Below, one piece after another: positions 1 to 33,360 of a stretch of DNA of 33,360 bases. Under the pieces are notes generated by a model. That model worked only from the letters and a program-made list of their open reading frames with translations, had not been told where the DNA came from and searched no databases. Position 1 is the stretch's first letter, and each line of letters begins with the position of its first letter. This DNA is from an uncultured Prochlorococcus sp. (GTDB lineage: Bacteria > Cyanobacteriota > Cyanobacteriia > PCC-6307 > Cyanobiaceae): assembly GCA_902539115.1 (NCBI GenBank), contig CACBHP010000011.1:1-33360 (forward strand), in the 5' to 3' direction. The position numbers were made by a program, and so were the translations under genes.

Positions 1-1493
1 TAAATGCTCAAGCCATTATTCCAGAGGCTTTTATTTTACTAGGTATTGTTGGAACACTTCTTGTAGATTTAGCTGGAGAAAAAACTGCATCAAAGTGGGC
101 ACCAATAATTTGCTATTTGTCTATCGGAAGCTCTCTTGTTAGCTTGGCATTGCAATGGAGTAATCCGGTAGAAAGCGCATTCCTTGGGTCCTTTAATTCA
201 GATAATTTGGCAATCGCATTTAGAGCAATAATTTCTTTTTCAACCTTAATATCTTTACTTATAAGTTGGAGGTATACAGAACAAAGTGGCAGCCCAATCG
301 GCGAGTTTGCTGCGATAGTTCTTTCGGCCACCCTTGGAGCAATGCTTTTATGTGGATCTACTGACCTTATTAGTGTATTTATATCTCTTGAAACTTTATC
401 TGTGGCAAGTTACTTACTTTCTGGTTACCTCAAGAGAGATCCAAGAAGTTCAGAAGCGGCCTTAAAATACCTTCTTGTTGGATCAGCAGCTGCTGCTGTC
501 TATTTGTATGGATCCTCTTTTCTTTATGGATTAAGTGGTTCAACAAACTTAGTGACAATAGGTTTAGAGATTATCAATAAGCCATCCTTCATTACTTCAC
601 TTGCACTTGTATTTGTTTTATCAACAGTTGCATTTAAAATTGCTGCTGTTCCCTTTCATCAATGGACTCCTGACGTATATGAGGGTTCACCTACTCCTGT
701 AGTAGCTTTTTTATCTGTTGGTTCAAAAACAGCGGGCTTTGCATTTGCAATAAGAATATTAAGCACAACTTTCTCTTCTTTTGACGAAGAATGGAAACTT
801 TTATTTACCATTTTGGCAATATTGAGCATGGCTCTAGGAAATGTTGTAGCTCTAGCTCAAACCTCAATGAAAAGGATGCTAGCTTACAGTTCTATTGGAC
901 AAGCAGGATTTGTAATGATTGGAATAGTATCTGGCACACAAGATGGTTTATCAGCTGCTGTTTTATATTTGGCTGCATATTTATTTATGAATTTAGGTGC
1001 ATTTTCTTGTGTAATACTTTTCTCATTAAGAACTGGTTCTGACAGAATTCTTGATTACTCAGGACTTTACCAAAAAGATCCTCTCATTACATTAGGCTTA
1101 AGCCTTTGTCTTCTATCTCTTGGAGGTTTACCTCCAATGTTGGGATTTTTTGGAAAGATATACTTGTTCTTTGCAGGTTGGGCAAATCATCAATATCTAC
1201 TAGTAATTGTTGGATTAGTAACTTCAGTTATATCTATTTATTACTACATTTCAGTGATAAAAATGATGGTAGTTAAAGAACCACAGGAAGCTTCTGAAAT
1301 AGTCAAATCATATCCTGAAATTAATTGGGGAATTGTAGGATTACCTCCCTTGAGAATTGCACTTTATACTTGCGTGGCGGTAACTGCTCTTGGAGGAATC
1401 CTATCTAATCCTCTTTTTAAATTAGCCAATACAGCAGTTTCAGAAACTCCTTTCTTACAAGATATTATTGCTACAGCAAACAATATTTCCTAG
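1..1493 (+). CDS. ndhB: NAD(P)H-quinone oxidoreductase subunit 2 (NdhB), 5' end outside window
   Basis: This is a membrane subunit of the cyanobacterial NDH-1 complex in the thylakoid membrane, used in cyclic electron flow, respiration and CO2 uptake. The reading frame is open from base 3, well upstream of the first in-frame start-like codon at 117, so the gene enters from outside the window. About 496 residues are visible out of the usual roughly 500-525, so only the extreme N-terminus is missing. The product is almost wholly hydrophobic with many membrane spans. It carries the antiporter-like proton-channel signature, including the stretch around [20 protein letters not shown] and the later [12 protein letters not shown] segment typical of NdhB/NuoN. 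The ABC ATPase gene begins 16 bases after its stop on the same strand and may be read through from it. Confidence 0.95.
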
Positions 1494-1509
1494 AAGAATT
1501 CTTCAATAA

Positions 1510-2196
1510 ATGTCTAAGAAAGTCGCGAGTTTAGAAAATATATCTAAAACATATGGCAAAGAGGATCTAACAGTCAAAGCCTTAGACAGCATAAATTTAG
1601 AAATTTATAAAGGTGATTATTTAGCTGTAATGGGAGCAAGTGGCTCAGGCAAAAGTACAGCTATGAATATCATTGGATGTCTAGATAGACCATCTGAAGG
1701 TATTTATAAATTAAATGGTATTCCTGTTGAGAATTTATCTGATGATGAGCTCGCGGAAATACGTAACCAAAAATTAGGCTTCGTTTTTCAACAATTTCAT
1801 CTTCTTTCAGACGCAACTGCACTTGAAAACGTAATTTTGCCAATGATTTATGCTGGTATTGAGCCTGAGCAAAGATTAGTGCGAGGTAAGAGTGCCTTAA
1901 AAAAAGTTGGCCTTTCAGAAAGAATGAATAATCGCCCAAACCAATTATCCGGAGGACAGCAACAACGAGTTGCTATTGCGAGGGCTATTATCAATAACCC
2001 TGCAATTTTGTTAGCAGACGAACCTACTGGAGCATTAGATTCAAAAACCACTGAAGATGTATTAGATCTTTTTGACAAACTGCATGAATCTGGAATAACT
2101 ATAGTTTTAGTTACGCATGAAGATGAAGTTGCAAATCGCGCAAAAAAAATAGCCAAATTTAAGGATGGAAGAATAGTTGAATTAAAAGTCAATTAA
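1510..2196 (+). CDS. ABC transporter ATP-binding protein, LolD/MacB/DevA-like
   Basis: This 228-residue nucleotide-binding subunit of an ABC system should power a membrane permease. Motifs seen are Walker A GASGSGKST at residues 42-50, the signature LSGGQ at 146-150, Walker B ILLADEP at 166-172 with the catalytic Glu at 171, and the switch His at 203. The segment MGASGSGKSTAMNIIGCLD and the length fit the LolD/MacB/SalX class, which works with FtsX-like permeases in lipoprotein release, peptide or glycolipid export (DevBCA in cyanobacteria). No permease or membrane-fusion gene lies beside it: ndhB is upstream and birA converges 2 bases downstream. It is therefore an orphan ATPase and the substrate cannot be inferred. 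The ATG at 1510 is well placed. Confidence 0.88.
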   Translation: MSKKVASLENISKTYGKEDLTVKALDSINLEIYKGDYLAVMGASGSGKSTAMNIIGCLDRPSEGIYKLNGIPVENLSDDELAEIRNQKLGFVFQQFHLLSDATALENVILPMIYAGIEPEQRLVRGKSALKKVGLSERMNNRPNQLSGGQQQRVAIARAIINNPAILLADEPTGALDSKTTEDVLDLFDKLHESGITIVLVTHEDEVANRAKKIAKFKDGRIVELKVN

Positions 2197-2198
2197 AT

Positions 2199-2948
2199 TC
2201 AAAACCTTCTAATTACCTTCAGTTGAGTTTCATTTTCAATTCTTAAATTCCCATACAAATCAATATCTTTAATTTTCCATGTATCAGGACAATAACCACT
2301 AGGTAAAAAACTTTTAGTAAGATACTTATTTGCAGATTTAATCACATATTCTTTTTTCTTGTTACAAACAATTGAATCATAAAAAGCTTTAAGAACTTTG
2401 GCTGTCCAATAATGTTGATTTATATTCTTAGTTTGAAGTACTTTTGATAATGAAATACCTTCTGATGGGGTGTAATTTATAACATTCATGCCAAGTCCTA
2501 TTCTTACATAGATAATTTTTTCGCCCCTTGTTATCACCCTTGGTAAAAATCCAATCAACTTTTTTGAACCAAAAAAAATATCATTTGGCCATTTCAAACA
2601 AACATTTATATTCTCTTGTCTAAGCATTTCACATAACTTGATACCTAAAGACAAATTAAATATTTGATATTCAAATTCTTTTGAAAATATTGGGTAAGCT
2701 GCACTTAACCAAATCCCGCCTTTTGGAGAAACCCAAGTTTTTGAATTTTGGCCAACCCCTAAGAACTGTTCTCTTGCGATTATAGCTACTGGCTGGTTTC
2801 TCTTTATGTCAGAATATCCAAGCCAGTTTGTTAGCTCAGTTTCAGTACTTTTACATTTTATTTTGTACTTAATTCTCCAACTTGGATATTGACCCTGAAT
2901 TTTTTTTAAATAAAAAAGAGTCTTTGCTGCAGATCCAATAACTTTCAC
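2199..2948 (-). CDS. birA: biotin--[acetyl-CoA-carboxylase] ligase
   Basis: This enzyme activates biotin to biotinyl-AMP and transfers it to the biotin carboxyl carrier protein of acetyl-CoA carboxylase. The 249-residue protein has no N-terminal helix-turn-helix, so it is a monofunctional (class I) ligase without a repressor role. Seen: the KWPND motif at residues 119-123, followed by the conserved Lys of KKLIGFL (129-135). Odd: the adenylate-binding loop, normally GRGRRGR-x-W, reads GVGQNSKTW at 64-72, so the usual arginines are gone although both first glycines and the Trp remain. The gene is convergent with the ABC ATPase and divergent from the DciA-like gene. Confidence 0.88.
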   Translation of the reverse strand: MKVIGSAAKTLFYLKKIQGQYPSWRIKYKIKCKSTETELTNWLGYSDIKRNQPVAIIAREQFLGVGQNSKTWVSPKGGIWLSAAYPIFSKEFEYQIFNLSLGIKLCEMLRQENINVCLKWPNDIFFGSKKLIGFLPRVITRGEKIIYVRIGLGMNVINYTPSEGISLSKVLQTKNINQHYWTAKVLKAFYDSIVCNKKKEYVIKSANKYLTKSFLPSGYCPDTWKIKDIDLYGNLRIENETQLKVIRRF

Positions 2949-3002
2949 AAATTCTTTATTAAAACAACGAGCATCTTTTTTAAGATTATATTAACTTTAG
3001 TC

Positions 3003-3509
3003 TTGATAAGTAAATTTTACAAATTGGAAAAAAAATATTTGCCAATAGTGAATAAAAGAAATCCTCATCCATTAAAAAATTGTCTTGATAATTTCAAAAA
3101 ATCATGTGGGGACTTAGATAAACTTTCTAAAATCAATGAAAACTGGAAGAACTTAATCGGTTTGGAACTATTTCAAGAATGCAAACCATTAAATATTGAA
3201 AAAAAAATACTTACTATTGCAGTAAATAATCCACAGTGGCGCCAAGCTTTAATCTATAACAAGCATAAATTAAAAGAGAGAATCGAGAAAATTGGAATAA
3301 CTTTGAATGAAATAAAAATAATACAAAATTATGAAATTAAAAATAAAAATATCAAAGATACTAATGCAAAGATAGTTTGGGCAAAGCATCCAAGCAGAAT
3401 CCATCAAAATAATATGTGCATTTGTACACTCTGTAATTCCCCTACTCCTGAGGGCGAAATCAAAAGATGGGGAAAGTGTTCTTTTTGTTGGAGAAAAATA
3501 AAAAACTAA
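3003..3509 (+). CDS. DciA-like (DUF721) protein with C-terminal zinc ribbon
   Basis: The N-terminal two thirds resembles the DUF721/DciA family, the ancestral bacterial loader or operator of the replicative helicase DnaB in lineages without DnaC/DnaI. Typical is the pattern of a short helical start, WKNLIGLELFQECKPLNIEK near residues 47-66, then the strand ILTIAVNNPQWRQAL near 69-83. The C-terminus adds a probable zinc-binding module with cysteines at 139, 141, 144, 159 and 162 (CxCxxC then CxxC), followed by a basic tail. The start is TTG at 3003; no better ATG lies in frame before the conserved core. It is divergent from birA across about 54 bases and convergent with the quinone methyltransferase gene 5 bases away. 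The family assignment rests on pattern memory, so the exact role is inferred. Confidence 0.75.
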   Translation: MISKFYKLEKKYLPIVNKRNPHPLKNCLDNFKKSCGDLDKLSKINENWKNLIGLELFQECKPLNIEKKILTIAVNNPQWRQALIYNKHKLKERIEKIGITLNEIKIIQNYEIKNKNIKDTNAKIVWAKHPSRIHQNNMCICTLCNSPTPEGEIKRWGKCSFCWRKIKN

Positions 3510-3514
3510 ATTCT

Positions 3515-4216
3515 TTATTTAGTTAAAATTAGAATTCCCATTTGCCCCCCCCAAATAGTTCTATACTCAGCTTTTTTAAATCCAACTTCCTTAGCAATAT
3601 TTATAAGCTCATTTTTCTTTGGAAAATTACTAATACTTTTCTCAATATATGCGTACTCTGGGCCTAAATTAAAAAGCCGCGAAATGGTTACTACAATAAA
3701 TCTCAAATAAGTTTTCTGAAAAATATTAGATATAGAATTTTTTCTTGAGTGATTAAAATCCAAAAATCCTGCCCTTCCTTTATCCCTCAAAAGATCAAAA
3801 ACTTTTTTTATTCCTTCTTCAACATTATTTAAGTTTCTTAGTCCATATGACATGCAAATCCCATCAAAATTTTTTGAATAATCATTAATTTCTAAAACAT
3901 CTTTAACTTCCCACTTAATAAGTTTATTTTTTTTTAGTTCTGATTTTTTCTTTGCAATATTTAAGATGTCCTCTGCACTGTCAATCCCAGTAATTGAGCC
4001 CCTTGGACTAACTCTCTCAGAAATTAAGAATGCTAAATCTCCAGTTCCACAACACAAATCAGCCCAATCTTCACCATTTAAAGGTTCCAATAAATTAACT
4101 AATTTCCTTTTCCATAATCTGTGCAGCCCAAAACTTAATAGACTATTTAAAAAGTCATATTTGTAAGAAATTTTATTAAATATATTTTTGACTTCGATAG
4201 TTTTTGTAAATTTCAT
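3515..4216 (-). CDS. menG: MenG/UbiE quinone C-methyltransferase
   Basis: This 233-residue SAM-dependent methyltransferase belongs to the UbiE/MenG family. In cyanobacteria the enzyme methylates 2-phytyl-1,4-naphthoquinone (demethylphylloquinone) in the last step of phylloquinone synthesis, making the photosystem I A1 cofactor. Seen: the N-terminal signature F-x2-I-x2-x-YD-x-LN around residues 12-25, the SAM loop DLCCGTGD at 53-60, the acidic end of strand 2 at GID (77-79), and the UbiE-specific MSYGLRNL block at 122-129. It lies 42 bases downstream of hisF on the same strand and may share its transcript, though there is no functional link. Substrate choice (phylloquinone rather than ubiquinone or menaquinone) is inferred from the organism. 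Confidence 0.92.
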   Translation of the reverse strand: MKFTKTIEVKNIFNKISYKYDFLNSLLSFGLHRLWKRKLVNLLEPLNGEDWADLCCGTGDLAFLISERVSPRGSITGIDSAEDILNIAKKKSELKKNKLIKWEVKDVLEINDYSKNFDGICMSYGLRNLNNVEEGIKKVFDLLRDKGRAGFLDFNHSRKNSISNIFQKTYLRFIVVTISRLFNLGPEYAYIEKSISNFPKKNELINIAKEVGFKKAEYRTIWGGQMGILILTK

Positions 4217-4258
4217 TTTTAAATTTTAAAGTACTTTTTTTTGTATAAATTTAAATTT

Positions 4259-5029
4259 TTATTCATATGGTCTAATTGGAAGATTTTTTTCTAGGAGGAA
4301 AGTTTTTATTTCTTGTAAAGTAAGTTTCTCATCATGAAGTAATGATGCTAAGAGTGCTGCTGATGCCCTGCCTTCTTTGAAAACATCATAGATATCTTCT
4401 AGAGAACCTGCTCCTCCTGAAGCAATTACTGGGATGTTAACAATATTGGTAACAGATTCTGTCAAATGTAAATCATATCCATTCTGAGTTCCATCTCCAT
4501 CCATTGAAGTTAGAAGTATTTCCCCCGCCCCTAATTCCTCAACTTTCTTTGCCCAACTTAAGACATCTATTCCAGTATTTTCTCGCCCTCCTTTTACATA
4601 TACCTCCCATTCATCAACCTTATTAAATTTTCTTCTAGCATCAATTGCTATGACGATGCATTGAGTACCAAATTCACTAGAACTTTTAGAAATTAATTCA
4701 GGATTTCTAACGGCTGAGGAATTCAAACTCACTTTATCCGCTCCCGCTCTTAAAAGATCATTAATAGAAGAAACAGAATCTATACCTCCACCTACAGTAA
4801 AAGGGATTTTGACTGATTTTGCTGTCCTAGAAACAAGGTCAACTAATGTATTTCTATTTTCCACACTTGCTCTAATATCTAAAAATACTAATTCATCTGC
4901 GCCTTCATCAGAATACCTACAAGCCAATTCAACAGGATCACCTGAGTCTCTCAAGTTAACAAAATTTACACCTTTAACCACTCTGCCATTGGCGACATCT
5001 AAACAAGGAATTAAACGAAGAGCTACCAT
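4259..5029 (-). CDS. hisF: imidazole glycerol phosphate synthase cyclase subunit HisF
   Basis: HisF takes ammonia from the HisH glutaminase and converts PRFAR to imidazole glycerol phosphate and AICAR, linking histidine and purine synthesis in the cytoplasm. The 256 residues form a (beta/alpha)8 barrel. Both catalytic acids are present: Asp11 in [14 protein letters not shown] and Asp130 in IAIDARR. The two phosphate-binding halves are visible (TVGGGI near 78-83 and the later ASGGAGS). Length matches the family. Odd: the usual DIT near residues 51-53 reads DIR. hisH is not adjacent, as is common in cyanobacteria where his genes are scattered. Confidence 0.97.
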
Positions 5030-5088
5030 TTTAGTAAAAATTGTCCAAATGCTGTTAATCTTGCATAATAGCTTCCATTTTACCTCTT

Positions 5089-5313
5089 ATGGCTGAAACA
5101 AAATTATTACCCAAAATCGGTAGTAAAATCAAAATTAACATTAACAAAGTAAAAGATAGACTACCAGCGAAATTAATTGATCAAATAGCCTCTAATCCTA
5201 AAGCCGTAATAACAGGCTATAAAATGACAGACGGCAGGAGTATTGGAATCACCGCAAAATTTCAGAATGGTGAGAAAAACTGGTTTTTCCCAGAAGAAAT
5301 TGAGAAAGGTTAA
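5089..5313 (+). CDS. small conserved protein, DUF2862 family
   Basis: This 74-residue soluble protein has no signal peptide or membrane span. The C-terminal half ITGYKMTDGRSIGITAKFQNG followed by a WFFPEEIE tail matches what I recall of the cyanobacterial DUF2862 family, whose hallmark is a G-(Y/F)-K-M-T-D-G core and a C-terminal WFF-x-E-E. Function is unknown. It is divergent from hisF over 59 bases and lies 8 bases upstream of chlG on the same strand, so it is probably cotranscribed with chlG; whether that implies a pigment-related role is untested. The upstream CATAAT near 5066 could be a -10 element. Confidence 0.75.
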   Translation: MAETKLLPKIGSKIKININKVKDRLPAKLIDQIASNPKAVITGYKMTDGRSIGITAKFQNGEKNWFFPEEIEKG

Positions 5314-5321
5314 AAAGTAAA

Positions 5322-6269
5322 GTGAATGATCCAAAACAACTTTTAGGAATTAAGGGTGCCTCTGAAACTTCAAGTATATGGAAACTTCGTATACAGTTAA
5401 TGAAGCCAATTACGTGGATCCCTCTGATATGGGGTGTTATTTGTGGAGCAGCTGCAAGTGGAAATTTTGAATGGAAATTTAGTAACGTATTAGCTTCACT
5501 AGCATGCATGTTAATGAGTGGGCCACTTCTGGCAGGTTATACCCAAACGATAAATGATTTTTTTGATAAAGAAATTGACGCAATTAACGAACCGAATAGA
5601 CCAATTCCTTCTGGAAAAATTTCAATTAAAGATGTAAAAATCCAAATCTGGGTATTACTTATTGCAGGCCTAATAGTTGCTTTTCTATTAGATTTATATG
5701 CTAAGCACAACTTTCCTTCTGTCTTACTTTTAGCATTAGGAGGATCTTTTGTTAGTTACATATATTCTGCTCCACCTCTTAAATTAAAACAGAATGGTTG
5801 GCTTGGAAATTATGCATTAGGCGCATCATATATTGCTTTACCTTGGTGGGCAGGACAAGCTTTGTTTGGGAAATTAACTATAGTAACGGCTTTACTAACA
5901 CTTGCTTATAGCCTTTCTGGACTTGGTATTGCTGTTATTAATGATTTCAAAAGCGTTGAAGGTGACTCAAAGCTAGGCTTGAATTCTTTACCAGTTGCAT
6001 TTGGAATTAAAAATGCAAGTAGAATAAGTGCAGGATTAATTGATATTTTTCAATTAGCAATGGTTGTAGTATTAGTTATTATTGGTCAACATTTAGCCTC
6101 TGTAATTTTGGTTTTATTGGTAATTCCGCAAATTACATTTCAAGATATGTGGTTACTAAGAGATCCTCTAAAGTTTGATGTCAAATATCAAGCAAGTGCC
6201 CAACCGTTCCTAATAACTGGAATGTTAGTTACAGCTTTAGCGATAGGACATAGTTTTTTAGTTGCTTAA
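5322..6269 (+). CDS. chlG: chlorophyll a synthase (ChlG)
   Basis: ChlG esterifies chlorophyllide with phytyl or geranylgeranyl diphosphate in the thylakoid membrane, the last step of chlorophyll synthesis; in Prochlorococcus the product is a divinyl chlorophyll. The 315-residue UbiA-superfamily protein has about eight or nine membrane segments. Seen: the first Asp-rich motif NDFFDKEIDAINEPNRPIPS starting at residue 78, and the second motif INDFKSVEGDSKLG near 206-219, both needed for Mg-prenyl-diphosphate binding. The start is GTG at 5322, giving MNDPKQ, shortly after the DUF2862 stop. The stop lies next to or overlaps the start of the penicillin-binding protein gene, suggesting coupled translation. 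Confidence 0.96.
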   Translation: MNDPKQLLGIKGASETSSIWKLRIQLMKPITWIPLIWGVICGAAASGNFEWKFSNVLASLACMLMSGPLLAGYTQTINDFFDKEIDAINEPNRPIPSGKISIKDVKIQIWVLLIAGLIVAFLLDLYAKHNFPSVLLLALGGSFVSYIYSAPPLKLKQNGWLGNYALGASYIALPWWAGQALFGKLTIVTALLTLAYSLSGLGIAVINDFKSVEGDSKLGLNSLPVAFGIKNASRISAGLIDIFQLAMVVVLVIIGQHLASVILVLLVIPQITFQDMWLLRDPLKFDVKYQASAQPFLITGMLVTALAIGHSFLVA

Positions 6270-6270
6270 A

Positions 6271-8040
6271 GTGCAAAAGATTAAATTCAAATATTTTGTT
6301 TTAATAATTCCAATATTAATTTTTTCTGGATTATCTTTTTATTTTTTTAGTTTAATATTTACTACATTAAAATTCAATATACCTAAAAATAAAAGGTCTC
6401 GTGAAACCAAATATTCTTATGTAATTTCATCTTCTGATAATAAGATCCTGAGCAAATTAAGCCGTAAATTTGAAATAGAAAATAGTCAAAATCAAATTCC
6501 AATTTTTTTAAAAAATGCTTTTATTTCCACTGAGGATAAAAGATTTTATAAACACAATGGAATAGATTTAAAAAGTATTTCACGTGCAATTTTTCAAAAT
6601 ATTAGAAGTGGTTATGTTAAGGAGGGAGGAAGTACGATTACGCAACAAGTCGCCAGAATACTTTTTCTTAGTAATGATTTAAATATTCAAAGAAAAATCA
6701 AAGAAATATTTTTATCACTAATACTTGAATTTAAATATGATAAGCAACAAATTTTAAAATTATATTTAAATAATATTTATTTAGGATCAGGAGCCTACGG
6801 GGTTAACGAGGCTTCTCAAGTTTATTTTGGAAAACTTATAGAAGAATTAACCTTATCAGAGATTGCACTTATTGCGGGATTGGCTCCAGCTCCATCAATT
6901 TATTCACCTTATCAAAATATAGAACTAGCTATTAAAAATAGAAATAAAGTTCTTGAATCAATGTATCTTGATGGATATATTTCTTTAGCAAATAAGAATA
7001 AGGCTATTAAAGAGATAATAAACTTTAATTATCAAAAAGCTGATAATTTTTTAGATGATAAATTACTAATAAACTTTATTCTTGAGGAAACAGATAAAAG
7101 AATTGAAAATAAAAATGATTATAAGTTTTTAAGAATTAAATCTTCTGTCAACAAAGATTGGCAAGAAAAAGCACAAAGTATTTCAAGATATGCTGGGCCT
7201 AAAGAACTTGAGTTTTCTCTGTTATCAATCGAATCAAACACAGGAAAAATAAGAACAATGATAACCAGCAAAAATCCATCAATTAATGAATACAATAGAG
7301 TAATTTCATCTATAAGACCTTTAGGTTCTACTTTTAAAATAATTCCTTATGCTGCTGCACTAATAGAAGGGATAAAATTAAGCGATAAATTTGAAGATTT
7401 ACCAATATGTTGGGAAAGTTATTGCCCAAAAAATTTTTCTGAAGACTATAGAGGTTCAATATCTTTGATAGAATCATTTAAAAGCTCATCAAATATCGTT
7501 CCAATATCAATAACAAAAAAAATCGGCTTAAAAAATATTATTAATTTAGCGAATTCATTTGGACTAGGTTACGAGCAAGAGTTTGAGGAATTCCCATCAT
7601 TAGCTATTGGCTCTTACGGAGATAATCTTCTAAACATCACAAATGCATATTCTGTAATAAACAATAATGGGAAGATTCAAAGCCCTGAAATCATAGAAAA
7701 AATAGAATCATTTAAAAAACAACCCATTTGGGAAAACAAATCTATTTCCAAGAAAATATTAGATTTAAAAATAAACAAGAAAATAAATAAACTTCTTGAA
7801 AAATCTGTAAAAGAAGGTACTTCAAAAGCAGCCTCTATAAAAGGGAAGAAAATTTATGGGAAAACAGGAACGTCTGATGGAAATAAAGATCTCTGGTTTA
7901 TTGGTTCCATTGATAACCTTACAACAGGGATCTGGATAGGTTACGACGATAACAAGGAATCTGAATTATCTAGTGGAAATGCAGCTTATTTATGGAAGAA
8001 GTTCATATCTGAAATTTATAAAATTCCGATTAAAAAATAA
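6271..8040 (+). CDS. class A penicillin-binding protein (PBP1-type transglycosylase/transpeptidase)
   Basis: This bifunctional peptidoglycan synthase is anchored in the plasma membrane by one N-terminal span (about residues 9-33). The GT51 transglycosylase domain comes first, with catalytic Glu near residue 88 in STEDKRFYKHNG and the EGGSTITQQVAR and KIKEIFLSLILE blocks. The transpeptidase domain follows, with nucleophile motif STFK at about 353-356, SSN at about 406-408 and KTGTS at about 531-535. Length is usual for a compact class A PBP without large extra domains. I prefer GTG at 6271, one base after the chlG stop; a TTG at 6262 overlapping chlG would add three residues. It ends 8 bases from the convergent rsmB. 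Confidence 0.95.
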   Translation: MQKIKFKYFVLIIPILIFSGLSFYFFSLIFTTLKFNIPKNKRSRETKYSYVISSSDNKILSKLSRKFEIENSQNQIPIFLKNAFISTEDKRFYKHNGIDLKSISRAIFQNIRSGYVKEGGSTITQQVARILFLSNDLNIQRKIKEIFLSLILEFKYDKQQILKLYLNNIYLGSGAYGVNEASQVYFGKLIEELTLSEIALIAGLAPAPSIYSPYQNIELAIKNRNKVLESMYLDGYISLANKNKAIKEIINFNYQKADNFLDDKLLINFILEETDKRIENKNDYKFLRIKSSVNKDWQEKAQSISRYAGPKELEFSLLSIESNTGKIRTMITSKNPSINEYNRVISSIRPLGSTFKIIPYAAALIEGIKLSDKFEDLPICWESYCPKNFSEDYRGSISLIESFKSSSNIVPISITKKIGLKNIINLANSFGLGYEQEFEEFPSLAIGSYGDNLLNITNAYSVINNNGKIQSPEIIEKIESFKKQPIWENKSISKKILDLKINKKINKLLEKSVKEGTSKAASIKGKKIYGKTGTSDGNKDLWFIGSIDNLTTGIWIGYDDNKESELSSGNAAYLWKKFISEIYKIPIKK

Positions 8041-8048
8041 TTATATTT

Positions 8049-9365
8049 TTAAGAATTATAAGAAATTATTGCTGAATAAAATCCATCACCAGGATAATCC
8101 AAGCTAGGTAAAATTTGCTTTTGGCTAACCAATTTTAAAGTTTTATTTTTTTTAATAAATCTTTCAATTAATAGATTATTTTCATCGGGACATATAGTGC
8201 AAGTTGAATAAACTAAAGTGCCATTTTTTTTCAAAAGAGGAAAAATACTCTCCAAAAGTTTTTCCTGTAATAAAGTTAAAGATTTTATTTTTTCTTTACT
8301 TAAAGACCATCTAGAATCTGGATTTCTCGAAAGAGTTCCAATGCCTGAGCACGGAGCATCTAATAAAATCTTATCAAAATAAGATATAAACTTAGGATTT
8401 AATTCAATCAAACTTGTAGCATCAGCCTTAAGGGTATTAACAGATTTCAAATTTAACCTTTCTAAATTTGATTGCAGTATTTTCAATCTTTTTGCTGATC
8501 TATCTAGTGCAATGATTTCAGCACTATCATTTGTTAATTCTGCTAGGTGGGTAGACTTACTTCCTGGAGCTGCACAAGCATCTAAAATCTTTTCACCTTC
8601 TTTTGGATTTAAGAGAGGTGCTATCCACTGAGAAGATCTATCTTGAATTGTCCAAAGTCCATCACTATATCCTGGTAAATTTTTTATGGATCTTGGATTA
8701 GATTTTAAAGTAATTCCGTTATGCAAATCTTTAATAATTTCAGCATCAATTTTATTTTCATGAAGTACTTTCAAAAATTTATCTAAATTAGTTTTTAATT
8801 GGTTAATTCTCAAATCAATTGATGGTTTTTTATTAAATGCCTTAATGATATTTTCACCCTCACTATTGCCGACCCATTTATAAATATCCTTTACAAGCCA
8901 TAATGGAAATGATTCAAGATATGAAATTCTTTCTTCTCTATCAGAAGATAATTCTGGAAAAATTTTTTTTTCTAATTTTCTTGATGCATTTCTCAATATC
9001 GCATTTACAGTTCCCGCTAAACCATTTAAATCTGTTTTTTTAGCTACTTCTACAGTGGTAGAAATAGCAGCAGGAAATGGAATTTTGTCCATTTTCAATA
9101 GTTGATATAAACCTATATGTAGAAGCCATCTTAACTTTGGAGGCTGCTTTTTATGAGTAATTTTTGATGTATGATCCGTCCAAAGATCAAGAAATTTTCT
9201 ATACCTTATGCATCCAAAAGATAATTCCGTTATGAAAGCTATATCGAGGGGATTAAATTGATAATTTTTTAAAACCTTTTCAAGAGCATGATCAGAAAAA
9301 TTACCAGAACTAACTCTTAATAAAATTTCCCAAGCTGCCTTTCTTTGTAAATATCCTATGCTCAA
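8049..9365 (-). CDS. rsmB: 16S rRNA (cytosine-967-C5)-methyltransferase RsmB
   Basis: RsmB makes m5C967 in 16S rRNA using SAM. Domain order: an N-terminal NusB-like RNA-binding domain (about residues 1-135), a linker domain, then a Rossmann methyltransferase core. Seen: SAM loop DACAAPGSKSTHL at 262-274, LDAPCSGIGT with Cys339, and YSTCTICPDEN with the catalytic Cys389, as expected for the two-cysteine m5C mechanism. The 438 residues fit the family. The start is TTG at 9365 (MSIGYLQRKAAW), which places the NusB domain correctly. It lies downstream of the photolyase-type gene block on the same strand, with about 50 bases to the nearest small frame. Confidence 0.93.
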   Translation of the reverse strand: MSIGYLQRKAAWEILLRVSSGNFSDHALEKVLKNYQFNPLDIAFITELSFGCIRYRKFLDLWTDHTSKITHKKQPPKLRWLLHIGLYQLLKMDKIPFPAAISTTVEVAKKTDLNGLAGTVNAILRNASRKLEKKIFPELSSDREERISYLESFPLWLVKDIYKWVGNSEGENIIKAFNKKPSIDLRINQLKTNLDKFLKVLHENKIDAEIIKDLHNGITLKSNPRSIKNLPGYSDGLWTIQDRSSQWIAPLLNPKEGEKILDACAAPGSKSTHLAELTNDSAEIIALDRSAKRLKILQSNLERLNLKSVNTLKADATSLIELNPKFISYFDKILLDAPCSGIGTLSRNPDSRWSLSKEKIKSLTLLQEKLLESIFPLLKKNGTLVYSTCTICPDENNLLIERFIKKNKTLKLVSQKQILPSLDYPGDGFYSAIISYNS

Positions 9366-9416
9366 AATATAGTTTATTTTAAAAGATAACTTTAATATAC
9401 AAAAAATTCAAAAAAT

Positions 9417-9561
9417 TTAAACTACTTTTTCAATTGCATTATTAAACCAAATAAAACCTAAGATAGAAATAAGTGACAGATTAAATCCTAAAAAATAGAA
9501 GATACTTAAAGAATGGATTCTTTCCCGAAAAAATATTTTATTTTTCTTCTTGATAATTCAT
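9417..9561 (-). pseudogene. possible frameshifted single-span membrane microprotein
   Basis: An ATG at 9561 opens MNYQEEK and stops at once. A frame shifted by one base continues for about 40 codons to a TAA at 9417-9419, encoding a basic start (FFRERIHS) and one clear hydrophobic span (LSIFYFLGFNLSLISILGF), then IWFNNAIEKVV. No ATG/GTG/TTG opens that frame. Removing one A from the five-A run just after the ATG segment would restore a 47-residue protein, so this may be a recent frameshift, a slippage-dependent gene, a sequence error, or chance. It sits between the 59-residue gene and rsmB on the same strand. The hydrophobic segment could be fortuitous in AT-rich DNA. Confidence 0.3.
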
Positions 9562-9580
9562 TAGTAAAATAAAAACTTAA

Positions 9581-9760
9581 TCAGGATTTCAAACGGCAAC
9601 CAATATTGATAGATCCTGCATCAATCATTCTGCCTAATTTAATTGCTATTGATTCCTCTAACCTTGTGAAATTAGATTGTTGAGTAGTGATCCAATCTAA
9701 TTCAGAAAAAGTGATAATACCTGTCGAATTACTTTTTAAAAAAAGTGTTCCAATTTCCAT
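9581..9760 (-). CDS. small conserved-looking hypothetical protein (59 aa)
   Basis: A complete frame from ATG at 9760 to TGA at 9581-9583 encodes 59 residues: MEIGTLFLKSNSTGIITFSE, a helical middle with LDWITTQQSNFTRLEESIAIKLGRM, and a tail ending INIGCRLKS. The amphipathic helix, the TRLEE-x-AIKLGRM-DAG-x-I-GCRL pattern and normal codon use for this genome suggest a real protein. I recall similar short proteins in marine picocyanobacteria but cannot name a family. No signal peptide or membrane span; one Cys near the C-terminus. It lies about 100 bases downstream of the photolyase-like gene on the same strand, in a stretch of about 500 bases otherwise without annotated genes. Confidence 0.65.
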   Translation of the reverse strand: MEIGTLFLKSNSTGIITFSELDWITTQQSNFTRLEESIAIKLGRMIDAGSINIGCRLKS

Positions 9761-9863
9761 TAGATAAATCTAATTTTCTAAGCCAACATCCGTAGTTAAT
9801 ATTTAGTCATAACATAATATTCTTTTAATTTTTCAAAGACAACTGTAGATTATTTTTCCTAAT

Positions 9864-11354
9864 TTATTGAATATCTCTTAAAAATTTGTCGGCCGTTTTT
9901 AAGTGATTATTTAATTTTTCCTCTGACATTTTATCAAGATTTCTCGTTAACATTGCCAGACGATATTGCTTTCTAAAAAAGCTTTCATTATCTTTAATAA
10001 ATTTCCAAAATAAGCCATCCCATATTTCACACCATGGGCCACTTTTAAAATCAGACATTTTTTTTACATAATTAGAGCTTGATATATATGGCTTTGTTGA
10101 AAAGATACCTCCATCACTAAACTGACTCATTCCGTAAACATTTGGGACCATAACCCAATCATAGGAATCAATAAACATTTCCATAAACCATTTATAAACA
10201 TGGTTGGGGTGAATTCTACATAGAAGCATAAAGTTGCCAACAATCATTAGCCGTTCAATATGATGACAATAACCAAATTTAATAATATTTTTTATAACAA
10301 CGTCTACTGGTTCAATTCCTGTATTTCCTTTATAAAAAGATTTTGGAATTGGCTTATCTTCAAAATTCCAAAAATTACTATTTCGCATTTTTGTTCCATA
10401 CTTCTTATATACAAGGCAAATAAATTCTCTCCATCCAATTATTTGACGAATAAAACCCTCTAAAGAGTTAATTGGAACATTATTATTTTTGGCATAAAGT
10501 AAGGCTTTATTTACTACTTCATTTGGCGTTAGTAAGCCACTGTTTAAAAGAGGAGAAAGTAAACTATGCCATAAAAAAGAATTTTCTTTAGAAATAGCAT
10601 CTTCATAATCTCCAAACAAGAAAAATCTATGTTTAAAAAAATCATTTAACCATTCATTTGCTTCATCAAAATTAGTTGGATATAAAAAGTTATTACTGTC
10701 TCCAATAAACTCAATATCAAAATTGGCTAGTGACCTTTCTGCATTAACTACAAATTTGTTTTTTTGTAATTTAGGTGTATCAGGTATGTTTATTTTTTTT
10801 GGTAATTTTTTTCTGTTCATTTCATCGAAACTCCATTTACCTCCTTCAGGTGTATCATCAGGATTAACTAATATCTTTTGGCTCTTTCTTTGGTTCTCAT
10901 AAAATCTTCCCATAAGAGGTTTTTTTGTATTTGATGCAAATAAATCTTTTAAATCTTCACTGCTCATAAACATAGGAGAAGGCAAAATATTTAAAGCTAA
11001 ATTATTACTTTCAACAAAATTATTAACCCTCTTCATTATTAAAAAATCATGAGGGTCAATGAGATTTATTTTCTGATATTTATCCTTAATAAATTCCAAT
11101 AAGTAGTCGACTGTAGAAATATTATTCTTGTTTTCGATATATAAAACTTTAAAGCCTGATATTTCTAAATAATTTTTATAAGCGAGCATAGATGCTCTAT
11201 GAAAAACTAATTTGTTTTTATGGTTAATTAATTTATAAAATTTATCATTTCCAAAAAATAATGAGTCTTCCAAAATTAAAATGTCACAATTTATTTTTAA
11301 GATTGGACTTTCTCGAAAAAGTTGATTTGGGAAAATAATTGATACTTGTTTCAT
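9864..11354 (-). CDS. cryptochrome/photolyase-related protein (FeS-BCP / prokaryotic (6-4) photolyase family)
   Basis: This 496-residue protein belongs to the deoxyribodipyrimidine photolyase-related family (FeS-BCP, including Agrobacterium PhrB and CryB). It is expected to bind FAD and a lumazine-type antenna and to repair (6-4) photoproducts or act as a blue-light sensor. Seen: an N-terminal Rossmann domain starting [10 protein letters not shown] with HRASMLAY, and the helical FAD domain with [12 protein letters not shown] (300-311), [17 protein letters not shown] (362-378) and [13 protein letters not shown] (404-416). Odd: at the Fe-S ligand sites the usual Cys after TGM is replaced (TGIEPVD, 345-351), and the usual CxxC...C stretch after MSDF is reduced to [14 protein letters not shown], with only one Cys. 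The Fe4S4 cluster is therefore probably absent. Its ATG overlaps the stop of the DUF2256 gene (ATGA). Confidence 0.88.
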
Positions 11355-11482
11355 CTTTGCGACTTCCTATTACTGCATCTTTTTGAACAGTAGATAACTT
11401 CATCCCAACAGTTTTTCCATTTTTTTCGCCACAAAAAAGGTCGATTACAAACAGGACAAGTTTTTGTAGAAAGATTTTTCAA
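11351..11482 (-). CDS. DUF2256 zinc-ribbon microprotein (43 aa)
   Basis: A short frame from TTG at 11482 to TGA at 11351-11353 encodes 43 residues. The core [20 protein letters not shown] (9-28) followed by VIYCSKRC (29-36) is the hallmark of DUF2256: CxxC, the W-R-K-K-W motif, an intervening Cys, then CxxxC. It is probably a zinc-binding, basic, nucleic-acid-like microprotein; function unknown. An in-frame TAA lies just upstream of the TTG, so the start cannot be much earlier. The stop overlaps the photolyase-like ATG as ATGA, a classic translational-coupling arrangement. The upstream TIGR03643 gene ends 3 bases before. DUF2256 commonly sits beside photolyase-related genes in other bacteria (family knowledge). 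Confidence 0.9.
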
Positions 11483-11485
11483 AAT

Positions 11486-11722
11486 TTATAATTTTCTTTT
11501 ATGAGTAGATTTAAATCTAGTTGAATCTTTAAGCGCCATATGTTTTGTATTTCTTCCCGAAACTCTCTTTCTCCAGACTTTGAAGGATTTAGGTTTCAAA
11601 TTTTGACGCATAATTTTTATTGCATCTTCCTCTTTCAAACCAAATTGATACTCAATGGCTTCAAAGGGTGTTCTATCTTCCCAACACATTTCTATTATTC
11701 TGTCTATATCGATATTTTCCAT
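11486..11722 (-). CDS. TIGR03643/DUF2805 family protein
   Basis: This 78-residue, basic, soluble protein has the signature RIIEMCWEDRTPFEAIEYQF (8-27), then LKEEDAIKIMRQNL and the SFKVWRKRVSGRNTKH stretch (46-61), which I recognise as the TIGR03643/DUF2805 family. The N-terminal half looks like a small helix-turn-helix fold of the kind that follows a 'WEDRTPF' helix, and the C-terminus is strongly basic, so nucleic-acid binding is plausible but unproven. It starts 2 bases after the DUF393 stop and ends 3 bases before the DUF2256 start, placing it inside a four-gene operon with the photolyase-like gene, where this family is often found. Confidence 0.88.
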   Translation of the reverse strand: MENIDIDRIIEMCWEDRTPFEAIEYQFGLKEEDAIKIMRQNLKPKSFKVWRKRVSGRNTKHMALKDSTRFKSTHKRKL

Positions 11723-11724
11723 AT

Positions 11725-12117
11725 TTATTGTTCACATTGGGAGGTACAAAGTTTTTCAATATCGGATCTTCCTGTAATTTGAAGTCTATATTTTGCCCAA
11801 TATCTGTATACCAGTCTTAATATGGGTGTAAAAAATTTAATCTTCAAGGGATAATAAACCCAACCTAGACCAACTAATTCATAAGAATACGCAAGTACAT
11901 CTAGTCCCCTAATAATTTCATCATTTTCCATAATCCCATGGAGGTTTGACATAGCTTCTGAATATGAGATGTTATTAAAAAGACTTTGATCATAATCCTT
12001 ACTATTAATATCTATAAATAAAATTTGATTTGAAATATCTCTCTTTTTCAGAAAATTTGTTTCTCTCAAACAAAGTGGACAACCACCATCGAATAAAAAG
12101 GTTAATTTATTTTTCAT
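11725..12117 (-). CDS. DCC-family (DUF393) thiol-disulfide oxidoreductase-like protein
   Basis: The frame encodes 130 residues from ATG at 12117 (a TTG at 12129 would add four). Near the N-terminus FLFDGGCPLCLRETNFLKKRD carries the D-G-x-C-P-x-C motif of the DUF393/DCC family, a thioredoxin-like fold with a CxxC pair. The later YSYELVGLGWVYYPL and RYWAKYR patches match the family's hydrophobic C-terminal half. Reaction and substrate are unknown. It is the first gene of the tightly packed minus-strand operon leading to the photolyase-like protein, with 2 bases to the next gene. About 180 bases of upstream spacer separate it from the 67-residue gene, giving room for its own promoter. Confidence 0.85.
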   Translation of the reverse strand: MKNKLTFLFDGGCPLCLRETNFLKKRDISNQILFIDINSKDYDQSLFNNISYSEAMSNLHGIMENDEIIRGLDVLAYSYELVGLGWVYYPLKIKFFTPILRLVYRYWAKYRLQITGRSDIEKLCTSQCEQ

Positions 12118-12248
12118 TTTTTTATCCAAATATAGAAATTAAATAACTTTTTTGTGGGATAAAAAAAATTTTTTACAATACAAGCTTTATAAAGCCTTAA
12201 TAATTGCCAGTTCTAATTTAGTGAAATTACATTATCTTATAGATTAAT

Positions 12249-12280
12249 AAGCCATTGATTAAGGGATACATCAATGGTTT
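12249..12280. terminator. strong inverted repeat, possible terminator
   Basis: CCATTGAT (12252-12259) and ATCAATGG (12270-12277) form a perfect 8-bp stem with a 10-base loop; three flanking pairs (one G-U) extend it to 11. It lies just downstream of the 67-residue gene (stop at 12294) and upstream of the DUF393 operon. No clean U-tract follows on the minus strand, so it could end that transcript weakly, stabilise its 3' end, or be an operator. Confidence 0.4.
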
Positions 12281-12293
12281 AAAATATTTATTA

Positions 12294-12497
12294 TCAGTCA
12301 TCTAAAAGATGAACTCCTTCTCCGACGTCAGGAATAAATTTACAATATTTTTCAAAAACAAGTCCAACACCTCTCATTTTTTCTCCTAATTCATCGTTAA
12401 ATTTATTCCATTCGTCTGATTCACGTTCAGGTAAATCCCACCCTTGTTTTTCTACCATACTTGTTATTACTGTATAGTCCCATTCTATGTATGCCAT
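12294..12497 (-). CDS. hypothetical acidic protein (67 aa)
   Basis: A clean frame from ATG to TGA encodes an acidic, soluble 67-residue protein rich in Trp and Glu (MAYIEWDYTVITSMVEKQGW..., ending VGEGVHLLDD). No family is recognised. There is no signal peptide, membrane span or cysteine pair; one Cys sits near residue 52. The frame is flanked by its own spacer on both sides (97 bases to divergent trmH, 176 bases to the DUF393 ATG) and by an inverted repeat just past its stop, which suggests a monocistronic gene. Codon use looks like that of its neighbours. It is probably a picocyanobacterium-restricted small protein. Confidence 0.65.
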   Translation of the reverse strand: MAYIEWDYTVITSMVEKQGWDLPERESDEWNKFNDELGEKMRGVGLVFEKYCKFIPDVGEGVHLLDD

Positions 12498-12564
12498 TGA
12501 GTTAATTCAAACTACCAAAATATTATAAACCAAGAGATTTAATAGGTAATAAATATTTTTTGAA

Positions 12565-12570
12565 TATAAT
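12565..12570 (+). promoter_or_regulatory. -10 box for trmH
   Basis: A perfect TATAAT lies 25 bases before the trmH ATG; transcription would start near 12577, giving a leader of about 18 bases. No convincing -35 element is seen, as is usual in this AT-rich lineage. Confidence 0.45.
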
Positions 12571-12594
12571 TTGAAAAGTGTGAAAAAATTATAA

Positions 12595-13266
12595 ATGTCA
12601 ATTTTGCCAAGAAGATTTGAAAGAATCAAAAGTGTTTTAGATTGCAGAATGAAAAACTTGACTGTTTTAGTTGAGGATGTCAATAAACCCCATAATCTAT
12701 CCGCGATATTAAGGACATGTGATGCAGCAGGAGTTTTCGAAGCAAATTTTATTAGCAAAACGAATGCTGTTAAGACTTTTAATAGTACTGCTCAAGGAAG
12801 TCAAAAATGGGTAAAACTAAATAATCATGGAAACACTATCGCTGCAATAACTGATTTAAAGAATAGGGGTTTTAAATTATATGGAACGACTCTTAATAGT
12901 GAATCAGTGGATTATAGAAATTTTGATTATTCTCAAAATACATGTTTTGTTTTAGGAGCAGAAAAATGGGGACTAAGTAATGAACTTATATCAATGGTTG
13001 ATCAATCAATTTTTATACCTATGAGAGGTATGGTTCAATCCCTGAATGTTTCAGTTGCTGCTTCCATATTATTATTTGAAGCTATTCGCCAAAGAAAAAA
13101 TAAAGGTATATTGCCCGCTAATGGAGAAGGTTTAAATATAGATGAATATCAAAAAACACTTTTTGAATGGTGTTACCCAGAATTAGCTGCAGTGTATAAA
13201 AAATTAGCTAAAGAATATCCAAAATTGAATGATCAAGGAGAACTTGATCATATTACAGATAACTAA
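12595..13266 (+). CDS. trmH: tRNA (guanosine-18-2'-O)-methyltransferase TrmH
   Basis: This SPOUT-class methyltransferase makes Gm18 in the D-loop of tRNAs using SAM. Seen in order over 223 residues: the TrmH start MSILPRRFERIKSVLDCRM, motif 1 NKPHNLSAILRTCDAAGV (25-42), motif 2 FVLGAEKWGLSNEL, and motif 3 IFIPMRGMVQSLNVSVAASI, which forms the trefoil knot. The C-terminal extension after the knot (FEWCYPELAAVYKKL) is also typical of TrmH and separates it from the shorter TrmL. The gene is divergent from the 67-residue gene and convergent with the ABC permease gene 2 bases away. Confidence 0.92.
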   Translation: MSILPRRFERIKSVLDCRMKNLTVLVEDVNKPHNLSAILRTCDAAGVFEANFISKTNAVKTFNSTAQGSQKWVKLNNHGNTIAAITDLKNRGFKLYGTTLNSESVDYRNFDYSQNTCFVLGAEKWGLSNELISMVDQSIFIPMRGMVQSLNVSVAASILLFEAIRQRKNKGILPANGEGLNIDEYQKTLFEWCYPELAAVYKKLAKEYPKLNDQGELDHITDN

Positions 13267-13268
13267 AT

Positions 13269-14114
13269 TTATTCAGAATTTTGACTATCAAAAATTTCTT
13301 CAAGATCCTCTCCTATAAAAGAAAAACCTAAAACTAAAAAAAACATTGCCAAACCTGGGAACAAAGCTGTCCACCATATACCTGTAGGTAAAGCGGCAAG
13401 AGCAAGATTTAAATCACTTCCCCACTCCGGGACATCTGCAGGAACACCAAGTCCTAAAAATCCTAAACTTCCTAATACCAGAACAGCATCCGCAGCATTT
13501 AGGGTAAGCAGAATAGGCAAAGGTGTTATTACATTTGGGAGAATATATTTAAAAATAATTGTTTTTACATCAGCTCCCGAAACTTTAGCTGCCTCCACAT
13601 AAGTTTCGGATTTAACCAATATTGTCTGATTTCTGATTAATCTAAAATATTGAGGAGAGTAAACAATACACAATGCCAAAGCTGCGTTAAGGATACCCTT
13701 ACCCAATATAAAAGCAACAACAACTGAAAGCAAAATTACAGGTATTGAAAAAATAGTATCCATTACTAGTGATAAGCATTTATCAAAAAAACCACCAAAA
13801 TATCCACTTAATAATCCCAATGGCAAACCCAAACTTAACGAAAAAAGAATAGCTAATAATACAACTTCTATCGCTAAGGATGATCCTTGCAAAGTTCTTA
13901 AGCAAACATCTCTTCCTAATCTATCAGTGCCACAAAAATGATTAAGCGAAGGAGGGGCAAAGATATCATTGCTTAACATTGAAAATGAATATCCAAAAAA
14001 ATTATTGGACTCTAAAAATTTCATTATCAAAACAACAAGAAGATAAAAAAGTACAATTAAAAATCCAGCTTTTCTGATATTTGCGCCGACACGATTGATT
14101 GAGTTAATATTCAA
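13269..14114 (-). CDS. ABC transporter permease, oligopeptide/dipeptide/nickel (OppC/DppC) type
   Basis: This inner-membrane permease belongs to a peptide/nickel-type ABC importer. Over 281 residues: an N-terminal span (about 17-35), a periplasmic segment with the family motif FCGTDRLGRDVCLRTL, then five further hydrophobic spans. The cytoplasmic EAA loop YVEAAKVSGADVKTIIFKYI, which docks the ATPase, is intact. The start is TTG at 14114. No binding protein, OppB-type partner or ATPase lies nearby: trmH converges on one side and lepA precedes it on the same strand. Partners must be encoded elsewhere, as in other streamlined picocyanobacteria. The substrate is not determinable here. Confidence 0.88.
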   Translation of the reverse strand: MNINSINRVGANIRKAGFLIVLFYLLVVLIMKFLESNNFFGYSFSMLSNDIFAPPSLNHFCGTDRLGRDVCLRTLQGSSLAIEVVLLAILFSLSLGLPLGLLSGYFGGFFDKCLSLVMDTIFSIPVILLSVVVAFILGKGILNAALALCIVYSPQYFRLIRNQTILVKSETYVEAAKVSGADVKTIIFKYILPNVITPLPILLTLNAADAVLVLGSLGFLGLGVPADVPEWGSDLNLALAALPTGIWWTALFPGLAMFFLVLGFSFIGEDLEEIFDSQNSE

Positions 14115-14193
14115 AATCTTTTTTACAGATATGACTGAAATATACCCAATTCTTTTAAAAAATAAATAGCTAGAAATTTTAAATTAAAAGAAA

Positions 14194-16002
14194 TTACTGG
14201 TTTAATTTCAGGACCGCCATAAAAGCTTCTTGAGGGACTTCAACTTTACCCATTGCCTTCATCCTCTTTTTCCCTTTGGCTTGTTTCTTTAAAAGTTTCT
14301 TTTTCCTTGAAATATCTCCTCCATAACATTTAGATAAAACATCTTTTCGCAAAGCACTTATACTTTCACTTGCAATAATCCTGCTACCGATTGATGCTTG
14401 AATAGGTATTTTAAATTGTTGTTTTGGAATAAGTTCTTTTAATTTCTCAACTAAACTTCTGCCGATTCCATAAGCCTTATCTTTATGAACAATAGAAGTT
14501 AATGGATCTGCTCTTTCTGAATTTATTAGGACATCTAATCTAACAAGGTCATTCTTTCTATAGCCAATCAAATGATATTCCATTGATGCATAACCTTGGG
14601 TTCTACTTTTCATTTGATCAAAGAAATCTGTAACAACTTCTGCTAATGGAATTTCATAAATCAAGGTAACTCGATCAGTTGTTATGTATTTCATATCTAT
14701 AAATACTCCCCTTCTTTCCTGACATAAACCCATTAATGTTCCATTAAATTCATTGGGAGCATAAATTTCCATTTTCACATAAGGCTCTTCTATTGATTCT
14801 CTAAGTTGTGGATCAGGAATTGTAGAAGGATTATCAATAAAGATATGTTCCTGCTGATTTAAATTAACTTTATAAATAACTGATGGTGCCGTTACGATTA
14901 AATCCAAGTCATATTCTCTTTCTAATCTTTCTTGAACAATCTCCATATGAAGAAGTCCTAGGAATCCGCACCTAAATCCGAAGCCCATTGCGCTACTGGT
15001 TTCGGGCTCATATTTTAAAGCTGCATCAGATAATTGTAATTTTTCAAGAGATACTCTTAAATCTGGGAATTGATCAGCATCAGTCGGGAATAAGCCACAA
15101 AAAACCATAGGATTTGCTGTCTTATAACCAGGCAAAGGATCATTGGCAGGTGAATTTAAAAGCGTAATCGTATCTCCCACTCTCGCATCAGCAACAGATT
15201 TTATAGAAGCAGCTAAATAACCAACTTCTCCTGCATGTAATTCATCAACTTGCTGCTGATCAGGTGCCATTATTCCTATCTCATCAAGTTCATAATTTTT
15301 TTTACTAGCCATTAATAATATCTTTTCTCTCTTATTAAGAGACCCAGATATCACCCTGAAATAAACAATAACTCCTCTGTACGGATCATAATAAGAATCA
15401 AAAATCAGTGCCTTTGTAGGTAGTTTAATTTCATCCTGAGGAGGAGGTACTCTTCTTACAATTGCTTCCAAAATATCTTTAATACCAACTCCAGTTTTTG
15501 CTGAACAATTTATTGCATTAGATGTATCGAGTCCAATAATTTCCTCTATTTCTTGTTTTATTTTTTCAGCATCCGCACCTGGTAAATCAACTTTATTTAA
15601 AACAGGAATTATTTCAAGATTGTTTTCTAAGGCAAGATAAACATTAGCTAATGTTTGAGCTTCTACTCCTTGACTTGCATCAACAACGAGTAAAGCGCCT
15701 TCACAAGCTTGAAGAGATCTACTAACCTCATAAGAGAAATCAACATGCCCTGGTGTATCAATTAAGTTCAAAACATATTCTTGAGAATCGTCAGCTTCAT
15801 ATTTCATCCTAGCGGCCTGTAACTTGATAGTAATTCCTCTCTCTCTTTCAAGATCCATACTATCCAAAAATTGTTCTTGCATATCCCTTTGCTGAACAGT
15901 ACCAGTATCTTGAAGCAACCTATCTGCAAGGGTAGATTTACCATGGTCAATATGAGCGATTATGCAGAAATTTCTAATTTTTGAAACCGATATATCAGTC
16001 AT
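14194..16002 (-). CDS. lepA: elongation factor 4 (LepA)
   Basis: This ribosome-associated GTPase aids back-translocation, translation under stress and ribosome biogenesis. The 602 residues fit the family. Seen: G1 AHIDHGKST (16-24), the switch I region around RERGITIK, G3 DTPGHVDF, G4 NKVDLPGA and G5 SAKTG, then EF-G-like domains II, III and V. The LepA-specific C-terminal domain ends [20 protein letters not shown]. It starts with ATG at 16002. It lies between mqo upstream and the permease gene downstream, all on the minus strand with short gaps (55 and 79 bases). Confidence 0.97.
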
Positions 16003-16057
16003 ATATAAAGAAAAATTCTCCTCTTTTTACATCTTGATTAATATTAGCTAATTAGAA

Positions 16058-17554
16058 TTATGGATGGAAACCAAAAATGGAATTATTTCTTTTTTTAATG
16101 TCTTTTATGAAGGTACTGTAATTTTGAGAGGCTGATAGTTCTGGATGAATCAAGTCATTTATTTTTTTCTGAAGATTATGCTTATCGTTTAAAAATAAAA
16201 CAGATTTTTCTAGAACCTCAACCATAATTGAAACCGCAGTACTTGCTCCTGGAGAAGCTCCAAGCAAAGCAGATAATGTTCCATCAGATGAATTTACTAT
16301 CTCCGTTCCAAACTTCAAAGAACCACCACCTTTAGTTTTTTTAATTATTTGGACTCTTTGACCAGCATTTTTTAAATACCAATCATAAGGATTAGCTGAT
16401 GGCATCATATTCTTTAAATTCTCAACTCTTGAGTTATGGTTCTTTAATGATTGTGATATTAGGTAATTAATTAAATCGTTGTTCTTGAAACCAACGTCTA
16501 ACATAGAAAAAATATTATTCTTTTTAATTGAACTAAATAAGTCAAAGTATGAACTTTGTTTTAGAAATTTTGTTGTAAACCCAGCAAAAGGTCCATATAA
16601 AAGAAGTTTTTTATTATCAATCCATCTGGTGTCTAAATGAGGCACAGACATTGGTGGCGATCCAATAGCAGCTTTACCATAAACTTTTGAGTTATGTTTT
16701 TCTGTTAAATCTTTTTTCTCGCAAATAAGCCATTTCCCACTAACAGGAAATCCACCATAATTCTTTGCTTCTGGAATTTTCGATTTTTGCAAATAATTAA
16801 TTGTTTTTCCACCAGCACCAAGAAAAACATAGCCAGTTCTAATTGCAGTTTTTCTACCCTCTGAACTAATTTCTAGTTCCCATTTTTTTTTATCAATCTT
16901 CTTTAAATCTACTAATTCTGCTTTGTATCTAATTTCAACATTTTTATTTAAAGAAACTAATGACAAATACTCTTTTGTGAGAGCCTCAAAATTAATATCT
17001 GTTCCTCTCCCTATTTTGGTAGCAGCAATTTTAGTAAATGGATTCCTATCTTTTGTTATTAGAGGAGCCCATGATGAAATTTCATCAAAAGATTTAGAAA
17101 ATTCCATATCAATAAATTCAGGATTTTCGGTCATTTTCTGAAATCTTTTTTTTAAAAAAGAAATATTATCCTGACCAGAAACAAAGCTAATGTGAGGAAC
17201 AAATTTTAAAAACTTTTTAATATCAATTTTCCCTGCTTCATACAATGAAGCCCATAAAGACATGGATCTTTCAAAGGATCGATTTATTGAGAGCGCTTTA
17301 TCTATTTTTATATTTCCTTTTTCATCTAAAGGTGTATAGTTTAATTCGCAATTAGCAGCATGCCCTGTACCTGCATTATTAAAAGCGCCAGTACTTTCAC
17401 TTCCTGAAGCATTTAATTTTTCTATAATAAGAATATTTATATCGGGTAAAACTTCTGAAATTAAGAGGGCTAAAGTACTGCTCATTATCCCTGCTCCTAC
17501 AAGGACTGCATCAAAGTAGCTATTGTCGTTAGTGGGATTTTGAAATGAAGTCAC
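16058..17554 (-). CDS. mqo: malate:quinone oxidoreductase
   Basis: This is an FAD-dependent, membrane-associated enzyme oxidising malate to oxaloacetate and passing electrons to the quinone pool. The 498 residues match the family. Seen: the N-terminal dinucleotide loop [18 protein letters not shown] (17-34), the [20 protein letters not shown] block shortly after, the [12 protein letters not shown] segment, and a C-terminal [18 protein letters not shown] flavin-binding block. The start is GTG at 17554. It is divergent from nfu over 70 bases. In an organism with an incomplete classical TCA cycle it would feed the plastoquinone pool; that role is inference. Confidence 0.95.
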
Positions 17555-17624
17555 AACAGAAAATTATCTTTTTTGCAATTAATCAAATTTCTTTCTAGGC
17601 TTATTATAAAGTTAATTCAAAATT

Positions 17625-17870
17625 ATGAATATTGAAACACTCTCGCTGACAAATGAAAATGTTGAAAAAGTCCTTGACGAGCTAAGACCTTTTTTAATAT
17701 CTGACGGAGGTAATGTAGAGATTGCTGAAATAGATGGTCCAATTGTCAAAGTCAGACTTCAAGGGGCATGTGGTAGTTGCCCAAGTAGTACTATGACTCT
17801 AAAAATGGGTATTGAGAGAAAGTTAAAAGAAATGATTCCTGAAATAAGTGAAGTTGTCCAAGTTTTATAA
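17625..17870 (+). CDS. nfu: NifU C-terminal-domain iron-sulfur scaffold (Nfu)
   Basis: This 81-residue stand-alone Nfu domain assembles and hands on [4Fe-4S] clusters, in cyanobacteria notably to photosystem I. Seen: the [19 protein letters not shown] segment and the cluster-binding motif [17 protein letters not shown] with Cys49 and Cys52. The length is exactly that of cyanobacterial NfuA/Nfu. ATG start; divergent from mqo and convergent with the 85-residue membrane protein gene, with an inverted repeat between them. Confidence 0.95.
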
Positions 17871-17877
17871 AAACTTT

Positions 17878-17905
17878 AAACTAAAGTATAAATTATTTAG
17901 TTTTT
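17878..17905. terminator. bidirectional terminator between nfu and the 85-aa gene
   Basis: AAACTAAA (17878-17885) and TTTAGTTT (17896-17903) pair perfectly around a 10-base loop and are followed by further Ts on the plus strand. The hairpin begins 8 bases past the nfu stop and overlaps the 3' end of the convergent gene, so it could end both transcripts. Confidence 0.55.
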
Positions 17906-18150
17906 AATTCCTTCAACAAAGATGATTCCATATCAAGGCAATCAATTGGAAGTCCTTGCCCAATAGCTATTAGAAGAGGTGCAAGAATTCCTAGAGTAAA
18001 AACTAAATTTGATTGGCTTACATCATATTTACTCAAAGTAAAAGTTATCAAATAAATAATTGAAAAATACGCATGTAGGGAAAAAAATTCTTTTGGCTTT
18101 AGTACTGGCCACCTTAAAGTATTACCCAAGAAATATAAAAAACCTGTCAT
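17893..18150 (-). CDS. small membrane protein of unknown function (85 aa)
   Basis: This 85-residue protein has two or three hydrophobic segments: a short one at the start (MTGFLYFLGNTLRWPVL), one near 26-42 (LHAYFSIIYLITFTLSKY) and one near 47-68 (LVFTLGILAPLLIAIGQG). A polar tail with LDMESSLLKELK follows. I do not recognise a family; it is probably a cyanobacterial conserved membrane protein. ATG at 18150; convergent with nfu. The roughly 220-base spacer on its 5' side also holds the promoter of the DUF4278 gene running the other way. Confidence 0.7.
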   Translation of the reverse strand: MTGFLYFLGNTLRWPVLKPKEFFSLHAYFSIIYLITFTLSKYDVSQSNLVFTLGILAPLLIAIGQGLPIDCLDMESSLLKELKTK

Positions 18151-18299
18151 AAAAAATAGTTACATTAAGATTAAACCAAATATAAACATAATCCTATTTA
18201 GAGACTATTTATAAAAAAATTTACCTAAGATAATAATTAAAAAAAAATAAAATCTTCGTTTCTATTTGTAAAAGCTAGACATCCGTAAAAAAATAAGCT

Positions 18300-18368
18300 T
18301 ATAATAGTTTTGTAGCAACTGCTACTTTTTCGTTCACCTTCACTTGAGGGCGCAGTTCGAGTCATACC
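18300..18368 (+). promoter_or_regulatory. promoter and structured GC-rich 5' leader of the DUF4278 gene
   Basis: A perfect -10 box TATAAT sits at 18300-18305, predicting a start near 18312. The transcript would begin with a GTAGC/GCTAC hairpin (18312-18325) followed by five Us. Next comes a hairpin ACTTGA (18342-18347)/TCGAGT (18357-18362) with one G-U pair and a GGGCGCAGT loop. CGTTC (18331-18335) can also pair with GAACG (18372-18376), enclosing the second hairpin and burying the first ATG. The leader is far richer in GC than the surrounding DNA. Structure is by eye, unfolded by software. Confidence 0.6.
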
Positions 18369-18578
18369 ATGGAACGGGGGATGGCCGTGTTGTCACATCG
18401 AAACATGACTACTTTAACTTACAGAGGTAAAAACTACGTTCAAAATAAAGAAGCTGCTAAAAAGCAACTTGTTGAACTTACCTATAGAAGAAACGTATAC
18501 ACCAACAGAATGGATGACGTTTCTTCAAGTAATGAAAAAGCAGAATTAAATTACAGAGGTGTAAATTACACTAAATAA
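18369..18578 (+). CDS. DUF4278 family small protein with three YRG-type repeats
   Basis: This soluble protein of up to 69 residues is built from three copies of an 8-residue motif: LTYRGKNY (16-23), a degenerate LTYRRNVY (37-44) and LNYRGVNY (60-67). The L-x-YRG-x-x-Y unit is the mark of DUF4278, a cyanobacterial family of unknown function. Three in-frame ATGs are possible: 18369 (MERGMAVLSH...), 18381 and 18405 (MTTLTYRG). The repeat domain needs only the last, and the first twelve codons are part of the GC-rich leader. A terminator follows at once, so it is a short monocistronic mRNA. Such genes are often abundant and stress-responsive in picocyanobacteria; that is family knowledge, not seen here. 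Confidence 0.82.
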   Translation: MERGMAVLSHRNMTTLTYRGKNYVQNKEAAKKQLVELTYRRNVYTNRMDDVSSSNEKAELNYRGVNYTK

Positions 18579-18597
18579 TTTAATTTAAAAAGAACAT

Positions 18598-18624
18598 GCC
18601 CCTTTTTCAGGGGCTTTTTTTTTT
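18598..18624 (+). terminator. Rho-independent terminator after the DUF4278 gene
   Basis: GCCCC (18598-18602), a TTTTTCA loop and GGGGC (18610-18614) are followed by an uninterrupted run of ten Ts. This is the clearest intrinsic terminator in the window, 20 bases after the stop. It overlaps the ATG at 18596 of the next long open frame, so that ATG is not the true start. Confidence 0.85.
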
Positions 18625-18634
18625 GGCTATATTT

Positions 18635-19450
18635 ATGGGGAGCACTTTAAAAAATATGCCTGAGAGTTGCTGTAACACAAACACATCGAATAGAGCCCCT
18701 AATCAAATCGATCATAAAGATGCGATTCAAGAAAGATATGGGTCAGCCGCACTAGAAAAAGAAAGTTGTCTTTGTACACCAGTTGGGTTTAATCCCGTAT
18801 TACTTGAAGCAATTCCTCAAGAGGTTATAGAAAGAGACTATGGATGTGGTGATCCAACAAAATATGTTCAAAAAAAAGATATTGTCTTAGATCTTGGAAG
18901 TGGTAGTGGCAAAAATGCTTTTATTTGTGCCCAAATTGTTGGGAAAGAAGGGAAAGTTATTGGAGTTGATCAGAATCCTGACATGCTTTATTTATCTAGA
19001 TCAGCCTCTAAAGCAGTGACAAAAAATATAGGTTTCAATAATACAGAATTTCTTGAAGGATCAATTGAAAAACTTGATGAATTAGATCAAGATTTAAATC
19101 CATTAGTCGCTGATAAATCAGTTGATATTATTTTAAGTAATTGCGTTTTAAACTTGGTAAGTCAAGAATCTAGAAATAACCTTCTAAGTAATATCAAAAG
19201 AGTTTTAAAAGATAATGGAAGAATTGCAATTAGCGATATTGTCTCCAACAAAAAAGTACCTTTAAGATTGCAAAATGATCATGATCTATGGACAGGATGT
19301 ATCAGCGGAGCATGGTATGAGCCAGAGTTTATAAGTGATTTTAAAGAACTTGGTTTTAAAAATTTAGAATTTGCAGAAAGGAGTGCTGAACCTTGGAGAG
19401 TAATTGAGGATATTGAATTTAGAACAGTAACTTTAGTAGGCAATATTTAA
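18635..19450 (+). CDS. ArsM-like SAM-dependent methyltransferase (putative arsenite methyltransferase)
   Basis: This class I methyltransferase has 271 residues from ATG at 18635; an ATG at 18656 is the alternative, and the longer frame from 18596 runs through a terminator hairpin. The SAM loop is VLDLGSGSGKNAF (84-96), followed by VIGVDQNPDML. Cysteines line up with those of arsenite methyltransferases: C45/C47 in SCLCTPVGFNP, C71 in ERDYGCGDP, C170 in SNCVLNL and C222 in GCISGAWY. This pattern suggests methylation of As(III), a detoxification route in marine cyanobacteria where arsenate enters as a phosphate analogue. No other ars gene is nearby. A generic UbiE-like methyltransferase is the alternative. 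Confidence 0.8.
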   Translation: MGSTLKNMPESCCNTNTSNRAPNQIDHKDAIQERYGSAALEKESCLCTPVGFNPVLLEAIPQEVIERDYGCGDPTKYVQKKDIVLDLGSGSGKNAFICAQIVGKEGKVIGVDQNPDMLYLSRSASKAVTKNIGFNNTEFLEGSIEKLDELDQDLNPLVADKSVDIILSNCVLNLVSQESRNNLLSNIKRVLKDNGRIAISDIVSNKKVPLRLQNDHDLWTGCISGAWYEPEFISDFKELGFKNLEFAERSAEPWRVIEDIEFRTVTLVGNI

Positions 19451-19484
19451 ATAATTCAAGAGTTAAAAATATAACTGAATTTCC

Positions 19485-20660
19485 ATGAGTAATAAGCTAA
19501 GAGATGAAATACCAGCATTAAAAAATAAGTATTATTTCAACTATGGTGGTCAAGGACCATTACCAAAATCTTCTCTAGAAGCAATAGTTAAAACTTGGGA
19601 AATTATCCAAGATTTAGGACCATTTACCAATGATATATGGCCTTTTATTTATAAAGAAATATTGACCACAAAAAAAATCATTGCACAAAAATTAGGTGTC
19701 AATTCAAAGAATTTAGCTTTAACCGAAAATATCTCTTCCGGTATGATTTTGCCCTTTTGGGGAATAAAAGTAGAAGAGGGAGAAGAATTGTTAATAAGTG
19801 ACTGTGAACATCCTGGAGTAGTGGCTGCAAGTCGAGAATTTTGCAGAAGAAATAAATTAATAATGAAAATTTTGCCAATCCAAAAAATTAAAAATCTAAA
19901 TGACGAAAATATAATTCTAGAGATTTTAAAAAATCTAAATAGTAAGACTAAGATTCTAATTATTTCACATATTTTATGGAACTTTGGATATAAAATTCCT
20001 TTAAAACAAATTTCCATCGAATTAAAAAATAATCGTGAAAACTCTTATCTACTTGTTGATGGTGCTCAAACCTTTGGGCACATAAAAATTGAAGAAGAAG
20101 TTTTTTATTCTGATTTATATTCAATAACTTCTCATAAATGGGCTTGCGGTCCAGAAGGACTTGGAGCCATTTATGTCTCAGATAGATTTATTCATGAAAC
20201 AGATCCAACAATAATTGGTTGGAAATCATTAAAAAAAGAACAAGGCATCTATGAGCCTTCTGATAATCTTTTTCATGATGATGCAAGGAAGTTTGAAGTG
20301 GCTACTTCTTGTATTCCTTTACTTGCAGGACTGCGAAATTCTTTAGATCTATTGGATAAAGACTGCCTTGAAAAGGGGGAAAGCATTAATATCAAAAGAT
20401 TAAGTGAAAAACTTTGGGATGAATTAAATCAATTAAAAGAAATTGAATTAGTTTTAGAAAAAAAATACTTAAATGGCATAGTTAGTTTTAACATCAAAAA
20501 TATTGAAGATAAGGATGAATTTGTAAAGAAACTTGGAGAAAAGAAAATTTGGATTAGAGTTTTAGAAGATCCAAAATGGTTTAGAGCATGCGTACATCAA
20601 ATGACTACAGAAGCTGAGATTTATTTACTTTCTAAAGAAATAAAAAAAATATTGAATTAA
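19485..20660 (+). CDS. class V PLP-dependent enzyme (possible L-cysteine/cystine lyase)
   Basis: This 391-residue fold-type I PLP enzyme belongs to the aminotransferase class V/cysteine desulfurase group. Seen: the substrate/phosphate-binding FNYGGQGPLPKSS at 18-30, Asp192 in LLVDGAQTFGHI that contacts the PLP nitrogen, and the Schiff-base Lys218 in SITSHKWACGPEGLGAIY. There is no desulfurase-type catalytic Cys loop, and the closest recalled relatives are cyanobacterial L-cysteine/cystine C-S lyases, which release a persulfide, pyruvate and ammonia. It starts 34 bases after the ArsM-like stop on the same strand and may be cotranscribed. The exact reaction is uncertain. Confidence 0.8.
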   Translation: MSNKLRDEIPALKNKYYFNYGGQGPLPKSSLEAIVKTWEIIQDLGPFTNDIWPFIYKEILTTKKIIAQKLGVNSKNLALTENISSGMILPFWGIKVEEGEELLISDCEHPGVVAASREFCRRNKLIMKILPIQKIKNLNDENIILEILKNLNSKTKILIISHILWNFGYKIPLKQISIELKNNRENSYLLVDGAQTFGHIKIEEEVFYSDLYSITSHKWACGPEGLGAIYVSDRFIHETDPTIIGWKSLKKEQGIYEPSDNLFHDDARKFEVATSCIPLLAGLRNSLDLLDKDCLEKGESINIKRLSEKLWDELNQLKEIELVLEKKYLNGIVSFNIKNIEDKDEFVKKLGEKKIWIRVLEDPKWFRACVHQMTTEAEIYLLSKEIKKILN

Positions 20661-20685
20661 AGCTCTATTGACATAAATATATAAT

Positions 20686-21390
20686 TTACCAGGGAATTTC
20701 AGAACTATCCCATGCAATAAATTTCCCGGTAGATGCTGGAGATTGATTTTTAATAATATTGATCAAAAATTGGGACGATTTTTCTTTACTAAATAATTTA
20801 TGTTCTGGAACAAACTTATGAAAAGGTCTAGATAAATCAGTATCTACTGTCCCTGGATGAAGCAACGTAATCGTAGCCTTTGGGAAACGTCTAGCCCACT
20901 CAATACTTAAAGATTTAAAAAACTGATTTTGGGCAGATTTTGCAGCTCTATATGAATACCAACCTCCAGTTTGATTATCTCCAATGCTTCCCACTCTTGC
21001 ACTTATACTTGCAAAATTAAAATCAAGATCTTTTGGGATAAATTCTTCAATAGTTTTAGCTAATAAAATAGGAGAAAAGGCATTTATTGAAAAACTTTCA
21101 ATCATATTTTTTTTATCAAGATGTTGTAATCGTTTTTCTGGTTGAAGAGACTCACTATGAAGTCTACCTGTTGCATTAACAACTAACCTTAATTCTGAGG
21201 GATGATTTGATATTTTATTTTTCAACTGCAAAAGTGATTGAGAATCCTCTATATCTAATTCCCAAAAAGAATTAAAATGACTTTTTCTTCCACATAAAAC
21301 AACATCTAAATCTTTTTCACTTTCAATCAGATCTTTAGCTATTTGCGTTCCAATTCCACCTGCACCAACAACTAAGGCTAACCCATTCAT
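20686..21390 (-). CDS. short-chain dehydrogenase/reductase (C-factor-like)
   Basis: This 234-residue NAD(P)-dependent SDR has the nucleotide loop VVGAGGIGTQIA (7-18), the NATG stretch at 72-75 and a catalytic set with Ser in FASISARVGSIGD and Y147-x3-K151 in WYSYRAAKSA. The C-terminal half includes LHPGTVDTDLSRPF and ends KFIAWDSSEIPW. The pattern matches the C-factor/CsgA-like subgroup, whose substrate is unknown. It lies 81 bases downstream of murE on the same strand and is convergent with the class V PLP gene. In other bacteria close relatives can sit near photolyase-related/TIGR03643/DUF2256 genes (from memory), but here it is about 9 kb away. Confidence 0.85.
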   Translation of the reverse strand: MNGLALVVGAGGIGTQIAKDLIESEKDLDVVLCGRKSHFNSFWELDIEDSQSLLQLKNKISNHPSELRLVVNATGRLHSESLQPEKRLQHLDKKNMIESFSINAFSPILLAKTIEEFIPKDLDFNFASISARVGSIGDNQTGGWYSYRAAKSAQNQFFKSLSIEWARRFPKATITLLHPGTVDTDLSRPFHKFVPEHKLFSKEKSSQFLINIIKNQSPASTGKFIAWDSSEIPW

Positions 21391-21471
21391 CTTATTAAAA
21401 ATAACTTTATCAATTCTAAGAAACTTTTCTTATGATTTGAGGAAAGATATTTCTTATTTAGTTAAGAAATT

Positions 21472-23007
21472 TTATCTAGATTTACTTTTATCTTGCAAAG
21501 ATTTATAAGCTATTTTTCTATCATCAAAATCAATAACTTTATCATTGAGAATTTGATAGTTTTCATGTCCTTTTCCTGCAATTAAAACAATATCGTCTTT
21601 ATTTGCAAATTTTATAGATTCATTTATTGCTTTAAATCTATCAATATCAATTGTTATTTTTTCTCTTTTTTGTATCCCTATCAAAATATCATTTACTATC
21701 TTTTGCGGTTCTTCTGTTCTTGGATTATCTGAAGTTATAAACACGTAATCAGAAAACTCTTCAGCTATTGATCCCATTAAAGGCCTTTTACTACGATCTC
21801 GATCTCCTCCACAACCAAAAACAGTAATGAGTTTCCCCTTACAAAGTTTTTTAATTGATTGCAATACTTTTTTTAATCCATCAGGCGTGTGAGCATAATC
21901 AATAATTACTGTTGGAAGTGAACTTGAAAAGTCACTATTATCAATTTCTATTTTCTCCATTCTTCCAGGAGCGCCAGGGAAAGATTGAATTAATTTTGAT
22001 AAATCTTTTAAAGAGAAATTTAGTTTATACAAAATTGTTATTGCTTGAATCGCATTCATTAAATTAAATTCACCAACAAGTGGAACAAAAAGTTTAATTT
22101 TTTCCTTAGGTGTATGAAAAATGCAGGTGGAGCCATTTTCAGTAAAATTTTTATCTGTTACGAAAAAAAAATCATCATTTTCAAATTCAATGTCAGTAAT
22201 CTTTGTCGAGACTAATGCAGATCCTTTTTCAAGATCAGATGATAATTTAGATATCCAAGGGTCATCATGATTTAATACAGAAATTCCATCCTTTTCTATT
22301 AAGTAAGGTGGGAAAAATAATTTTCGTTTTGTTTGAAAATAAGATTCCATATCTGAGTGATAATCAAGATGATCTTGAGTTAAATTAGTAAATATAGCCG
22401 CCTCAAATTCGCAGCCTGATATCCTGTTTTGGGCAATAGAATGGGAACTTACCTCTAATATCGCGAATTCAGATTCAGCCTCAACAGCAGCATTTAATTT
22501 CATTTGAAGTTTATCAGCGAAATCAGTTGTATGAGAAGCCACTTCAGAGAAGCCAGGCCATCTATTGAACAATGTCCCGAATAAAGCAGTTTTTATTCCT
22601 AATTTTTTTAAAAGATATTCCAATAAAAAAGTAATGGTCGTTTTCCCATTCGTACCCGTAACACCAATTAGTTTAAGTTTTCTTGAAGGCCTATTCCAAA
22701 ACTCAGCGACTATTTGACCAAAAATATAATCTAAATTATCCTCTATAACCAAAATCCTTTCTCGATCAATCGATCCAATTTTCTGTTTTGCAGCAGTTCC
22801 AATAATGGCAGCTTCTGCGCCATTTTCAATTGCTTCAATACAATATTTTCCTCCATCAACACTTAAACCAGGCATACCTAAAAATAAAGTTCCTTTTTGT
22901 ACTTCTTTAGAGTTAAAAGAAATATTATTGATTTCATTATCAATTAAATCTAATGAAGGAATAATTCCTACCAAATCTAAAAGTTTATGTAATTTTATAG
23001 ATCTCAT
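21472..23007 (-). CDS. murE: UDP-MurNAc-tripeptide synthetase MurE (meso-diaminopimelate type)
   Basis: This cytoplasmic ATP-dependent ligase adds the third amino acid to UDP-MurNAc-L-Ala-D-Glu in peptidoglycan synthesis. The 511 residues show the three Mur domains: an N-terminal UDP-binding domain, the ATPase core with GVTGTNGKTT (115-124), and the C-terminal ligand domain. The ITSDNPRTEEP motif there carries DNPR, the signature of meso-diaminopimelate specificity rather than lysine. The ATG at 23007 is 8 bases after the DUF836 stop, so it forms an operon with yidD and the glutaredoxin-like gene. Confidence 0.96.
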   Translation of the reverse strand: MRSIKLHKLLDLVGIIPSLDLIDNEINNISFNSKEVQKGTLFLGMPGLSVDGGKYCIEAIENGAEAAIIGTAAKQKIGSIDRERILVIEDNLDYIFGQIVAEFWNRPSRKLKLIGVTGTNGKTTITFLLEYLLKKLGIKTALFGTLFNRWPGFSEVASHTTDFADKLQMKLNAAVEAESEFAILEVSSHSIAQNRISGCEFEAAIFTNLTQDHLDYHSDMESYFQTKRKLFFPPYLIEKDGISVLNHDDPWISKLSSDLEKGSALVSTKITDIEFENDDFFFVTDKNFTENGSTCIFHTPKEKIKLFVPLVGEFNLMNAIQAITILYKLNFSLKDLSKLIQSFPGAPGRMEKIEIDNSDFSSSLPTVIIDYAHTPDGLKKVLQSIKKLCKGKLITVFGCGGDRDRSKRPLMGSIAEEFSDYVFITSDNPRTEEPQKIVNDILIGIQKREKITIDIDRFKAINESIKFANKDDIVLIAGKGHENYQILNDKVIDFDDRKIAYKSLQDKSKSR

Positions 23008-23015
23008 ATAAAAAA

Positions 23016-23318
23016 TTATTTCTTCAAAATGGCATTAATATTTTTATGAAACCAACTCTTTAATTGATCATCTTTTAATCTTGGAGAAATACGAGGCAAT
23101 TCTATAATTTCCTTGGACCTAATTCCTTCAACGCCAATAACAGGTACTTCATAATCATATTTTTTATATTTATCTTTATATAAATCGACCCTATCAATAT
23201 CAATTTCTTTAAGCTCCTCTAGATTGGGAAATAAATCATTAAGGTTTATTTTTGCTAGTTTGTTTTTTAATGAATCACAAAGACAACATCCCTGCCTAAC
23301 AAAAATAAATATTTTCAT
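23016..23318 (-). CDS. glutaredoxin-like DUF836 protein
   Basis: This thioredoxin-fold protein has 100 residues from ATG at 23318 (an upstream TTG would give 110 but would overlap yidD). The start MKIFIFVRQGCCLCDSLKNK gives a beta strand followed by C11-x-x-C14. The middle has LKEIDIDRVDLYKDKYK, and then the conserved cis-Pro region YEVPVIGVEGI. It belongs to the DUF836/NrdH-like glutaredoxin group, with a probable thiol redox function and unknown partner. It is located between yidD and murE in one operon, 4 bases after the yidD stop. Confidence 0.82.
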   Translation of the reverse strand: MKIFIFVRQGCCLCDSLKNKLAKINLNDLFPNLEELKEIDIDRVDLYKDKYKKYDYEVPVIGVEGIRSKEIIELPRISPRLKDDQLKSWFHKNINAILKK

Positions 23319-23322
23319 TAAT

Positions 23323-23559
23323 TTAATCTGGCACAGGGTCGCATCCACAGGGAGATAAAGGATGACATCTGCTTAATCTCTTTAAAGTTAACCACCCTCC
23401 CTTCCAAGGACCATGTCTAGTAATTGCCTCGTATCCATAAGAGCTGCAACTTGGAATAAATCTACATCTTGGTCCGAAAAAAGGAGAAAACCACTTTTGA
23501 TAGAACGAAATCAAAAAAAGAAGTATAGAAGTAATTGATTGATTAATAGTTTTGAACAC
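23323..23559 (-). CDS. yidD: membrane protein insertion efficiency factor YidD
   Basis: This 78-residue protein of the YidD family assists YidC-dependent insertion of membrane proteins. Seen: an amphipathic/hydrophobic N-terminal stretch and the family block [19 protein letters not shown], then [20 protein letters not shown], ending CGCDPVPD. The conserved cysteine and arginine pattern is complete. The start is GTG at 23559. It is divergent from rpsD, first in the minus-strand set yidD - DUF836 - murE. In many bacteria yidD sits by rpmH/rnpA/yidC; here it is separated from them, as usual for picocyanobacteria. Confidence 0.93.
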
Positions 23560-23569
23560 TTTAATGATG

Positions 23570-23575
23570 TAAAAT
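23570..23575 (+). promoter_or_regulatory. candidate -10 box for rpsD
   Basis: TAAAAT lies about 80 bases before the rpsD ATG, in the 95-base divergent spacer shared with yidD. Transcription would start near 23582 and give a leader of about 70 bases, long enough for autoregulatory S4 binding, though no specific structure was identified. No clear -35 element is seen. Confidence 0.3.
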
Positions 23576-23654
23576 AGTATTTCAGTAGTAATTCAGTTTA
23601 ATTGAATTTAATCAATTATCCAATTTATTGCAATTTTCTATTTAATTTAAAATT

Positions 23655-24263
23655 ATGTCAAGATACCGCGGCCCCAGATTAAGGGTCACGCGTCGCTTGG
23701 GAGAACTACCAGGTCTCACCAGGAAAGCTTCAAAGAAGTCTAATCCTCCAGGTCAGCACGGCCAAGCCCGTCGCAAGCGATCAGAATATGCGATTCGTTT
23801 AGAAGAAAAGCAGAAACTTAGGTTTAATTATGGAGTTTCTGAAAAACAACTTGTACGTTATGTAAAAAAAGCCAGAGCTCAAGAAGGATCTACAGGAGCT
23901 AACCTACTAAGACTTTTAGAAAACAGGCTAGATAATGTTTGTTTTAGATTAGGTTTTGGAGGCACCATTCCAGGCTCAAGACAATTAGTAAATCATGGCC
24001 ATGTTACTGTTAATGGAAAGGTTCTTGATATTGCTGGTTATCAATGCAAATCAGGCGATGTAATCGGAATTAAAGAAAATAAAGCAAGCAAAAAACTTGT
24101 TGAAGGTAATATAGAATTCCCTGGATTAGCAAATGTTCCCCCTCATCTTGATTTAGACAAACCCAAATTAACGGGGAAAATAAATGGAAAATGCGATAGA
24201 GAGTGGGTGGCTCTTGAAATAAACGAACTACTAGTTGTTGAATATTATTCAAGAAAAGTTTAA
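23655..24263 (+). CDS. rpsD: 30S ribosomal protein S4
   Basis: This primary 16S rRNA-binding protein nucleates assembly of the 30S body. The 202 residues show the start [20 protein letters not shown], the basic N-terminal domain of the zinc-free form and the S4 RNA-binding domain [20 protein letters not shown]. The C-terminus [11 protein letters not shown] is standard. GC content and codon choice are richer at the 5' end than in neighbouring genes, as expected for a highly expressed ribosomal gene. It is monocistronic, followed by two hairpins. Confidence 0.98.
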
Positions 24264-24314
24264 TAAAACTTTTCTTTGGATTATTAAATCTCTCATCTTT
24301 AAATGAGAGATTTT
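24253..24314 (+). terminator. tandem hairpins downstream of rpsD
   Basis: The first stem, GAAAAGTTT (24253-24261) with AAACTTTTC (24266-24274), overlaps the rpsD stop. The second stem, AAATCTCTCAT (24286-24296) with ATGAGAGATTT (24303-24313), is an 11-bp perfect pairing with a 6-base loop and a short T-run. The second is the more likely terminator. Confidence 0.65.
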
Positions 24315-24337
24315 ACTTAATTCTTGTTTTAAAAATA

Positions 24338-25501
24338 ATGGGAAATAAGAAAAATAATATTAAAAAGCCTGGTTTTAAGACCTTATCTATTCACCATGGA
24401 GAAACTTTTGCAGAAGACACTGGGTGCGTTATGCCTCCTATTTTTTCTACATCGACTTTCAAGCATGGAAATAAAGATAATTTCGACTACACCAGATCAG
24501 GCAACCCAAACTTTAAAATTCTAGAAAAAATCCTTAAATCAATAGAAGATTCTAAATATTGTACAGTTTTTGGATCTGGAATTAGCGCGGTAACTGCAAT
24601 TTCATCAACACTAAAATCAGGCGACAAGATACTCTGCGAGTCAAATCTCTATGGTTGTACAGTGAGGATGTTTGAAAAAGTTTTCAAGAAATTTGGACTA
24701 GAAGTTTTATACACAGATTTTACAAACAAAAATAATATCAAAAAGATTTCAAACTTCGAGCCAACCTTGATATGGTTAGAAAGTCCAACTAATCCACTTT
24801 TGAAGGTACTTGATATTAAGGCGATTTGTGATGAAGCGAATAACCACAAAATACCAGTAGTTGTAGACAACACATTTTCTACAGCGCTAATCCAAAAACC
24901 GTTGGACCTTGGTGCAACACTGTCGCTTGTAAGCACCACAAAATTCATTAATGGACACAGTGACGCACTTGGAGGAGCAGTACTGACAAATAATGAGGAA
25001 TGGAATAGTAAGATGCTTTTCTCTCAAAAAGCTCTCGGGCTTCAACCATCTCCTTTTGATAGTTGGCTTATTACGAGAGGAGTAAAAACTCTTCCTTTAA
25101 GAATCGAACAACAAACTCAAAGTGCAGAATTTATTTCTGAAGAATTAAAGAATCATAAAATAATTAGTAAAGTAATTTACCCTTTTAACCAAGAACATCC
25201 GCAATTTAATTTAGCAAAATCGCAAATGAAATCTGGAGGTTCGATGATCACCCTAAAATTAAATTTAAATAAAGAGGATACTTTTGAATTTTGCAAATCT
25301 CTCAAATATTTCTCGCTAGCAGAAAGCCTTGGAGGAGTTGAAAGTTTAATTTGTCACCCCGCAACAATGACTCATGCTTCTGTTGATAACAATACAAAAA
25401 ATCTACTTGGGATAGATGATGCTCTTGTCAGATTATCAATTGGATGTGAAGATACAAACGATTTAATCTGGGACATTTTATTTGCTTTAAATCAATTCTG
25501 A
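24338..25501 (+). CDS. cystathionine gamma-synthase/lyase family PLP enzyme
   Basis: This 387-residue member of the Cys/Met metabolism PLP family moves sulfur between homoserine and cysteine derivatives. Seen: the PLP-phosphate contact YTRSGNPN (51-58), Asp in VVVDNTFSTAL, and the Schiff-base Lys202 in STTKFINGHSDALGGA. The C-terminal SLGGVESLICHPATMTHASV block is intact. Cystathionine gamma-synthase, beta-lyase and gamma-lyase share these motifs and cannot be separated by eye. It overlaps nothing but lies only 3 bases before the second PLP gene, with cysK after that, making a sulfur amino-acid cluster. Confidence 0.88.
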   Translation: MGNKKNNIKKPGFKTLSIHHGETFAEDTGCVMPPIFSTSTFKHGNKDNFDYTRSGNPNFKILEKILKSIEDSKYCTVFGSGISAVTAISSTLKSGDKILCESNLYGCTVRMFEKVFKKFGLEVLYTDFTNKNNIKKISNFEPTLIWLESPTNPLLKVLDIKAICDEANNHKIPVVVDNTFSTALIQKPLDLGATLSLVSTTKFINGHSDALGGAVLTNNEEWNSKMLFSQKALGLQPSPFDSWLITRGVKTLPLRIEQQTQSAEFISEELKNHKIISKVIYPFNQEHPQFNLAKSQMKSGGSMITLKLNLNKEDTFEFCKSLKYFSLAESLGGVESLICHPATMTHASVDNNTKNLLGIDDALVRLSIGCEDTNDLIWDILFALNQF

Positions 25502-25504
25502 AAA

Positions 25505-26974
25505 TTGAGAGATTTACTTAAAAACCCTATATGGAAAAATTTAGAGTTGGGATATGCAATTCCTGATAGTATTCATGCAGTTTCTGTAGCATTACCAACT
25601 TGGAATGATGTAATAAATTATGAGGAAAAAAATCAAGAATGCATGAATTTATTAAAGTCTATTTACCCACGATTCGGGCTAAACCCTATAGTGAAAAGAT
25701 TATGCGAAAAAGTAAAAAAGGAAAATCACTTTAACAATAAAAGTATCTGGCCATATCCGAATGAAAGCATTGCTTTAAATGCTAAAAAATACATTGACAG
25801 AAATACTTCTGAAAAATTCTCATCAATAGAAAAAAGAGATAATTTAGCTTACTTAATAACTGAAAAGGAAGGAAGTATTTATGCAAAATATTTTTGGCAA
25901 CATACTGGTCTTGGTATATCTTCAAGAGCTGCTGCTATAGAAATAGGTCTTGAAGATAGCTCTCCAAAATCTTACGTAAATGAATGTTCTCAAAGAATAA
26001 AAAATAGAATTTCTAAATCTGCAAAAATCAACTCTAATAATATTCACTTAACTTCATCTGGAATGTCTGCATTGCATACATCTTTAGAAATCATATATAA
26101 ATTATTTCCAGCTAAACCAACACTCCAAATTGGTTTTCCATATGTAGATGTACTTAAATTACCAATGAATATCTTTCACGGAGCTAAGTTAATTACAGAA
26201 GAAAATTGCGCGGATATTGAATTAGAAATCAAAAAAATAAATCCATCAGCATTAATTATTGAACTACCAAGTAATCCAATGCTCAAATGTGTAAACATTA
26301 AAAAAATTTCAAAAATAGCAAAAAAGTTAAATATTCCCTTAATTGTTGACGATACAATTGGTTCGAATTTAAATATAAATTCCCTAGAACATGCAGATAT
26401 AGTTTTTACTTCACTTACAAAAATTTTTTCAGGAAGTGGTGATATTCTTGCCGGATCATTAATACTAAATCCTAAAAGCAAATGGATTGATCAGTTTAGA
26501 AATGCATTAAACGAGATTAATCTTCCAGTACTTTCCGATGGAGATATAGTTTATCTGGAGAAAATAAGTAGAGATGTAAATCAAAGAGTTTTTGAACAAA
26601 ATAAAGCATGTTTAAAATTAAAAAAAAGATTAGAGACCCATAGCGAGATTAAAAATATTTTCCATCCTGAGAATTGTCCAAATTTTAATTCTTTACTTAC
26701 TTCTGATGGAGGATACGGCTGCTTATTGTCGTTTGAATTAAATGGAGGATTGAACAAAGCTAAAAATTTTTATGATTCTCTTCAATTATCTAAAGGTCCT
26801 AGTTTAGGTACAAAATTTACTCTAGTTTGTCCTTATGTTTTACTAGCTCATTATGACGAGTTGGATTGGGCTGAAAGTTTTGGTATACCCTCGCACCTTA
26901 TTAGAGTATCAGTTGGATTAGAAGACCAAGATCAATTATGGAAAACCTTTTCTGAAGCACTAAGTAATTTCTAA
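25505..26974 (+). CDS. long (fungal-type) cystathionine gamma-synthase-like PLP enzyme
   Basis: This 489-residue second member of the Cys/Met PLP family has an N-terminal extension of more than 100 residues. The start YAIPDSIHAVSVALPTWNDV followed by NYEEKNQ and IYPRFGLNPIV resembles fungal cystathionine gamma-synthases (Str2/MET-7 type), where a similar block precedes the PLP domain. In the catalytic part: LTSSGMSALHTSLE, LPSNPMLKCVNI, VDDTIGSNLN and the Schiff-base Lys306 in SLTKIFSGSGDILAGS. The start is TTG at 25505, 3 bases after the previous stop, so translation is probably coupled. The family is secure; the specific activity is inference. Confidence 0.82.
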   Translation: MRDLLKNPIWKNLELGYAIPDSIHAVSVALPTWNDVINYEEKNQECMNLLKSIYPRFGLNPIVKRLCEKVKKENHFNNKSIWPYPNESIALNAKKYIDRNTSEKFSSIEKRDNLAYLITEKEGSIYAKYFWQHTGLGISSRAAAIEIGLEDSSPKSYVNECSQRIKNRISKSAKINSNNIHLTSSGMSALHTSLEIIYKLFPAKPTLQIGFPYVDVLKLPMNIFHGAKLITEENCADIELEIKKINPSALIIELPSNPMLKCVNIKKISKIAKKLNIPLIVDDTIGSNLNINSLEHADIVFTSLTKIFSGSGDILAGSLILNPKSKWIDQFRNALNEINLPVLSDGDIVYLEKISRDVNQRVFEQNKACLKLKKRLETHSEIKNIFHPENCPNFNSLLTSDGGYGCLLSFELNGGLNKAKNFYDSLQLSKGPSLGTKFTLVCPYVLLAHYDELDWAESFGIPSHLIRVSVGLEDQDQLWKTFSEALSNF

Positions 26975-26990
26975 ATTCCTAGTATTTACC

Positions 26991-27008
26991 GTATAGGAAC
27001 TTGTATAC
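26991..27008 (+). promoter_or_regulatory. inverted repeat upstream of cysK, candidate operator
   Basis: GTATA-N8-TATAC is a perfect dyad 48 bases before the cysK ATG, in an 82-base spacer after the second cystathionine gene. Its geometry would suit a dimeric regulator of LysR or CRP type. The spacing between GTA and TAC is 12, not the 8 of an NtcA site. Regulator unknown. Confidence 0.35.
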
Positions 27009-27056
27009 TCTTTTTCTGAATAATAGTTAGTATTAAGATATATTTTCTATATATAA

Positions 27057-28043
27057 ATGGCAAAAATTTATGAGGACAATAGTTTTGCTATTGGAAACAC
27101 TCCATTAGTAAAATTAAAATCAGTTACTAAAAACGCGAAAGCTACAGTACTTGCAAAAATTGAAGGTAGAAACCCTGCTTATAGTGTCAAATGTAGGATT
27201 GGAGCCAACATGATCTGGGATGCAGAGAAAAGTGGGAAGCTTACAAAAGACAAAACTATTGTTGAGCCAACTTCTGGAAATACAGGAATTGCTCTAGCTT
27301 TTACTGCTTCAGCAAGAGGTTATAAACTCATCCTTACAATGCCAGAATCCATGTCAATTGAAAGAAGAAGGGTTATGGCAGTGTTGGGGGCAGAAATTGT
27401 TTTAACAGAAGCATCTAAAGGTATGCCTGGAGCAATAGCTAAGGCTAAAGAAATTGCAGAAAGTAATCCTTCTCAATATTTCATGCCAGGTCAATTTGAC
27501 AATCCAGCAAACCCTGAAATTCATTTCAAAACAACTGGGCCAGAAATCTGGGATGATTGCGATGGTGAAATTGATGTTTTAGTTGCAGGGGTAGGAACTG
27601 GCGGCACAATTACAGGAGTTTCAAGATACATTAAGCAAGAGAAGGGTAAAAATATTACTTCTGTAGCTGTAGAACCCTCACATAGTCCTGTTATTACACA
27701 GACAATGAATGGAGAAGAGGTTAAATCTGGACCACATAAAATTCAAGGAATTGGAGCAGGATTTATTCCTAAGAACCTTGACTTATCAATTGTTGATAAA
27801 GTTGAACAGGTAACGAATGACGAATCAATCGAGATGGCTCTTAGATTAGCAAAAGAAGAAGGTCTTTTAGTCGGAATATCTTGTGGTGCTGCTGCGGCAG
27901 CGGCTGTTAGATTAGCTGAACAAGATGAATATGCGGGGAAAACCATCGTAGTTGTTCTACCTGATTTGGCAGAGAGATATTTATCATCAATTATGTTTAC
28001 TGAAGTTCCAAGCGGAATCATTCAAGAACCAGTAAAAGCCTAA
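27057..28043 (+). CDS. cysK: cysteine synthase A (O-acetylserine sulfhydrylase)
   Basis: CysK forms L-cysteine from O-acetylserine and sulfide using PLP, in the cytoplasm. The 328 residues are standard. Seen: Lys45 in [16 protein letters not shown] (Schiff base), the substrate loop PTSGNTG near 67-73, the phosphate loop [10 protein letters not shown], and [14 protein letters not shown]. The C-terminus is short. It follows the two cystathionine-type genes on the same strand with its own spacer and a dyad, so it could be cotranscribed or separately promoted. It ends 2 bases from the convergent queA. Confidence 0.96.
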
Positions 28044-28045
28044 AT

Positions 28046-29167
28046 CTATTTCTCCAGTAATGAATCTGGTGAAATATACATTGCATCGCCATAAGAGAAA
28101 AATCTAAATTTTTCTTTTATGGCTCTTTTATACAATTCTAATAATCTTTCTCTACCAATCATTGCACTTACTAATAGTAATAATGAACTTTTAGGAAGAT
28201 GAAAATTAGTTAATAATCCATCAACTACCTTAAATTTATAACCTGGCTTAATTACTAAATCCACATACTTCGCTATTGGAATAAAGTCATTAATTTCGTA
28301 AGAATAACAACTTTCAAGAGCTCTTACACTAGTTGTCCCAATAGCAATTATTCTTCTATCTGTTTTCTTTATTCTTTTTATTTCGTCAACTACTTCCTTA
28401 TTAACACTTACCCATTCTTTATGAAGTTTTAAGTTACTTAGATCTTCTTGATCAATTGGTTTGAATGTTCCATAACCTACGTGCAAAGTTATCGGTAAGA
28501 TTATTACTCCTTTCTTTTTTAGATTAGAAATAAGACTTTTGCTTAGGTGTAAACCAGCAGTTGGCGCGGCAACTGCCCCTGGATTAGTTGCATACTCAGT
28601 TTGATAACTGTTCTCATGAAAAGATTCTTCTTCGTAATTTTTTATATAAGGAGGAAGAGGGATTTCCCCGTATTTATCAAGAAGGGAATTCATTGAATTG
28701 AGATCAATTATATTTTCCGGGAATTTAATAAATCTCCCTCCCGTTTCTTCATCAACCCCATCAACAATCAAATTAATATCTTGTGCAGAAAGAGATTTTA
28801 ATTTTAATTTTCTATTTATTTTTAACTTTTTCGCTGGCTTTGCCAAACATAACCAAACACATTCATGGGATCTTTCTAAGACTAATAATTCGACTAACGT
28901 CCTATTTTCTAATTCAACCTTTAACCTTGCCTTCATTACTTTAGTATTATTTACAACCACAAGATCGCCTTTTCTAAATTCATCTAAAAGATTCTTGGTA
29001 AATTTATTAGTTAAGCAGTTCTCCTCTAAAACACTATTTCTAACTATCATCAATCTTGATTCATGCCTTATTGCAGAAGGTTTACTAGCAATTAATGAAG
29101 GATTAACAAAGTAATTATAAGCTTGAAGCTTATAATTACTTTCTTCATTATTAATTTGAGAAATCAA
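28046..29167 (-). CDS. queA: S-adenosylmethionine:tRNA ribosyltransferase-isomerase QueA
   Basis: QueA transfers and isomerises the ribosyl moiety of SAM onto 7-aminomethyl-7-deazaguanine at tRNA position 34 to make epoxyqueuosine. The 373 residues are usual. Seen: the N-terminal FVNPSLIASKPSAIRHESRL segment, the GDLVVVNNTKVMKARL block, NPGAVAAPTAGLHLS, the HVGYGTFKPI motif and the C-terminal FHLPKSSLLLLVSAMIGRE. The start is TTG at 29167, giving a short N-terminal tail before the conserved domain. It lies 6 bases after pdhC on the same strand, so it is probably cotranscribed. The 3' end carries a strong inverted repeat within the coding sequence. Confidence 0.95.
   Translation of the reverse strand: MISQINNEESNYKLQAYNYFVNPSLIASKPSAIRHESRLMIVRNSVLEENCLTNKFTKNLLDEFRKGDLVVVNNTKVMKARLKVELENRTLVELLVLERSHECVWLCLAKPAKKLKINRKLKLKSLSAQDINLIVDGVDEETGGRFIKFPENIIDLNSMNSLLDKYGEIPLPPYIKNYEEESFHENSYQTEYATNPGAVAAPTAGLHLSKSLISNLKKKGVIILPITLHVGYGTFKPIDQEDLSNLKLHKEWVSVNKEVVDEIKRIKKTDRRIIAIGTTSVRALESCYSYEINDFIPIAKYVDLVIKPGYKFKVVDGLLTNFHLPKSSLLLLVSAMIGRERLLELYKRAIKEKFRFFSYGDAMYISPDSLLEK
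28048..28075. terminator. inverted repeat at the cysK/queA convergent end
   Basis: ATTTCTCCAG (28048-28057) and CTGGTGAAAT (28066-28075) pair at nine of ten positions around an 8-base loop, lying just past the cysK stop and inside the queA C-terminal codons. It lacks a good U-tract on either strand. It may stop or stabilise both transcripts, since only 2 bases separate the two stops. Confidence 0.35.
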
Positions 29168-29173
29168 TTAAAT

Positions 29174-30541
29174 TTAAGATACAAGTGTCTCTGGCTCATT
29201 TTCAATCAAGTAAGCCAAGTCTTTTAAGAAAGAAGCACCATCTGCTCCATAGATCACTCTGTGATCAGCTGTTAGATTTACCTGCATTATTTTTCTAACA
29301 GATATTGAACCATCACTATTTCCTACAACAGTTGGTTTCGATGATGCTATCGCTAAGATTGCACCGGTCCCAGGGGGTAGTATTGCATCAAATCTATCAA
29401 CACCAAACATACCAAGGTTAGATAAGGTAAATGTTCCCGTGGAGTATTCATCAGGTTCTAATTGTTTTGATCTTGATCTTTTTACGAGATCTTTCCATTC
29501 CCTAGATAATTCAAATAAATCAGAATTGCATGGTTCTTTTAATACTGGAGTTATTAGTCCACCATCTTCCATCGCGACAGCAACAGCAATATTTATATTT
29601 TCTGGATAAGAAATTCCATTTTCTGAAAAACTTGAGTTAACTTGAGGATGTTTTTTAAGTGTCTTTGCAACTGCCTTTACAAGTAAAGCAGTCATAGTCA
29701 CTCCATTCTGTTTTACCTTTTTGTAGAATTTATCTAGCTTATCTGTGTTGATAGAGTATCCAACCCTAAAACATGGAACCTCTAAACTAGATTCCATATT
29801 TTTATTTACGGCTTTTTGAAGAGTATTAAATTGAACTGTTTCTCCAGGATTACCAAAACTATTTCCTTCAGTTTCTGGTTTACTATCAACTCCCAAATTT
29901 GAACCAGGAATACTTGCAGGAAAACCACCTTCTCCTATCCATGGTATAGAGACAGGTTGGCCATTAGCTTTTAAAATATCATCGGCTTGAATCCTTCCGT
30001 GAGGGCCAGATCCATGAACCTTTGCCAAATCAACACCCATTTGAGAGGCTAGTTTTTTAGCTCTTGGAGATGCAATTATCCTCGAAGAAACATTGCTTAT
30101 AGCGGCATTAATTTGATCTCTATTAAGTTTTGGTACTGGCTTTTCACTCTTTAAGACGACTTCTTGTGCTTCTTTTTTGATATTTTCAGTCTGGACTACT
30201 GATTTTTCTTCAGTCTTATTGCTTACCAATTGAAGTTGGTCTGAAGTAGAGACTTCGGATTGATTTCCTTTATTTTGTTCTTGGACAGAAGCTATCTCAT
30301 CCTCATTTTCTACAATGAGACCAATAGTTTCTCCAACAGGTGCAGTGCTTCCGGCAGGCATTAAAACTGCTGCAAGATATCCATCTTGAAAAGATTCAAC
30401 ATCCATATCTGCCTTGTCAGATTCAACAACCAAGACAGATTCGCCTCTTTCAACCTTATCTCCTGGATTTTTCAACCATTCCACAATCTTGCCCTCCGTC
30501 ATGGTAGAACTCAAGGCAGGCATGAATATTTCGTGAGACAT
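29174..30541 (-). CDS. pdhC: dihydrolipoamide acetyltransferase, E2 of pyruvate dehydrogenase
   Basis: This core subunit of the pyruvate dehydrogenase complex passes the acetyl group from lipoate to CoA. The 455 residues have an N-terminal lipoyl domain with the lipoylated Lys43 in VVESDKADMDVES. A long Glu/Gln/Ser/Lys-rich linker (about 85-145) follows, then the peripheral E1/E3-binding domain ASPRAKKLASQMGVDLAKV with GSGPHGRI. The catalytic domain contains the C-terminal NLTADHRVIYGADGASFLKD with the active-site His. It is followed by queA at a 6-base gap and has about 220 bases of upstream spacer with a perfect -10 box. Confidence 0.96.
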   Translation of the reverse strand: MSHEIFMPALSSTMTEGKIVEWLKNPGDKVERGESVLVVESDKADMDVESFQDGYLAAVLMPAGSTAPVGETIGLIVENEDEIASVQEQNKGNQSEVSTSDQLQLVSNKTEEKSVVQTENIKKEAQEVVLKSEKPVPKLNRDQINAAISNVSSRIIASPRAKKLASQMGVDLAKVHGSGPHGRIQADDILKANGQPVSIPWIGEGGFPASIPGSNLGVDSKPETEGNSFGNPGETVQFNTLQKAVNKNMESSLEVPCFRVGYSINTDKLDKFYKKVKQNGVTMTALLVKAVAKTLKKHPQVNSSFSENGISYPENINIAVAVAMEDGGLITPVLKEPCNSDLFELSREWKDLVKRSRSKQLEPDEYSTGTFTLSNLGMFGVDRFDAILPPGTGAILAIASSKPTVVGNSDGSISVRKIMQVNLTADHRVIYGADGASFLKDLAYLIENEPETLVS

Positions 30542-30630
30542 AAGAAAATTGTTATTGCATAAGTTTCAAGGGATTTTTACCAAACTTTCAAAAGTTTTTA
30601 TGATTAAGAACCCTTTAAACTCTTGATCTA

Positions 30631-30636
30631 ATTATA
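30631..30636 (-). promoter_or_regulatory. -10 box for pdhC
   Basis: Read on the minus strand this is a perfect TATAAT, about 90 bases before the pdhC ATG, predicting a leader of roughly 80 bases. The sequence 17 bases upstream (TTCCCA) is a poor -35. No riboswitch fold was recognised in the leader. Confidence 0.4.
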
Positions 30637-30760
30637 CGAAATCATATTCACAGTGGGAACTCTTAAAACTTAAGAAAGTAATAATTTAGATCGATTAGAA
30701 TTTAAAACTTTTCGCAAATTAAGATTTACTTATTTTAATCAAAAATATTAAATCTTTTCT

Positions 30761-31204
30761 TTAATTATTATCTATAGATTGAATAACTCCATCTTTAACA
30801 GTAATCGAGACTTGCATTTTTTCAATAAGATTGTCGCCCACAGTGACATCACAGAAACTATCCACTTGCCCTTGATCAACAATCTCGTCCATTTTTAATT
30901 CGCGAACTTGACTCTGTTGTTGAAGTAGATTTCTTTTTTGTTCTTCAATTTCATTGCGTTTTGCTGCGACTTGTTGTTGCACCTGACTAACCTGTTCTTG
31001 AACCCTTGGATCTAGAGGATTAACCGATTGGGATCTAATATTATTTACTATCTGCTGCCCTTCCTGCTCTAGTTGAGATAATTGCTGATCAATGTTTGAA
31101 ATTGCTTTACTTAATTCTTTTTCAGCATCTTCCTTCCAAGTTGGTGTAACTACAGCTTTAATAGCTATTGAGCGCTTTATAGATATAGAGTTTTTTGTTT
31201 CCAT
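30761..31204 (-). CDS. YlqD family protein
   Basis: This 147-residue soluble protein starts with a short beta region (SISIKRSIAIKAVVTPTW), followed by a long charged coiled coil from about residue 24 to 100, rich in Glu and Gln (QLSQLEQEGQQIVNNIRSQ, VSQVQQQVAAKRNEIEEQKR). A beta-rich C-terminal domain follows, with DVTVGDNLIEKMQVSITVKD. This order and the coil content match the YlqD family found in cyanobacteria and Bacillus, of unknown function. No membrane span. It lies between the acyl synthetase and pdhC genes on the same strand. Confidence 0.8.
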   Translation of the reverse strand: METKNSISIKRSIAIKAVVTPTWKEDAEKELSKAISNIDQQLSQLEQEGQQIVNNIRSQSVNPLDPRVQEQVSQVQQQVAAKRNEIEEQKRNLLQQQSQVRELKMDEIVDQGQVDSFCDVTVGDNLIEKMQVSITVKDGVIQSIDNN

Positions 31205-31242
31205 AAAAAATTAAATTACCTTTTAAATATAGATAGAACAAA

Positions 31243-33186
31243 TCAAATTTTCTTACTAAATTTGTTTTCATACATATTTTCTATTTGTAATGAATACTTT
31301 TTTTCTATTTCTTTTCTTTTTTGTTTAAGAGTTTGTGTTAACAAACCATTTTCTAAAGTAAAGGCATCAACAAAATAACAATCTAATATTTGTTCTTCTG
31401 ATCTTGCTCCTAATCGACTTCTAAGCAAATTATTAATTTGTAATTTAAAAAATGTACCAATATTCTTATTTAGGTTTAATTTTGAAAGGTCTTCTTCCAA
31501 AAACTTGCTTCTAACCAATTCGACATTAGGCACTACAAGGGCTGTTAAACATTTCTTATCTTGTCCTACTAGTTGAATCTGATTAATATATTCAGAACTA
31601 AGGATTTCAGTTTCTAGCGGATTCGGTTCTATATTTTCACCACTTGATAGCACTATTGTATCCTTGGCTCTTCCTGTTATGAAGAGAGAACCATTTGGTA
31701 TTAGGAAACCTAAATCACCAGTATCAAACCAACCATCCTTGGATAAAACATCTTTTGTAGCTAATTCATTATTAAGATAACCTTTCATTACTTGTGGCCC
31801 CCTAACAAGAATTTTTCCGACTTCTCTGAACTTCAGAATCTTTTTTTTATCATCATTCACTATTTTGATTTCAGTAAATGCTAGAGGCTGACCAGATGAT
31901 CCTCTAACATTTAATTCTCTTATCCTACAAGTTAATACTGGACTAGTTTCTGTAAGTCCATATCCTACCAAAACATCTATACCTAAAGATTCAAAAAAAA
32001 GATCCACATGTTCTGGCAATGCACCTCCGCCGTTAATGGGAAATTTCAGTTTTTCTCCACATAGTTGTCTTAGAATATTCGGCCATAAAAAAATAGTAGA
32101 CAACTTATGTAAAGGATATCGGCCAATAACAGAACCCATTAAGGGGATTTTTGATTTAAAAGTTATTTGATTGATATCTAAATTTCTTATCTTTCTTAGA
32201 CTTCTTTTGAAAACTGAACTATTACTTATCAAAAACTTTATAAGTTTTTGCTTTTTGGAAGGCATTTTTTTCAACGCCTGAAAAAAACCATCATGTATTG
32301 CTTCCCATAGTCTTGGTACAGTAGCCATGACAACAGGCTTTGTTTGTGTAATATCATCTTTCAGAAATTTTGGAATTGTATAGTATTGTGAACAACCACA
32401 TGAAAAAAAGAAGTATTCAGCACTCCTCTCATAAGAATGCCAGATAGGTAAAACGCTTAATACAGAGGTCCCAGGTTCTGGATCAGCAATATAGGCTAAA
32501 TTAATTATTTGATGTAAAAAATTTGCATGAGTCAGGGGTACACCTTTAGGTTTTCCTGTTGTCCCAGAAGTGTAAAGAATAGTAGCAACATCATCAATTT
32601 CCGGATTAAATTTTTCAAGATTATTACTTTGTGAATTTTCTTTTTCTTCTGAACTTATGAATTGATTCCAACTTAATAAAGTTTCAAATTGTTCATCTTC
32701 TAAATTGATTATAAATTTCAGTCTTTTTTTTAATTCTTCTTTGTTGTTTAACTTAAGCCAAATCTCCTTAGATTGAACTATTAGACCTACTGAATTAGAG
32801 TGCTCAATAATATAGTCTAATTCTACTGAAGGAGAATTAATACCTCTCACTGCATTTATAGCTCCTAAACGCATTAAGCCTTGATCAACTATTAGCCATC
32901 TTGGAGAATTTTCAGATATTACAGTAACTACATCCCCCTTTACTAAACCATAATTTTTAAAAGAAAAAGAGACTTTTGTTATTAAATCTGCTAACTCAGA
33001 ATAAGAAAATTTTTCTTTATATTTACCTCTTAAATCGCAAATAGCTAAAGTATCACCAAATTTAAATTTTAATTTTTCCCAAATTTGATCTACATGATGA
33101 AGCTTCTTAATAAAATCTCTATTTTTAGCAAATTTAGCTTTTTTAGAAAGAGGTTTGGCTGAAGGCCAGTATGCTAAATCACCCAT
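31243..33186 (-). CDS. aas: long-chain acyl-ACP/acyl-CoA synthetase
   Basis: This ANL-superfamily AMP-forming ligase activates free fatty acids; the cyanobacterial enzyme of this size is the acyl-ACP synthetase that recycles fatty acids released from membranes. The 647 residues fit. Seen: the P-loop-like motif ILYTSGTTGKPKGVPLTH near 203-220, PINGGGALPEHVDLFFESLG, the GYGLTETSPVL motif, the GWFDTGDLGF block and the FITGRAKDTIVLSSGENIEP hinge. Choice between ACP and CoA as acceptor is inferred from the organism. ATG at 33186; lipB ends 27 bases upstream on the same strand. Confidence 0.9.
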   Translation of the reverse strand: MGDLAYWPSAKPLSKKAKFAKNRDFIKKLHHVDQIWEKLKFKFGDTLAICDLRGKYKEKFSYSELADLITKVSFSFKNYGLVKGDVVTVISENSPRWLIVDQGLMRLGAINAVRGINSPSVELDYIIEHSNSVGLIVQSKEIWLKLNNKEELKKRLKFIINLEDEQFETLLSWNQFISSEEKENSQSNNLEKFNPEIDDVATILYTSGTTGKPKGVPLTHANFLHQIINLAYIADPEPGTSVLSVLPIWHSYERSAEYFFFSCGCSQYYTIPKFLKDDITQTKPVVMATVPRLWEAIHDGFFQALKKMPSKKQKLIKFLISNSSVFKRSLRKIRNLDINQITFKSKIPLMGSVIGRYPLHKLSTIFLWPNILRQLCGEKLKFPINGGGALPEHVDLFFESLGIDVLVGYGLTETSPVLTCRIRELNVRGSSGQPLAFTEIKIVNDDKKKILKFREVGKILVRGPQVMKGYLNNELATKDVLSKDGWFDTGDLGFLIPNGSLFITGRAKDTIVLSSGENIEPNPLETEILSSEYINQIQLVGQDKKCLTALVVPNVELVRSKFLEEDLSKLNLNKNIGTFFKLQINNLLRSRLGARSEEQILDCYFVDAFTLENGLLTQTLKQKRKEIEKKYSLQIENMYENKFSKKI

Positions 33187-33213
33187 ATTAAATTGATTTT
33201 GAAATTTTAATTT

Positions 33214-33360
33214 CTATTTTGATACAAAATCAAAATTAAATTCTTTAACAATTCTCTTGACTTCTTGAATATTTAAATTTTTGTTGTAATCAATCATATT
33301 TGCCATAAGACAATTTTCTATTCCGCAAGGAACAATTTTATTAAAGTTTTCTAATTCGCA
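33214..33360 (-). CDS. lipB: lipoyl(octanoyl) transferase LipB, 3' end only
   Basis: The last 48 codons of a minus-strand gene that continues past the window end. The residues [20 protein letters not shown] followed by [15 protein letters not shown] match the LipB C-terminus, whose V-PCGI motif follows the catalytic Cys region. LipB moves octanoate from ACP to lipoyl domains such as that of PdhC. Too short to check catalytic residues. Stop TAG at 33214-33216. Confidence 0.82.

Follow-up and report, generated by a model that had tools for sequence, protein, structure and literature searches.

Described relatives of the operon

Phr2/PromaPL of picocyanobacteria has been described as an iron-sulfur-free prokaryotic (6-4) photolyase, and the phr2 gene of Synechococcus RS9916 is reportedly located downstream of a uvrC-type gene (PMC9426592, PMC9178010). 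In the sections of these descriptions considered here, small partner genes are not mentioned. Prochlorococcus MED4 contains a UV-induced photolyase operon consisting of the two genes mutT-phrB (PMC2955971). In Pseudomonas and Vibrio, blue-light-induced LitR/MerR clusters have been identified, in which photolyase genes occur with unassigned open reading frames, CryB, SDR and folate/lipid genes; DUF2256 and DUF2805 are not named in the parts of these papers considered (PMC9758184, PMC5241685, PMC11417400).

The locus compared to these systems lies in a stretch of 33,360 nucleotides from an uncultured Prochlorococcus sp. (contig CACBHP010000011.1), which is called the window. Like Phr2/PromaPL as described in the sections considered (PMC9426592, PMC9178010), its photolyase is a Prochlorococcus protein with a PhrB-like N-terminal domain and an FAD domain, but without the Fe-S cysteines. 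In the window, the photolyase gene is preceded by two small partner genes. The mutT-phrB operon is likewise a photolyase operon of this genus, but codes for another photolyase and has a nudix partner. The LitR/MerR clusters share with the window the combination of a photolyase with unassigned open reading frames, whereas the window operon contains neither LitR nor MerR; a Pfam and NCBIfam profile scan identified no MerR-type regulator among the eight genes of positions 8049-13266. With a probability of about one half, the operon combines an Fe-S-free prokaryotic-type (6-4) photolyase with two small basic proteins acting in the same light-dependent repair or photoprotection process.

Organization of the operon

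All four genes are located on the minus strand. The first gene (11725 to 12117) codes for a DCC1-like (DUF393) protein of 130 amino acids (PF04134, 1.8e-23; 84.3 bits against a cut-off of 27.8), starting with the ATG at 12117, while an alternative TTG start at 12129 is possible. After a spacer of 2 nt (11723-11724) it is followed by the gene for a DUF2805/TIGR03643 protein of 78 amino acids with a pI of 9.9 (11486 to 11722), which scored 123.7 bits with TIGR03643 (2.4e-36; cut-off 66.55) and 111.2 bits with PF10985 (3.1e-32; cut-off 22.5). A spacer of 3 nt (11483-11485) separates it from the gene for the DUF2256 microprotein of 43 amino acids, which has a TTG start (11351 to 11482; PF10013, 2.3e-18, 66.5 bits against a curated cut-off of 25). 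The latter overlaps by an ATGA (11351-11354) with the gene for a DPRP-type photolyase of 496 amino acids (9864 to 11354). The preliminary description of this DNA had given the same strand, gaps and overlap, and the coordinates of the open reading frames agree with it. This spacing suggests that the four genes may be translationally coupled and cotranscribed from a common promoter. A consensus promoter scan revealed 17 sites, compared to a mean of 20.5 in shuffled sequences, and the promoter and terminator scan gave no excess over shuffles.

The four genes are under purifying selection, with dN/dS values (Nei-Gojobori) of 0.14 for DCC, 0.048 for DUF2805, 0.135 for DUF2256 and 0.13 for the photolyase. 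These values were obtained for the window and 23 of the 24 closely related loci described below (L076 was excluded), with 23 sequences in the photolyase set.

The photolyase

Both the DPRP (PhrB-like) N-terminal domain (PF04244, 8.5e-42) and the photolyase FAD domain (PF03441, 7e-8) are present, which places the protein in the class of the prokaryotic (6-4) photolyases/FeS-BCP. It aligns to the solved structures 9hnk (7e-69) and PhrB 4dja (4e-67), the best eight of nine structure matches being named for this class, and its HHIERLM motif aligns with HHIQRLM of chain 9hnk. In this alignment, the cysteines of 9hnk in ACVADT, SDYCKGC and DACPF, which are the presumed [4Fe-4S] ligands, correspond to P, K and P and to a gap in the window protein. 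Since the four Fe-S cysteines are missing, the window photolyase is not an FeS-BCP. The sequence fits an iron-sulfur-free prokaryotic (6-4) photolyase like Phr2/PromaPL, with a predicted 6-4 repair activity, and its class together with the missing cysteines suggests that it is the Phr2/PromaPL orthologue. The operon had been proposed as an undescribed module, but its photolyase part matches this already reported enzyme.

The four-gene unit among related loci

Among the best 80 of 581 matches, 24 closely matching Prochlorococcus-type loci (L067-L090) were identified, and all 24 contain the same four families in the same order. "High-light-type", as used here for these loci, is a label coined in the present analysis; one of them, L071, is deposited as part of a Rhodobacteraceae MAG, while L075 stops within the photolyase, and in L076 the DCC and photolyase open reading frames are split. 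The constant order shows that the arrangement is not due to chance. However, the four genes do not form the single retained module that had been suggested. In the loci compared, adjacency of DCC is limited to the high-light-type loci, while three related loci (L026, L098, L132) contain the triad without DCC and four picocyanobacterial loci (L024, L092, L097, L113) contain DUF2805 without DUF2256 or a photolyase in the fetched stretch. In addition, none of the 30 best-scoring of 65 cyanobacterial DUF2256 loci, some of which end at contig ends, has a photolyase within 1.5 kb. A conserved four-gene module was thus ruled out: DCC is a local addition, and the four-gene unit was seen in one Prochlorococcus lineage only.

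By its profile and its CxxC motif (DGGCPLC), the DCC1-like protein is a thiol-disulfide-type protein of predicted activity, which would have been added to the operon in the high-light-type lineage alone; a search of solved structures gave no match at an E limit of 1. That DCC might protect an Fe-S cluster was considered but rejected as the main idea, because the window photolyase lacks the Fe-S cysteines.

Co-occurrence of DUF2256 with photolyases

The survey covered 248 genomes of Pseudomonadota, 146 of Cyanobacteriota and 198 of Bacteroidota. One further pseudomonadotal genome (G146) was left out as contaminated, its DUF2256 and DUF2805 matches being located on one contig with Prochlorococcus gene order (L071). 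Strong DUF2256 matches were identified exclusively in genomes with a photolyase or cryptochrome, namely 67/67 in Pseudomonadota, 65/65 in Cyanobacteriota and 62/62 in Bacteroidota, or 194/194 as raw counts that ignore kinship; when the weak matches in G408 and G479 are included, the count for Bacteroidota is 63/64. In Pseudomonadota, 58 genomes contain both DUF2256 and DPRP, 9 only DUF2256, 10 only DPRP and 171 neither, and within the 146 genomes bearing PF00875 the odds ratio is still 44, kinship again being ignored. DUF2256, DUF2805, DPRP and PF00875 are all missing together from two genomes of the same family (G111 and G138, 99% complete), and the control genomes of Caulobacter and Synechococcus elongatus gave matches for both DUF2256 and DPRP.

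DUF2256 occurs without DPRP in 9 of 67 pseudomonadotal and 26 of 65 cyanobacterial genomes, and PF00875 without DUF2256 in 79 of 146 and 9 of 74, respectively. Co-occurrence alone is no proof of a functional tie, since DPRP is itself confined to PF00875-bearing genomes in Pseudomonadota (68/68) and Bacteroidota with DUF2256 are richer in PF03441 genes (mean of 2.69 per genome, n=62, compared to 1.11 in other PF03441-bearing genomes, n=57). A common light-exposed lifestyle may explain part of the association.

Linkage to photolyase genes

A photolyase or cryptochrome gene was identified near DUF2256 in 44 of 62 genomes of Bacteroidota and in 36 of 67 of Pseudomonadota; the gene order varies, and the enzymes belong to different classes. 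In most cyanobacteria, DUF2256 has no such neighbour. For Bacteroidota, the count refers to a photolyase-family gene in the fetched flank (1.5 kb for 24 loci, up to 4 kb for the other 38), the gap being 50 nt or less in 33 cases; L474, in which DUF2256 has an internal stop and a photolyase-family open reading frame is nearby, was scored as a miss, and L274 was not scored as a neighbour. For Pseudomonadota, four genomes with a distance of 7.5 to 12.6 kb between DUF2256 and DPRP count as misses, with no check for other photolyases; of the 58 genomes with both genes, 33 have DUF2256 and DPRP no more than 6 kb apart, with DUF2256 on either side and on either strand. Three of 30 further DUF2256 loci have another photolyase-family gene at a distance of 1 to 26 nt. 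No photolyase was identified near DUF2256 in the Erwinia, Azospirillum, Agrobacterium, Salipiger, Spirosoma and Pantoea plasmid regions, for which gene tables are incomplete. As candidates for gene fusions, long DUF2256-containing open reading frames also turned up, chiefly in high-GC genomes; in L274, the two overlapping open reading frames were taken as chance frames.

For DUF2805, a photolyase-family gene was present within 4 kb in 29 of 47 loci and DUF2256 in 20 of 47, counting the non-cyanobacterial loci among the best 80 of 581 matches, and its tie to photolyases is looser than that of DUF2256. Of 23 DUF2805 loci, 22 were examined, G351 (a fragment) being without a fetched locus.

It had been stated that the two small families recur beside this class of photolyase. 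Their recurrence near photolyase-family genes was confirmed, but DUF2256 also pairs with non-DPRP photolyases and cryptochromes and is therefore not specific to the DPRP class. A lack of co-occurrence outside picocyanobacteria had been named as a refutation; this fails, because both small families adjoin photolyase-family genes far beyond that group.

Possible roles of the two small proteins

In DUF2256, the four cysteines C9, C12, C32 and C36 are invariant in 27 aligned sequences, and the net charge is +10. According to the part of the source considered, the TRASH clan includes DUF2256 (PMC4047054). Like the YacG and FCS zinc fingers of this clan, it has paired cysteines with a Y/F-C-S motif, and its predicted fold may resemble theirs. 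The model suggests a basic zinc-finger-like fold with predicted zinc binding, structure matches being weak. For DUF2805, the AlphaFold2 model (mean pLDDT 79.9) contains helices at residues 3-15, 20-27, 31-41 and 44-54, followed by a basic tail. Helix-turn-helix domains made up much of the list in the fold search, but the highest VIA rows were chains from the spliceosome and the mitoribosome (Z 4.1 to 4.3); the suggested basic helix-turn-helix protein therefore rests mainly on the helix pattern. In Foldseek and VIA, all matches of both models had Z below 5, with a best E of 0.12 for DUF2256 and 1.8 for DUF2805.

The best reading is that DUF2256 and DUF2805 are small accessories of light-dependent repair, binding nucleic acid or the enzyme. 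DUF2256 would most likely be a zinc-finger accessory of photolyase/cryptochrome-family enzymes, which binds either nucleic acid or the enzyme itself and aids it in the cell, while DUF2805 would most likely bind nucleic acid as a helix-turn-helix-type protein and belong to the same set of light-response genes. Photolyases are regarded as one-protein repair machines, and those of the prokaryotic (6-4) class are active as purified enzymes without small partners. DUF2256 is almost restricted to genomes with light-driven enzymes in the bacteria surveyed, so that it may be an overlooked partner, and with its 43 residues it is a concrete candidate for one in vivo. A broader version is put forward only tentatively: DUF2256 might be a general photolyase/cryptochrome accessory, a zinc finger for loading, maturation or targeting, and DUF2805 another factor in that light response, which phages exploit. 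Such a general role could have been overlooked because purified enzymes work without DUF2256. If a partner role is true, it would provide a first clue to the function of two orphan families, with DUF2805 among the cargo of large phages. In the open-licence papers, as far as their text was covered, no link of DUF2256, DUF2805, TIGR03643, COG4338, PF10013 or PF10985 to photolyase was found.

It is possible, though doubtful, that the small genes share the light- or UV-induced stress response of the photolyases but act on another target (membrane, RNA or redox), clustering with photolyases by co-regulation only. In the 56 loci L091-L146, recurrent neighbours include SDR (25), flavin reductase (15), TspO (13), glutathione peroxidase (12), ABC1 kinase (11) and GTP cyclohydrolase I (11) genes, mixed with photolyases, and on an Acinetobacter schindleri plasmid, photolyase-DUF2256-DUF2805 adjoin genes of the cyclopropane-fatty-acid-synthase type and for a lipocalin. 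Both findings agree with the best reading as well as with this one. In the sections considered, LitR/MerR light regulons contain photolyase, CryB, FolE, UfaM and genes without an assigned role, and in one marine metagenome study of co-abundance, DUF2805 grouped with translation-linked domains (PMC3597751), which also speaks against the best reading. However, DUF2256 is often located directly beside the photolyase-family gene, as in the 33 of 62 Bacteroidota with short gaps, with either gene order and with enzymes of several classes.

It is improbable that DUF2805 and DUF2256 are dedicated transcription regulators of the adjoining photolyase genes. The helix-turn-helix-like model of DUF2805 and the DUF2256/DUF2805 pairs, convergent in Acinetobacter and divergent in Pseudoalteromonas, would be in line with such a role. 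However, neither protein has a sensor domain, both genes point in the same direction as the photolyase gene in the window and in L067-L090, and 11 of 27 cyanobacterial genomes with DUF2805 are without DPRP. In addition, PMM0425, taken by elimination as the MED4 counterpart, has no clear diel pattern in the part of the source considered.

An action of DUF2256 as a YacG-like zinc finger on topoisomerase or replication in UV stress, and not on photolyase, is very improbable. In Foldseek, gyrase-bound YacG was the top match (4tma_J; prob 0.94, TMq 0.54, 27% identity over 37 columns), and the Pfam YacG profile gives weak matches (E 0.39 for the window protein, 0.079 for L115). However, the Foldseek E is 0.12, the VIA comparison (Z 3.3, rmsd 2.5 over 36 residues) ties with those to an FCS finger at Z 3.6 and to ribosomal or pre-ribosomal fingers at Z 3.2 or less, the profile score of 10.9 bits is far below the PF03884 cut-off of 25.5, and DUF2256, unlike YacG, has a strongly basic WRKKW region.

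Viral copies

For DUF2805, a tree of 164 rows had too few columns (74) for the transfer history, and its picocyanobacterial branches do not resolve. Searches gave no PHROG family for DUF2256 or DUF2805 (E 0.001) and no match in named phages to DUF2256 (E limit 1) or DUF2805 (E limit 0.01). In viral loci, the fetched stretch was without a photolyase-family open reading frame for 32 of 34 copies of DUF2256 and 78 of 79 of DUF2805, and DUF2805 is carried by large phages.

Organization of the four-gene operon

Four genes on the minus strand of the window code for a DCC1-like protein (DUF393; 11725-12117), a DUF2805/TIGR03643 protein of 78 residues (11486-11722), a DUF2256 protein of 43 residues (11351-11482) and a PhrB-like photolyase (DPRP; 9864-11354), each passing the curated profile cut-off. 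The tight spacing on one strand claimed in the preliminary description was confirmed, with gaps of 2 nt and 3 nt followed by a 4-nt overlap. The operon is flanked by rsmB, a TrmH-type methyltransferase gene and two small ORFs without a family in Pfam and NCBIfam scans. In the Prochlorococcus loci which we designate high-light-type, dN/dS is 0.05 to 0.14 across the four genes, and these low values show that the 43- and 78-residue genes are real. Downstream of the photolyase, an ORF of 59 residues (9581-9760, minus strand) matched no Pfam family; by eye, it resembles an ORF (9647-9901) adjoining DUF2805 in a Synechococcus MAG (L092).

The photolyase can be aligned, from about residue 44 into its C-terminal part, with prokaryotic (6-4) photolyases of solved structure, and in this alignment the Fe-S cysteines are absent. 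According to excerpts of two papers, Phr2/PromaPL is a (6-4) photolyase of Prochlorococcus that has no Fe-S cluster (PMC9426592; PMC9178010). The protein matches Phr2/PromaPL in class and in the missing cysteines and appears to be already known. By elimination among the MED4 relatives named in the literature excerpts, its MED4 counterpart would be PMM0425, for which a clear diel pattern is absent according to part of one report (PMC3441193).

Distribution in Cyanobacteriota

The four-gene order is kept in all 24 high-light-type loci, taken from the best 80 of 581 matches, and likewise in a further genome of the genus (G104, L027). The order DUF2805-DUF2256-photolyase without DCC was identified in two loci named Prochlorococcus (L098, L132) and in one genome of the same family (L026/G134); in L132 the photolyase is in pieces, with DUF2805 and DUF2256 still open. 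A peroxiredoxin-like ORF, recognized by eye, lies 3' of the photolyase in L098 and L132. Distances of 88, 279 and 367 kb separate the three genes in G136, and four picocyanobacterial loci (L024, L092, L097, L113) contain DUF2805 without DUF2256 or photolyase in the fetched stretch. One of the 24 loci with the Prochlorococcus four-gene order (L071; 99% DUF2805 identity) is a contig of 3.4 kb assigned to a Rhodobacteraceae MAG, where it is likely a binning contaminant.

Profile searches of 146 Cyanobacteriota genomes identified DUF2805 in 27, DPRP in 42, DUF2256 in 65 and the photolyase/cryptochrome profile PF00875 in 74. At class level, DUF2256 is present in 62 of 63 PF00875-bearing genomes, the exception being G113. 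By coordinates, DUF2256 adjoins DPRP only in G000, G104 and G134, and no photolyase-family ORF was found within 1.5 kb of DUF2256 in 30 other best-scoring cyanobacterial loci. Two genomes of the same family (G111, G138) are devoid of PF00875, DPRP, DUF2256 and DUF2805, in accordance with part of one report, which states that the low-light clades LLII to LLV have no member of the photolyase family (PMC9426592); the two genomes presumably belong to these clades. A DPRP match is missing in 11 of the 27 DUF2805 genomes (G005, G022, G042, G061, G065, G069, G071, G100, G102, G122, G124). In G047 (L017), DUF2805 is adjoined only by a photolyase remnant covering profile positions 1-48.

Association with photolyase genes in other phyla

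The preliminary description made its proposal of a common module depend on co-occurrence beyond the picocyanobacteria, which was found in both Pseudomonadota and Bacteroidota. Among 248 Pseudomonadota genomes, 58 contain both DUF2256 and DPRP, 9 DUF2256 alone, 10 DPRP alone and 171 neither (p 3e-36 in a one-sided Fisher test without correction for phylogeny), and all 67 DUF2256-bearing genomes contain PF00875. For the 23 DUF2805 genomes of this phylum, DPRP was identified in 22, DUF2256 in 21 and PF00875 in 23. Among 198 Bacteroidota genomes, a PF03441 gene is present in 62 of 62 with a strong DUF2256 match (63 of 64 including weak matches), with a mean of 2.69 such genes per genome, compared to 1.11 in the 57 other PF03441-bearing genomes.

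The genes are also physically linked. Of the 58 Pseudomonadota genomes with both genes, 33 have them no more than 6 kb apart, with DUF2256 upstream or downstream, co-directional or opposed, and in 3 of 30 further loci DUF2256 is separated by 1 to 26 nt from a different gene of the photolyase family. In Bacteroidota, a photolyase-family ORF is present in the fetched flank (1.5 to 4 kb) in 44 of 62 genomes, with a gap of at most 50 nt in 33. By our estimate (about 3 genes per 4 Mb), the chance of such a gene in an 8-kb window is well under 1%. Plasmid annotations give photolyase-DUF2256-DUF2805 in Acinetobacter schindleri, DUF2256-photolyase-Cho in Cupriavidus, DUF2256 adjoining photolyase in Sphingomonas and Salinivibrio, and one SDR gene between the two in Vibrio parahaemolyticus; on several other annotated plasmids no photolyase is annotated near DUF2256, or, on others, near DUF2805. 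That both the gene order and the class of the partner vary speaks against simple descent from a single ancestral cluster.

DUF2805 is linked to photolyase more loosely than DUF2256. A photolyase-family gene lies within 4 kb in 29 of 47 non-cyanobacterial loci, a sample picked by similarity to the query from the best 80 of 581 matches; with 1.5 kb flanks, such a neighbour was identified in 6 of 22 Pseudomonadota and 5 of 27 cyanobacteria. In the 56 loci remaining among these 80 beside the high-light-type ones, classical photolyase-type genes occur in 29, together with further photolyase relatives, and other recurrent neighbours are SDR (25), flavin reductase (15), TspO (13), glutathione peroxidase (12), ABC1 kinase (11) and GTP cyclohydrolase I (11). 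These neighbourhoods resemble the LitR/MerR light-inducible gene sets of Pseudomonas and Vibrio, as excerpted (PMC9758184, PMC5241685, PMC11417400), which makes a light or photo-oxidative response the natural setting. Against this counts a metagenome study which, in the part available, groups DUF2805 with translation-linked domains (PMC3597751).

Possible role of the small proteins

Both small proteins are basic (DUF2256 +10 in 43 residues, DUF2805 +7 in 78). The DUF2256 model (pLDDT 83.9) is a small fold of a helix and two short strands, with gyrase-bound YacG (E 0.12) and an FCS finger as best fold matches, in agreement with an excerpt of PMC4047054 that places DUF2256 in the TRASH clan. The DUF2805 model (pLDDT 79.9) consists of four helices and a basic tail; HTH domains (LsrR, SorC, sigma region 4) make up many of its Foldseek matches, but no match reaches significance (best E 1.8), and VIA ranks unrelated spliceosomal and mitoribosomal chains highest (Z at most 4.3).

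Most likely, the two proteins are accessories of light-dependent repair that bind nucleic acids or the enzyme, DUF2256 being tied more tightly. The evidence for the tie to photolyase consists of genome statistics and of adjacency found repeatedly; the mechanism is inferred. The main weakness of this reading is that life in the light may be what drives both gene sets, a concern raised by DPRP itself, which shows the same nesting within PF00875-bearing Pseudomonadota (68 of 68). In the open-licence literature, as far as its accessible text extends, no description was found of a DUF2256-photolyase dependence or of DUF2805 in the same islands.

Viral copies

A photolyase-family ORF is missing from the fetched stretch in 32 of 34 viral DUF2256 loci (including all fetched flanks of L338-L361 and L363) and in 78 of 79 IMG/VR contigs with DUF2805 (L368-L446), the exception being L429; thus, neither gene needs a photolyase gene alongside. 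Some viral DUF2805 copies lie beside phage genes, namely a gp23-type capsid gene in L369 and elsewhere GroEL, DNA ligase or thymidylate synthase. A Flavodoxin_2-like gene occurs in the stretch of 36 of the 79 contigs; in 19 of these it is co-directional with DUF2805 and no more than 150 bp away. In the two DUF2256 loci inspected by eye (L347, L363), the short ORF lies amid genes like those of a lambda-type early region, and in L347 it is encoded on the strand opposite to its neighbours, like a moron gene.
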